Shown one piece after another: positions 1 through 46,359 of a stretch of 46,359 nucleotides of DNA (positions are counted from its first letter, which is position 1; every line of letters starts with the position of its first letter). The notes beneath the pieces were generated by a model, which made no database searches, was not told the DNA's origin, and worked only from the letters and a program-made list of their open reading frames with translations. Source of the stretch: Bacteroidales bacterium (GTDB taxonomy: Bacteria > Bacteroidota > Bacteroidia > Bacteroidales > JAIOZK01); NCBI GenBank assembly GCA_021740625.1, contig JAIOZK010000028.1:1-46359 (forward strand), in the 5' to 3' direction. Both the position numbers and the translations under genes were made by a program.

Positions 1-129
1 AAAACTCAGAACCAGAAGGAATTTTCAGCCCTTCGGGCTGAGGACAACAATCCTTCTGGTTCAAATATCGCTCTTGAATTAAATACTCAGAAGTTGAAAA
101 AATCAAAGAAAACGGTCAACGTTATTTAG
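1..129 (+). CDS. possible 3' end of an upstream gene (partial)
   Basis: Frame 1 is open from the first base to a TAG at 127-129 and reads as a 42-residue tail ending in a Lys-rich stretch (QKLKKSKKTVNVI). It could be the C-terminus of a gene that begins outside the window, in the same direction as the kinase that follows. The family is not recognisable from so short a piece. Against it, bases 9-62 form a perfect two-tier inverted repeat, which is more typical of an intergenic element. Low confidence. Confidence 0.3.
   Translation, partial: KTQNQKEFSALRAEDNNPSGSNIALELNTQKLKKSKKTVNVI
9..62. repeat. two-tier inverted repeat / hairpin
   Basis: A perfect 12-bp outer stem (GAACCAGAAGGA at 9-20 with TCCTTCTGGTTC at 51-62) encloses an inner 7-bp hairpin (TCAGCCC at 25-31, triloop TTC, GGGCTGA at 35-41). 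There is no T-tract, so it is not a standard terminator. It resembles REP-like palindromes, or a structured region in the 3' end of the preceding gene. Confidence 0.6.
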
Positions 130-143
130 GCATAGACATACAT

Positions 144-178
144 GCAACATGCAACCTGCAACCTGCAACCTGCAACTT
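144..178. repeat. 7-bp tandem repeat (GCAACCT), 5 copies
   Basis: Five consecutive 7-bp units of GCAACMT run from 144 to 178, directly before the sensor kinase gene. A TTG at 177 lies inside the last unit, which argues that translation starts at the ATG at 204 rather than there. Similar 7/8-bp word repeats occur at four other intergenic places in the window. No inverted partner arm was seen here. Confidence 0.75.
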
Positions 179-203
179 GAAAATTTCTTCCTACCTTAGC
201 ACC

Positions 204-1976
204 ATGAAGCTCAATCTGCCACCGAAGCTGCAGTTGTTCATCCCGATCTTTGCCGGGATCATCATTTCCATTGTGGCCATTACCATCATTTCCATCAATA
301 TTGCCCGCAATACTTTATACGATTCCATTGAAGAAAATCTCAAACTCGAGGTTCACAACCTGATGAAAATGTTTGAGCGGGAATACGCCCTGAAACTTGA
401 AAAGGTAAAAACTGATCTGCACGTGGCCGATGATTATTTCTTTGCCAGGAAGCTGAAGGTACAAGATGACAATGTTGAAATTTCTGCTACCAACCAGATC
501 ACGGGAGAACAACATCTTGTAGAGGTAAAAAAATGGGTTCATAACGGAAATCAACTCCAGGGAAATTTTGAATTTGTAGATAAAATGCAATCTCTTTTCG
601 GGGGCACCATCACCATTTTCCAGAAAATCGACAGCGGGTTGCTGAGGATATCCACCAATGTTTTGAAAAAAGACAGTACTCGTGCCATTGGAACCTTTAT
701 TCCGAATAATTCCCCGGTAGTAAAAACCATAAAAAACAATGAAACCTATATCGGCCGGGCCTATGTGGTGAATGACTGGTATATCACGGCATACGAACCC
801 ATTCTGAAAAACGGGGAGATCATCGGGGCGCTTTATGTGGGGAGCAAAGAAAAAGATATTGAAAAACTCAGGGAGATCGTCATGGGAACTACCATTGGCA
901 TCAGTGGCTTTCCCTACGTTTTTGATGACAATGCAGTTTTCGTGATCCACCCGGTTTCGGAAGGGGAAGACTGGTCGCACCTGGATTTCATGCACGAGAT
1001 CATGGACATGAAACACGGTACGCTCCGCTATTATTCTCCCACAACCAAAAGCCACCGCCTGACTGCCTTCAATTATTTCGAAGATTTTCATTTTTACGTG
1101 GCCGCAACCATCGACCCCGAGATCGAAGCCAGGCCCCTCATCAACAAGATCATCCGAAACTCCATTATCATCGGTCTCATCATCCTGGTGGCTCTTTCTG
1201 TTTTCGTGTATTTTATTACTTCCGAGAGCATTCACCGTTTTTTGAATGCCCTGGAAACCTCCAACCGGAAATTGAGCTCTGCCAGAGAAGCCCTGCGCAG
1301 ATCCGAAAAACTGGCCGAGCTGGGGCAACTCTCTGCCGGTATTTTCAAAGAAGTTGGCAAACCTTTGAACGCCATCCTGGAAAAAGCGAAACAATTGCAG
1401 GAAAGTTTTGATAAGGACTCAAGCGTTTACCGCAACCTGGATATCATTTCCAGGGAAGCCCGGAAAGGTAAGAGCACACTGTCGGGCATCATGAATTTTT
1501 CCACCGACACAAAAATGATACTGAAGGAAACCAATATCAATGAAATGATCGACATTTGTGCCCGGGAGCTGATCATCCCTGACCATGTGGACCTCAGGAT
1601 TGAAAAAGATCCATCCGACCCCAGCCTTTACCTGGATACCTCCAGGATGATACAGGCCGTCAAAAACATTGCACGCAACAGCATCGAATCCATCCGCAAA
1701 GAAGGTTATGTCCTTATTAAAGTGGCATCGGGAAGCAGGAAAGTAGTCATCAGCATCGAAGACAACGGAGCAGGTATTGAAAGCACAGAAATCGGAAAGC
1801 TTTTCGATCCTTTTTATAAGAAAGACCAGAAAGCAGAAAAAGGCGCCGGGCTTGGACTTGCCGTTAGCTATGGTATTGTGAAGATGCACCAGGGCGATAT
1901 ACAGATCCTGTCGAATATGGATCCTGATAAAGGGGAGACCGGCACCAAAGTCAGTATTTCTCTTATCAGGAGCTAA
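204..1976 (+). CDS. Cache-domain sensor histidine kinase lacking the phospho-acceptor His
   Basis: Membrane sensor kinase of about 590 residues. A transmembrane helix at about 8-32 is followed by a large periplasmic Cache-type sensing region (about 35-315, with the phrase GRAYVVNDWYITAYEPI typical of Cache domains). A second helix lies at about 320-345, followed by a dimerisation helix and a HATPase_c domain. The ATP-binding motifs look intact: N-box Asn 488/492, DNGAGI at about 520 and GAGLGL at about 547. The dimerisation segment reads GQLSAGIFKEVGKPLNAIL, where the family has AHE-N/GNPL, so the His that is normally phosphorylated is Lys 382 (codon AAA at 1347-1349). The ATG at 204 is preferred over an upstream TTG at 177 that sits in tandem repeats. 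No adjacent response regulator; the NarL-type regulator at 5829-6479 is an unlikely partner because such regulators usually pair with HisKA_3 kinases. The family call is firm; whether it still signals is open. Confidence 0.9.
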   Translation: MKLNLPPKLQLFIPIFAGIIISIVAITIISINIARNTLYDSIEENLKLEVHNLMKMFEREYALKLEKVKTDLHVADDYFFARKLKVQDDNVEISATNQITGEQHLVEVKKWVHNGNQLQGNFEFVDKMQSLFGGTITIFQKIDSGLLRISTNVLKKDSTRAIGTFIPNNSPVVKTIKNNETYIGRAYVVNDWYITAYEPILKNGEIIGALYVGSKEKDIEKLREIVMGTTIGISGFPYVFDDNAVFVIHPVSEGEDWSHLDFMHEIMDMKHGTLRYYSPTTKSHRLTAFNYFEDFHFYVAATIDPEIEARPLINKIIRNSIIIGLIILVALSVFVYFITSESIHRFLNALETSNRKLSSAREALRRSEKLAELGQLSAGIFKEVGKPLNAILEKAKQLQESFDKDSSVYRNLDIISREARKGKSTLSGIMNFSTDTKMILKETNINEMIDICARELIIPDHVDLRIEKDPSDPSLYLDTSRMIQAVKNIARNSIESIRKEGYVLIKVASGSRKVVISIEDNGAGIESTEIGKLFDPFYKKDQKAEKGAGLGLAVSYGIVKMHQGDIQILSNMDPDKGETGTKVSISLIRS

Positions 1977-2014
1977 AGGAGGCAAATTACTTTATGACTT
2001 TGGTTTAATTCCCT

Positions 2015-2056
2015 GATGCCCCGCATCGGAATAATGGGTCCAGGGTTCTACCCTGG
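2015..2056. repeat. pair of small REP-like hairpins
   Basis: Two compact palindromes lie between the kinase and rpsT. GATGC-CCC-GCATC is at 2015-2027, and CCAGGGT-TCT-ACCCTGG at 2040-2056 has a 7-bp perfect stem and a 3-nt loop. The second could end transcription from the kinase, but no clean T-run follows, so a REP-like element is the other reading. Confidence 0.5.
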
Positions 2057-2146
2057 GGTTAATATCTTTTATATTTTTTGCTTATACCAATTCCTTCCGG
2101 AATAAATTTTAAACAAAATATTTCATGATCATTCAAAATAATATTT

Positions 2147-2154
2147 TATCTTTG
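2147..2154 (+). promoter_or_regulatory. TAnnTTTG -7 element of rpsT
   Basis: TATCTTTG matches the Bacteroidota housekeeping -7 consensus TAnnTTTG exactly and lies 38 nt upstream of the rpsT ATG. No convincing TTG -33 element is present at the usual distance. Confidence 0.6.
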
Positions 2155-2192
2155 CACGCCCAAACGAAGTGTTATTTAAACAAAAAGCAAAG

Positions 2193-2447
2193 ATGGCAAA
2201 TCATAAATCAGCATTGAAAAGAATTCGTCAGAACAATAAAAGAAGACTGCACAACCGCTATTATGCCAGGACCATGCGTAACGCACTCAAGAGTTTTCGC
2301 AGCCTGACTGATAAAAAAGAGGCAGAAGAAAAGCTTTCACAGGTGGTTTCATTCATTGATCGCCTTGCCAAGAAAAATGTGATCCACAAAAACAAAGCAT
2401 CCAATTTGAAATCCAAATTGATGAAGCAGGCCAATTCTTTATCATAG
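2193..2447 (+). CDS. rpsT: 30S ribosomal protein S20
   Basis: Small basic protein of 84 residues, the usual S20 length, which binds 16S rRNA early in 30S assembly. The N-terminus [18 protein letters not shown] is the diagnostic S20 sequence and fixes the start at 2193 rather than at an in-frame ATG eight codons upstream. The body is helical and Lys/Arg-rich throughout, as expected. It stands alone between a TAnnTTTG promoter and an intrinsic terminator, so it is probably monocistronic. The identification is firm. Confidence 0.97.
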
Positions 2448-2473
2448 AAGATTGAAGGTATTTCTATCAAAGG

Positions 2474-2507
2474 AGCCTTTCGGATTTTTTTCGAAAGGCT
2501 TTTTTTA
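2474..2507 (+). terminator. intrinsic terminator after rpsT
   Basis: A 9-bp perfect stem (AGCCTTTCG at 2474-2482 with CGAAAGGCT at 2492-2500) closes a 9-nt loop and is followed by a run of T from 2500. It lies 27 nt after the rpsT stop codon, a classic Rho-independent terminator. Confidence 0.9.
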
Positions 2508-2563
2508 TTGCACTTTTTTGAGGACAATTTGCATGCTAAAGGTATTAACCCATAAAAATTGTC

Positions 2564-3262
2564 ATGGAAGAATATACAAAAAAGACAAGTATCAAGCAGT
2601 GGGCCGAGGATGACAGACCCCGTGAAAAACTGCTTCATAAAGGAAAAGCCGCTTTGAGCAATGCCGAATTGCTGGCTATTCTCATCCGAACAGGAACGAC
2701 AAAGCAAACTGCACTTGATCTCGGCAAGGAGTTGCTGAACAAATGTCACAACAATTTGATAGAACTATCCAAACTCGGCATACCCGACCTGGTACAAATC
2801 GACGGGATTGGCGAAGCCAAGGCAATTACACTGCTGGCCGCCCTGGAAGTTGGTAACCGGAGGAGAGCTACAACAGCCCTGGAAAAAGCAAAAGTCTCCA
2901 GCAGCAGGGATGTTTTCGATATCTTTCATCCTGAACTGGCCGATTCCATTTATGAGCAATTCTGGTTATTGCTTCTCAACCGGGGCAATAAAGTGTTGAA
3001 AAAGATCAACATCAGCGAAGGTGGCATTTCCGGCACCATCGCCGACCCCAAAAAGATCTTCAAAAGAGCTCTCGACCACAGCGCTTCATCCATCATCCTC
3101 TGTCACAACCACCCATCCGGGACCCTGCAACCCAGCGAATCCGATATCAAACTAACCCGGAAACTTCGGGACGCCGGCAACATGCTCGACATCTCCGTCC
3201 TCGATCATGTCATCATCGCGGAAGAGAAGTACTTCTCGTTTGCGGATGAAGGGAAGATTTAG
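2564..3262 (+). CDS. radC: RadC family JAB/MPN-domain protein
   Basis: 232 residues, full length for RadC. The N-terminal helix-hairpin-helix-like part contains the phrase IDGIGEAKAITLLAALE. The C-terminal JAB1/MPN domain carries an intact JAMM zinc motif: H181, H183, S191 and D194 within CHNHPSGTLQPSESD. RadC was named for DNA repair, but its biochemical role remains uncertain, and the metalloprotease-like site suggests a hydrolase. The ATG at 2564 gives the family's usual start. It is separated from rpsT by a terminator and followed by a decayed S23 element, so it is likely a single-gene unit. The family call is very secure, the physiological role less so. Confidence 0.95.
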   Translation: MEEYTKKTSIKQWAEDDRPREKLLHKGKAALSNAELLAILIRTGTTKQTALDLGKELLNKCHNNLIELSKLGIPDLVQIDGIGEAKAITLLAALEVGNRRRATTALEKAKVSSSRDVFDIFHPELADSIYEQFWLLLLNRGNKVLKKINISEGGISGTIADPKKIFKRALDHSASSIILCHNHPSGTLQPSESDIKLTRKLRDAGNMLDISVLDHVIIAEEKYFSFADEGKI

Positions 3263-3289
3263 TTTTGAGTTTTGAATTTTGAGTTTTGA
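3262..3289. repeat. 7-bp tandem repeat (GTTTTGA), left arm of S23 element
   Basis: Four 7-bp units GTTTTGA/ATTTTGA start at the radC stop codon. They are complementary to the TCAAAAC units at 3677-3697, so the two arms form an inverted pair enclosing the S23 ORF. Confidence 0.85.
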
Positions 3290-3308
3290 GTTGACAAAAA
3301 ACAAATAA

Positions 3309-3665
3309 AGAATCAAAAAAATAAAAACAGGTATTATCCAGGAAAAGAGTTTTAGATTTGCACTACAGATTATTAGTTTATATAGAAATATGCAGGAGCA
3401 AAATGAATATGTGATATCAAAACAAATTATAAAGTCAGGAACCAGTATTGTTGCAAATGTGGAGGAGTCTACATCTGGGACAAGAAGAAAAGATTTTATT
3501 AACAAAATGGCAATAGCATCAAAAGAAGCCCGTGAAACAAAATACTGGATTAGATTATTAATCGCCAGTAAAATAATAGTTTATGATTTTTAATTACCAT
3601 TACAGGAGAATGATGAGATTATTAAAATACTAACCTCTATCATTAAAACCTCGCAGGGAAATTAA
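3309..3665 (+). pseudogene. decayed four-helix-bundle (S23/IVS-type) protein
   Basis: Reading the frame between the TAA at 3306 and the TAA at 3663 gives an almost complete S23 (23S rRNA intervening sequence-type) four-helix bundle protein. The N-terminal phrase IIQEKSFRFALQIISLYRN is followed by VISKQIIKSGTSIVANVEES, KDFINKMAIASKEARETKYW and, after a single in-frame stop (TAA 3591-3593), LPLQENDEIIKILTSIIKTS. Two lesions are visible: the in-frame stop before the last helix, and no ATG/GTG/TTG ahead of the conserved N-terminus (the first ATG, at 3390, comes after helix 1 has begun). S23 proteins are known from IVS elements in 23S rRNA and as the Avd accessory protein of diversity-generating retroelements. 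Here the ORF lies in no rRNA and is bounded by inverted heptamer arms. Confidence 0.85.
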
Positions 3666-3676
3666 ACCGGCATAAT

Positions 3677-3697
3677 TCAAAACTCAAAACTCAAAAT
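3677..3697. repeat. 7-bp tandem repeat (TCAAAAC), right arm of S23 element
   Basis: Three 7-bp units TCAAAAC/TCAAAAT end 4 nt before the wecB start codon. They are the reverse complement of the left-arm unit at 3262-3289, about 390 bp away. Confidence 0.85.
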
Positions 3698-3701
3698 TAG
3701 A

Positions 3702-4853
3702 ATGATAAAAATTGTCACAATCATAGGAGCCCGTCCTCAAATCATCAAAGCCGCCGCCTTAAGCCGGGCCATCCGGGAGAAATTTTCGGATCGTATTGTG
3801 GAGTTCATTGTGCATACCGGCCAGCACTACGACCGCAATATGTCGCAGGTGTTTATCGATGAGTTGGGCATTCCCGAGCCGGATATCAATCTGAACGTAG
3901 GTTCTGCTTCCCACGGGGTACAAACGGCAAAGATGATCGAAGGTATCGAAAAAGTATTGCAAGAATATAAGCCTGACTTTCTTATTCTCTATGGTGATAC
4001 CAATTCTACTCTGGCGGGAGCCGTGGCTGCCTCAAAGATACACATACCCGTGATACACGTGGAAGCCGGGCTCAGGTCTTTCAATAAAAAAATGCCTGAA
4101 GAGATCAACCGTATCGTATGCGATCATGCTTCCACCCTGCTTTTCAGTCCTACCAAAACAGGTTACAACAACCTGGTGCGCGAAGGCTTCAATCCTGCCA
4201 ACAAAACACCTTTCAGCATCGACCATCCGGGAATCTTTCATTGCGGTGACGTGATGTACGACAACTCCCTCTTTTTTTCGGAAATCGCTGAAGAAAAATC
4301 TGAGGTGTTAAAAAGGAACGATCTTTCAAAAGACAAATTTCTGCTCGGAACCATCCACCGCGACAACAATACGGATGACCCTGACAGGTTGAAAGCCATT
4401 TTCAAGGGAATCCTGAAAATCGCGAATGAAAGCCATATGGACATTGTACTGCCCCTCCACCCCAGGACCTCTAAAAAGATGGAACAAAATCTGACAGACA
4501 GCCTGAATGAACGCATTTCCAAAAAAGTCAACATCAAAATCATCGAACCTGTCTCATTCCTGGATATGATCGCACTGGAAAAAAATGCAAAAATGATCCT
4601 CACGGATTCGGGAGGCGTGCAGAAAGAAGCTTATTTTTTCCAGAAACCCTGTATCATCATGCGTGCACAAACCGAATGGGTGGAGATTGTTGAAAACAAA
4701 ACAGCCATTGTTAGCGATGCAGACGAAAAAAGTATATATGATGCCTGGAAATATTTCCGGACTTCCAAAGGAATACTTTTCCCGCCCATTTTCGGGGATG
4801 GCCATGCCGCTGAATTCATTTGCAAGACAATCCTGAATGCCAGAAAAAATTAA
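3702..4853 (+). CDS. wecB: UDP-N-acetylglucosamine 2-epimerase (non-hydrolysing)
   Basis: 383 residues, full length. It interconverts UDP-GlcNAc and UDP-ManNAc in the cytoplasm for surface polysaccharide synthesis. Family motifs visible in order: GARPQIIKAAAL at the N-terminus, HTGQHYDRNMSQVF, GDTNSTLAGA, HVEAGLRSFNKKMPEEINR (with the catalytic-region acidic residues), GTIHRDNN, and TDSGGVQKEAYF, which binds the UDP moiety. The start ATG lies 4 nt after the heptamer arm, so its promoter must lie in or upstream of the S23 element. The next gene begins within or just after its stop codon, suggesting co-transcription. No glycan cluster surrounds it here, so the polymer it serves cannot be told. 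Confidence 0.95.
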   Translation: MIKIVTIIGARPQIIKAAALSRAIREKFSDRIVEFIVHTGQHYDRNMSQVFIDELGIPEPDINLNVGSASHGVQTAKMIEGIEKVLQEYKPDFLILYGDTNSTLAGAVAASKIHIPVIHVEAGLRSFNKKMPEEINRIVCDHASTLLFSPTKTGYNNLVREGFNPANKTPFSIDHPGIFHCGDVMYDNSLFFSEIAEEKSEVLKRNDLSKDKFLLGTIHRDNNTDDPDRLKAIFKGILKIANESHMDIVLPLHPRTSKKMEQNLTDSLNERISKKVNIKIIEPVSFLDMIALEKNAKMILTDSGGVQKEAYFFQKPCIIMRAQTEWVEIVENKTAIVSDADEKSIYDAWKYFRTSKGILFPPIFGDGHAAEFICKTILNARKN

Positions 4854-4857
4854 ATCC

Positions 4858-5733
4858 ATGGAGCAGCTTAGTCGTGAAACAATAAAAAAACTGCTGGAAG
4901 CACAAAAGAATGAGATCACCGAATACTTTATCTACAGAAAAATTGCCGACAGGCAAAAAAATAAATCAAACCGGGAAATACTCCTCAAAATCGCCGAAGA
5001 AGAAAAGTCCCATTATGATTACTTTAAGGAAAAAAGTGAACAGGAAGTAAAGCCTAAGCGCTGGACCATTTTTAAATTCTATTGGATCATACGCATTCTG
5101 GGAATTACCTTTGGTCTTAAACTCATGGAAAAGGGGGAAGATACTGCACAACTGGCCTACGAGAAATTGTCCGGTATCCTTCCAGACATAGGGCCTATCA
5201 TTTCGGATGAAGAAAAGCATGAACAGGAATTGCTGAAAATGATCCGGGAAGAGCGGCTTGATTATGTTGATTCTATTGTCCTTGGACTGAATGATGCCCT
5301 GGTTGAACTGACCGGCGCCCTTGCCGGATTATCCCTGGCTCTGCAGAACACCAGACTCATTGCAATGGTAGGGCTGGTTACCGGAATTGCTGCAGCTCTT
5401 TCCATGGCCTCCTCAGAATACCTTTCCAAGAAATCCGAACCTCATGACAACAAACCTGTTAAATCAGCAATATATACAGGTTTTGCCTATTTGTTTACCG
5501 TGATCATACTGATCTTACCATTTTTGCTGATCTCGAACTACATCATCGCGCTGATTATCACCATTGCCGCTGCCATCCTGATCATCATGGGATTTAATTA
5601 TTATACATCCATCGCCAAAGATGTTCCCTTTAAAAAGAATTTTCTTGAGATGGCTGCCATTAGTCTGGGTGTATCGGTGATCAGTTTTGGCATCGGTTAC
5701 TTGATCCGGTCAGTTTTTGGGGTGGAAGTTTGA
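4858..5733 (+). CDS. ferritin-like/VIT1 fusion iron-manganese transporter
   Basis: Two-domain membrane protein of 291 residues. Residues about 1-120 form a rubrerythrin/ferritin-like helical bundle with iron-ligand patterns: an E in KNEITEYFIYRK, the EKSH of EEEKSHYDYF, and the ExxH in ISDEEKHEQELL. Residues about 128-290 are a CCC1/VIT1-type transporter domain with the family phrase VDSIVLGLNDALVELTGALAGL and several membrane helices. Homologues with this fusion (MbfA/Erv type) move Fe or Mn across the membrane, with the bundle as metal sensor or gate. An alternative ATG at 4837 overlaps wecB by 17 nt. The ATG at 4858 starts 4 nt after the wecB stop and just before the bundle, so it is preferred with moderate confidence. 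Confidence 0.9.
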   Translation: MEQLSRETIKKLLEAQKNEITEYFIYRKIADRQKNKSNREILLKIAEEEKSHYDYFKEKSEQEVKPKRWTIFKFYWIIRILGITFGLKLMEKGEDTAQLAYEKLSGILPDIGPIISDEEKHEQELLKMIREERLDYVDSIVLGLNDALVELTGALAGLSLALQNTRLIAMVGLVTGIAAALSMASSEYLSKKSEPHDNKPVKSAIYTGFAYLFTVIILILPFLLISNYIIALIITIAAAILIIMGFNYYTSIAKDVPFKKNFLEMAAISLGVSVISFGIGYLIRSVFGVEV

Positions 5734-5735
5734 TC

Positions 5736-5826
5736 GATACTTGATACTGGATATTTGATCTATAATCCAAAACCCAAAAATCCACCTACATCCTCCAAAA
5801 CGACCATCTCTCTCCAGCATCCAGTC
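5736..5826. repeat. inverted heptamer-repeat arms without an ORF
   Basis: Three 7-bp units of the type GATACTT/GATACTG/GATATTT (5736-5756) follow the transporter stop. About 55 bp further, the sequence TCCAGCATCCAGTC (ends about 5826) is a variant of the same word in opposite orientation. No ORF lies between them. The layout matches the arms of the S23 element at 3262-3697, without the gene. Confidence 0.5.
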
Positions 5827-5828
5827 AG

Positions 5829-6479
5829 CTAAATCTCCACCAGCTTATTCTTAATCGCATAAGCAAGCAGACCAATGGTGTTTTTACAACCGCTTTTGGC
5901 CAGTAGGTTGGATTTGTGGCCGATGATGGTTCTTTCGCTTACAAAAAGATTGTCGGCAATTTCTTTGTTGTTCATGCCCTCGGCCATGAGTTGCAGGATC
6001 TCTTTTTCACGTTTCGTAATATTCAGTTCCTCCTCCGGGCTTTTCTCTTCCCCGGTCGTAAGTCTCCTGGTAAAAAACTGCATCAGTTCCTGTGAATAAT
6101 AATTGCCTCCTTTGTACACTTCCTGTAAAGCCCGGTCGAGGATATCCTTTTTGATATTCTTGATGAGAAAGCCTTTTACGCCTGCATCAATCATGCTTTG
6201 AATGTATTCATCGTCGTTGAACATGGTGAGGGCAATGATCTTCAAATCAGGATTTCGTTTCATGGCTTCTTCGGTGGCCTCTATACCGTTCATCACTGGC
6301 ATTTCAATATCCATCAGGATGATATCGGGATCATGATCCGGAAGGATTTCAAGAAATTCTTTCCCGTTCGAAGCCTCAGCTATAATGTTGACGTACTTCA
6401 ACTTCCCCAGGACCATTTTCAATCCGTTGCGAAAGATCTCATGATCATCAACGATAATAAGGTTCAGTTTATCCGGCAT
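5829..6479 (-). CDS. NarL/FixJ-family response regulator
   Basis: 216-residue two-domain transcription factor. The receiver domain has the acidic pair D11/D12, phospho-acceptor D57 (ILMDIEMPVMNG), T85 and K107, all intact. A LuxR-type helix-turn-helix follows at about 150-213 (LTKREKEILQLMAEGMNNKEI-type, SERTIIGHK recognition helix). The start is the ATG at 6479, which places the receiver strand at the N-terminus; the frame extends further upstream only through a TTG. It lies 62 nt downstream of comEC on the same strand, so it may be read from that transcript. No HisKA_3-type kinase is adjacent, so its partner must be elsewhere. Confidence 0.93.
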   Translation of the reverse strand: MPDKLNLIIVDDHEIFRNGLKMVLGKLKYVNIIAEASNGKEFLEILPDHDPDIILMDIEMPVMNGIEATEEAMKRNPDLKIIALTMFNDDEYIQSMIDAGVKGFLIKNIKKDILDRALQEVYKGGNYYSQELMQFFTRRLTTGEEKSPEEELNITKREKEILQLMAEGMNNKEIADNLFVSERTIIGHKSNLLAKSGCKNTIGLLAYAIKNKLVEI

Positions 6480-6541
6480 AATTGATTTTTCAGGAGCAAA
6501 AATATAAAATGTTTGCAAAAATGCCTTCAAACATGGATCAT

Positions 6542-8641
6542 TCAATCCAGTTTTACCATGATTGCTTTGTGTCTGCCATCCAGGATCGTGCTGCCTGTTG
6601 CGGTAGATTCAGTTGTATATCTGCTGAAAGCATAATCTGAGATCTTTGAAGTGATCACGATTTTTCGGGGTGACAAAAGACTGTCAATTTCTTTTAGGGA
6701 CATCCGAAGATTATTTAAAAGCAAAACGCAGTCGATTTGGAGAGAATGAGGAAGCAGGCAATCAGCTTTTTTCTCAAGCAGCAAAAAGAGCTTGTTTTTG
6801 AAAATTAGAAAATTGCCTTTTTTATGCAGGTTATCAGAAGAAAAATCCTGGTTTGTCATGATAAACCGGGCAAGTTCAAGCTTACGTGCAACCCAGTTTT
6901 CTTTCACAGCATAGTTCAATCCGGATGTATTTCTCAGCGTACTGCTGTCAGTTAGGAAGAAATGTTGCTTTCCCTGAATGAAATCCACACCCATGCCTTT
7001 GTTGATGTTGTAGGCAATCATTTCAGCTTGACTGATTTCTGAGAATTTATTCAGGGTATTATACAACAATACGAGAAGCAATATAGACATTGCATATTTT
7101 ATCAGTTTATAATTCCGTTGAATGATCATCGTAAAAAACAACATCATGATAACATACAGGAAAAAGAGCTCTGTCTCACTCAGATAGACATCCCTGAAAG
7201 TGGAACCGGGTATGCTTTCTATAAATGCAACGGATTTGTGCAAAGATATGATCATGAATTTCAGGCTGAAGGAGAACACAATTTGTCCGATCTCAAAGAA
7301 AGAAAAAAGGATCAGCAGGATTCCGTTGAAAACAATGAGAAAGGACAGGGGGATGACCACCAGGTTGGTAAGCATGAAATAGTTGGGAAATAGATGAAAG
7401 TAATAAAGAGATATGGGAAATGTACCCATTGTTGCGGCTACGGAAACAGTGACAATTGCCCATGCACGATCGGGGAGCCAATGGCTGAAATAGAATAATC
7501 TGTAAAAAACCGGCTGCAACCAGACAATAAAGAAAACAGCAGTATAAGATAGCTGGAAACCAACTGAAAACAGAGACATTGGATCGATCAGGAGGATCAA
7601 AAAGGCTGAGGCAGCCAGGGTATTGTAAATATAGGATTGTCTGCGTATCATTTTCCCGGCAGCCACGAACGAGAACATGCTTGCCGCCCGCAAAACCGAA
7701 GGAGAGAACCCGGTGATGGCGGCATACAACCAGATGATCATGATTACCAGGATAGACCGGAGGAGATTCCCGTGTTTAAATTTTTTGAAGAAACCCAGCA
7801 GGCTGCTGAAAAACAGATATATGATCCCAACATGCAGCCCTGATACACAAAGTATGTGCATGGCACCTGCACCGGCAAAGGAAGCCCTGGTTTCAGGATC
7901 CAGGTCTTCATCAAAGCCCAGGATGATGGCCGCGGCAAGAGAATATTCTTTTGCATCCTGTTTTTTTCCTTTCAGGGACTTCAGGATGTGTTTGCGGATT
8001 TTTCGGATGTTTTGTTTTATGATATTTTGATTTCCCTTTTTGATAATGGTATATTGATCCTTGCCGGCATAACATTGTGCATAAAATCCCTTCCTGGCCA
8101 TGTATTGCTGATAATTGAAATCATGGGGATTGTCTGCATTGCGGATCCTGTTAAGAATACAAGTGCTAAAGAGGTAATCACCGGAACGGATGTTACTTGC
8201 TTTGCCGGATTTTTCAAGATACATTATCAGATTCAGATCAGTGTTCTGATATTTCAGGCTATCTTTCAGTAGGACCATCTTTGCTTTTACTTGATAGGAG
8301 TTCTTTTTTTCAACAACTTGATCCAGAACTTTGACGAGGATATTCTTTTTTTCCTGGAAAGGAATCTTTGGGATGTCTTCCTGGGACTTATTAATTTGCA
8401 GGGAAGTGATCTGGAATGACATCAGCATCAGGACAAAACTGCTGAGCAATCCAAAATAATGGCGATGGCGATACAATTGAAAAATGGCCGGGAAAAAGAT
8501 AAAAAAGCCTGAGAAACACAGGAGTAATATGATGGCCCAATTCAGAAGGAGGGAATATGCATTCAGGTAATCTGCCAGCCATATCCCGGCAATAAAGGGG
8601 ATTATTATTCGGACAAAGGGATATTGATGCCAGTGATTCAT
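6542..8641 (-). CDS. comEC: ComEC/Rec2-type competence membrane protein
   Basis: 699-residue polytopic inner membrane protein. The N-terminus has paired membrane helices, then a DUF4131-like soluble region (about 60-190), then the Competence domain with its hallmark HILCVSGLHVGIIYLFF and many membrane helices (about 230-520). In transformable bacteria ComEC carries single-stranded DNA into the cytoplasm. The C-terminal ~150 residues show no HxHxDH motif of the metallo-beta-lactamase domain of Bacillus ComEC, so this is the short form lacking an evident nuclease domain. It lies 55 nt after lpxB on the same strand and ahead of the response regulator. Confidence 0.92.
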   Translation of the reverse strand: MNHWHQYPFVRIIIPFIAGIWLADYLNAYSLLLNWAIILLLCFSGFFIFFPAIFQLYRHRHYFGLLSSFVLMLMSFQITSLQINKSQEDIPKIPFQEKKNILVKVLDQVVEKKNSYQVKAKMVLLKDSLKYQNTDLNLIMYLEKSGKASNIRSGDYLFSTCILNRIRNADNPHDFNYQQYMARKGFYAQCYAGKDQYTIIKKGNQNIIKQNIRKIRKHILKSLKGKKQDAKEYSLAAAIILGFDEDLDPETRASFAGAGAMHILCVSGLHVGIIYLFFSSLLGFFKKFKHGNLLRSILVIMIIWLYAAITGFSPSVLRAASMFSFVAAGKMIRRQSYIYNTLAASAFLILLIDPMSLFSVGFQLSYTAVFFIVWLQPVFYRLFYFSHWLPDRAWAIVTVSVAATMGTFPISLYYFHLFPNYFMLTNLVVIPLSFLIVFNGILLILFSFFEIGQIVFSFSLKFMIISLHKSVAFIESIPGSTFRDVYLSETELFFLYVIMMLFFTMIIQRNYKLIKYAMSILLLVLLYNTLNKFSEISQAEMIAYNINKGMGVDFIQGKQHFFLTDSSTLRNTSGLNYAVKENWVARKLELARFIMTNQDFSSDNLHKKGNFLIFKNKLFLLLEKKADCLLPHSLQIDCVLLLNNLRMSLKEIDSLLSPRKIVITSKISDYAFSRYTTESTATGSTILDGRHKAIMVKLD

Positions 8642-8696
8642 TTGCAGGGCTCTGTTTATTCCTTAATACCCTGCGGGGTGAAAATGTCCCGTTGTT

Positions 8697-9806
8697 TCAG
8701 ATATTTTCTGTAATGATCCTGGCGGCATTTGCCGAGGCTCCCTCTCCGCCCAGTTTTTCTTTCAGCATTTTGTATTCCGACTTTAGGTATTGTCTTTTTT
8801 CATTGTCGAAAAGCAGGGTTTTCAGCTCATTTTTCAGGTTTCTTACATTGAGCCTGTTCTGGATAAGTTCGGTCAACAAGGGTTTATCGGCGATCAGGTT
8901 TACCAGTGAGATATATTTTACATCGACAATGCGTCTTGCGATTTGATAGGAAATGGGATTTCCTTTGTAACAAACCACTTCCGGTATTTCCATCAATGCT
9001 GTTTCCAGGGTAGCTGTTCCGCTTGTGACACACGCGGCTTCTGCATTGTTCAGCAAATTGTAGGTCTGACTTTCGAGGAATTTGACATCGCTGTCGCGGG
9101 TGATTCTATCGTAAAATGACTGATCCACCGAAGGTGCGGCAGCAATCACAAACTGGTAATCCCTGAAGATGGGAACCATTTTCAGCATCACTTTCAGCAT
9201 TTTGCTGATCTCCTGCCGGCGGCTCCCGGGAAGCAAGGCAATGATGGGTCGTCCGTCAAGCTTGTTTTGCCGTATGAAATCCTGACGGTCTAGAAAAGAA
9301 TAATCAGCAATTGCATCCAGCAGGGGATGTCCCACAAAATCCACCTCGTAACCATATTGTTGGTAAAAATCCTTTTCGAAAGGAAGTATCACCATCATTT
9401 TATCAACTACGCGGCGGATGGTTTTGACCCTGCCTTTTTTCCAGGCCCATACCTGCGGCGAAACATAGTAGAATACCTTGAATGCTTTTTTGTGTGCGAA
9501 TTCGGCTATTCTCAGGTTGAATCCGGGGTAATCCACCAGGATGATGGCATCCGGCTGGTATTCAAGGATATCTTCTTTGCAGAAGCGTATATTCCGGGTG
9601 ATGGTCCTGATGTTGGCAGCAACTTCCACAAATCCCATGAAAGCGAGATCCCGGTAATGTTTCACCACCTCAGCTCCCTCTGCTTTCATGCGGTCGCCTC
9701 CCCAAACCCTGAATTTGGCCTTTGTATCAAGACTCATGATTTCTTTCATCAAGTTGGAGGCATGCAAGTCTCCCGAGGCTTCACCGGCAATGATATAGTA
9801 TTTCAT
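8697..9806 (-). CDS. lpxB: lipid-A-disaccharide synthase
   Basis: 369 residues, full-length GT19 glycosyltransferase. It joins UDP-2,3-diacylglucosamine and lipid X to make the beta-1,6 lipid A disaccharide at the inner face of the inner membrane. Hallmarks: N-terminal YYIIAGEASGDLHASNLM, VDYPGFNLRIAEFAHK, YYVSPQVWAWKKGRVKTI, LLPGSRRQEI and the nucleotide-sugar loop SGTATLETALMEIPEVVCYK. The start codon ATG at 9806 abuts the GEASGD motif correctly. It sits 16 nt after a small membrane protein gene in the surE-lpxB block, consistent with one envelope-biogenesis transcript. Confidence 0.97.
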   Translation of the reverse strand: MKYYIIAGEASGDLHASNLMKEIMSLDTKAKFRVWGGDRMKAEGAEVVKHYRDLAFMGFVEVAANIRTITRNIRFCKEDILEYQPDAIILVDYPGFNLRIAEFAHKKAFKVFYYVSPQVWAWKKGRVKTIRRVVDKMMVILPFEKDFYQQYGYEVDFVGHPLLDAIADYSFLDRQDFIRQNKLDGRPIIALLPGSRRQEISKMLKVMLKMVPIFRDYQFVIAAAPSVDQSFYDRITRDSDVKFLESQTYNLLNNAEAACVTSGTATLETALMEIPEVVCYKGNPISYQIARRIVDVKYISLVNLIADKPLLTELIQNRLNVRNLKNELKTLLFDNEKRQYLKSEYKMLKEKLGGEGASANAARIITENI

Positions 9807-9822
9807 GCGATCATTAAGTTCA

Positions 9823-10104
9823 TCAGTACATGGAAAAATAAACGATGGTATAGATCAGGAAAACAAAAAGAATTCCCCGGCCCGTCTGCTCAAGTTTGGC
9901 TGTTACAAAATAATACCGCAAGGGAAGGGCATTCATGAAAATGGCGATCAGGCGCATCACGTGGTCACGCATGAACATATCCAGGTTGAATAATTCGATG
10001 ATCAGTAGATTCAGTAAATTCAGCAATCCGTAGGCGATCAAAGGCACCAGCAAACCAATGATAACGCCGACAAAATGAGCATCCTTTTTGAAAAAATTAG
10101 CCAT
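9823..10104 (-). CDS. small conserved membrane protein between surE and lpxB
   Basis: 93 residues with two or three predicted membrane helices (about 11-38, 48-63 and 75-93) and a basic N-terminus (MANFFKKD). No enzyme motif is visible and I do not recognise a named domain. Its start overlaps the surE stop by 8 nt and lpxB follows 16 nt after its stop, so it is co-expressed with both. That position suggests an accessory role at the inner membrane, perhaps linked to lipid A synthesis, but this is inference only. Confidence 0.75.
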   Translation of the reverse strand: MANFFKKDAHFVGVIIGLLVPLIAYGLLNLLNLLIIELFNLDMFMRDHVMRLIAIFMNALPLRYYFVTAKLEQTGRGILFVFLIYTIVYFSMY

Positions 10105-10867
10105 TCAGTTTCCAGTTGTTTAGTTCGGATATGGCATGATGCGCTGTTAAATCAGTATGCACAGGCACTACTGACACAAAGTTATTCTCGAGTGCATGCT
10201 GATCGGTATCTTCTCCTTCATCTTTATTTTCAAAATGTCCTGTAAGCCAGTAGTAATCTCTTTTGGCGGGATCTCTTCTGGCATCGAATTTTCCTACCCA
10301 ACGGGCTTTGGCCTGTCTACATACCTTGATTCCCTTGATCTCTTCACCGTCTACCGCTGGAATATTCACATTCAGGCAGATTCCAGTGGGCAGTCCGTGC
10401 TCCAGGACATTTCCTGCTATTTTTTGAACGTAGGGTTCACAATGGTTGAATTCGGCTTTGAAGCTGTAATCCAGCAAAGAGAACCCAATTGATGGGACAT
10501 CATCGATGCAGCCCTCCAGCACTGCAGCCATGGTGCCCGAATAAATCACATTGATGGAAGCATTGGATCCGTGGTTGATACCGGAGACCAGCAGGTCAGG
10601 CTTGTGACCGATCACCACTTCTATGCCCAGCTTTGCACAATCTACAGGGGTTCCGTCGCAGACATATTCTTCATAACCAGCTTCCTTATGCAGCTCTCTT
10701 ACACGCAGAGGAGTTCTTACAGTAATGGCATGTCCCGTACCGGACATGATCCTGTCGCTGGCCACCACGTAAACATTGCCCAGTTTGCGCATGAATTCAA
10801 TCAGTTTGCGCAATCCGGGTGCTTCAACACCATCATCATTTGTAACCAGAATCTTTGGTTTTGCCAT
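10097..10867 (-). CDS. surE: 5'/3'-nucleotidase SurE
   Basis: 256-residue metal-dependent phosphatase that removes phosphate from nucleoside 5' and 3' monophosphates. The N-terminal KILVTNDDGVEAPGLRKL carries the two metal-binding aspartates of the family. SDRIMSGTGHAITV and LLVSGINHGSNA supply further active-site Ser and Asn residues. The length is typical for Bacteroidota SurE. It begins 2 nt after the DUF502 stop and its end overlaps the next small gene, so it is an internal gene of an operon. Confidence 0.97.
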   Translation of the reverse strand: MAKPKILVTNDDGVEAPGLRKLIEFMRKLGNVYVVASDRIMSGTGHAITVRTPLRVRELHKEAGYEEYVCDGTPVDCAKLGIEVVIGHKPDLLVSGINHGSNASINVIYSGTMAAVLEGCIDDVPSIGFSLLDYSFKAEFNHCEPYVQKIAGNVLEHGLPTGICLNVNIPAVDGEEIKGIKVCRQAKARWVGKFDARRDPAKRDYYWLTGHFENKDEGEDTDQHALENNFVSVVPVHTDLTAHHAISELNNWKLNG

Positions 10868-10869
10868 GC

Positions 10870-11475
10870 TTATTTTTGTTCTTTTGATTCTATATCCGTT
10901 ATTCCGGCAGAAATGATGAACTTCATCACGTCAGCCGATTTGGCATTCAGCTTAACTATATTTTCAACAGGTACAACAAATAAATTGCCCGAAAAATTGT
11001 ACGAATGTGGCAAATATACCGCAACCTTTTCTCCGCCAATCCCGAGCAGGCTTAAGTCCCTGTTGGTTACAAAACCGATCTTATGCAGATCTGTTTCTCT
11101 GTTGATCTTGATCAGGACGGGTTCTGTAAATCGTTTTTTCTGACCGACAAAAGCTGAAAAAATATCTTTCAATGAAGTATAAATGATCTTGATCAGTGGC
11201 GCCCTGCTGATCAGCCGGTCGAAATACCGCACTATAGGGCGAAACAAAATACTGGAACCCAAAAATCCAATGAGCGTTAATCCAACAAAAATAACCAATA
11301 TCCCCAAACCGGGTATGGTAACACCCAGCAAATCGGCAATGTATTTATCAAGCAAGCTGTCGACATAAACAAATGAAATGTAGATGATGTACAGGGTAAT
11401 GCTGACAGGTGCGAGGTACAGAAGTCCCTGCAAAAAATACCTGCCGATTTGCTTGCCGAATGATTTGGATTTCAT
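10870..11475 (-). CDS. DUF502 family membrane protein
   Basis: 201 residues. Two membrane helices at about 15-38 and 52-78 (GLGILVIFVGLTLIGFLGSS) are followed by a cytoplasmic portion with the DUF502 hallmarks LIKIIYTSLKDIFSAFVGQ and VAVYLPHSYNFSGNLFVVP. The biochemical function of DUF502 is unknown; it is widespread in bacteria and plants. Its stop is 2 nt before surE, suggesting translational coupling. The 173 bp upstream (11476-11648) hold no other gene and probably contain the promoter for this gene and the genes after it, although no clear TAnnTTTG element was found there. Confidence 0.92.
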   Translation of the reverse strand: MKSKSFGKQIGRYFLQGLLYLAPVSITLYIIYISFVYVDSLLDKYIADLLGVTIPGLGILVIFVGLTLIGFLGSSILFRPIVRYFDRLISRAPLIKIIYTSLKDIFSAFVGQKKRFTEPVLIKINRETDLHKIGFVTNRDLSLLGIGGEKVAVYLPHSYNFSGNLFVVPVENIVKLNAKSADVMKFIISAGITDIESKEQK

Positions 11476-11648
11476 AATATCTGCTGTTTAATAATAGTAA
11501 ACCAAATTAATCATTTTTTCAGACAGGTAATTGTTTTGATGAACCGGATAATTATTTTGCCCTGTGAAAACATGCATTGGTTTTCCGCACCCTGAAAGGG
11601 CAGCATGATTCAAGGATTAAATTTAATATGCAAAACATACACGGTAGT

Positions 11649-12230
11649 TCAGAGCTTCTTCAGCTCTTCATACAAGCGCTGCACAGGCAGTCCCATCACA
11701 TTGTAAAAAGATCCCCTGATACAGTCTATGCCGATATAACCAATCCATTCCTGTATGCCATACGCGCCGGCTTTGTCGTAAGGTTGGTAATTTTCGATGT
11801 AATAGCGGATTTCCTGCTCGCTGAGCTTTTTGAAATGTACTTCTGTTTCAACCGAAAAAGATGTATTTAAATCCTTTGTCATTATACATACTCCGGATAC
11901 AACGGTATGCCAGTGACCGGATAAGGAAGATATGGTTTTGAAGGCATCAACGAAGTTTTCCGGTTTGCCCAGGATCCTGTTCCGCAAATACACCATGGTA
12001 TCTGCAGTGATGATGAGTTCATTATCCAGTTGAGATATCATTGAAAAGGCATTTGCTTTTTTCTCTGCCAGGAATATCGATGCATCTTTCGGGTTCATAT
12101 TTATATCCATACTTTCGTCAACATCCACCGATGCAGTTTCGAAATCTACATCAAGCATTTTGAGCAGGTTTCTCCTCCGGGGTGACTGAGAAGCCAGGAT
12201 GATCCTGTATTTCTTCAGGTTGTCGAGCAT
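11649..12230 (-). CDS. maf: Maf-like nucleotide pyrophosphatase
   Basis: 193 residues, the usual Maf length. Family motifs: the substrate-loop ASQSPRRRNLLKML near the N-terminus, VDESMD, KKANAF, ITADTMVYL with the catalytic Asp, GKPENFVDAF, YDKAGAYGIQEW and VMGLPVQRLYEEL. Maf proteins hydrolyse non-canonical or methylated NTPs to monophosphates. The ATG at 12230 is chosen because it lies 1 nt beyond the UbiA-like stop and places the ASxSPRR loop at the normal distance; an ATG at 12242 would overlap the upstream gene by 11 nt. It is the last gene of a four-gene minus-strand set. Confidence 0.95.
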   Translation of the reverse strand: MLDNLKKYRIILASQSPRRRNLLKMLDVDFETASVDVDESMDINMNPKDASIFLAEKKANAFSMISQLDNELIITADTMVYLRNRILGKPENFVDAFKTISSLSGHWHTVVSGVCIMTKDLNTSFSVETEVHFKKLSEQEIRYYIENYQPYDKAGAYGIQEWIGYIGIDCIRGSFYNVMGLPVQRLYEELKKL

Positions 12231-12231
12231 A

Positions 12232-13188
12232 TTATAAATCAAGGTAGATCAGTTGCATGGATAAAATACCGGCCAGCATAATGATTTTGCTGAGGCCGCT
12301 TAAAAATTTGTAATCTTCACTTTTGCTGGAGGAAAACAGTTTTAGGAGCAGGTAGATCAGCAGGAACTGCACAGCAATCAGCAAGTACCATACGGCATAA
12401 TGAAATCCATGTCTGTACAAGTAGTATTGGGCATAAGCCAGGCAAAACATGGTAATGAAGGTAACCCCTGCTGCAACAAAACTGCTTTTCCGGTTTCCGA
12501 TCACAACCGGCATGGTCTTGGAGCCAATCCTGCGATCCCCTTCGATGTCCTGCATATCTTTGATCATCTCTCTAAGCAGTGATGTAAGGAATGCAAAGGC
12601 AGAAAAACCCCACACCATGATATTAATTTTGTGGAAAACAGCCTGGGCTTCCAGAAAGTTTCCGGGTTCTGTGCGCAGGGCGAAGAATTCAAAAAGCCAG
12701 ACGATGAATACTGTAAAACCCGATAGAATCCCTACCACCAGGTTTCCCCAGAAAACCATGTTTTTATAGCGCGCAGAATAATAGTAAAGCATGATGATGA
12801 TAATGGGAAAGATCAGCCCGATTTGGAAGGATTGCAAGCGGTAAGCCAGGTACAACCCAATTCCAATGGCAATGCCATTGAGCAGGTAATAGATAATTTT
12901 GGCATGTTCGAAGCGGATCTTTTTCCCGATGATCACCTTATGTGGTTTGTTCACCCTGTCGGCATCCACATCGAAATAATCATTGATCATATAACCGGCT
13001 GCTGCAATGATCATGGTGGTGATCACAAGCAATATAAAATCGAAGAGGGTCATTACAGGATATACCTCCCGGTATCCCAGAAGGGGAATAATGATAAAAT
13101 ATCTGATCATCACTTGCGTGAGTGCGATGATCAGTAAATTTAACGGCCTTATCAGTTTAAGTAAGTATTTCATTGCTTTATTTACCAT
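12232..13188 (-). CDS. UbiA-family prenyltransferase (geranylgeranylglycerol-phosphate type)
   Basis: 318-residue integral membrane enzyme with about eight helices. The two Asp-rich Mg-prenyl diphosphate motifs are clear: NDYFDVDADRVNKPHK (about 65-80) and LREMIKDMQDIEGDRRIGSKTMP (about 205-227). UbiA enzymes transfer prenyl chains to an acceptor. Bacteroidota copies of this type are usually annotated as geranylgeranylglycerol-phosphate geranylgeranyltransferase, but the true acceptor cannot be read from sequence. Its start overlaps the KdsC-like stop by 7 nt; a second Met five codons in (13173) is an alternative. maf follows 1 nt after its stop. Confidence 0.92.
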   Translation of the reverse strand: MVNKAMKYLLKLIRPLNLLIIALTQVMIRYFIIIPLLGYREVYPVMTLFDFILLVITTMIIAAAGYMINDYFDVDADRVNKPHKVIIGKKIRFEHAKIIYYLLNGIAIGIGLYLAYRLQSFQIGLIFPIIIIMLYYYSARYKNMVFWGNLVVGILSGFTVFIVWLFEFFALRTEPGNFLEAQAVFHKINIMVWGFSAFAFLTSLLREMIKDMQDIEGDRRIGSKTMPVVIGNRKSSFVAAGVTFITMFCLAYAQYYLYRHGFHYAVWYLLIAVQFLLIYLLLKLFSSSKSEDYKFLSGLSKIIMLAGILSMQLIYLDL

Positions 13189-13703
13189 TCATGTGCATCA
13201 TTGTCCATCCATTTGCCCTGAACTTTCATAACCTGTTCAATGATTTCGCGAACACAGCCTTCACCGCCTTTGTAGTGGGAAACATAGTCGGATATGGCTT
13301 TGATCTCCTCGGCGGCATCGGCAGGACAGGTGGCTACGCCTACTTCTTTCATAATCGCATAATCGGGAATATCATCTCCCATATACAAAACATTCTGCAA
13401 TTCCAGCTTATGCTTATTGATATAATCATCAAATATTTCCAGTTTGTTGTTTGCGCCCAGAAAAATATCTGTCACCTTCAGGGCACTCAGCCGGCGGTGT
13501 ATGGTTTTTGATTTGCCACCCGAAATGATGGCAATCCTGTAACCCTTTTTTACGGCAAGCTGTATGGCATATCCATCTTTTACATTGGCCGTTCGCAGTG
13601 GTTCATCGTTTTCCGTCAGGATCAAGATACCATTGGTCATAACGCCATCGTAATCCAGGATAAAAGTATTGATATTTTTCAGCAGTTCTTTGTAACTGGT
13701 CAT
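13182..13703 (-). CDS. KdsC-like HAD-superfamily phosphatase
   Basis: 173-residue cap-less HAD hydrolase. Motif I is FILDYDGVMTNG with nucleophile D17 and D19. Motif II lies near IAIISGGKS, Lys in KVTDIFLGANNKLEIFDDY, and motif III is YMGDDIPDYAIMKEVGVATCPADA. This matches 3-deoxy-D-manno-octulosonate 8-phosphate phosphatases, which supply Kdo for the LPS core, consistent with lpxB in the same block. It lies 12 nt downstream of the DUF2520 gene. A different sugar-phosphate substrate cannot be excluded. Confidence 0.93.
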   Translation of the reverse strand: MTSYKELLKNINTFILDYDGVMTNGILILTENDEPLRTANVKDGYAIQLAVKKGYRIAIISGGKSKTIHRRLSALKVTDIFLGANNKLEIFDDYINKHKLELQNVLYMGDDIPDYAIMKEVGVATCPADAAEEIKAISDYVSHYKGGEGCVREIIEQVMKVQGKWMDNDAHEW

Positions 13704-13715
13704 GTTTTTTTCCTT

Positions 13716-14498
13716 TTACTTTTTATGTCTTTTGATGATATTGTCAGTGATTTGTTGATAGAGTTCTTTGTATTCAGGAAAATCATTCAGTACATCCAGA
13801 TGTTTTGCAAGTGTCTGATGATCTTTGCGCAAAGCAGGACCTGTTTGAGCTTTCAGTGGGTCATGCCGGAGGATCTTTTCCGCCACCTCCTGGATGATGG
13901 GTTTCATTATATTGAAGGATATTCCTTTGCTCTCCAGGATATCGGCAGAAATAGAATACATATGATTGGCGAAATTCGAAGCAAAAACTGCTGCCGTATG
14001 AATGATAAGCCTTTGGTTGCTGTTTACTTCGCGTACATCTCCAGAGATTTTTCGGGCAAGATCCTTCAGGCGCAGGAGACTTGCCTGCTCGTTTGCTTCT
14101 ATGCATACCGGGGTCTTGTTAAAATCCACTGCCTTTTCTTTTGAAAAAGTATTCAGGGGATACAAAACCCCGTACTTGTTAAAATGATTGTTTAAAAGTT
14201 CCATGGCTACTGAACCTGAAGTATGCACAATCATCTTATCCTTTATGTCAAGTTTATTGCTCACTTCACCTATGGCCTTGTCGGAAACAGCGATGATGTA
14301 TAGATCCGCATCCGGATTTATCCTTGTAAAATCATTGATCGCTCCGGCCCTTACCTTTTTCGCCAATTTTATTGCATTTTCCTGATGCCGGGAACAAACC
14401 TGCAGAATCTCAATGTTAGCATTATGCAAAGCGATTGCCAGCCTGCTGGCAAGATTTCCCGAACCTATTATTATGATATTTCTGATTGGATCCTGCAT
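13716..14498 (-). CDS. Rossmann-fold/DUF2520 (ProC-like) oxidoreductase-type protein
   Basis: 260 residues. The N-terminal Rossmann domain shows IIIIGSGNLASRLAIALHNA and IIAVSDKAIGEVSNKL. The C-terminal helical part corresponds to DUF2520, with HTAAVFASNFANHMYSI. The layout resembles F420- or NADP-dependent ProC-like reductases, but the substrate is unknown. It is the first gene of the minus-strand block that continues with the KdsC-like, UbiA-like and maf genes. The gap to the divergent CarH-like gene is 108 bp and must hold both promoters. Confidence 0.88.
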   Translation of the reverse strand: MQDPIRNIIIIGSGNLASRLAIALHNANIEILQVCSRHQENAIKLAKKVRAGAINDFTRINPDADLYIIAVSDKAIGEVSNKLDIKDKMIVHTSGSVAMELLNNHFNKYGVLYPLNTFSKEKAVDFNKTPVCIEANEQASLLRLKDLARKISGDVREVNSNQRLIIHTAAVFASNFANHMYSISADILESKGISFNIMKPIIQEVAEKILRHDPLKAQTGPALRKDHQTLAKHLDVLNDFPEYKELYQQITDNIIKRHKK

Positions 14499-14559
14499 TG
14501 ATTTCGCGAAATTACGAATTTAGACAGGATTTTAAATATTTTGATGTTGATTGAACAAT

Positions 14560-14567
14560 TATCTTTG
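14560..14567 (+). promoter_or_regulatory. TAnnTTTG -7 element of the CarH-like gene
   Basis: TATCTTTG matches the Bacteroidota -7 consensus and lies 39 nt ahead of the ATG at 14607. A TTTTG sits 16 nt upstream, shorter than the usual 19-21 nt spacing, so the -33 box is uncertain. Confidence 0.55.
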
Positions 14568-14606
14568 CCACATGTTAGCTGTTCGTAATTTTTATGATAT
14601 AATCAA

Positions 14607-15500
14607 ATGGCGAGCTATTCAATAAAAGATCTGGAAAACTTAACGGGAATCAAGGCGCATACCATAAGGATGTGGGAAAAGAGATATGAACTTGTGGAGC
14701 CACGGCGGACAGAGACCAACATCAGGTGTTATACGGATGAAGACCTGAAGAAACTTCTGAATGTTTCTATATTGAATCGTCATGGAATTAAGATTTCCAA
14801 GCTGGCCCACTTATCGAATGAGGAGTTGGGTGAAAAGATCATACAGCTTACCCGCAAACACTCCGATTTTGATTCCCAGATCGAAAGCCTTGTTGTTTCC
14901 ATGATCGAGCTGGATGAAGAAAAGTATGAGAAGATTCTTACCACTGCCATTATACGATTTGGATTTGAGGATACCATATTTAATATACTTTATCCCTTTT
15001 TTGAAAAAGTTGGTCTTTTATGGCAGGCAGGAACCATCAATCCGGCGCAGGAACATTTTATCAGCAACCTGATCAAACAAAAGCTGATGGTCGCCATCGA
15101 CAGCATCAGCCTAAACAAATACAAGGGTTCCAAAACATTTTTACTCTTTTTACCGGAATGGGAACTGCATGAGCTGGGACTGCTGGTTTACTATTATTTC
15201 ATCAAGAAGAAAGGACATAAAGTAGTTTACCTTGGGCAGGCCGTACCCGAAAATGATTTGTTCAAGGTTGCAGATGTTGTGCGACCCGATGTTTACATTA
15301 CCTCTTTTACTTCTTCTGCAGAAAAAGGGAAAATACTTTCCCTGCTTGAAGATCTCTCCGATTACGCAAAAGATAATCAAATATTTGTTGGAGGACTACA
15401 ACTGAAGGAACTGAATTTTAAACTGCCTTCCAACGTTAAAGTGCTTCCAAGTGCGAAGATTTTCAAAGAAGAAATTGAGGATATTTCCCTGAAAAGTTAA
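14607..15500 (+). CDS. CarH/LitR-like B12-dependent MerR regulator
   Basis: 297 residues in three parts. A MerR winged helix-turn-helix (about 1-70: YSIKDLENLTGIKAHTIRMW, then EKRYELVEPRRTETNIRCY) is followed by a four-helix cap and a Rossmann-type cobalamin-binding domain. The photoreceptor signatures of CarH are intact: W139-x9-E149-H150 (LWQAGTINPAQEH), which shields the upper face of adenosylcobalamin, and the lower-ligand motif E186-L-H188-E-L-G191. Family knowledge: AdoCbl-bound CarH is a repressing tetramer that light breaks apart. It sits directly upstream of an ECF sigma factor in the same direction, the order seen before carotenoid genes in many Bacteroidota, but no crt gene follows here. 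Confidence 0.93.
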   Translation: MASYSIKDLENLTGIKAHTIRMWEKRYELVEPRRTETNIRCYTDEDLKKLLNVSILNRHGIKISKLAHLSNEELGEKIIQLTRKHSDFDSQIESLVVSMIELDEEKYEKILTTAIIRFGFEDTIFNILYPFFEKVGLLWQAGTINPAQEHFISNLIKQKLMVAIDSISLNKYKGSKTFLLFLPEWELHELGLLVYYYFIKKKGHKVVYLGQAVPENDLFKVADVVRPDVYITSFTSSAEKGKILSLLEDLSDYAKDNQIFVGGLQLKELNFKLPSNVKVLPSAKIFKEEIEDISLKS

Positions 15501-15646
15501 ACAAGCATTTCTTTTTTTTATCTTTTTATTCTGCTTTTTTACCCTTTATACATTGCTAAATAATTGTTATATATCTGGCAAACAGTATTATAACTCCTTC
15601 TTTTGTTTTGTTTAAAGATTGTTAACGATTATTTAACATATTAATA

Positions 15647-15679
15647 CTTGACAAAACAATCCATTTATGTTTAAATTTG
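15647..15679 (+). promoter_or_regulatory. promoter of the ECF sigma factor gene
   Basis: CTTG (15647-15650) and TAAATTTG (15672-15679) are separated by 21 nt, the normal Bacteroidota TTG-N19-21-TAnnTTTG arrangement. The in-frame ATG at 15667 falls inside the -7 region, so translation must begin at the ATG at 15712. Candidate target for CarH repression. Confidence 0.7.
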
Positions 15680-15711
15680 TTGGCGAAACATTAAACAAAA
15701 AATCAAAAGTT

Positions 15712-16221
15712 ATGACAGCAATAGAGTTTAATTATAAGTTGACAAGTTTGCAGGATTATTTAAAGTATTTTGCATTAAAACTTACATCCAATGAAGATGA
15801 TGCCCAGGATTTGCTTCAGGAAACATACGTAAAAGCTCTGACCAACAGGGAAAAGTTTTCTTATCAGACCAATATGAAGGCATGGTTGTATACGATCATG
15901 AAGAACATTTTTATCAATAATTATCGCAGGAACAAACGGTCCAATACTTTTCTGGATTCTACCGAAGACATGTATTTTCTGAACAATACAGTTGAGGAGA
16001 GAAATGCAAACCCGGAAACCATACTCGCAGCCAAAGAACTGAAATCAGAGATCCGAAACCTGGATCAGGATTACAGACGTGCATTCGAGATGTTCAATGA
16101 AGGCTACAAATATAAGGAAATAGCCGAGGAGCTGGATCTTTCGATTGGAACGGTGAAGAGTAGAATATTTTTTATCAGGAAAAAACTTTCAGAAAATCTC
16201 AAGGCTTATAGTGTGAATTAA
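15712..16221 (+). CDS. ECF-subfamily RNA polymerase sigma factor
   Basis: 169 residues with sigma-70 region 2 (DAQDLLQETYVKALTNREKF, then MKAWLYTIMKNIFINNYRRN) and region 4 (YRRAFEMFNEGYKYKEIAEE, then LDLSIGTVKSRIFFIRKKL). It directs RNA polymerase to alternative promoters. No anti-sigma factor gene follows, so control is probably by the upstream CarH-like repressor. In other Bacteroidota a very similar sigma factor sits between a B12-MerR regulator and crtI/crtB. Here the next gene is a secreted DUF4397 protein 90 bp downstream. The start at 15712 is set by the promoter position. Confidence 0.93.
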   Translation: MTAIEFNYKLTSLQDYLKYFALKLTSNEDDAQDLLQETYVKALTNREKFSYQTNMKAWLYTIMKNIFINNYRRNKRSNTFLDSTEDMYFLNNTVEERNANPETILAAKELKSEIRNLDQDYRRAFEMFNEGYKYKEIAEELDLSIGTVKSRIFFIRKKLSENLKAYSVN

Positions 16222-16311
16222 AATGTTTAATAAAATAATAAAATAAATAAACAAAAAAAAGAAAGTATTGTTATACTATCAATTAAATGTTAAACCAAAG
16301 TCAGAAAAAAA

Positions 16312-18726
16312 ATGAAAACGATAACACGCTTAACAATTTTAATGGCCTTCATGATGTCAGTTACGGTAACGGCATTTTCTCAGGCCCGCGTTCAGGTGAT
16401 TCACAATTCGGCCGATATGGCTGCACAAACAGTTGATGTTTGGCTGGATGATAACCTGTTGATTGATAATTTTGAATTCAGAACAGCTACTCCTTTTATT
16501 GATGCTCCAGCGGATATGGATTTTACAATTTCCATTCAGCCGGCAAACAGCAAAGGTCCGGATAATCCACTATGGAGCAGGACATATGTTCTAGAAGATG
16601 GTGAAACTTATATCCTGGTAGCCAATGGAATTGTGGAACCACAAGGGTACAACCCCTTGAAGCCCTTCGACATTTATGTATACAATATGGGTAGGGAAAT
16701 CGCAAGCGAGGCTTCACAATCGGATGTACTTGTATTTCATGGTGCAACAGATGCTCCAGTGGTGGATGTTGTAGAAGTGGGAGTTGGAGCAGGGACACTT
16801 GTCGATGACCTTGATTATTCAGCATTTGATGGTTATCTCGAACTGCCGGTTGAAGATTATCAATTGCAGATCAGGGATGCCAGCGGTACGCAGGTAGTTG
16901 CACAGTATGCCGCTCCCATTAAAAGTCTTGAATTGGGTGGTCAGGCCATGAGTATCCTGGCATCAGGTTTCCTGAACCCTGATAACAATAATAAAGGTCC
17001 CTCATTTGGACTTTATGTAGCGTTTGCTTCAGGTGGTGAATTGATCCCGCTGCCGCAGAGCAATGTCTCAACTGCAAGATTACAGGTAATACACAATGCT
17101 GCAGACACAAATGCCAGCGAAGTAGACCTGTGGGTAAATGGTGAGAAAATGATAGATAACTTCCCTTTCAGATATGCTACTCCATTTGCTGATGCCCCTG
17201 CTGGATCAACACTTGATATCAGGATTCTTCCTGCCAACAGCACAAGTCCTGATAATCCGCTGTGGTCGGGACTCTTCAGCCTTGAAGGAGGGAAAAAATA
17301 TATTCTGGTTGCCAATGGAATTGTTGCGGCAAACGGATACAGTCCGGTTCAGCCTTTCAACCTTTTTGTTTATGATGAAGCAAGGGAAATGGCTGGCATG
17401 AGTGATTTTACCGATATGCTCGTTTTTCATGGGGCTACTGATGCTCCGGCGGTCGACATCAGGGATCCTCAATCAGGCACTGTTATCGTAAATGATATGT
17501 CCTATGGAGATTTTGAAGGGTACCTTGAATTGCCAACCGATAATTATGTATTGGAATTGACTGATATGAACGGTGATGCAACGGTTGGATATTATAATGT
17601 ACCTCTAGCAGATCTGAATCTTCAGAACCAGGCCGTTACAGTAGTTGCATCAGGCTTCCTGAATCCGTCCAATAATAATAATGGGCCATCATTCGGATTG
17701 TTTGTTGCTTTACCACAAGGCGGCCAAATGATGGAGCTAACGCAGGCAAATGTTCAGAAACCCAAAGCCCGCGTGCAGGTTATTCACAATAGCGCCGATC
17801 GATCGGCACAGGTAGTCGATGTATGGATGAACGGTGATATGCTGATTGACAACTTCGCTTTCAGGACGGCTTCTCCTTTTGTGGATGTTCCTGCAGAAGA
17901 AGATATTACGATAGATATTCTTCCATTCGACAGTGATGACAATGCAAATCCTATTGCAAGTTATACCTATAATCTTAGTGAAAATGAAACTTACATACTG
18001 GTAGCCAATGGATTGATCAATCAGGAAGATTATACTCTATTCCAGGCATTTGATATCTATGTTTACCCACAGGCCCGTGAAATGGCCATGGATAACAGCA
18101 TGACTGATGTGCTCGTATTTCATGGCGCCACGGATGCCCCCACAGTGGATGTGGTTGAAGTAGGAGCAGGGGCTGGAACCATTGTTGACGACTTGTCTTA
18201 CGGGAATTTTGCAGGTTACCTTGAACTTCCCACTGCAGACTACATTCTTGAACTCAGGGACGAAAACCAGGAAGTTAGTGTAGCAAATTACCTGGCACCA
18301 CTTGCAACGCTTGGTCTTGAGGGAGCTGCCATCAGTGTTGTGGCTTCAGGATTCCTGAACCCGGCTGAAAATGACAATGGTCCCTCTTTTGGACTCTTTG
18401 TTGCCCTGCCATCAGGTGGTGAACTGTTACAACTTACAAGTACAACATCTGTTGAGGAAGAAGAAACAAAGCAAATTGAAAAGCTGAATATTTATCCCAA
18501 TCCGGCAAGGAGCTTTATCAATGTTGATTTTGATATTAAAAATGATGACACAGTAGAGATTAGTATTCTTGACCTGACCGGAAAAGTACTTGCAAATTAC
18601 ACATCGAATGAATCCGGGAATGTCCGTAAACAATTCAATGTGGATGGTATGCCTGAGGGTTTATACCTGATCAGGTTTGCAAGCAATGATGAAGTTCAAA
18701 CCAGAAAGTTGAAAGTGGTCAGGTAA
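16312..18726 (+). CDS. secreted DUF4397 repeat protein with T9SS sorting domain
   Basis: 804 residues. A signal peptide (about 1-24, ending AFSQ) precedes three long tandem repeats starting at residues 25, 255 and 486, each with the opening ARVQVIHNSAD or a close variant. Each ~231-residue repeat holds two related halves: the VQVIHNxAD half and a second half opening VLVFHGATDAP, so there are six DUF4397-like units. Each repeat closes with ASGFLNP, a short Asn-rich turn and GPSFGLFVAL. A type A T9SS C-terminal domain follows (about 722-804, with LNIYPNPARSFINVDF and GLYLIRFASNDEVQTRKLKV). It is therefore exported by the type IX system to the cell surface or medium. The repeats are diverged rather than identical. 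It lies 90 bp downstream of the ECF sigma gene and could be its target. Biochemical function unknown. Confidence 0.93.
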   Translation: MKTITRLTILMAFMMSVTVTAFSQARVQVIHNSADMAAQTVDVWLDDNLLIDNFEFRTATPFIDAPADMDFTISIQPANSKGPDNPLWSRTYVLEDGETYILVANGIVEPQGYNPLKPFDIYVYNMGREIASEASQSDVLVFHGATDAPVVDVVEVGVGAGTLVDDLDYSAFDGYLELPVEDYQLQIRDASGTQVVAQYAAPIKSLELGGQAMSILASGFLNPDNNNKGPSFGLYVAFASGGELIPLPQSNVSTARLQVIHNAADTNASEVDLWVNGEKMIDNFPFRYATPFADAPAGSTLDIRILPANSTSPDNPLWSGLFSLEGGKKYILVANGIVAANGYSPVQPFNLFVYDEAREMAGMSDFTDMLVFHGATDAPAVDIRDPQSGTVIVNDMSYGDFEGYLELPTDNYVLELTDMNGDATVGYYNVPLADLNLQNQAVTVVASGFLNPSNNNNGPSFGLFVALPQGGQMMELTQANVQKPKARVQVIHNSADRSAQVVDVWMNGDMLIDNFAFRTASPFVDVPAEEDITIDILPFDSDDNANPIASYTYNLSENETYILVANGLINQEDYTLFQAFDIYVYPQAREMAMDNSMTDVLVFHGATDAPTVDVVEVGAGAGTIVDDLSYGNFAGYLELPTADYILELRDENQEVSVANYLAPLATLGLEGAAISVVASGFLNPAENDNGPSFGLFVALPSGGELLQLTSTTSVEEEETKQIEKLNIYPNPARSFINVDFDIKNDDTVEISILDLTGKVLANYTSNESGNVRKQFNVDGMPEGLYLIRFASNDEVQTRKLKVVR

Positions 18727-18749
18727 TCTCAGGTTTTGGTTAATAGTTA

Positions 18750-18779
18750 AAAAAACCGGTTGCTTGCAACCGGTTTTTT
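18750..18779. terminator. bidirectional terminator
   Basis: An 8-bp stem (ACCGGTTG at 18755-18762 with CAACCGGT at 18767-18774), loop CTTG, is flanked by an A-run on the left and a T-run on the right. It lies between two convergent genes, overlaps the stop codon of the minus-strand gene, and can terminate both. Confidence 0.9.
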
Positions 18780-19303
18780 TATGTAAATTCTTTTCGCATC
18801 TCTTCCTTGATGAAATCCATGGCGTTTGCAATGCTTGTTTTTTTCTGATTCAGGTATTTGTCGAAAAGCACGGTGGTGAATTCTGCACTGCTCGACTTTT
18901 CATCCATCCGGGCACCTACAGCATTGATCATGTTGACCATGCCTTCTTTGGCATTCCTGACCCGGGCCCAGGCTTCATTCGAAATATACAATTGCTGCGA
19001 AAGATTGTGTTCATATTCTTCCCGTATGGATTTGATCAGGCCTGCTTTCAACTGGGATGCCTTCATGCCGCTTTTGCTGATGCGCATAACCAGATTTTCA
19101 GGTGATATTCGCTCAAGCAATAAAACCATGCGTTCATAAGCCTGCAGGCGCATGGGTAAAACAGTTTTGCGGCCCGTGTCTTTCATCTGAAAAAGCATCT
19201 TGCGTTCTTCCCTTCTCACAAATTCCCGGAGCATCAGGTAAACTGCTGCAAGAACAATCAAAGAGGGTAATACATATTTCAATATCTCCAATACTTCTGT
19301 CAT
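18779..19303 (-). CDS. membrane-anchored conserved hypothetical protein
   Basis: 174 residues. One N-terminal membrane helix (about 8-26, LKYVLPSLIVLAAVYLML) is followed by a charged, helical, probably cytoplasmic domain containing PMRLQAYERMVLLLERISPE and NAKEGMVNMINAVGARM. It resembles a small Bacteroidota-restricted family of unknown function. No catalytic motif is seen. It is convergent with the DUF4397 gene and divergent from the aminotransferase gene, so it is transcribed alone. Confidence 0.82.
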   Translation of the reverse strand: MTEVLEILKYVLPSLIVLAAVYLMLREFVRREERKMLFQMKDTGRKTVLPMRLQAYERMVLLLERISPENLVMRISKSGMKASQLKAGLIKSIREEYEHNLSQQLYISNEAWARVRNAKEGMVNMINAVGARMDEKSSSAEFTTVLFDKYLNQKKTSIANAMDFIKEEMRKEFT

Positions 19304-19362
19304 CTTTCCTGGTTTTAATGAAACTCTAACCGAAAATTACAAATTTTATTACACAATCCCGG

Positions 19363-19394
19363 TTGAATTGAGTGGATTAAAATTCGTACTTTTG
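19363..19394 (+). promoter_or_regulatory. promoter of the aminotransferase gene
   Basis: TTG at 19363-19365 and TACTTTTG at 19387-19394, spaced 21 nt, match the Bacteroidota promoter. The ATG at 19428 follows 33 nt later, which excludes upstream in-frame starts. Confidence 0.7.
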
Positions 19395-19427
19395 CCTATT
19401 TCTGTTAAAATTATAACAATAGACAGC

Positions 19428-20636
19428 ATGGAATATCAAGTATTGTCGGAACGGGTAAGAAATTTGTCTGAATCTGCCACTCTCGCAATGAGCAGGCGAA
19501 GCAGGGAGTTGAAAGCAAAGGGTATTGATGTGATTAACCTCAGCATAGGGGAGCCGGATTTCAACACCCCTGAATGCATTAAGCAAGCAGCCAAGGAAGC
19601 CATTGACAATAATTTTACACATTATACTCCGGTATCCGGGATCGCGGAATTAAGAAAGGCCATAGCAGAAAAATTCATGCGTGACAATGACCTGCATTTC
19701 GAACTGGAAAACATTGTTGTTTCAAACGGAGCCAAGCAAAGCATTGCCAATACTATATTATGCCTTGTGAATGAGGGGGACGAAGTGCTGGTACCATCGC
19801 CGTACTGGGTATCCTACCCCGAGATCGTAAAGCTGGCAGGAGGAAAAATTGTTGAACTGCCGGCCCGTATAGATACGGATTTTAAAGTTACACCGCAGCA
19901 GCTTGAAAATGCTATCACTGAAAAGACCAAAGTGTTTTTATTCAGTTCGCCCTGCAATCCTACGGGAACTGTCTACAGCAGGGAAGAATTGAAAGCACTT
20001 GCAGATGTGTTCGCAAGCTACCCGAACATATTTATTATTTCGGACGAGATTTATGAATATATTAATTTTAAGGGAAAGCACGAAAGTATTGCCCGCAATG
20101 AGCACCTCAGAGACCGGGTAATCGTGGTGAATGGTGTTTCCAAGGGATATGCCATGACTGGCTGGAGGATTGGTTATATCGGGGCACCCGCCCTTATTGC
20201 CAAAGCCTGTGATATCCTGCAGGGCCAGTATACCTCCGGGGCCTCATCCATCGCACAGATGGCCTCGTTAAAGGCCGTAAAAGAAGATCCCTGCAAAAAC
20301 GAAGAAATGATTACCATGGTTGATACTTTCAGGGAAAGAAGGGACCTGGTGATAAAAATGATGAATGAAATACCAGGACTCAAAAACAACGTCCCGGATG
20401 GTGCCTTTTATATATTCCCCAACATCCGTGAATACTTCGGAAAATCTATCGGAGAACGGAAAATCGGAAATGCCATTGATTTTTGTATGTATCTGCTTGA
20501 AGAAGCACATGTGGCAACTGTGCCTGGCAGTGCATTCGGCAATCCTGACTGTATCAGGGTCTCTTATGCCACATCCAACGCATTGCTTACCAAAGCCCTG
20601 GGCAGGATCAAAAAGGCTCTTGAGAAACTGAAATAA
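19428..20636 (+). CDS. class I pyridoxal-phosphate aminotransferase (aspartate type)
   Basis: 402-residue cytosolic PLP enzyme. Motifs: NLSIGEPDFNTPE near the N-terminus, HYTPVSGIAELRKAIA, the PLP phosphate-binding SNGAKQSIAN, SPCNPTGTVYS (substrate-carboxylate region), ISDEIYEYI, and VVNGVSKGYAMTGWRIGY with the Schiff-base lysine K239. The C-terminal SYATSN gives the substrate-binding region. Best fit is aspartate aminotransferase subgroup I-gamma (oxaloacetate/2-oxoglutarate exchange), though subgroup members also act on other amino acids. Start at 19428 from the promoter and from the conserved MEYQVLSERV opening. A kinase gene follows 70 bp later on the same strand. Confidence 0.94.
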   Translation: MEYQVLSERVRNLSESATLAMSRRSRELKAKGIDVINLSIGEPDFNTPECIKQAAKEAIDNNFTHYTPVSGIAELRKAIAEKFMRDNDLHFELENIVVSNGAKQSIANTILCLVNEGDEVLVPSPYWVSYPEIVKLAGGKIVELPARIDTDFKVTPQQLENAITEKTKVFLFSSPCNPTGTVYSREELKALADVFASYPNIFIISDEIYEYINFKGKHESIARNEHLRDRVIVVNGVSKGYAMTGWRIGYIGAPALIAKACDILQGQYTSGASSIAQMASLKAVKEDPCKNEEMITMVDTFRERRDLVIKMMNEIPGLKNNVPDGAFYIFPNIREYFGKSIGERKIGNAIDFCMYLLEEAHVATVPGSAFGNPDCIRVSYATSNALLTKALGRIKKALEKLK

Positions 20637-20677
20637 AAAACAGTTTGGACTAAGATTAAATTTGGTTGAATATTCAC

Positions 20678-20685
20678 TAAATTTG
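20678..20685 (+). promoter_or_regulatory. TAnnTTTG -7 element of the heptose kinase gene
   Basis: TAAATTTG occurs at 20678-20685 and also at 20657-20664. The nearer copy is 21 nt before the ATG at 20707. A clear -33 box was not found for either. Confidence 0.45.
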
Positions 20686-20706
20686 AACCATTGTAAAAAA
20701 GCCCTT

Positions 20707-21726
20707 ATGCCAGACAAAGAAGTAATCGAGAAAATCTTCGAGGGTTTCAACCGGAAAAAAGTCATGATCATTGGAGATGTTATGGTGGATGCTTACCTGT
20801 GGGGGCATGTAGACAGAATCTCACCCGAAGCTCCAGTGCCTATCGTTTCTGTGAACAAAAGGGAAAACCGCCTGGGAGGGGCGGCCAATGTAGCCCTCAA
20901 CATCAGGTCGCTGGGTGCCGAGCCAATTCTTTGCTCCGTGATCGGGAAAGATCAAAAGGGTGATGAATTTATTGGTTTGCTTGAAAAAGATGGCCTTACC
21001 ACTCGGGGCATCATCAAAAGCCATGACAGGATCACGACAACAAAGTTTCGTGTTATCGGTAATAAAATGCAGATGCTCAGGGTGGATGAAGAAGTTACTG
21101 AGGACCTTACAGACAATGATATCAGGGTGTTTGACAATAATGTTAAGAACATTATACAAAAGGAAGATATTGCATGTATCATCTTTCAGGATTATAACAA
21201 AGGGGTACTGACGAATGGTCTGATCCATGAGATTATAAAAACGGCAAATGAAAATAACATCCCGGTGGTGGTGGATCCTAAAAAACAAAACTTCGATGCA
21301 TATCATCATATATCTCTCTTCAAACCCAACCTGAAAGAATTAAAAGAAGGGCTAAACCTGGAAATCGATCCAACCAATGCCAATGAACTGGCCAATGCCA
21401 TCCAGCTATTGCATAAAAACCAGGATATTGAAATGGTGATGACCACACTTTCGGAGAAAGGGGTTTTTATCAGCTACAAATGCAGTGAGAAAAAATATGA
21501 ATATCAACACATTCCGGCACATGTGCGTTCAATATCGGATGTGTCGGGGGCAGGTGATACCGTTGTCAGCGTGGCGGCTCTGGCTTATGTACTAAAACTT
21601 CCGCCTGGATTAATGGCCGGTATTGCCAACCTGGCCGGAGGGATCGTGTGTGAAGAAGTGGGAGTTGTCCCCATCGACAAGGAAAAACTAAAAAAGGAAA
21701 GTATAAAGATTTTTACCACCCCATAA
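20707..21726 (+). CDS. D-glycero-beta-D-manno-heptose-7-phosphate kinase (PfkB family, RfaE1-like)
   Basis: 339-residue ribokinase-fold sugar kinase. Visible motifs: MIIGDVMVDAYLWGHVDRIS, the first PfkB signature in RLGGAANVALNIRSLGAEP, VVVDPKK, FKPNLKELKEG, and DVSGAGDTVVSVAALAYVL with catalytic D284. The opening GDVMVDAYLWG plus VDRISPEAPVPIV is typical of HldE/RfaE domain I, which phosphorylates heptose-7-phosphate for the LPS core. There is no cytidylyl/adenylyltransferase domain, so domain II must be a separate gene elsewhere. The ATG at 20707 is preferred to an upstream TTG that lies inside a -7 element. A secreted protein gene follows 4 nt after the stop. Confidence 0.92.
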   Translation: MPDKEVIEKIFEGFNRKKVMIIGDVMVDAYLWGHVDRISPEAPVPIVSVNKRENRLGGAANVALNIRSLGAEPILCSVIGKDQKGDEFIGLLEKDGLTTRGIIKSHDRITTTKFRVIGNKMQMLRVDEEVTEDLTDNDIRVFDNNVKNIIQKEDIACIIFQDYNKGVLTNGLIHEIIKTANENNIPVVVDPKKQNFDAYHHISLFKPNLKELKEGLNLEIDPTNANELANAIQLLHKNQDIEMVMTTLSEKGVFISYKCSEKKYEYQHIPAHVRSISDVSGAGDTVVSVAALAYVLKLPPGLMAGIANLAGGIVCEEVGVVPIDKEKLKKESIKIFTTP

Positions 21727-21730
21727 TCAT

Positions 21731-22240
21731 ATGAGATTTTTTAAGTATTGCATATTGATAATCTCTCTTTTTCCCTTTACTGCCAATATTTCGCAGAGTA
21801 CAGCCAACTGGATCGAGTTTCAAACCATCCCAGCTCATGGAGCCCGTGTCCATGCGATTACCTATGCCAATGGTATGCTTGCAATTAACTTTAACAACAA
21901 GGAAGTAATGATTTACAGGATTGTGAATGACCAGTGGGAAATGGAGAAGAGCTTTGAAATCAAATGGGTGTGGGATGAATTCGGGACCATGCGGTTTTTT
22001 GATGGATATCTCTACGTTTCCATCGATGGTCATAAATATTACCGGATTGATATTGAAAGGGAAAAGATCAAAAAAACAAATACCTATAAAGCGGGTTTTT
22101 ATATTATTTCCCGCAAGGACTTTGAATATTTCGGCAAGGACTGGATATTTGAATTGGATGAGAATGGGGATATTATGGTGTATTATAACGAGCCTATATT
22201 TCCCCCGGGATATATTGACAGCCTGAAAGCCAGGTATTGA
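21731..22240 (+). CDS. secreted hypothetical protein
   Basis: 169 residues. A signal peptide (about 1-22, MRFFKYCILIISLFPFTANI) precedes a beta-rich body with aromatic residues, such as HAITYANGMLAINFNNKEVM and FFDGYLYVSIDGHKYYRI. The pattern suggests two or three propeller-like blades, but the protein is too short for a full propeller. No family recognised. Its start is 4 nt after the heptose kinase stop, suggesting co-transcription. Confidence 0.75.
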   Translation: MRFFKYCILIISLFPFTANISQSTANWIEFQTIPAHGARVHAITYANGMLAINFNNKEVMIYRIVNDQWEMEKSFEIKWVWDEFGTMRFFDGYLYVSIDGHKYYRIDIEREKIKKTNTYKAGFYIISRKDFEYFGKDWIFELDENGDIMVYYNEPIFPPGYIDSLKARY

Positions 22241-22258
22241 TCTGTGTTCTATTGCAAG

Positions 22259-22294
22259 TTTTTGTTATGGATACAAATATTTCAATAACAAAAA
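22259..22294. repeat. AT-rich 10-bp inverted repeat
   Basis: TTTTTGTTAT (22259-22268) and ATAACAAAAA (22285-22294) form a perfect 10-bp stem around 16 nt, between the secreted hypothetical gene and porT. It might be a weak attenuator or an operator. Confidence 0.5.
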
Positions 22295-22341
22295 TAATCA
22301 GCAGGGCACTGCGTTAGACTAAGTATTAAAAACGAAAGGCA

Positions 22342-23124
22342 TTGAAGAATAAATTCCTTGTAATACCGGTAGTTGTTATACTCTTCGGGCTGATGCTTCC
22401 GGGCAGGTCTGTGGCACAAATGGACAAAGTACTCAACCTTCCGACCTATGATTTTTCAAAATATCATTTCGGTTTTATTCTGGCTGGCAACGAAATGTCA
22501 TTTTCATTGAAGACCAAGGAAGGGTTCACCGATGTCTGGTATTATGATTCGGATGCTCCGGGCTTGAGCTATGATTCCCTGCGTATCCTGAGCATCACGG
22601 GAGAGCCCACACCTGGTTTTACCATTGGGATCGTGGCCAACCTTCGGCTCGGCAAATACTTCGATCTGCGGTTTATACCCTCCCTGGCTTTTGGTGAAAG
22701 AAAATTGAATTACAGCCTTTTTGCCTACCGGGATACTGTGCCCTCCATTCTGGAAATATCAAAACCCATTACTTCTACCTATGTGGAGTTTCCATTGCAT
22801 GTGAAATACAAATCCGCCCGTTTGAATAATGTCAGAGGATATGTAATTGCAGGTGTGAAATACAATCTCGACCTTGCTTCCAACAAAAAGAACAAGGAAG
22901 AGGATGATGAAGGGAATCCCGTATTTCTCAAATTGAAAAGGCATGACCTTTTGTTTGAGGTGGGTGTAGGCTTCGATTTTTATACTGCATTTTTTAAATT
23001 CGGAACTGAATTGAAAATGGGCTGGGGTATCAATGACCTGCTGGAAAGAGAGGATAATATTTTTACAAATGGTATCGAGCGCCTGAATTCAAAAATATTT
23101 ACACTTTCTCTTACCTTTGAATAA
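22342..23124 (+). CDS. porT: PorT-like outer membrane beta-barrel protein
   Basis: 260 residues. A signal peptide (about 1-25, cut after SVAQ) precedes an eight-stranded-type barrel. Typical PorT features: KYHFGFILAGNEMSFSLK, then PTPGFTIGIVANLRLGKYFD, LRFIPSLAFGERKLNY, and a final strand FTLSLTFE ending in Phe-Glu. PorT/SprT is part of the type IX secretion system in the outer membrane, and two T9SS substrates lie in this window. The start is a TTG at 22342, preceded 3-9 nt upstream by GAAAGG, the only initiation site that retains the signal peptide. It is followed 6 nt later by a conserved hypothetical gene. Confidence 0.85.
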   Translation: MKNKFLVIPVVVILFGLMLPGRSVAQMDKVLNLPTYDFSKYHFGFILAGNEMSFSLKTKEGFTDVWYYDSDAPGLSYDSLRILSITGEPTPGFTIGIVANLRLGKYFDLRFIPSLAFGERKLNYSLFAYRDTVPSILEISKPITSTYVEFPLHVKYKSARLNNVRGYVIAGVKYNLDLASNKKNKEEDDEGNPVFLKLKRHDLLFEVGVGFDFYTAFFKFGTELKMGWGINDLLEREDNIFTNGIERLNSKIFTLSLTFE

Positions 23125-23130
23125 AAAGAT

Positions 23131-23814
23131 ATGAGTGAACTTACACCAGATGCACCCCTGAGCGAAGCTCTCCTGAAAAAGGCGGGCTTAAAACAAAATG
23201 TCTATCAGCATACCCTCAATACTTTTTTACTTTTTAAAGATGCGATACAAAGCATAGTAAAAGAGCATCGTGCAAAATATCCCGAGAAAGAAAACCATAT
23301 CCCTTTTGAATATAAAATAAAAGGTGATTTTGAAATAGAATTGAAATTTGCAGGCGACATCCTGATATTCCTGATGCATACCAATATTTTTGAAATTCCA
23401 CGGGATCACCTGGTCATGAAAAGCTCCTACCTCAAAGAAGACAGAGAAAGGTCCTACTGCGGCATTATCAATATTTATAACTTTCTGGCCGATTCTTTTA
23501 AATACAAAAGGGTGAATGATGTGGGTTATCTCATCGGCAGGGTCTTCATTAATAAAGATATGCATTATTTCATCGAAGGCAAAAGGGAAATCGGTTTGCT
23601 TTATAATAATTTCCACACGGCCGTGATGGATGAAAAGGCTGCCCGGGAAATTGTTGCGTCGGCCATCCGCTATACCATCAATTTTGATTTACTCACACCT
23701 CCTTTTGATACGGTCAAGGAGATCACAGTTCACGACATACAATCAGCACTGGACAATATTTCCCTGAAGACAGCTAAAAGAATGGGTTTTAAGTTTCAGG
23801 CGGACGAGGAGTGA
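23131..23814 (+). CDS. conserved hypothetical protein downstream of porT
   Basis: 227-residue soluble protein without signal peptide or membrane helix. The sequence is mixed alpha/beta and includes YKIKGDFEIELKFAGDILIF, HLVMKSSYLKEDRERSYCGI and INIYNFLADSFKYKRVNDVG. I recognise it only as a Bacteroidota conserved hypothetical; no catalytic motif is evident. It begins 6 nt after the porT stop, so the two are almost certainly co-translated. A link to envelope or T9SS function is inferred from position only. Confidence 0.8.
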   Translation: MSELTPDAPLSEALLKKAGLKQNVYQHTLNTFLLFKDAIQSIVKEHRAKYPEKENHIPFEYKIKGDFEIELKFAGDILIFLMHTNIFEIPRDHLVMKSSYLKEDRERSYCGIINIYNFLADSFKYKRVNDVGYLIGRVFINKDMHYFIEGKREIGLLYNNFHTAVMDEKAAREIVASAIRYTINFDLLTPPFDTVKEITVHDIQSALDNISLKTAKRMGFKFQADEE

Positions 23815-23885
23815 GGTTTATATGGAGGCAGATGCTATGGCAGTTTTACGGACCAGCAGTGAAACTTGATTCAATCCTGGGATGC

Positions 23886-24197
23886 ATGAAGAACTATTCA
23901 GTCGTATTGTTATTCCTATTTTCATTGAGTTTGGGAGCTCAAAATGATTTTGGGGATAAGTTTGCAGATTCTGCCTTGCTTCTTACCAAACAAGATGATG
24001 TTTACGATCCTGCTGATTATTCCATGGATTATCCTGGCGGAAATGTTCCTCATATTGGTATGGTTTCAAATACCAGATCGGCGGATGGTAATAGATACAT
24101 GCTGATCCACAATATTGGTAATGGACAGGAAGCCGCGGATTGTTTGTTTGACTTCAAAATTACCGGGCATTATTTTTATATGCCGGAAACAGATTAA
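23886..24197 (+). pseudogene. DUF1287 protein with large in-frame internal deletion
   Basis: The 103-residue product starts with a signal peptide (MKNYSVVLLFLFSLSLGAQN) and the normal N-terminal DUF1287 sequence (DSALLLTKQDDVYDPADYS, then MDYPGGNVP). It then jumps directly to the family's C-terminal block (HIGMVSNTRSADGNRYMLIH, then NIGNGQEAADCLFDFKITGH). About 100 central residues, including the family's GVCTDVVIRAYR-type core and GD/W segments, are absent. The reading frame is preserved and no stop is present, but the enzyme core is gone, so the gene is very probably dead. Longer starts to 23811 would overlap the preceding gene; 23886 puts the signal peptide at the N-terminus. Confidence 0.82.
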
Positions 24198-24293
24198 ACT
24201 ACCTGACGGATACCACACGTTTTACGGTAGTTCAGGAAACGGTCGCCTGATGCCAGGTTTTTGGTGCTCCGAATGCCTCAAGCAAACATTGTC

Positions 24294-24497
24294 TCACCCC
24301 CCGCTCACCAAATGCAAAACCGTCACTTTATCGCCATCCCGAACAATGGCCCTGTCACGCTGGTCTTTCTTCACCAGTTTTCCGTTCACTTTGGTGACAA
24401 GGAGCTTAAATGTGAAGTTCTTGTAATCGATGAGTTCCTGCAAGGTCATCATTTCTTTGTCAATACTTTCTTCGCGATTGTTGAGTGTGATCTTCAT
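24294..24497 (-). CDS. thiS: ThiS-type sulfur carrier protein
   Basis: 67 residues, the usual ThiS size, with a ubiquitin-like beta-grasp pattern (MKITLNNREESI, VTKVNGKLVKKD, RDGDKVTVLHLVSGG). The protein ends in the obligatory Gly-Gly, which is adenylated and thiocarboxylated to donate sulfur for the thiamine thiazole ring. The start overlaps the stop of the upstream ThiF-like gene by 4 nt, so the two proteins are made together. No thiG, thiH, thiC or thiE is within the window. Confidence 0.9.
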   Translation of the reverse strand: MKITLNNREESIDKEMMTLQELIDYKNFTFKLLVTKVNGKLVKKDQRDRAIVRDGDKVTVLHLVSGG

Positions 24498-25084
24498 TCT
24501 CTTTCTCCTTTCAGCAAAATTTCGAGTACCTGGTTGGCCTGCATGTAGGCTACAATCCCAACCCTGGGTGCAAGCGGAGGCAGGTCCTCCGCAATTTCAG
24601 ATCTTTCGTCTCCGCAAATATATAAATTCCCTTCATAGCGTGTTTGCAAGGAGTTGTTGTCACCCCAACCTGCCATACCTACCCCCATAACCAGCGGGGT
24701 ATCTGGAATATTTTCAAGCACTGTTTCCAGGATCATTTCTTTCATTTCGGCCAGGTCAAATGCTTCAACAATCACATCACAATCTTTGTAAATCTCAATA
24801 ATATCCTCCGGTCCCAGCTTGAGATCATGGGCTTCCACTTTTACGCTTTCATTTACAAAATAAAGATTATCCTGCAGGGTAAAAGCCTTTTTCTGCCCAA
24901 CCTGGTCGAAGTAGTAATACTGACGGTTCAAATTGGATTCATCGATTACATCGAAGTCGGCAATAACAAGCTTGCCGACTCCCACACGTGCCAGGGCAAC
25001 AGCACAATTCGATCCCAGACCACCACATCCAGCGATTCCAATCGTTTTCTTGGAGAGGATACTTTTGATCTGGCTGAATTTCAT
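24494..25084 (-). CDS. thiF: ThiF-family ThiS adenylyltransferase
   Basis: 196-residue E1-like enzyme, the short ThiF family type. The N-terminal Rossmann nucleotide-binding loop TIGIAGCGGLGSNCAVALAR, VIADFDVIDESNLNRQYYYF (Asp and Arg contacts to ATP), and AFDLAEMKEMILE are clear. The C-terminal region PLAPRVGIVAYMQANQVLE completes the dimer fold. It activates the C-terminal Gly of ThiS by adenylation. No CxxC zinc pair is seen, in line with short ThiF forms. The ThiS gene follows with a 4-nt overlap. The 148-bp gap upstream contains 8-bp tandem repeats at its far end. Confidence 0.9.
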   Translation of the reverse strand: MKFSQIKSILSKKTIGIAGCGGLGSNCAVALARVGVGKLVIADFDVIDESNLNRQYYYFDQVGQKKAFTLQDNLYFVNESVKVEAHDLKLGPEDIIEIYKDCDVIVEAFDLAEMKEMILETVLENIPDTPLVMGVGMAGWGDNNSLQTRYEGNLYICGDERSEIAEDLPPLAPRVGIVAYMQANQVLEILLKGERE

Positions 25085-25192
25085 ATTGAATTATTTAAAT
25101 AATTGCGAATAATGCAAATGTAGGGTATTTTAAAGAAAGAATGATCCGAAAAAAAATATTTTATAAACCTATTTCAGGACAAGTCACGCATT

Positions 25193-25232
25193 GTCCAATC
25201 GTTCAATCGTTCAATCGTTCAATCGTCCAATC
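25193..25232. repeat. 8-bp tandem repeat (GTTCAATC), 5 copies
   Basis: Five consecutive 8-bp units GTTCAATC or GTCCAATC run from 25193 to 25232 and end 1 nt before the stop codon of the SRPBCC gene. No inverted partner arm and no S23 ORF was found nearby. Same style as the 7-bp word repeats elsewhere in the window. Confidence 0.8.
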
Positions 25233-25233
25233 G

Positions 25234-25647
25234 CTACATCAACGAATCCTTCTCCATCTCCTCTTTCAGCTTCTCCACCATAATATTCACCAGGTTCTGC
25301 AGTGGCCTTTTCACCATCATCATCATCATGGGGTTTATTTTCGCCTCAATTTCTATGCGTGCACGGGTTTGATCTTCTGCAGTTTTTTCAAGGTAAGACA
25401 CCAGGTCAAAGTCAAAGGGGGCTTCTTCTGATGTTATGCTTATTCTTTTATCTGGGATTGTGTTTGCAACTTTCATGCTGATATCGGCCATCCCCTGTAT
25501 GGTAAAAGAACATGTGCTATTTGTCGATTTCCAGTTGATGACCTGCTCAGGCATCAGTTTCTCAAAATTGGTAAAATCGATGAGGAAATTGTAAATGCTG
25601 CTTGCGGGCCTTTCTATGATTAGACTTTCACTTTTGAATGCTGCCAT
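25234..25647 (-). CDS. SRPBCC/START-like small protein
   Basis: 137 residues with the helix-grip layout of the SRPBCC superfamily. ESLIIERPASSIYNFLIDFT at the start is followed by NFEKLMPEQVINWKSTNSTC, a central beta-sheet, and a long C-terminal helix (MVKRPLQNLVNIMVEKLKEE). This fold binds hydrophobic ligands, but no specific ligand can be inferred. It begins 2 nt after the pyrE stop, and this pyrE-SRPBCC pairing is common in Bacteroidota. A run of five Met (MMMMM) precedes the last helix, which is unusual. Confidence 0.85.
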   Translation of the reverse strand: MAAFKSESLIIERPASSIYNFLIDFTNFEKLMPEQVINWKSTNSTCSFTIQGMADISMKVANTIPDKRISITSEEAPFDFDLVSYLEKTAEDQTRARIEIEAKINPMMMMMVKRPLQNLVNIMVEKLKEEMEKDSLM

Positions 25648-25649
25648 CT

Positions 25650-26297
25650 TTAAAATTTTTCAGCCCATTTTTGGGGATTTTTTCTCCACTCCACCAATGA
25701 ATTGTGGTCTTCATCACTGATATACTTTATCTCAAGGGCTTTCCTGATAAGAGATTCGTAGTCGGAAAGAGTAAAAAGTTTCACACCCGCTTTTTTAAAG
25801 TTTTCAAGTGCTTTGTCCAGGTTATAGGAAAAAATAGCAACCATACCCAGTACCTTGCAATCAGCCTTTTTCAGTGCATCCACTGCATTCAGGCTGCTTT
25901 TGCCGGTGCTTACAAGATCTTCGATTACGACTACTTGCTGACCTGGTTCCACCACGCCTTCGATCTTGTTTTCAAGTCCGTGGGATTTTTGCGAAGGTCG
26001 TATATACACAAAGGGTTTATCAAACTCCTGTGCTACCAGGGCTCCCTGTGCAATTCCTCCCGTAGCTACACCGGCAATTACATCCGGAGTTTCAAAAGCA
26101 TTTTTAATCACTTTTGCAAATTCCTCCTTGATAAAATCCCTGACTTTGGGATAAGAGAGGGTGATCCTGTTATCGCAATAAATCGGGGATTTCAATCCCG
26201 AAGCCCATGTAAAGGGATTTTCTGCATTCAGCTTCACCGCCTTGATCTGAAGCAGGAAATCTGCTACCTTCTGTGCACTTTCTTCATTGTATTTCAT
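25650..26297 (-). CDS. pyrE: orotate phosphoribosyltransferase
   Basis: 215-residue enzyme of pyrimidine synthesis that converts orotate plus PRPP to OMP. Family features: FTWASGLKSPIYCDNR (orotate-binding region), IAGVATGGIAQGALVAQEF, YIRPSQKSHGLENKIEG with the flexible catalytic loop, and the PRPP-binding motif VVVIEDLVSTGKSS. The ATG at 26297 is only 4 nt from a TAnnTTTG -7 element (26302-26309, minus), so its mRNA would be leaderless or nearly so. It is divergent from coaD, with a long inverted repeat between them. Confidence 0.96.
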   Translation of the reverse strand: MKYNEESAQKVADFLLQIKAVKLNAENPFTWASGLKSPIYCDNRITLSYPKVRDFIKEEFAKVIKNAFETPDVIAGVATGGIAQGALVAQEFDKPFVYIRPSQKSHGLENKIEGVVEPGQQVVVIEDLVSTGKSSLNAVDALKKADCKVLGMVAIFSYNLDKALENFKKAGVKLFTLSDYESLIRKALEIKYISDEDHNSLVEWRKNPQKWAEKF

Positions 26298-26301
26298 GAT
26301 G

Positions 26302-26309
26302 CAAAAGTA
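26302..26309 (-). promoter_or_regulatory. -7 element of pyrE within an inverted repeat
   Basis: TACTTTTG on the minus strand matches TAnnTTTG and lies 4 nt before the pyrE ATG. It forms one end of the 26-bp inverted repeat shared with coaD. Confidence 0.6.
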
Positions 26310-26373
26310 AGGAATTCATTTGAAGTTATACAGTACCAAAGAAGGACATAACCCAAACTTCAAATGAATTTTT

Positions 26374-26381
26374 TACTTTTG
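26374..26381 (+). promoter_or_regulatory. -7 element of coaD
   Basis: TACTTTTG matches TAnnTTTG and is 15 nt ahead of the coaD ATG at 26397. It excludes the upstream in-frame ATG at 26364. Confidence 0.6.
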
Positions 26382-26396
26382 TTCAAAACTATAACT

Positions 26397-26861
26397 ATGG
26401 AAAAGATCGCAGTCTTTCCCGGATCATTCGACCCCATTACCAGGGGACATGAATCTATCATCAGGCGGGCAGTGCCGCTATTCGACAAAATTGTTGTGGC
26501 CATCGGACAGAATGTAGAAAAAAAGGTTTTGTTCCCACTGGAAAAAAGAAAGACCTGGATAGAGCAAACTTTTAAGAATGAAGATAAGATCAGCGTTGAT
26601 GTTTATTCCGGTCTCACAGTGGATTACTGCCGCAAAATGAATGCAAGGTTTTTGCTGCGCGGATTGCGGACTTCCGCCGACTTCGAATTTGAGAGAAGCA
26701 TCGGCCAGGTGAACAAAAAGCTTTATCCCGATATTGAAACAGTCTTCCTCCTGACTACACCGGAACTCACTGCCATTAACTCCTCCATTGTGAGAGATGT
26801 TTTTAGTCACGGGGGTGACATATCACAACTGGTGCCTGATGGCGTTGTACTTAGTCAATAA
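26397..26861 (+). CDS. coaD: phosphopantetheine adenylyltransferase
   Basis: 154 residues, typical for CoaD, which makes dephospho-CoA from 4'-phosphopantetheine and ATP. The nucleotidyltransferase signature GSFDPITRGHESII includes the T15/H18 (TxGH) motif. RFLLRGLRTSADFEFERSIG and the C-terminal SSIVRDVFSHGGDISQLVP (ATP contact) are also intact. The start is placed at 26397 because the -7 promoter element overlaps the region upstream. A secreted thioredoxin-like gene follows 42 bp later. Confidence 0.96.
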   Translation: MEKIAVFPGSFDPITRGHESIIRRAVPLFDKIVVAIGQNVEKKVLFPLEKRKTWIEQTFKNEDKISVDVYSGLTVDYCRKMNARFLLRGLRTSADFEFERSIGQVNKKLYPDIETVFLLTTPELTAINSSIVRDVFSHGGDISQLVPDGVVLSQ

Positions 26862-26903
26862 TTTCCTAACTTGCCCGTTATTCTTCAACCAATACCAGAT
26901 AAG

Positions 26904-28298
26904 ATGCGAAGCACTTTACTCATTACTTTCCTCCTGCTGATTTCCACTGTGTTTGCTGAAAAGACAACTGTTCAGGGATTCGTCTCAAATGCAAAAAATA
27001 AGAAGATCAAAATAGTCGGATATACCGATATGATTTCCTTTATGGAAGTTGACCTGGCAGAAAGCATGATCGACAAAAAGGGAAATTTCAGGATGGAACT
27101 TGATCTTGAAGAACCACTTTTTACACAATTGCGAATTGAATACCAATCTTCTGAGTTTTACATTGAACCCAGGTCGGAATATGATCTGCGTGTGTTTTAC
27201 AATGATTCAACTTCACAAATATCATTTACCAATCCCGTGGAACTGAAATTCGATATTTCTGCTTCCACCGGCAAACTGAACCAGGATGTTCATGCCTTTA
27301 ACAAAATGTACAATGATTTTATCGTCAACAATTTTGATTTCCTGTATAAATTCAGGGATAAAAAATTGCTGGAACATTTTAAACAGCAGGTAAGCAAGGA
27401 GTTTCCGGATGTGCGTAATCCCTACTTCAGGAAATATATCGATTATACCATCGCATCCATTGAAAAGTTTTCGCGAATCAAATCCTTTAACGGCATTGCC
27501 AGGGATTATTTTATCGAAAAACCGGTTTTGTATCAGAACATAGCGTACATGGATTTTTTTAACCAGTTTTTTGAAAAATACCTGCTGAGCGCTTCCCGGG
27601 ATGTTGACTGGGATGAGTTTATCTTTTATATAAACAGCAAACCCGATTATTATATGTTGGTCAAAACAGCTTCGCAGGATGCATTGCTTAAAAATGATCT
27701 GAGGATACTGGAAATGGTTGTCCTGAAAACACTCAAGGAATTGTATCACTTACAGGGCATGAATCAGAATGGGATCAATTCCATTTTGAAAACCGCTTCT
27801 GAAAAGATGCGCTATGAAGAAAATCGTAATATCGCTTCCAATTTGTTGAAAAAACTTAAGCTACTGAAATCGGGCAGCATAGCTGAAGACTTTAGCCTTC
27901 CCTCATTTGATGGTAACAATTATTCATTGGAGGATTTCAGGGATACCCTCGTTTATCTAAATTTTTGGAATCAATCCTGTAAGTTATGCCTGCAGGAGCT
28001 CGACTCCATTGCGGCCATTAAGAAAGCCTATAAGCCCGATATGCAGTTTATTAGCATACTAACCGGTCAGGATTCAGCCGGGATAAGTACTTTTATCAAT
28101 CAAAAAGGTTTCGACTGGATATTCCTGTATTATGACGAAAATTATGATGTGCTTGAGGATTATGATGTGCGAACGCTTCCAACCAACATGCTGATCGGGA
28201 AGTACAGAAGAATACTTAAAAATCCGGCCTGGCTGCCGGGGGAAAGTCTCGAAAACATCATCCGTAAACTAATGCGCAGGCGAGTCAAATCCTATTAG
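26904..28298 (+). CDS. secreted TlpA-like thioredoxin-fold protein
   Basis: 464 residues. A signal peptide (MRSTLLITFLLLISTVFA) is followed by a beta-sandwich N-terminal region (about 20-110), a helical middle part and a C-terminal thioredoxin domain (about 320-455). The redox motif is C-K-L-C in NFWNQSCKLCLQELDSI, with the TlpA/AhpC-type phrase AEDFSLPSFDGNNYSLEDFR before it and the cis-Pro loop VRTLPTNMLI after it. It should act as a thiol-disulfide reductant in the periplasm, for example in cytochrome c maturation or disulfide repair. The ATG at 26904 gives the proper signal peptide. Confidence 0.88.
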   Translation: MRSTLLITFLLLISTVFAEKTTVQGFVSNAKNKKIKIVGYTDMISFMEVDLAESMIDKKGNFRMELDLEEPLFTQLRIEYQSSEFYIEPRSEYDLRVFYNDSTSQISFTNPVELKFDISASTGKLNQDVHAFNKMYNDFIVNNFDFLYKFRDKKLLEHFKQQVSKEFPDVRNPYFRKYIDYTIASIEKFSRIKSFNGIARDYFIEKPVLYQNIAYMDFFNQFFEKYLLSASRDVDWDEFIFYINSKPDYYMLVKTASQDALLKNDLRILEMVVLKTLKELYHLQGMNQNGINSILKTASEKMRYEENRNIASNLLKKLKLLKSGSIAEDFSLPSFDGNNYSLEDFRDTLVYLNFWNQSCKLCLQELDSIAAIKKAYKPDMQFISILTGQDSAGISTFINQKGFDWIFLYYDENYDVLEDYDVRTLPTNMLIGKYRRILKNPAWLPGESLENIIRKLMRRRVKSY

Positions 28299-28349
28299 TT
28301 TACCGGGGATTCATGATCCACAAATTATTTCAATTTACAATAATTCAAC

Positions 28350-28357
28350 TAACTTTG
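28350..28357 (+). promoter_or_regulatory. candidate -7 element of secA
   Basis: TAACTTTG matches TAnnTTTG and lies 117 nt before the secA ATG. No TTG -33 box was found at the proper spacing. The leader it would produce includes a 22-codon ORF overlapping the secA start. Confidence 0.4.
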
Positions 28358-28421
28358 TCTGTGTTCAGCCGAAGGTATTCAGAAACAATTTTATGCCGGA
28401 ATGTCAGTTAAATAAATGATT

Positions 28422-28490
28422 ATGGCGAAGGAACAAAAATTGATAAGCGCAAGTATTGAAAAGGAAAACAATCCATGCTTAAATCTTTAA
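28422..28490 (+). CDS. possible 22-codon leader ORF overlapping secA start
   Basis: An ATG at 28422 opens a 22-codon frame ([19 protein letters not shown], then LNL) whose TAA ends at 28490, 16 nt inside secA in another frame. Stop and start overlap in a way that could couple translation. It lacks a signal peptide, so it is not a SecM homologue. Whether it is translated is unknown, and chance is a fair alternative. Confidence 0.25.
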
Positions 28491-31400
28491 AGAAATTATT
28501 CGGAACAAAATCCGAGCGGGACATCAAGAGTTTGACACCCACAGTGAATAAGATCAAGGAGGTCTATGAAAATATCAGGCAACTCAACAATGATGAACTC
28601 AGGGCCAAAACAAATGAATTCAAAGACAAGATCAGGGAATACCTGGCAGAGGAAGAAAACCGTATTGCCGAACTGAAGCAACAGGCCGAACAGGAAGAAG
28701 ATATTGAAAACAGGGAGAAACTGTGGAATGAGGTAGACAAGCTTGAAAAAAGCAGCTATGAGAAATCCCAGGAGATCCTGGAACAGATCTTACCCGAAGC
28801 TTTTGCTGTGATGAAAGATACAGCACGCCGCTTCAAAGAAAATGAAGATGTTGAAGTTACAGCAACCGATTTCGACCGGGAGCTGGCAGAAAAGCATGAT
28901 CATATATCCATTAAAGGTGATAAAGCCATTTACAAGAACTCCTGGATGGCAGGAGGGAACATGATCACCTGGGACATGGTGCATTACGATGTGCAGTTGA
29001 TCGGAGGTATTGTACTTCACCAGGGAAAGATCGCTGAGATGGCGACAGGTGAAGGTAAAACACTTGTTGCGACATTGCCTGTTTATTTGAATGCATTGCC
29101 CGGCAAAGGTGTGCACCTGGTTACTGTTAATGATTACCTGGCCAGACGTGACTCCGAATGGATGGGGGTCCTTTTCGAATTTCACGGACTCCAGGTGGAT
29201 TGTATCGACAAGCATGAACCCAACTCAGATGCAAGGAGAAAAGCCTATCTGGCTGATATCACCTATGGAACCAACAATGAATATGGTTTTGACTACCTCC
29301 GTGACAATATGACCGGAAATCCCAAGGAACTGGTGCAAAGGGAACATAACTTTGCCATCGTGGATGAGGTTGACTCTGTGTTGATCGATGATGCCCGAAC
29401 TCCACTGATCATTTCAGGTCCAACCCCAAAAGGGGAGCAGCAGGAATTCTATGAACTGAAGCCCGCAATTGAAAAACTTTACGGGGCTCAGCGACGTCTG
29501 GTGACCAAGATCCTGGCCGATGCAAAAAATATTCTGAACAAACAGGAACAGGATCCCGAACAGGAAAAAGAGGGCGGGAAACTTCTCTTCAGGGCTTTCA
29601 GAGGATTGCCCAAAAACAAAGCACTGATCAAATTCCTGAGTGAACCGGGCATGAAAAGCCTCATGCAGAAAACAGAAAATTTCTACATGCAGGAACAACA
29701 AAAGAATATGCACATCATCGATGATGAGCTTTTCTTCGTGATCGATGAAAAGAACAATACCATCGATATTACTGAAAAAGGGATTGATCTCATCACCGAA
29801 TCCTACCAGGAATCTGATTTTTACGTGCTCCCCGACATTGGTTCTGAATTGGCAGAACTTGAAAAATCCGATCTTCCTGAAGAGGATAAGATGAAAAAGA
29901 AAAATGAGATCCTGACTAATTTTTCCGTCAAGTCGGAACGTGTGCATTCGGTTAACCAGTTGCTGAAAGCTTATGCTCTCTTCGAAAAGGATGTGGAATA
30001 TGTGCTCATGGACAACAAGATCAAAATCGTGGATGAGCAGACAGGCCGTATCCTGGAAGGCAGAAGGTATTCCGACGGATTACATCAGGCCATCGAGGCC
30101 AAGGAAAATGTGAAGGTGGAGGCCGCTACACAAACTTATGCCACCATCACACTGCAGAATTATTTCAGGATGTACAACAAACTATCGGGTATGACGGGTA
30201 CTGCCGAAACCGAGGCCGGTGAGTTCTGGGATATTTATAAGCTTGACGTTGTGGTAACGCCCACCAATAAACCAGTAGTACGCGACGACCGCCAAGACCT
30301 GGTATACAAAACCAAACGGGAGAAATTCAATGCCGTAATCGATGAAATTGAGGAGCTGGTCAACAAAGGCAGGCCCATACTCGTGGGGACCACCTCAGTT
30401 GAGACTTCCGAGTTGCTCAGCAAATTGCTTCAGCGGAAAAGGATCAGGCACAATGTGTTGAATGCCAAGCTTCACCAGAAAGAGGCGCAGATCGTAAAAG
30501 AGGCGGGTATTGCAGGAACAGTAACCATCGCCACCAACATGGCCGGTCGAGGTACGGATATCAAACTGGGAGAAGGGGTGATAGAAGCCGGTGGTCTGGC
30601 CATCATTGGCACGGAACGGCATGATTCCAGGAGGGTGGACCGCCAGCTTAGAGGACGAGCCGGACGCCAGGGAGACCCGGGAAGCTCCCAGTTCTTCGTT
30701 TCCCTGGAAGACGATCTCATGCGAATGTTTGGATCGGGCAGGATCTCCAGTATCATGGACAGGCTGGGACTGAAGGAAGGAGAAGTGATCCAGCATTCCA
30801 TGATCACCAAATCCATCGAAAGAGCCCAGAAAAAAGTCGAGGAAAACAACTTCGGTATCAGGAAACGCCTGCTGGAATACGATGATGTGATGAATTCACA
30901 AAGGGAAGTGATCTACAAAAAACGCCGCCATGCATTATACGGCGACAGGCTGGCCGTCGATATCAGCAATATGATGTTTGATGTTTGTGAAAGCATTGTG
31001 CTTACTCATCAGGAACTGAAAGATTTTGAATCCTTTAAAATGGAACTGTTAAAACAACTGGCCGTAGAATCTCCATACGATGACAAGGATTTCTTCAACC
31101 TCTCTCCCGACAAAATCACCCAGGAAATATTTGAGAAAGTTTATCACAATTATCGTGATAAATCAAAGATGATTGCTGAAAAAACCTATCCGGTGATCAA
31201 GGATGTTTATGAAAGAAATACACAGTATGAAAACATCGCCATTCCGATCACTGATGGAAGCAAGACCATGAATGCGGTTGCCAATTTAAAAAAGGCCTAT
31301 GAAGACAAAAGCAGGGAAGTGATCTTATCGATCGAAAAAGGGATCACACTCGGGATCATCGACAATGCCTGGAAGGATCATCTCCGGGAGATGGATGACC

Positions 31401-31807
31401 TGAAACAATCCGTTCAGAATGCCCAGTATGAGCAAAAGGATCCCTTGCTGATCTATAAGTTCGAATCTTTTGAATTGTTCAAAAAACTGGTCCAGAAGAT
31501 CAACGAGGAAATCGTTTCTTTCCTGATACGTGCAGATATACCTATGCAGAATGCTGAGAGTGTGAAAGAAGCTGAGGCACCCAGGGGTGTTGATATGAGC
31601 AGGATGAAAGAAGAACGAACCGACCTGCTCTCACAGGCAAATGCCGACACCCAGGGGCCGAGAAAGGCAGCACCGGTCAAAGCTGAAAAGAAAATAGGCC
31701 GAAATGAAAAAGTCAAGGTCAGGTATAATGATGGTAGAGAGGTGGTTAAAAAGTACAAGCATATAGAACCAGACCTGAAAAGAGGAACATGCGAGCTGGT
31801 GAATTAG
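28475..31807 (+). CDS. secA: preprotein translocase ATPase SecA
   Basis: 1110-residue motor of the Sec export pathway, at the inner membrane with SecYEG. NBD1 contains the Walker A region [14 protein letters not shown] and the Walker B/DEAD-type [20 protein letters not shown]. The preprotein cross-linking, NBD2 ([20 protein letters not shown], then [17 protein letters not shown] and [14 protein letters not shown]) and helical scaffold domains follow. The length is large, as normal for Bacteroidota, owing to insertions such as that around residues 325-420. The C-terminal end keeps [12 protein letters not shown] and KKYKHIE but has no Cys-rich SEC-C zinc motif. An overlapping small frame precedes the start, and a lipoprotein gene follows about 40 bp after the stop. 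Confidence 0.97.
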
Positions 31808-31848
31808 AAAAGTTCTCAAAAAATCATATTTTTACAATAAAAACTGAT

Positions 31849-32289
31849 ATGAAGAAGCTGAGCAGCATCCTGATCCTTGCATTGCTTATAGGCATTTGCT
31901 TCTTTTCCTGTAAGAAAATAGACGATACTGGAGATGGTATAAAAATTTACACGATCGATGAAGACATCACAAATCCTCCGGATTCTTTCCTGCTCCAGTA
32001 CAACCTGAAAACAAACATCAATTATTCTGTGAACATCCAACTCGGTCAGGATTCAGGTGGTTCTGTCTGGATGATCCGGAAAGTGAACAGTTTCAATGCC
32101 AGGTTCTGGATTACGCGGCCCAAGGATGACTCAATCTTTTACATTCAGGATGAGACCATTATCGGCCTGAAAAATGATATATACTACCGCTTTTATGCCA
32201 ACAATAATAATTACCAGGACCTTCGGAAACTTACCGTGAAATTCAACAAACTCAATTATAATTACGATACCTTTAACAACAAATTTTAA
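31849..32289 (+). CDS. small predicted lipoprotein
   Basis: 146 residues. A lipoprotein signal peptide (MKKLSSILILALLIGICFFS) is followed by Cys 21 (lipobox FFSC), then KKIDDTGDG. The body is beta-rich with many Asn and Tyr. No domain recognised. The ATG at 31849 is selected because it starts the signal peptide; a longer frame from 31789 overlaps the end of secA. pyrH begins 3 nt after its stop, so it is probably co-transcribed with pyrH and perhaps secA. Confidence 0.82.
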   Translation: MKKLSSILILALLIGICFFSCKKIDDTGDGIKIYTIDEDITNPPDSFLLQYNLKTNINYSVNIQLGQDSGGSVWMIRKVNSFNARFWITRPKDDSIFYIQDETIIGLKNDIYYRFYANNNNYQDLRKLTVKFNKLNYNYDTFNNKF

Positions 32290-32292
32290 AAG

Positions 32293-32997
32293 ATGAAATA
32301 CAATCGCATCCTATTGAAGCTGAGTGGAGAAGCCCTGATGGGATCCAAAAACTACGGACTGGATCCGGAAAGGTTGAAGGAATATGCTTTCGAAATTAAA
32401 GGCATTTATGACCAGGGTGTTCAAATTGCCATTGTGATCGGTGGTGGCAACATTTACCGGGGGCTTCAGGGTTCGGCAGAAGGCTTGGATCGTGTGCAGG
32501 GGGATTACATGGGGATGCTGGCTACCATTATCAACGGGATGGCATTGCAGGGAGCTTTTCAGCAGGCCAATATGAAAGTTAAGCTGCTGAGCGGACTGCC
32601 TGTGGATCCGGTTGCGGAAAAATCCAGTGGCCCCAGGGCAATCGAATATCTTGAACAGGGCACTATTGTTATTATCACGGGAGGCACGGGCAATCCATTT
32701 TTTACTACAGATACTGCATCCGCCCTGCGAGCTGTTGAGATCAAAGCCGATGTATTGCTGAAAGGAACCAGGGTGGATGGCGTTTATACGGCCGATCCTG
32801 AAAAGGACCCGGATGCTACGAAATACGATAGCCTCAGTTTTGATGAAGCATACAGCAAAGGGTTGAAGATCATGGATCTGACAGCTTTTGCCCTTTGCAA
32901 AGAAAACAGTTTAGCCATCCTTGTTTTCGACATGAACCGCAAGGGTAATTTGCAAAAGATCATCCAGGGAGAGAAGGTAGGAACCATTGTAAAATAA
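32293..32997 (+). CDS. pyrH: UMP kinase
   Basis: 234-residue amino-acid kinase fold enzyme that phosphorylates UMP to UDP. It begins NRILLKLSGEALMG, the phosphate-binding Lys motif, and contains IAIVIGGGNIYRG, YMGMLATIINGMALQ, GGTGNPFFTTDTASALRAVE and LLKGTRVDGVYTADPEKDP. All family regions are complete. The order pyrH-frr matches the conserved bacterial arrangement, with a 55-bp gap holding a TAnnTTTG element. Confidence 0.97.
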   Translation: MKYNRILLKLSGEALMGSKNYGLDPERLKEYAFEIKGIYDQGVQIAIVIGGGNIYRGLQGSAEGLDRVQGDYMGMLATIINGMALQGAFQQANMKVKLLSGLPVDPVAEKSSGPRAIEYLEQGTIVIITGGTGNPFFTTDTASALRAVEIKADVLLKGTRVDGVYTADPEKDPDATKYDSLSFDEAYSKGLKIMDLTAFALCKENSLAILVFDMNRKGNLQKIIQGEKVGTIVK

Positions 32998-33018
32998 ATT
33001 CAATTTAAAATCATTTTG

Positions 33019-33026
33019 TATTTTTG
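33019..33026 (+). promoter_or_regulatory. candidate -7 element of frr
   Basis: TATTTTTG matches TAnnTTTG, 26 nt before the frr ATG at 33053. No -33 TTG is seen, so frr may be read from pyrH as well. Confidence 0.4.
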
Positions 33027-33052
33027 TTAATCAAACAAAAAATTGATTAGCG

Positions 33053-33616
33053 ATGAGTGAAGAAACACAAATGGTTCTCAGTGAAGCGGAAGAAGGCATG
33101 CAAAATGCCATTGCACACCTCGACAAAGAGTTTCAAAAGATCCGGGCCGGGAAAGCCAGTCCGCAATTGCTCGAAGGTGTTAAGGTGGATTACTATGGCG
33201 TGATGACACCCATCGAACAAACTGCCAACATCAACACTCCCGATCCCAAACAGATCATCGTTCAGCCCTGGGATAAAAGTATGGTGCCGGTTATCGAAAA
33301 AGCCATTCTTGCAGCGAACCTGGGATTCAATCCAAAGAACGAAGGAGAGATACTGCGGATCATCGTTCCTCCCATCACCGAAGAAAGAAGGAAAGAATTG
33401 GTAAAGAAAGCCAAACAGGAGGCAGAAGATACCAAAATCAGCATCCGCAATACAAGGCGTGCAGCAAATGACATGGCCAAGGATCTGGAAAAAGAAGGCA
33501 CACCCGAGGATGAAGTCAAACGGCTGGAAGAACAGATTCAGGAGCTTACCAATAAATTCACCAAAGAAGTAGATGAGAAAATGGAAGCCAAGGAAAAGGA
33601 TATTATGACTGTTTAA
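33053..33616 (+). CDS. frr: ribosome recycling factor
   Basis: 187 residues, the standard RRF length. Near the N-terminus it shows FQKIRAGKASPQLLEGVKVD and YYGVMTPIEQTANINTPDPK, typical of domain II and hinge, then ILRIIVPPITEERRKELVKK and AKQEAEDTKISIRNTRRAAN of the three-helix bundle. With EF-G it splits the post-termination ribosome. Only 29 bp separate its stop from the convergent AI-2E permease stop, with no clear terminator between. Confidence 0.97.
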   Translation: MSEETQMVLSEAEEGMQNAIAHLDKEFQKIRAGKASPQLLEGVKVDYYGVMTPIEQTANINTPDPKQIIVQPWDKSMVPVIEKAILAANLGFNPKNEGEILRIIVPPITEERRKELVKKAKQEAEDTKISIRNTRRAANDMAKDLEKEGTPEDEVKRLEEQIQELTNKFTKEVDEKMEAKEKDIMTV

Positions 33617-33645
33617 TAATATTCCTGGGCGGAACCTCTGTACAT

Positions 33646-34740
33646 TTACATTTTTTCTGTTAACTTTTTCACGATCCTGAACTGGCTTAAGAACTCTTTG
33701 GCAATGATGCGCAGTACGGTATAAGAGGGAATGGCAAGGATCATTCCTGCAATTCCAGCCAGGCTGCCGGCCATGATGATGACCAGGAAAATTTCAATGG
33801 GTCTTGCTTTTACACTGGTGGAATATATCAAGGGTTGTAAAACGATATTGTCGATAAGATTGGCGATCAGAAATACGATGATCACCCCAAATGTCAACCA
33901 GCCGAGTTGATCATACATTTGCAGGCTCAGGGCGGATGTTGCTGCAAAAAACACCCCGATGGAACCTCCTATCAGGGGCCCCAAATAAGGAATGATATTC
34001 ATCAATCCTCCCAGGAAACCGATGATAAGTGCATTTTCAACTCCAATGATGGTCAGGCCGATGGTAAGCAGTGTCATCATGGATAACAACTCACCCATCA
34101 GCCCGATGAAATAACGAGAGAGTAAATGTTTGATCTGACCGATAACTTTTTTGATCTGCTCCTCGTACCTCTCAGGGAAAAGCAGGATCAAAAATCCACG
34201 CAACATATTCTCATCTCTTAAAAAGAAAAAAGTGATGAAAAGGATTGAAAAAACACCCATCAACAGGGATCCTGTGGCACTGAGTACATCTGCAAAAACA
34301 TTGGAAAAGGAAGTCAGGTTGATCAGTTGCTCCAGTTGATGTTTGATCGAACTTTCAATGGTTTCTCCCTGATGAATGAAATTGATGCGTTTTAAAAATT
34401 CCTCCAGGGATTGTATTGATCTGCTGAAATGGTGCAATACATCATTGATATTGATAGAAGATATCATTTCTGCCTGCCGCGATATAAGGGGGACGAAAAA
34501 GAATAAAAAACCGACCAGCAGGCCGATCATAATGATCAAAGTGAAGAGGGCACTTAAACTTCGTGGCAGGTTTCGTTTTCCAATCCGGATCCTGTCGAAG
34601 CGCCTGACAAGTGGATGGCCCATGATTGACAGAACAGCAGCGATAATCACGTAAATAACGATGTTCCAGAAATACCAGACAAGAAAACCAAGGAATATAA
34701 TCCCCAGAAAAGCAAGAACAGGACTGTATTTTTTCCACAT
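33646..34740 (-). CDS. AI-2E family transporter (PerM/YdiK type), paralogue 1
   Basis: 364 residues. Membrane helices at about 7-45 and 60-90 precede a helical soluble segment, then a cluster of helices with the family motif GFLGGLMNIIPYLGPLIGGS (about 240-260) and the final IPSYTVLRIIAKEFLSQFRI. The family includes exporters of autoinducer-2, bacteriocins or Na+/H+ antiport-type activities, so the substrate is unknown. A second copy with the same layout is at 44453-45532. It is divergent from the small membrane protein at 34855, each with its own -7 element. Confidence 0.93.
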   Translation of the reverse strand: MWKKYSPVLAFLGIIFLGFLVWYFWNIVIYVIIAAVLSIMGHPLVRRFDRIRIGKRNLPRSLSALFTLIIMIGLLVGFLFFFVPLISRQAEMISSININDVLHHFSRSIQSLEEFLKRINFIHQGETIESSIKHQLEQLINLTSFSNVFADVLSATGSLLMGVFSILFITFFFLRDENMLRGFLILLFPERYEEQIKKVIGQIKHLLSRYFIGLMGELLSMMTLLTIGLTIIGVENALIIGFLGGLMNIIPYLGPLIGGSIGVFFAATSALSLQMYDQLGWLTFGVIIVFLIANLIDNIVLQPLIYSTSVKARPIEIFLVIIMAGSLAGIAGMILAIPSYTVLRIIAKEFLSQFRIVKKLTEKM

Positions 34741-34756
34741 GGCTTTTTTCTTTTTA

Positions 34757-34764
34757 CAAATATA
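34757..34764 (-). promoter_or_regulatory. -7 element of AI-2E transporter 1
   Basis: On the minus strand the bases read TATATTTG, matching TAnnTTTG, 16 nt before the ATG at 34740. A TTTG lies 16 nt further upstream, closer than normal. Confidence 0.5.
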
Positions 34765-34804
34765 GAAAAAGGATGTATTTCAAAGATCGGGTCAAATACA
34801 AGAA

Positions 34805-34838
34805 TTTGAACTCAAATGGATCAGGAGTGTTACATTTG
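34805..34838 (+). promoter_or_regulatory. promoter of the small membrane protein gene
   Basis: TTTG at 34805-34808 and TACATTTG at 34831-34838 are separated by 22 nt, close to the Bacteroidota consensus spacing. The ATG at 34855 is 16 nt downstream. Confidence 0.6.
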
Positions 34839-34854
34839 CAAACAAATTTGAGAT

Positions 34855-35175
34855 ATGAGTAATAACTGGATTGAACGCTTTAAAGATAAATGGGATTTGA
34901 AGAGTACCTGGCAGGTTGTCATCATCCTGATTGTATTTGCTTGCACGGGGTTTTCGGTATTATACCTTGAGGCCGTTGTCGTAAGATGGCTAAAAATACC
35001 GGAAGACCTTACCTGGTGGCTTCGCGCAATTGTTTTCATTTTTCTGACTTTGCCCCTGTACAATATATTGCTACTCCTGTGGGGTTTTGTATTCGGACAG
35101 TTTAAATGGTTCTGGAATTATGAAAAGATTTTCTTCCGCCGTATCGGAAAGCTCTTTAAAAAGAAACACAAATAG
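34855..35175 (+). CDS. small two-helix membrane protein (DUF6787-like)
   Basis: 106 residues with two membrane helices at about 18-40 and 55-85, a conserved aromatic-rich C-terminus (WNYEKIFFRRIGKLFKKKHK) and a short cytoplasmic N-terminus (MSNNWIERFKDKW). The pattern fits a small Bacteroidota membrane family; I recall a DUF6787-type name but cannot confirm it. Function unknown. It has its own promoter and is followed by about 170 bp without a gene. Confidence 0.8.
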   Translation: MSNNWIERFKDKWDLKSTWQVVIILIVFACTGFSVLYLEAVVVRWLKIPEDLTWWLRAIVFIFLTLPLYNILLLLWGFVFGQFKWFWNYEKIFFRRIGKLFKKKHK

Positions 35176-35343
35176 TTGTGCATGATTTTACACACTGGTC
35201 AGATCTTTTGAAGATTCACTTCTTTTCATTTATTCATTGTTGAAATTGTATTTGTTTCATTTCCGGGAATCTGGAAGAGAATTACAAATAAGCTCGTTCT
35301 TTGGCATAATTCTGTTCATGATGATTATTTGGTTAGCCCTAAA

Positions 35344-35637
35344 ATGCAGGCAAAAAGTATGGGGCTACAAAACCAATTTGCTCAGTTGAAAATGTGTTAT
35401 ATTGCAATAGGGATTGAAACCTTTGAGGCCAAGGGATTGATGGATTTTTTGACCAATCCTGCTGCAGCAAGGATCCTTGGTGCCAGCATGCTGATGTCTG
35501 AAGGTGATGAGATCATGTCAGTCATTCAGGTGACCATGATGTGTGAATTGAAATACAGTGAGCTCCGGAATAAACCCTTTGCACACCCCACCTGTACGGA
35601 AACTCTGAATAAGCTATTTGTGAACGTAAATGAATAA
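35344..35637 (+). CDS. hypothetical protein upstream of BON-domain gene
   Basis: 97 residues, mostly helical, with three Cys (in MCYIAIGIETFEAKGL, MMCELKYSELRNK and HPTCTETLNKL). No signal peptide is visible and no family recognised. The end overlaps the BON-domain gene's possible ATG at 35630, which supports its being a real coding sequence, as does its plausible Glu/Lys composition. The start may be the ATG at 35344; an earlier TTG at 35329 is in frame. Moderate to low confidence. Confidence 0.5.
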   Translation: MQAKSMGLQNQFAQLKMCYIAIGIETFEAKGLMDFLTNPAAARILGASMLMSEGDEIMSVIQVTMMCELKYSELRNKPFAHPTCTETLNKLFVNVNE

Positions 35638-35893
35638 AACTATGATAAAAGCAGAAGAAATCAGAAAAGATGTCGTTGATCAGATCAAACAGGACGAAAG
35701 AATCAATCTGTCCGACATTGAAGTGATCGTAATGGGCGGCGACGTTGAGTTGAACGGTACCGTTGAAGACTTTGAACAGATTGAAGGTGCAGAAGCTGCA
35801 GCCTATAAAGCCCAGGGCGTTGTTACAGTGATAAACAACCTGAAAATCAGGTATAAACCAAATACCATAATCAGGGAAGACAAAAAGGAATGA
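35630..35893 (+). CDS. BON-domain protein
   Basis: 87 residues consisting of a single BON domain (about 10-80) of the OsmY/HlyX type: DVVDQIKQDERINLSDIEVI, then VMGGDVELNGTVEDFEQIEG, then AYKAQGVVTVINNLKIRY. BON domains bind phospholipid or act as small periplasmic shields, but no signal peptide is seen here, so location is uncertain. An ATG at 35642 is an alternative start four codons later. The first ATG overlaps the stop of the preceding hypothetical gene by 8 nt, indicating coupling. Confidence 0.82.
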   Translation: MNKTMIKAEEIRKDVVDQIKQDERINLSDIEVIVMGGDVELNGTVEDFEQIEGAEAAAYKAQGVVTVINNLKIRYKPNTIIREDKKE

Positions 35894-35915
35894 TGAATTC
35901 TGCATTCAGAATTGT

Positions 35916-36175
35916 ATGAAAAAACCTCTTATTTTTTTTACGAAATTGGTTTTAATTTCATTTCTTTTCGGCCCGATTTCGCAGAATATATTTCTCTGAG
36001 GGCAGGGAGTATTGAGTATAAGGGTGTGGTTCCTGTATACTTGAAACAGTATGAGTTCACAGATGATGTGAGTGAAAGAACCGTTATCGACGAAAACAAA
36101 CCAACCCAGTATCCGAAAGATTCTTATCCTTTCTCAAATATTTATTTTAGGTTTGGTTTAAAAATAGAAATTTAA
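35916..36175 (+). pseudogene. remnant of a secreted outer-membrane-type protein
   Basis: Two frames each hold part of one protein. An ATG at 35916 starts a 27-codon frame that reads as a signal peptide (MKKPLIFFTKLVLISFLFGP, then ISQ) and stops at 35997-35999. A second frame, overlapping it and open to 36175, continues with a beta-barrel-like tail (DSYPFSNIYFRFGLKIEI at the end). A T-run (T8) near 35931-35939 is a likely frameshift site, and the central part of a normal barrel is missing. It reads best as a deleted and frameshifted gene. The 357 bp between the BON gene and 36251 hold nothing else recognisable. Confidence 0.5.
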
Positions 36176-36250
36176 AGCCTGCCCCAGGATATGGGAGAAG
36201 TTATTTCTTTATCTTCGTATCAATCAAAATTTGATCAATGATATAGTCAG

Positions 36251-36985
36251 ATGGTGCCCCTAAAAACTCCCATAGCCAGGTTTTTAAAGTTGATCAGACG
36301 CCTTTTGCGTTACCTGGTCCTAACTTTGGGTGTTGCATTTCTGCTAATGATCATTCTGAGCTTTACTGAACAGCCCTTCTGGGCATATTACTGGCTGGGT
36401 ACACACAACAGTGAACTGGAAGAATCCCCCGACTATGTCGTGGTCATGGGAGCAGGAGGTATGCCCAGCCCCGAGGGCCTGATGCGCTGTTATTACGCTT
36501 CAAAAGCTGCTGAAACATTTCCTGAATCAAAGATCATCATTGCCCTGCCTACCCTGGAAGAATACTTCTATGTAAGCCATACCTACAAAATGTTCAAGGA
36601 GATCCATAAAAGAGGGATCGATTCCACCCGCTTCCTATTCGAGATCGATGGAACCAATACCCGGACACAGGCTGTGGAGATCGCGGAAATGATCCCATCA
36701 AGGGATACCGCTGCACTGATGATCATCACCTCTCCCGAGCATATGTACCGGTCGGTGTTGACATTCAGAAAAATGGGTTTTAAGGAAGTGGGCGGTGTGC
36801 CTTCTTTTGAGGATGCCCTGGATGAAGAACTGCTTTTTGATAAGGAAGAACGGAAGAAAAAGATCAAATCCCTCGACCGCAATGTTTCTCTTCGTTACAA
36901 TATGTGGAACTACCTCAAATACGAGATATCCATTATCCGCGAAAGCATTGCCATTGCTTATTACTGGGTAAGGGGATGGATATAA
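36251..36985 (+). CDS. YdcF/SanA-like DUF218 membrane protein
   Basis: 244 residues. An N-terminal membrane helix (about 20-38, LVLTLGVAFLLMIILSF) precedes a DUF218 Rossmann-like domain with the sequence DYVVVMGAGGMPSPEGLMRC, FLFEIDGTNTRTQAVEIAEM and LMIITSPEHMYRSVLTFRKM. DUF218 proteins such as SanA affect the envelope barrier; some bind S-adenosylmethionine. The C-terminus has an amphipathic helix ending in YYWVRGWI. Transcribed alone; a TATCTTCG resembling the -7 element lies at 36210-36217. It converges with the LVIVD gene across a 226-bp gap. Confidence 0.88.
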   Translation: MVPLKTPIARFLKLIRRLLRYLVLTLGVAFLLMIILSFTEQPFWAYYWLGTHNSELEESPDYVVVMGAGGMPSPEGLMRCYYASKAAETFPESKIIIALPTLEEYFYVSHTYKMFKEIHKRGIDSTRFLFEIDGTNTRTQAVEIAEMIPSRDTAALMIITSPEHMYRSVLTFRKMGFKEVGGVPSFEDALDEELLFDKEERKKKIKSLDRNVSLRYNMWNYLKYEISIIRESIAIAYYWVRGWI

Positions 36986-37067
36986 CCTAAATAGTCGTGT
37001 ACTTCATTTGAATCCATCGCCTTAATAATAGATAAGTTGTTGTCGGAAATGGATTACTCCTCATTTT

Positions 37068-37101
37068 TTACAATTTGTAATATAAAAATGTAAATTACAT
37101 T
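37068..37101. repeat. two TTACA/TGTAA palindromes
   Basis: TTACAA-T-TTGTAA (37068-37080) and AATGTAA-A-TTACATT (37087-37101) lie within 34 bp in the gap between two convergent genes. Both are perfect half-sites around one base, as in operator sites, but no gene starts here. Confidence 0.6.
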
Positions 37102-37173
37102 TATGCAAAACTTTTCTTTTTCTTGAATTACCCCATGCTTTTAGCAGGGGGGATTTGGAAGAAATGCTTCATT

Positions 37174-37193
37174 CCGGGGGGCTTCAGCCCCGG
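37174..37193. repeat. GC-rich REP-like hairpin
   Basis: A stem GGGGC-TTCA-GCCCC (37178-37191), alternatively CCGGGG with CCCCGG (37174-37179 with 37188-37193). It lies 19 nt downstream of the LVIVD gene's stop and could aid minus-strand termination. Similar palindromes occur at 2015-2056. Confidence 0.5.
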
Positions 37194-37211
37194 ATTCCTT
37201 ATGCAGATAAT

Positions 37212-39383
37212 TTACCTGGAAACAACCAGTTTGTGCGTAACGCTAAAATTACCGTCTGAAAATTTACACAAATAAACACCCTCAGAAAATGCTCTCGTAT
37301 CCAGGGTAAACTGCTTGCTGTGGGCAATATTAATTTCCCTGATTTTCTTTCCTGATAAATTGTATACGGTAAGTTTTACGTCTTTATTTTCAGGATTGGA
37401 AAATTCAAAAGTCGTTTGTTGCTTGCATGGGTTTGGATAGCAAAGGATCTCAATCTCTTTTTTTACTGCCGGCAAGGGATCGGTTCCAACGAAATCACGA
37501 CCGTAAAAATAGTATCCTGCATTGCCAATTGGAATGCAAAGGTTCTTTCCAAAAGGTTCAAGATAATGGCTTGATTTGTCAATTATATGTTCAACAGTGA
37601 GATTATAAGGATCTGTATAATCAATTGCTAAAATTTGATATTCCCCTTCATAAGGCGTGGACATATAAATATATTCATCATCATAGGTCATATAATTGGA
37701 TATATTTCCCCCAATAATCTCATCACAAAATTCCAGCTTGTTGTTTTCAATTTTTAATACGATCAATCCGGCATTAACACGAACATAAACAAAAGGAAAA
37801 TTTATTTCAAGCTGAAAAGCACGATGTGTATGATAATCTCCTAGCGTAATACTGTCAAGCAATACTGTACTATCTATGCTTATTGAAAAGAGATTTATTT
37901 TGCCTTCCCATGCATGTGTATCATTTTTACCTAAAACCATAATAGTATCACGAACAGCAAGACATGTTACCCATTCTTTATATTCCGAAAGTAAAACAGG
38001 GGAAGTGGGAATGGACAGGTCATAAGTCTGAACATAATGAAAACTATCGAGTACATATAATTTCTCACCATCAATACAATAATCGTAAATTCCGCTATGT
38101 TCGGATGATAATACACCTGCTTTTGAAGGGTTGCCTGGATCGCTTATGTCAATAATGTGTATTACGGTATCGTGATTATATTGTTCGCAATAAAGAAAAT
38201 TAGAAAATGATTCAATGCGCCTTATATAAGGAAGGTTACTAATATTTCCAAGCCTTATTGGATTTAGGAGATCAGTAATATCCACAATTTGCAAACCCGA
38301 TGCCCACATACCGAAATATGCCAGGGAGCTATCGATCAGAGATGAATAAACGGCATCTGTTTGATTAAACTCATAAACATCAACAATGTTTTGTAAATCT
38401 GTTTTGTCGGCAATTTTAAAACCATCTTTACCAAGGCTGCTAAAAATGTGGTCGCTGCTTACATCGATATCTTCGAAGTATGCCGCCTGTTCGTAGAAGC
38501 CCTTTAGCTCGGGCTGGAAAGAATCGGAAACATCGTATAAATAAATACCGCTGTTCTGAACAGCAACATGCAATAAAGTATCTTCAAAAAGTAGGTAGCA
38601 TATGTTGCCCGGAACGGTAAATTGGGTTTTAAAATTAATGGAATCCGTATCTGATATATCAAATATCTTAATCGTATCATTAACAGCCATAAATAATTCC
38701 GATTCATCGGACTCCATTGCATCCGGCCAGGAGCATTCCCAATTGGGACAAGTTTGCAGACTGGCACACCATGAAGGGTTTTCCGGATCATTAATATCAT
38801 AAGCGGTAATATGCTGGGGTCCGCTATATCCTTGTTGCTCATAGCCATATAAAGCCTTCTGGTTTAAAGTGTAAAGCTCATTGCTGTTAAAAGAAAAAAA
38901 CAAATTGGAGATCAAGTTGGGCTGAGCCGGATTTGATACATCATATAGAAAGATATTTTGATTCATTAAAACATACAATACGGAGTGTTGAACTAGTGAC
39001 CTACCCGGCCAGTAATCATTTATTTGACTTATTAATTCCGGATTTACCGGATCGGATAAATCATAGATCAATAATCCATCACTAAATGCTGAAATATACA
39101 TTGTTTCCGAGTCAATATTGATATCGGATGCACTGTTGAATCCTGTATAAAACCTGTTAACCAAATTATACTCGTTGTTTGCTGTTTTTTCCAAAATATT
39201 GATGGTCCCCCCATTACAGAAGTAAACAAAAGAGCTATCATGCCCCACTGCATAACTCGGCCCCTCATGCTGGGCAATAAACTCAAAATCCTGGGAAAAT
39301 GCATGAGCAGTGGTCAAACTTAGAATAAATACTAAAGCGAACTTTTGAAAAAGGACGGCTTGGGGGTTAAATGGTGATTTCAT
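37212..39383 (-). CDS. secreted LVIVD-type beta-propeller with T9SS sorting domain
   Basis: 723 residues. A signal peptide (about 1-30, ends AHAFSQ) precedes many ~40-residue blades with the LVIVD pattern, such as LLIYDLSDPVNPELISQIND, IFLYDVSNPAQPNLISNLFF and LQIVDITDLLNPIRLGNISN. Together they suggest one or two propellers. The C-terminal ~75 residues form a type A T9SS domain (LCYPNPCKQQTTFEFSNPEN, then GVYLCKFSDG). It is therefore carried by T9SS to the surface. LVIVD repeats are common in environmental Bacteroidota and their ligand is unknown. A minus-strand promoter candidate is at 39405-39437. Confidence 0.93.
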   Translation of the reverse strand: MKSPFNPQAVLFQKFALVFILSLTTAHAFSQDFEFIAQHEGPSYAVGHDSSFVYFCNGGTINILEKTANNEYNLVNRFYTGFNSASDINIDSETMYISAFSDGLLIYDLSDPVNPELISQINDYWPGRSLVQHSVLYVLMNQNIFLYDVSNPAQPNLISNLFFSFNSNELYTLNQKALYGYEQQGYSGPQHITAYDINDPENPSWCASLQTCPNWECSWPDAMESDESELFMAVNDTIKIFDISDTDSINFKTQFTVPGNICYLLFEDTLLHVAVQNSGIYLYDVSDSFQPELKGFYEQAAYFEDIDVSSDHIFSSLGKDGFKIADKTDLQNIVDVYEFNQTDAVYSSLIDSSLAYFGMWASGLQIVDITDLLNPIRLGNISNLPYIRRIESFSNFLYCEQYNHDTVIHIIDISDPGNPSKAGVLSSEHSGIYDYCIDGEKLYVLDSFHYVQTYDLSIPTSPVLLSEYKEWVTCLAVRDTIMVLGKNDTHAWEGKINLFSISIDSTVLLDSITLGDYHTHRAFQLEINFPFVYVRVNAGLIVLKIENNKLEFCDEIIGGNISNYMTYDDEYIYMSTPYEGEYQILAIDYTDPYNLTVEHIIDKSSHYLEPFGKNLCIPIGNAGYYFYGRDFVGTDPLPAVKKEIEILCYPNPCKQQTTFEFSNPENKDVKLTVYNLSGKKIREINIAHSKQFTLDTRAFSEGVYLCKFSDGNFSVTHKLVVSR

Positions 39384-39404
39384 CTCGTAAAGATTTTGGT
39401 CTTG

Positions 39405-39437
39405 CTAAGATAAGGATATAGATATGTGATAAGCAAG
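39405..39437 (-). promoter_or_regulatory. candidate promoter of the LVIVD gene
   Basis: On the minus strand, CTTG (39434-39437) and TATCTTAG (39405-39412, one mismatch from TAnnTTTG) are spaced 21 nt. The ATG at 39383 follows 21 nt later. Confidence 0.45.
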
Positions 39438-39538
39438 GATATGGCTTAAATTCTACAATTCAGCAATATCGAAAACAAATCAATATAACTTGCAAAAGGA
39501 AAGTTTTCATTAGCAAGCAATTTCATTTTGTTACAAAA

Positions 39539-41968
39539 CTAAAACGGAAACTTCAACGACAACCGCAAAGCCACATTATCCCAGGCTTTGTCAAATGAAT
39601 AGGGTCCATAACGGTAAAAAGCGCCTAATCCAAGAGAATACAATTTCAAATCCAACAGTTTGTTCACAAGAAATCCCGACTCGTAATATCCTTTTTCAAG
39701 GGTGTTGAAATTTACATTGAGATGATCACCGGGATTGTTCAGGGCGCCAAAAGCCACATTGGTGGCAATGGCCAGTTCGGGCTTAAATCTTTTCCCGCCA
39801 AAGATAAGGTTGTCAAAATCGTGGTAAAAGTAAAAAGCCACATAACGGTTCGAAAGGAACTCATTCATGCGCATGGTAGCAAAACTGAAGGGAGCATTCA
39901 GGGTAAACTTACGGTAACTGCCGTTTCCGTTGAATAAGTTGCAATAGGGAATATCACCATCAATGTAACCGGCCATCAATCGCAGTGTGGTTTTGCCAAG
40001 ATATTTGCTGTAAAAGCTTTCTTCAATTTTCAGGTCAAAGCGATCGTAATCAAACTGACCGTCGAAAACCTCCGATAATCCTTTATGGTATTGTAACCAT
40101 ATGATGGGATAATCCGTCCCCAGCGAAACCTTCGATCTGGCTGTTTGCAGGAAAGTTTCCTTGTAGGCATATCGCAGGGATATCCCGGCTTCTGTAAAAA
40201 CAAAATTGTCTCTCAGAAATCCCTGTCCATCTTTCAGGTCGATGAACTGGTAATCCCCGAAGGCTTCCTTGTATTGTCTTGCCATTGAAAGATTGACCGT
40301 CAGGTATTTCAAAGCTTTGAATTGCAGAAAACCGCTGATATTCTCGGTCATGTTCATCCTTTTGATGAGCAGCTCGCGGAAGTTTTCGGGTCTCAACAGG
40401 TTGTCCGATTCATCGAAAAAATGCACACCTCCACTTTCAGTAGCGTTCCAGGAATAATCAAAACCGATTTTCAGGTCGTGCCGGCGCCAGAGGTTGAGGT
40501 CTGCATTAACGCCATATTTGGCGGTTTTATCTTTAAAACCGTAGCCCCAGAAACCACCCACTTTCAAATGCCTTGAAAAGAGATCATTGGTGTGAGCACC
40601 CAGTCCGAGGTAAAAGCCTTCATAGTCATTGTAGCGGATAAATTTATCCATATCCAGGTTGATATGCCCCCAGGGAATTTCTCCGGTCATGAGGGCATCT
40701 ACGGTACCGGCGATTTCGTCGAAATTATATTCCTCGCCAATACTGTCAATAAAAGTATAGGTGCGTTTTTCCTGTGCAGTAAGGGAATCGGCCCGGTATT
40801 GGCCCCAGTAATCTTCTTTCCTGCGATAAGCATCCGGTTCTATTTCTACTTCGATGTTCGAGAACTCTCTGGCCACAAGATCAGGATTCAGGACAATATC
40901 TTTGATATAGGATTTTCCCACGCCAATCATATTCAGGTTTACATCGGATTCACTAACCTGGACAAAGCGCATCTTCAGGTCCGTGTTCAATTGTACCGGA
41001 AACCAGTGTTTACCATCCACCTGCCTATACATTTGCTGGATCTTAATTTCAAGCATACCACCACTTTCAGCCGGCCTGGCAATTACATTTTGTATGGCCC
41101 AGCCATTGGAGTTGATAGAAAGAAATCCTTTCATGCCGTCGAAATGTGTTCCTTTCCGGGGCCTGTAAGAAATGATGAATACGGTATCGTTTGCAGCCGT
41201 GTATGCGGTATCCCGGAGCAAAAAGAAATATTTGTTCAAGCTGCCTTTGCTGATAGGATTGATATAATTCTCGCCCATGATCTCTATGATGTCGTCATAA
41301 AAGGAAGTGGATTGCATTTGTGAGATCATAAATACAATGATTGGATCTTTGAAACCTGAAATACGGGATGCAGTCACTTTTTCATGATTCCTTTCCGGGG
41401 CCATATATTTCCGCTCCGTAACGGTTTCCATCATGAAAAAATGCTTTTCATCGATAAATTTCCGTATCCTTTGCATACTGGTATCGGGGATGAGGCTGTC
41501 CAGTTTTGCCAGGGTGTCGCGGTCGATGGTGAAATACATTTTGTCATAGGCGGTATAGGAAAAGGAGCTGAGCTTTTCAGGATCATTGATGTCCTTGTTT
41601 TCAATCACATTCCGGATGATACGGTGGGCCGGGTTCTTGCCGGGCAGAACAGCAACTTCGGGCAGTTCGTACCGGATTTGTTTCAATTTGATGAGCAACG
41701 AATCCTGCCCGTTTACTTTCACAGTTGTGTCTTGATAGCCAACATAGCTGATCTTAAGCTGGCGAATGGGGTCATGACTAAAAACGCGGAATTTTCCGTC
41801 AATGTCGGTGGAACTACCGTACTTGCTTTCATTTACAAGGATATTCACGAATGCCAGGGGTGCATCTGTTTTGTCGTCAATGATCTTTCCCTTTACCATG
41901 TGATCCTGGGAAAAGGCACTATGGCAAAAAAATAAAAGAAATATTGCCGGAATCCAAAGTTTCTTCAT
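39539..41968 (-). CDS. DUF5686/carboxypeptidase-regulatory-like outer membrane protein
   Basis: 809 residues. A signal peptide (about 1-20, MKKLWIPAIFLLFFCHSAFS) is followed by a CarboxypepD_reg-like domain (about 23-105: VKGKIIDDKTDAPLAFVNIL, then SSTDIDGKFRVFSHDP). A long DUF5686 region, most likely a beta-barrel, ends in the aromatic LRLSLKFPF typical of outer membrane barrels. It has the domain order of TonB-linked proteins without a plug, so it is likely an outer membrane transporter or assembly factor. It starts 4 nt after the stop of the ABC ATPase gene, making it the third gene of an exporter cluster. Function otherwise unknown. Confidence 0.92.
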   Translation of the reverse strand: MKKLWIPAIFLLFFCHSAFSQDHMVKGKIIDDKTDAPLAFVNILVNESKYGSSTDIDGKFRVFSHDPIRQLKISYVGYQDTTVKVNGQDSLLIKLKQIRYELPEVAVLPGKNPAHRIIRNVIENKDINDPEKLSSFSYTAYDKMYFTIDRDTLAKLDSLIPDTSMQRIRKFIDEKHFFMMETVTERKYMAPERNHEKVTASRISGFKDPIIVFMISQMQSTSFYDDIIEIMGENYINPISKGSLNKYFFLLRDTAYTAANDTVFIISYRPRKGTHFDGMKGFLSINSNGWAIQNVIARPAESGGMLEIKIQQMYRQVDGKHWFPVQLNTDLKMRFVQVSESDVNLNMIGVGKSYIKDIVLNPDLVAREFSNIEVEIEPDAYRRKEDYWGQYRADSLTAQEKRTYTFIDSIGEEYNFDEIAGTVDALMTGEIPWGHINLDMDKFIRYNDYEGFYLGLGAHTNDLFSRHLKVGGFWGYGFKDKTAKYGVNADLNLWRRHDLKIGFDYSWNATESGGVHFFDESDNLLRPENFRELLIKRMNMTENISGFLQFKALKYLTVNLSMARQYKEAFGDYQFIDLKDGQGFLRDNFVFTEAGISLRYAYKETFLQTARSKVSLGTDYPIIWLQYHKGLSEVFDGQFDYDRFDLKIEESFYSKYLGKTTLRLMAGYIDGDIPYCNLFNGNGSYRKFTLNAPFSFATMRMNEFLSNRYVAFYFYHDFDNLIFGGKRFKPELAIATNVAFGALNNPGDHLNVNFNTLEKGYYESGFLVNKLLDLKLYSLGLGAFYRYGPYSFDKAWDNVALRLSLKFPF

Positions 41969-41972
41969 GGTA

Positions 41973-42680
41973 TTAGTTGTTCACAGCAAAGTATTCCTCC
42001 AGTTCTTTCAGGGTCTCTTTGCCGGTTATTTTATCCTGTACGATCTTTCCTTCGTGAAGGATCACGATGCGTTCACAGACCTCGGTTACATGATTCAGGT
42101 CGTGGCTGGAAATTAGCATGGTCATTTGTTCTTCGGATTTTAGCTTCTTCAACAGGTTTTTCAAACGTATCTGTGTGGAAGGATCCAAACTGTTGAAAGG
42201 TTCATCAAGTACAAGGATTTCGGGTTTGGGCAGCAGGGCGGCAGCAATGCCGATCTTCTGCCGGTTGCCGCTCGACATTTCGCGGATCAGTTTTTTCTTG
42301 CCCAGGATCTCATTGTTGAAGAATTCCCCGAAATCCTTATAGAACTGTTCCAGATCACCATCCTGGAGCCCATATACATCGGCAACGAATTTAAAATACT
42401 CTTCCGGTGTAAGGAAATCAATTAAAAAGCCGTCATCCAGGTAGGAGCCGGTATAGATCTTCCAATCCTCGCTGCCGGAAACCTTTTCATCTTTTGATTC
42501 AACACTTCCTGAATTCGGCCTTATCAAATCCAGGATACAACGGAACATGGTGGTTTTACCTGCTCCGTTGTTCCCAACCAGACCAAAACTTTCTCCCTTT
42601 TTGATTTCAAGTGAAGGAATGTCGAGTACTGTTGTACCACTGTATTTTTTCGTGAGATTGTTTATTCTGATCATAGACAA
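41973..42680 (-). CDS. ABC transporter ATP-binding protein
   Basis: 235 residues, a single ABC ATPase. Walker A is GLVGNNGAGKTTMF, signature motif IREMSSGNRQKIGIAAALLP, Walker B EILVLDEPFNSLD and the switch His in SSHDLNHVTEVCE. The family is the multidrug/ABC-2 exporter type (CcmA-like). Its start follows the DUF5687 permease stop by 5 nt and its stop precedes the DUF5686 gene by 4 nt, so all three act together. Confidence 0.95.
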   Translation of the reverse strand: MSMIRINNLTKKYSGTTVLDIPSLEIKKGESFGLVGNNGAGKTTMFRCILDLIRPNSGSVESKDEKVSGSEDWKIYTGSYLDDGFLIDFLTPEEYFKFVADVYGLQDGDLEQFYKDFGEFFNNEILGKKKLIREMSSGNRQKIGIAAALLPKPEILVLDEPFNSLDPSTQIRLKNLLKKLKSEEQMTMLISSHDLNHVTEVCERIVILHEGKIVQDKITGKETLKELEEYFAVNN

Positions 42681-42685
42681 TGATT

Positions 42686-44164
42686 TTATTTTTGCCGGAA
42701 GCCTTCGGCCATTTTATATTTTCTTTGTTCGAAGTTTTTATAAACGAATGATAACAGATAACGGTTGAAGGACAAACCAATCAGTCCCAGCACCCCGATG
42801 AACATGATCCCGGTATCGGGATAGCCTGCTGCACTGAAAGGCCAGTAAATAATCACAGGCATCATAAAGGCAGGGATCATGGCCAGCCAGTTGCTTACTC
42901 CTATGCCCTGGTAATTGAAGGCGGACCCACGGCTCAGTTCCATTCTCTGTTTGTTGTAGGTGGCCATATACAGCAGTATGATCGAGAGTATCCCGATATT
43001 GTATAAAAAGGTCATCGCATTGATGAAAAATATTTTGACGCCAAAGTATAAATAGGGAATGGTAAGGATAAAGCAAATAACACTGATCATAATACCTACC
43101 AGGAATTTGGTCCGGATATATTTGGCCGGATCAATGTTTTTGGTCATCAGTGCGTCGAAGTAATTGCTTTCGTATGCAAATACATAGTTTAAATAATTCA
43201 GCATCATGCCGCCGCTCATAAATATTCCCACAAAAATGAGGAATCCTGCCATATCTTTGTATACCGGGTTTGGGTAAAAGAACAAGCCATACAACAGGAA
43301 AAGGGGCAACATGAATATCATGGTCCTTGTCCGCTTGTTCCGCCAGAACAGGCGCATGTCGAGCGCAATGATGCTCCCGGTAGTACCCAGGGACTTTAAA
43401 TAACGGATGTCGGAAATATTATCGATCTTCCGGTTTTTCCTGATGTTGATCTCTTCCGGATATAATTTCTTTTTCAGGTAATTGTAATGAAGTCTGTAGG
43501 TGATGATCATCCAGAGGAAGGGGATTACCAAGAGGTACTTATAATTAAGCAAATAAGAAAACATGGCAGCGGATACAGTTGAGAAGGAAAAAACCTTTAA
43601 AATGTCCAGGACGATGAGCATTAATATGAATGCTCCTGTAATGCCAACGATCAGAGGTTTTGAAGCGAGTTGGCGCTTCAGATATGTGCCCAGGTAATTG
43701 TTTGCGAAAATCATGAAAAGCATCCCAAGGATCCAGGTCCAGGCTGCTGCCGGCCCCATTTGTGCCCCCACGATTTTACCAGATACCGGGATGAAGATCA
43801 GAAGTGGTAAAAAGTTGAAAATAGCGATTGAAGTCCTGTTCACGATATAATGAACAATGAGTTTCTTTTTGATGGGCAGGTGCAGGTAGGATTCAATGTT
43901 GATCTTTGGCAGGTTTTGCATCAGGAAGCGAAGGAACAAATCAACGGTAAAGTAATAAAGCAGAAATCCGTTAAAAATCCGCACATGGTCCTGGCCGGGG
44001 TAAACCTCTTGCATGATCCGGTTGATTAGCAAACCCAGTAGCAGCAGGTAAGCCACCATGATGAAAATAAAGAAACCAATGATGAGGTTTAAGATCAGGT
44101 TTTTTTGCCGGATGGTAGATCGTATTCCTGATTTCCATTGATGGAGAATAAGCCACTTGATCAT
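42686..44164 (-). CDS. DUF5687 family ABC-2-type permease
   Basis: 492 residues with about 10-12 membrane helices (for example, LNLIIGFFIFIMVAYLLLLG and MIFMLPLFLLYGLFFYPNPV) and a cytoplasmic start that reads MIKWLILHQWKSGIRSTIRQ. It is the membrane partner of the ATPase encoded 5 nt downstream. DUF5687 has no known substrate. It is the first gene of the operon. A TGTCCGC palindrome lies about 120 nt upstream and may be an operator. Confidence 0.9.
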   Translation of the reverse strand: MIKWLILHQWKSGIRSTIRQKNLILNLIIGFFIFIMVAYLLLLGLLINRIMQEVYPGQDHVRIFNGFLLYYFTVDLFLRFLMQNLPKINIESYLHLPIKKKLIVHYIVNRTSIAIFNFLPLLIFIPVSGKIVGAQMGPAAAWTWILGMLFMIFANNYLGTYLKRQLASKPLIVGITGAFILMLIVLDILKVFSFSTVSAAMFSYLLNYKYLLVIPFLWMIITYRLHYNYLKKKLYPEEINIRKNRKIDNISDIRYLKSLGTTGSIIALDMRLFWRNKRTRTMIFMLPLFLLYGLFFYPNPVYKDMAGFLIFVGIFMSGGMMLNYLNYVFAYESNYFDALMTKNIDPAKYIRTKFLVGIMISVICFILTIPYLYFGVKIFFINAMTFLYNIGILSIILLYMATYNKQRMELSRGSAFNYQGIGVSNWLAMIPAFMMPVIIYWPFSAAGYPDTGIMFIGVLGLIGLSFNRYLLSFVYKNFEQRKYKMAEGFRQK

Positions 44165-44284
44165 AATTTCTGGTTTTGGACAAAATTCCGAAAAAAAGCA
44201 AGAATTATGCTATGTTTTCAAAACAATTGAGTGATAGTTTAATAAAAATTAACAGTCTATGAATATGGAAATCTCATAGTTCGC

Positions 44285-44307
44285 AAGCGGACAAAAAGTG
44301 TCCGCTT
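44285..44307. promoter_or_regulatory. AGCGGACA/TGTCCGCT palindrome upstream of ABC operon
   Basis: A 9-bp perfect inverted repeat AAGCGGACA (44285-44293) and TGTCCGCTT (44299-44307) around AAAAG. It is 121 nt upstream of the first gene of the DUF5687 ABC operon (minus strand) and 146 nt downstream of the AI-2E stop. It could be an operator or an enhancer site; there is no T-run for a terminator. Confidence 0.5.
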
Positions 44308-44373
44308 ATAAAGCAGTATGGGTGTTCAGGATTTACAGATGAATCATTTGAATGAGATTCCCGCTTGAAACGA

Positions 44374-44450
44374 GATACTGAATCCTGAATTCTTGATATC
44401 AATTGTCAACAACCAGCATCTGCCAGTACGAGGTATCCAGTATTCAGTAT
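44374..44450. repeat. inverted 7-bp repeat arms without an ORF
   Basis: Left units ATACTGA/ATCCTGA/ATTCTTG (44375-44395) and right units TATCCAG/TATTCAG/TATTATC (44434-44454) are 7-bp words in opposite orientation with about 38 bp between. The right arm runs up to the stop codon of the AI-2E transporter gene. The 288-bp gap to 44164 holds only this and the TGTCCGC palindrome. Confidence 0.6.
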
Positions 44451-44452
44451 TA

Positions 44453-45532
44453 TCACAAGTCTCTCGTCAATTGCTCAATCGGTCTGAACTGGCTGAAGAA
44501 TTCTTTTGCGATGATTCGCAATACAGTATATGCGGGCACAGCGATGATCATACCGATAATGCCACCTGTTGAACCGGAGATCAGGATGACCAGGAAGATT
44601 TCCAGCGGACTGGCCTTGACAAACTTCCCGTAAATCAAAGGTTGAAACACCAACCCGTCCATGATGTTGATAGCGAAATAGATGGCCAGGATTTTCATGG
44701 TCAGTGGCAGGATTGCGGTATCAATATTATAGGACAGTGCGCTCGTAACGCCAATGATCGTGGCAACAGTTGCTCCGATAATAGGACCGACGTAAGGTAT
44801 CACGATCACGAGGCCTGCAAAAAAGCCGATCAGCAGGGAATTGTGGATCCCGAAGATCGTCATGGCTATGCTCATCAGGGTGATCATCAGGATAACGTCT
44901 GTGATCAGACCGGTGAAATATCTCTGGAGGAGATAGTTGGTTTTATCCAGGACGTTCCTGGTTTTTTCGTGATGTTTCTTATTGGTCAGGGCCAGTACGA
45001 TATTAGCAAATAGGTTTTCATCTTTCAGAAAAAAAAGTGTAATAAAAAGTGTTGAAAACAAGCCTATGAAGAACGAGCCGGTAGCACTCAATATACCTTT
45101 GATAACCCCTGAAAAAGTGGCAACGTTGGCCAGGCTCTCCATCCGGTGGCCCAGGTAATGTCCAATTGTTTCATCCTTGCCCAGGATGTTGTATTGTTTC
45201 AGCAGGGCTTCAAAGTCGCTGAGAGGTTCCTGAAAGGCGTGACCAAGATGCTTGAAATCCAGCTTGCTGATCATATGGGCTTCTTCAATAAACAAAGGAA
45301 CGAAGATGGCGAAGAAGGAAAAGATAGCAATGATGAAGATCAACATGGTCAGGATCACAGACAATATATGGGGGAATTTGAGTTTTTCAAAAAAGTGAAC
45401 AATGGGCCTGCCAATGATGGAAAGTACTGCCGCCACCAGCACATATGCCACAATAACAGAATAATACCAGACCAGAAAACCTGTCAGGATAATGATGAGG
45501 GAGTAGAAGAAAAGCGGATATTTCTTAAACAT
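44453..45532 (-). CDS. AI-2E family transporter (PerM/YdiK type), paralogue 2
   Basis: 359 residues, clearly paralogous to the copy at 33646-34740: the same order of helices, GFFAGLVIVIPYVGPIIGAT in the core, and IAVPAYTVLRIIAKEFFSQF at the C-terminus. The N-terminal helices and the soluble segment with LKQYNILGKDETIGHYLGH differ most. Substrate unknown. The stop codon touches the right arm of the heptamer repeat. It is divergent from the outer membrane gene at 45621, separated by 88 bp. Confidence 0.93.
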   Translation of the reverse strand: MFKKYPLFFYSLIIILTGFLVWYYSVIVAYVLVAAVLSIIGRPIVHFFEKLKFPHILSVILTMLIFIIAIFSFFAIFVPLFIEEAHMISKLDFKHLGHAFQEPLSDFEALLKQYNILGKDETIGHYLGHRMESLANVATFSGVIKGILSATGSFFIGLFSTLFITLFFLKDENLFANIVLALTNKKHHEKTRNVLDKTNYLLQRYFTGLITDVILMITLMSIAMTIFGIHNSLLIGFFAGLVIVIPYVGPIIGATVATIIGVTSALSYNIDTAILPLTMKILAIYFAINIMDGLVFQPLIYGKFVKASPLEIFLVILISGSTGGIIGMIIAVPAYTVLRIIAKEFFSQFRPIEQLTRDL

Positions 45533-45569
45533 GGCACTAGGTTTTAATAATATTTATGATTGAAAACTT

Positions 45570-45577
45570 TATATTTG
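45570..45577 (+). promoter_or_regulatory. candidate -7 element of the OM barrel gene
   Basis: TATATTTG matches TAnnTTTG and lies 22-43 nt before the possible starts of the OM barrel gene. No -33 TTG at the normal distance. Confidence 0.45.
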
Positions 45578-45620
45578 ATAAATATAAATATAAATCATTA
45601 TTCATCGAAAAAAAATATTA

Positions 45621-46208
45621 TTGGGACTGGTTTTTGTCATTGCAATCAAAGGCCTCCTTGCTCAGGAACCACATGAGAAGAGATTCGGTCTTTCAACTGC
45701 GGTTTTTAAAAATGATGTTTATCGCCAGGTTCAACTGGATGGAGCGGGAGGAGTGGATGCGGGTAGCGCATTTGCATTGGGTATTCAATTCAATTACCAT
45801 CTGAAAGGAAAGTTTTGGCTTGGGACTGCATTTGAATATTTCGAGGCCAACAATACTTATAAAGGCGCAGTGGTCAATCCCCAGGTTTCGTTATTTACAA
45901 AGGAGATTCAATCACGGATTGTAAGCTTGCCTGTATTTTTGAAATATTACCCGCACAAATTGATATACCTGAAACCCGGGATTACCTTTGATTATCAGTT
46001 TAACAATACAGATGGTGCATACATCGATAATCAATCGGGTGTCGGGATTTCTTTTTCGGCAGGGTTTGAAATCAAAGTTTTGAAAATGGTATACCTTGCA
46101 ATAGAACCCGGATTTGGCTTAACTTCCATCATCAACCTGCATGGCGGGAATTTTCCACAACGGTTCTTTTGCTATGGCTTGGGTTTCAATGCACAAATCG
46201 GATTGTAG
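45621..46208 (+). CDS. outer membrane beta-barrel protein (porin-like)
   Basis: 195 residues of a small barrel with a signal peptide and strand-turn repeats such as LKGKFWLGTAFEYFEANNTY, KLIYLKPGITFDYQFNNTDG and AGFEIKVLKMVYLAIEPGFG, ending in GFNAQIGL. The natural N-terminus seems to be RKKILLGLVFVIAIKGLLAQ, which begins upstream of the TTG at 45621. No ATG, GTG or TTG exists between the stop at 45591 and that TTG in frame; the only start-like codons are ATC or ATT (45594-45600). The gene may use a rare start codon or has lost its ATG. Role likely structural or transport; family otherwise unrecognised. Confidence 0.7.
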   Translation: MGLVFVIAIKGLLAQEPHEKRFGLSTAVFKNDVYRQVQLDGAGGVDAGSAFALGIQFNYHLKGKFWLGTAFEYFEANNTYKGAVVNPQVSLFTKEIQSRIVSLPVFLKYYPHKLIYLKPGITFDYQFNNTDGAYIDNQSGVGISFSAGFEIKVLKMVYLAIEPGFGLTSIINLHGGNFPQRFFCYGLGFNAQIGL

Positions 46209-46261
46209 CATACGTGCAAGGCTAGTGTTATAATTACTAAGTTGGTTAACTAAATAATTAT

Positions 46262-46269
46262 TATCTTTG
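46262..46269 (+). promoter_or_regulatory. candidate -7 element of the terminal ORF
   Basis: TATCTTTG matches TAnnTTTG and is only 4 nt ahead of the ATG at 46274. An imperfect AT-rich dyad spans about 46231-46264 just upstream. Confidence 0.45.
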
Positions 46270-46273
46270 CCAT

Positions 46274-46359
46274 ATGGCAAGGATAGGAAAACCAATACAA
46301 TTAACTCTGGACGAGAAGCAAGAACTTTTAACTATGAGTCGCTCCCGCAAACTTGAGAA
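46274..46359 (+). CDS. probable IS630-family transposase, N-terminus only
   Basis: The 28 visible codons (MARIGKPIQLTLDEKQELLT, then MSRSRKLE) resemble the start of IS630-family transposases, which open with a basic, proline-containing tip, a beta-strand and the EExxxLxxxxRSR helix before the helix-turn-helix. The gene runs off the window, so the DDE domain and terminal repeats cannot be seen. A different helix-turn-helix protein is the main alternative. If correct, this is the window's only transposase. Confidence 0.55.
   Translation, partial: MARIGKPIQLTLDEKQELLTMSRSRKLE

What the first reader, a model, noticed from the sequence alone, without database searches (positions are those of the whole stretch)
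3262..3697. S23 four-helix-bundle ORF framed by inverted heptamer repeats: possible uncharacterised IVS-like mobile element
Between radC and wecB, a decayed S23-family ORF (3309-3665) is bounded by 7-bp tandem words: GTTTTGA x4 on the left and its reverse complement TCAAAAC x3 on the right. The layout resembles the intervening sequences of 23S rRNA, where an S23 ORF lies between complementary arms, but here it is intergenic. The whole unit could fold as a long stem and be cut from RNA, or it may have transposed by an unknown route. S23/IVS and Avd roles are established; mobility here is inferred.
Basis: partly seen in the sequence, partly recalled or inferred. Interest (0 to 1): 0.68.

Follow-up and report, generated by a model that had tools for sequence, protein, structure and literature searches.

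The report
Tiny S23 jumping elements, heptamer ends
A broken gene wedged between two ordinary bacterial genes turns out to be one copy of a widespread, apparently undescribed kind of very small mobile DNA element that carries one small protein gene (S23) between two mirror-image arrays of seven-letter repeats.

Summary
In detail: a decayed S23 (PF05635) frame between radC and wecB, framed by complementary 7-bp arrays. It is one of 14 S23 copies in this genome; 11 of 14 have complementary flanks, mostly short-unit arrays differing from copy to copy, against 1 of 288 ordinary ORFs. In genomes of the order, 51 of 88 flank-distinct copies exceed the 99% null. The layout recurs in Cyanobacteriota, Gemmatimonadota, Planctomycetota and Acidobacteriota. 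In one cyanobacterial plasmid family, near-identical plasmids with and without S23 show that arms plus S23 entered as one 409-423 bp unit with a 5-bp target duplication (GTAAT); the empty site has no arms. This was clean at that one site only. Arm sequence follows the S23 family; S23 is mostly under purifying selection; arm-only derivatives exist; heptamer arrays scale with S23 count across 41 genomes (rho 0.75). S23 has the fold of the retroelement protein Avd, yet this genome has 14 copies and no RVT_1 match. Best reading: an S23-encoding insertion element, the free-living relative of 23S rRNA intervening sequences. What moves it is unproven; the window copy is dead and its own insertion was not shown.

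The parts
3262..3289 (+). left heptamer arm, (G/A)TTTTGA x4, starting at the last base of the radC stop codon
3309..3665 (+). decayed S23 / 23S_rRNA_IVP (PF05635) reading frame; HMM match 3336-3635, in-frame TAA at 3591-3593, no usable start found
3677..3697 (-). right heptamer arm, TCAAAA(C/T) x3, reverse complement of the left arm
3262..3697 (+). whole element: arm, S23, arm, filling the radC-wecB gap
2564..3262 (+). radC (flanking host gene)
3702..4853 (+). wecB (flanking host gene)

Best explanation
It is a dead copy of a small transposable element ('S23 element'): two inverted arrays of degenerate, mostly 7-8 bp repeats around one S23 gene, about 0.4-0.7 kb, found mostly in short gaps between co-oriented genes. 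SHOWN in relatives: arms and S23 occur together across phyla; arms follow the S23 family in fixed orientation; in one clean case arms plus S23 inserted as a unit with a 5-bp target duplication; S23 is mostly under purifying selection; arm-only derivatives exist. INFERRED: the S23 protein (a four-helix bundle with the Avd fold) recognises the paired arms and takes part in moving the element, and arm-only hairpins in trans, by a staggered cut; arms then lengthen and shrink by slippage, and old copies decay as in the window. The catalytic step is unknown.
For: Own genome: 14 S23 copies, 11 of 14 with complementary flanks above 36, with units that differ from copy to copy, against 1 of 288 ordinary ORFs and 0 of 80 of 80-200 aa. 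Whole-genome set: 51 of 88 flank-distinct copies above the 99% null of mismatched pairs. Period 7 in 50 and 8 in 14 of 72 armed copies; left arm G>C in 62 of 72. Six of 11 copies on complete plasmids of cyanobacteria and Gemmatirosa pass their own 99% null. Empty AAAAAGTAATTAACAAATA versus filled AAAAA-GTAAT-[409/423 bp]-GTAAT-TAACAAATA, flanks 96-99% identical, two filled and three empty records read. A relative about 83-84% identical sits at another locus with the same arm units. Same-strand arm similarity among unlinked copies rises with S23 identity: above threshold in 0.6, 0.6, 1.6, 7, 25, 67% of pairs by identity bin (top bin 3 pairs), 0-4% on the opposite strand. dN/dS 0.08-0.10 in three of four comparisons, one of them between copies at different loci. 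One junction in the Chryseobacterium genus holds, in different species, nothing, either of two different S23 elements, or S23-less inserts. Heptamer-array density tracks S23 count, rho 0.75, n 41. An S23-less insert bears the arm units of an S23 family (L306).
Against: The target duplication is clean at one site only; other filled/empty comparisons gave none: four plasmid sites, a fifth whose 'empty' plasmid has a short AATTACG array of its own (L278/L303), and three Chryseobacterium junctions. 37 of 88 copies do not pass the arm test; some are orthologous armless genes in both genomes of the genus (L017/L094, L018/L092). Direct-orientation matches also exceed the null in 19 of 88 and 27 of 139. 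The L282/L293 pair gives dN 0.011, dS 0.012, no sign of constraint, on very few changes. No recombinase motif is known in S23. Some S23 copies are shared by many species at one junction (trpE-trpG), so not all is recent movement. Orthologous arms show no concerted evolution. The array/S23 correlation ignores phylogeny and sums the search pattern with its reversed 'control', which was about as frequent in S23-rich genomes. No movement was observed.
Confidence: 0.62

Rival explanations
1. The element is mobile but S23 is a passenger: an unrelated transposase of the host genome moves anything with such inverted ends, as with MITEs that carry cargo.
For: No known catalytic motif in S23; arm-only copies exist; a second small ORF family (PF13366, GxxExxY) is also framed by complementary flanks in 13 of 23 loci above its own 99% null, so such arms are not exclusive to S23.
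Against: Ends differ from copy to copy within one genome, unlike ends read by one transposase; arm sequence follows S23 family; S23 is mostly conserved by selection; array density tracks S23, not GxxExxY once S23 is accounted for (partial 0.63 versus 0.13).
Confidence: 0.22
2. RNA-mediated element: the transcript folds into a long hairpin, is released by RNase III as in rRNA IVSs, and is reverse-transcribed into new sites with S23 acting like Avd on a reverse transcriptase supplied in trans.
For: S23 has the Avd fold (4dwl, TM 0.82; DGR ribonucleoprotein 8ub7); S23 lies in the sense direction of both neighbours in 106 of 129 cases and against both in 3; hairpin predicted; Coxiella IVS cleaved by RNase III in vitro (PMC4990558, passages).
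Against: 13 of 28 S23-bearing genomes, including this one with 14 copies, have no RVT_1 match; arm mismatches do not favour sense-strand G-U pairs (91 versus 117); S23 and RT counts are uncorrelated (rho 0.21, p 0.20). Co-orientation can also come from selection for S23 expression.
Confidence: 0.13
3. Not mobile: S23 is an ordinary operon gene, and the arms are regulatory or mRNA-stabilising hairpins that grow by slippage.
For: Long-lived S23 copies in the trp operon; right arm readable in frame as the start of TrpG.
Against: Target duplication and armless empty sites; patchy presence at each junction; different S23 elements in one slot; decay.
Confidence: 0.03

Closest known systems
Intervening sequences (IVS) of bacterial 23S rRNA, e.g. 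Coxiella burnetii (PMC4990558, passages read)
   Same: S23 ORF between complementary arms, about 0.4 kb; the Coxiella IVS even has tandem heptamers (GACAGAT) before the S23 start, varying in number between strains, and the paper cites proposals that IVSs are transposition remnants or mobile elements.
   Different: Here the element is intergenic, many per genome, with two-sided heptamer arrays and, in a relative, a target duplication; excision from RNA not shown.
Insertion sequences and MITEs
   Same: Inverted ends, target duplication (one site), copies with the gene and arm-only copies.
   Different: No recognised transposase; ends are repeat arrays that differ between copies of one genome.
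Avd of diversity-generating retroelements (4dwl, 8ub7)
   Same: Fold of the protein.
   Different: No RVT_1 reverse transcriptase found in the own genome; template and variable repeats not looked for; identity 12-14%.
Heptamer repeats: TAACTGA of Beggiatoaceae, Cyanobacteria and Bacteroidetes (PMC4679880, passages read); Nostoc trnL P6b 7-nt repeats (PMC4476775, passages read); cyanobacterial STRRs (recalled)
   Same: 7-nt units in some of the same phyla; the Nostoc repeats form a paired stem; for TAACTGA, horizontal spread without an evident mechanism.
   Different: PMC4679880 has no occurrence of 'S23' or 'four helix'; no S23 ORF was seen in the passages read of PMC4476775.

Membership tests
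23S rRNA IVS | S23 ORF between complementary arms | tested here: met
23S rRNA IVS | lies inside a 23S rRNA gene | tested here: not met
   radC-wecB gap; no Rfam family in the window
23S rRNA IVS | cut from the transcript by RNase III | not testable with these tools
   hairpin predicted only
Insertion sequence | target site duplication | tested here: met
   5 bp GTAAT at one site in relatives; not testable for the window copy; not seen at the other sites compared
Insertion sequence | encodes a recognised transposase | tested here: not met
   in four S23 proteins only PF05635 passes its Pfam cut-off; bAvd matches weakly
MITE | short, inverted ends, no ORF | tested here: not met
   S23 ORF present, decayed in the window; arm-only relatives would fit
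Diversity-generating retroelement | reverse transcriptase in the system | tested here: not met
   no RVT_1 in G000, 95% complete
Avd / S23 protein superfamily | four-helix bundle fold | tested here: met
   AF2 model of the L170 S23, pLDDT 97; 2gsc TM 0.95, 2rld 0.83, Avd 0.82
Avd / S23 protein superfamily | forms a pentamer (recalled) | not tested
   -

The most novel reading that the evidence does not exclude
S23 is itself the mobility protein of a new class of transposable element: a 120-residue all-helical protein that mobilises its own gene, and arm-only hairpins in trans, by reading the structure and 7-bp periodicity of the arms rather than one fixed end sequence. rRNA intervening sequences would be the copies that landed in rRNA hairpins, Avd a descendant recruited by retroelements, and part of the heptamer repeats of Cyanobacteria and Bacteroidota their debris.
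Probability: 0.35. Interest if true: 0.93.

Novelty: new variant of a known kind. Interest (0 to 1): 0.8.

Why it matters
S23 ('four helix bundle protein') genes are very common (171 of 173 species of the genus that holds Chryseobacterium taeanense, 1-18 copies each), and I know of no role for them outside rRNA. If they are the single gene of a mobile element, three loose ends become testable together: where rRNA intervening sequences come from, how heptamer repeats spread between Bacteroidota, Cyanobacteria and others (PMC4679880 says of TAACTGA that no mechanism is evident), and where the Avd protein of diversity-generating retroelements came from. The full-text searches made (listings only, open-access library) listed no title or abstract describing it; subscription papers and preprints were not searched.

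Tried and rejected
Concerted evolution of the two arms: tested on a G000/G001 orthologue (within-genome 76 and 136, between 99 and 101) and nine trp orthologues (matched mean 28.0, mismatched 26.8, shuffled 15.6); rejected. Arms arising anew at each insertion: unlikely, since they follow the S23 family. Arms already present at the target: rejected at site 1. RNA-stem selection by G-U asymmetry: no support. Generic intergenic repeats: rejected by the control, though period-7 arrays without S23 do exist. Filled/empty at the window site: synteny broken in the only same-genus genome. groES-groEL-like site and cyanobacterial sites 2-5: no clean duplication. S23 in phage records: no match with one query. 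Viral contigs: the scan failed and was not repeated.

Rows dropped before counts: one search kept 139 of 171 HMM hits (duplicates, fragments, short flanks out); its named loci L146-L180 were chosen by similarity to one S23 and many share the trpE-trpG junction, so, which use that set, hold non-independent rows, and one search is the fair count: 95 copies in 88 clusters, out of 139 PF05635 matches (the rest not fetched, fragmentary, duplicate or at contig ends). One search used 129 of 139. GxxExxY: one search used 23 of the 30 loci fetched, from 60 matches. One search resolved 28 of 30 loci, the 30 most similar of 171 matching genomes. One search had 29 records, 11 fetched. The 14 loci were picked among species whose match did not run through the junction; of the 30 loci, 8 were read beside the query's own; 22 further S23 hits in that genus, scores 19 to 74, no null made.

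Full report
What is there. Between radC and wecB lies a decayed S23 (PF05635) frame, 3309-3665, framed by GTTTTGA-type units at 3262-3289 and their reverse complement at 3677-3697. The unit fills the gap: the left array begins on the last base of the radC stop and the right one ends 4 nt before the wecB ATG. The transcript is predicted to pair arm to arm. No Rfam family is in the window.

It is one of many. The genome has 14 S23 copies. Reading their flanks showed the unexpected fact that drives this report: most copies have short tandem arrays on both sides, the right one being the reverse complement of the left, but the unit differs from copy to copy (GATTACA, GTGAATA, GAGAGRT, GTTCAGAA, GATTGTTC, GGCAGTC and so on). 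A local-alignment test of left flank against reverse-complemented right flank exceeds 36 in 11 of 14 own copies and in 72 of 139 over all loci, where 36 is the 99th percentile of mismatched pairs. The same test on 288 ordinary ORFs from 400 kb of the same genome passes once, and never for 80 ORFs of 80-200 aa. Restricted to hits from whole genomes of the order, with linked copies merged, 51 of 88 exceed that set's own 99th percentile of 31. Direct-orientation matches exceed the same thresholds in 27 of 139 and 19 of 88, because arrays often repeat on one strand too. Within the own genome the matched pair is the row maximum for 9 of 14 copies.

Anatomy. In the 72 armed copies the best period is 7 in 50 and 8 in 14; the left arm is G-rich in 62; arms have a median length of 39.5 nt; the right arm starts a median 23 nt after the S23 stop. 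The binomial p of 2.7e-10 for the G bias overstates it, because these rows include related loci. S23 points the same way as both neighbours in 50 of 68 armed and 56 of 61 other copies, and against both in 3 and 0. At some insertions the arm overlaps coding sequence: in C. taeanense the right arm can be read in frame as the N-terminus of TrpG, and in the Trichormus element it overlaps the end of S23, so the flank test undercounts. The names trpE, trpG, groES, groEL, thiolase and epimerase are my reading of translations, not a family search; names on plasmids are those of the records.

Other phyla, complete genomes. Of 11 fetched S23 copies on complete plasmids of Cyanobacteria and Gemmatirosa, 6 exceed the 99th percentile (39.6) of mismatched pairs among them: for example TAGGGAG/CTCCCTA between nrdB and nrdA in Nostoc edaphicum, GGGAACA/TGTTCCC in Nostoc C052 and GGGTGTA units in Calothrix brevissima. 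Five do not, among them Picosynechococcus (AGGAGATA, score 29, between cas10 and cmr3), Calothrix PCC 7716 (no arms seen) and the Trichormus element. This makes assembly artefacts of metagenome bins an unlikely cause. Loci of Planctomycetota and Acidobacteriota above 36 are. Seven-base tandem units before S23 are also on record for the Coxiella 23S rRNA IVS (PMC4990558, passages).

Insertion shown. The Trichormus variabilis plasmid C element has near-identical sister plasmids without it (one search lists three records covered in full and six covered to 87%; I read two filled, three empty and one decayed). Empty: AAAAAGTAATTAACAAATA. Filled: AAAAA-GTAAT-[element]-GTAAT-TAACAAATA. The element is 423 bp in Trichormus and 409 bp in Scytonema NIES-4073, the 14-nt difference lying in the left arm; flanks are 96-99% identical. 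So arms and S23 arrived together, with a 5-bp duplication, at a target without arms. A relative about 83-84% identical sits elsewhere in Aulosira laxa with the same arm units. In L306 an S23-less insert carries those units at a junction whose relative L305 lacks it. The other plasmid sites compared were too diverged for a duplication to be read, and at L278/L303 the plasmid without S23 has a short AATTACG array of its own.

Turnover. Between G000 and G001 one junction holds an S23-less palindrome in one genome and an interrupted S23 in the other, and another holds different S23s with different arms. In the genus of G348, which contains C. taeanense (G588 matches L170 at 100%) and is taken as Chryseobacterium, the trpE-trpG junction of 28 resolved species has an S23-length insert in 9 (at least one interrupted), remnants in 2, a right arm only in 5, other inserts in 3, nothing in 9, patchily on the trpE tree; the 30 loci taken were those nearest to L170. 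A groES-groEL-like junction has S23 in three species and another small insert in two species with 97% identical flanks. A third junction has a 406-bp element with perfect 37-bp arms in one species; of 14 species picked because the match breaks there, 4 are empty, 5 have an unrelated S23 element and 5 have S23-less inserts, while 8 others read have the first S23 element.

What S23 does. Arm sequence goes with S23: among 1428 unlinked pairs the share with matching arms on the same strand climbs from 0.6% to 67% with protein identity, against 0-4% on the other strand (24 and 3 pairs in the two top bins). S23 is under purifying selection in three of four comparisons (dN/dS 0.076 for a G000/G001 pair, 0.10 between copies at different loci, median 0.095 for 14 trp pairs); the very close L282/L293 pair gives dN 0.011 and dS 0.012, too few changes to judge. 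Q37, N48, E51 and E74 are invariant in 23 sequences. The model has the fold of 2gsc and 2rld and of Avd. Genomes with more S23 have more heptamer arrays (rho 0.75; 13 S23-free genomes median 0.79 per Mb, 28 others 14.55). That count adds the GTT-type pattern and its reversed 'control' (TTG-type), which was about as frequent in the S23-rich genomes; it includes arms of the S23 copies, counts overlapping windows of one array several times, and phylogeny is not corrected. I read this as S23 being a participant, not a passenger. A reverse transcriptase seems not to be needed in the genomes at hand: 13 of 28 S23 genomes have no RVT_1 match, with the caveat that genomes are incomplete and RTs may have been lost.

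Verdict. As a class this is a mobile element not described in the papers searched; I hold the mobility of the class at about 0.9, an active role of S23 at about 0.6, and S23 as the catalyst lower. It works like an insertion sequence and looks like an rRNA IVS, but is filed as neither: one defining feature of each was tested and not met (a recognised transposase; the rRNA location).

Noticed in passing
L188-L216 (PF13366 loci): GxxExxY (PDDEXK_3) ORFs are also framed by complementary flanks in 13 of 23 loci above their own null, with longer, poorly periodic units (best period 8-12) such as CACAGAG; some of these loci also have very long direct repeats (L194, L214). Perhaps a second element family of the same style.
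   Followed up: partly
L170 3340-3430 and L248-L277: The right heptamer arm can be read in frame as an N-terminal extension of TrpG (anthranilate synthase component II), also in some species without S23 (L254, L255, L258, L261).
   Followed up: partly
L278, L285: S23 elements sit inside CRISPR-Cas operons of cyanobacterial plasmids (cas6-cas4, cas10-cmr3).
   Followed up: no
L226, L227, L238, L243: More distant trpE-trpG junctions of the class carry a small lipoprotein-like ORF (L226, L238, L243) or an S23-less heptamer hairpin (L227) in the same slot.
   Followed up: no
L045:10922-12362: A 425-aa ORF in the own genome is bracketed by period-7 inverted arrays without S23; it is the single control ORF that passed the arm test.
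   Followed up: no
L086:260-360: A small period-7 palindrome (GTTGCAAG / CTTGCAAC type) appears to lie inside an epimerase-like coding region in G001; G000 has other palindromic inserts at that place.
   Followed up: no
L324 (G317): Two S23 elements with different arms lie about 1.6 kb apart, one with perfect 37-bp arms, so probably young; G317 has 17 S23 matches.
   Followed up: partly
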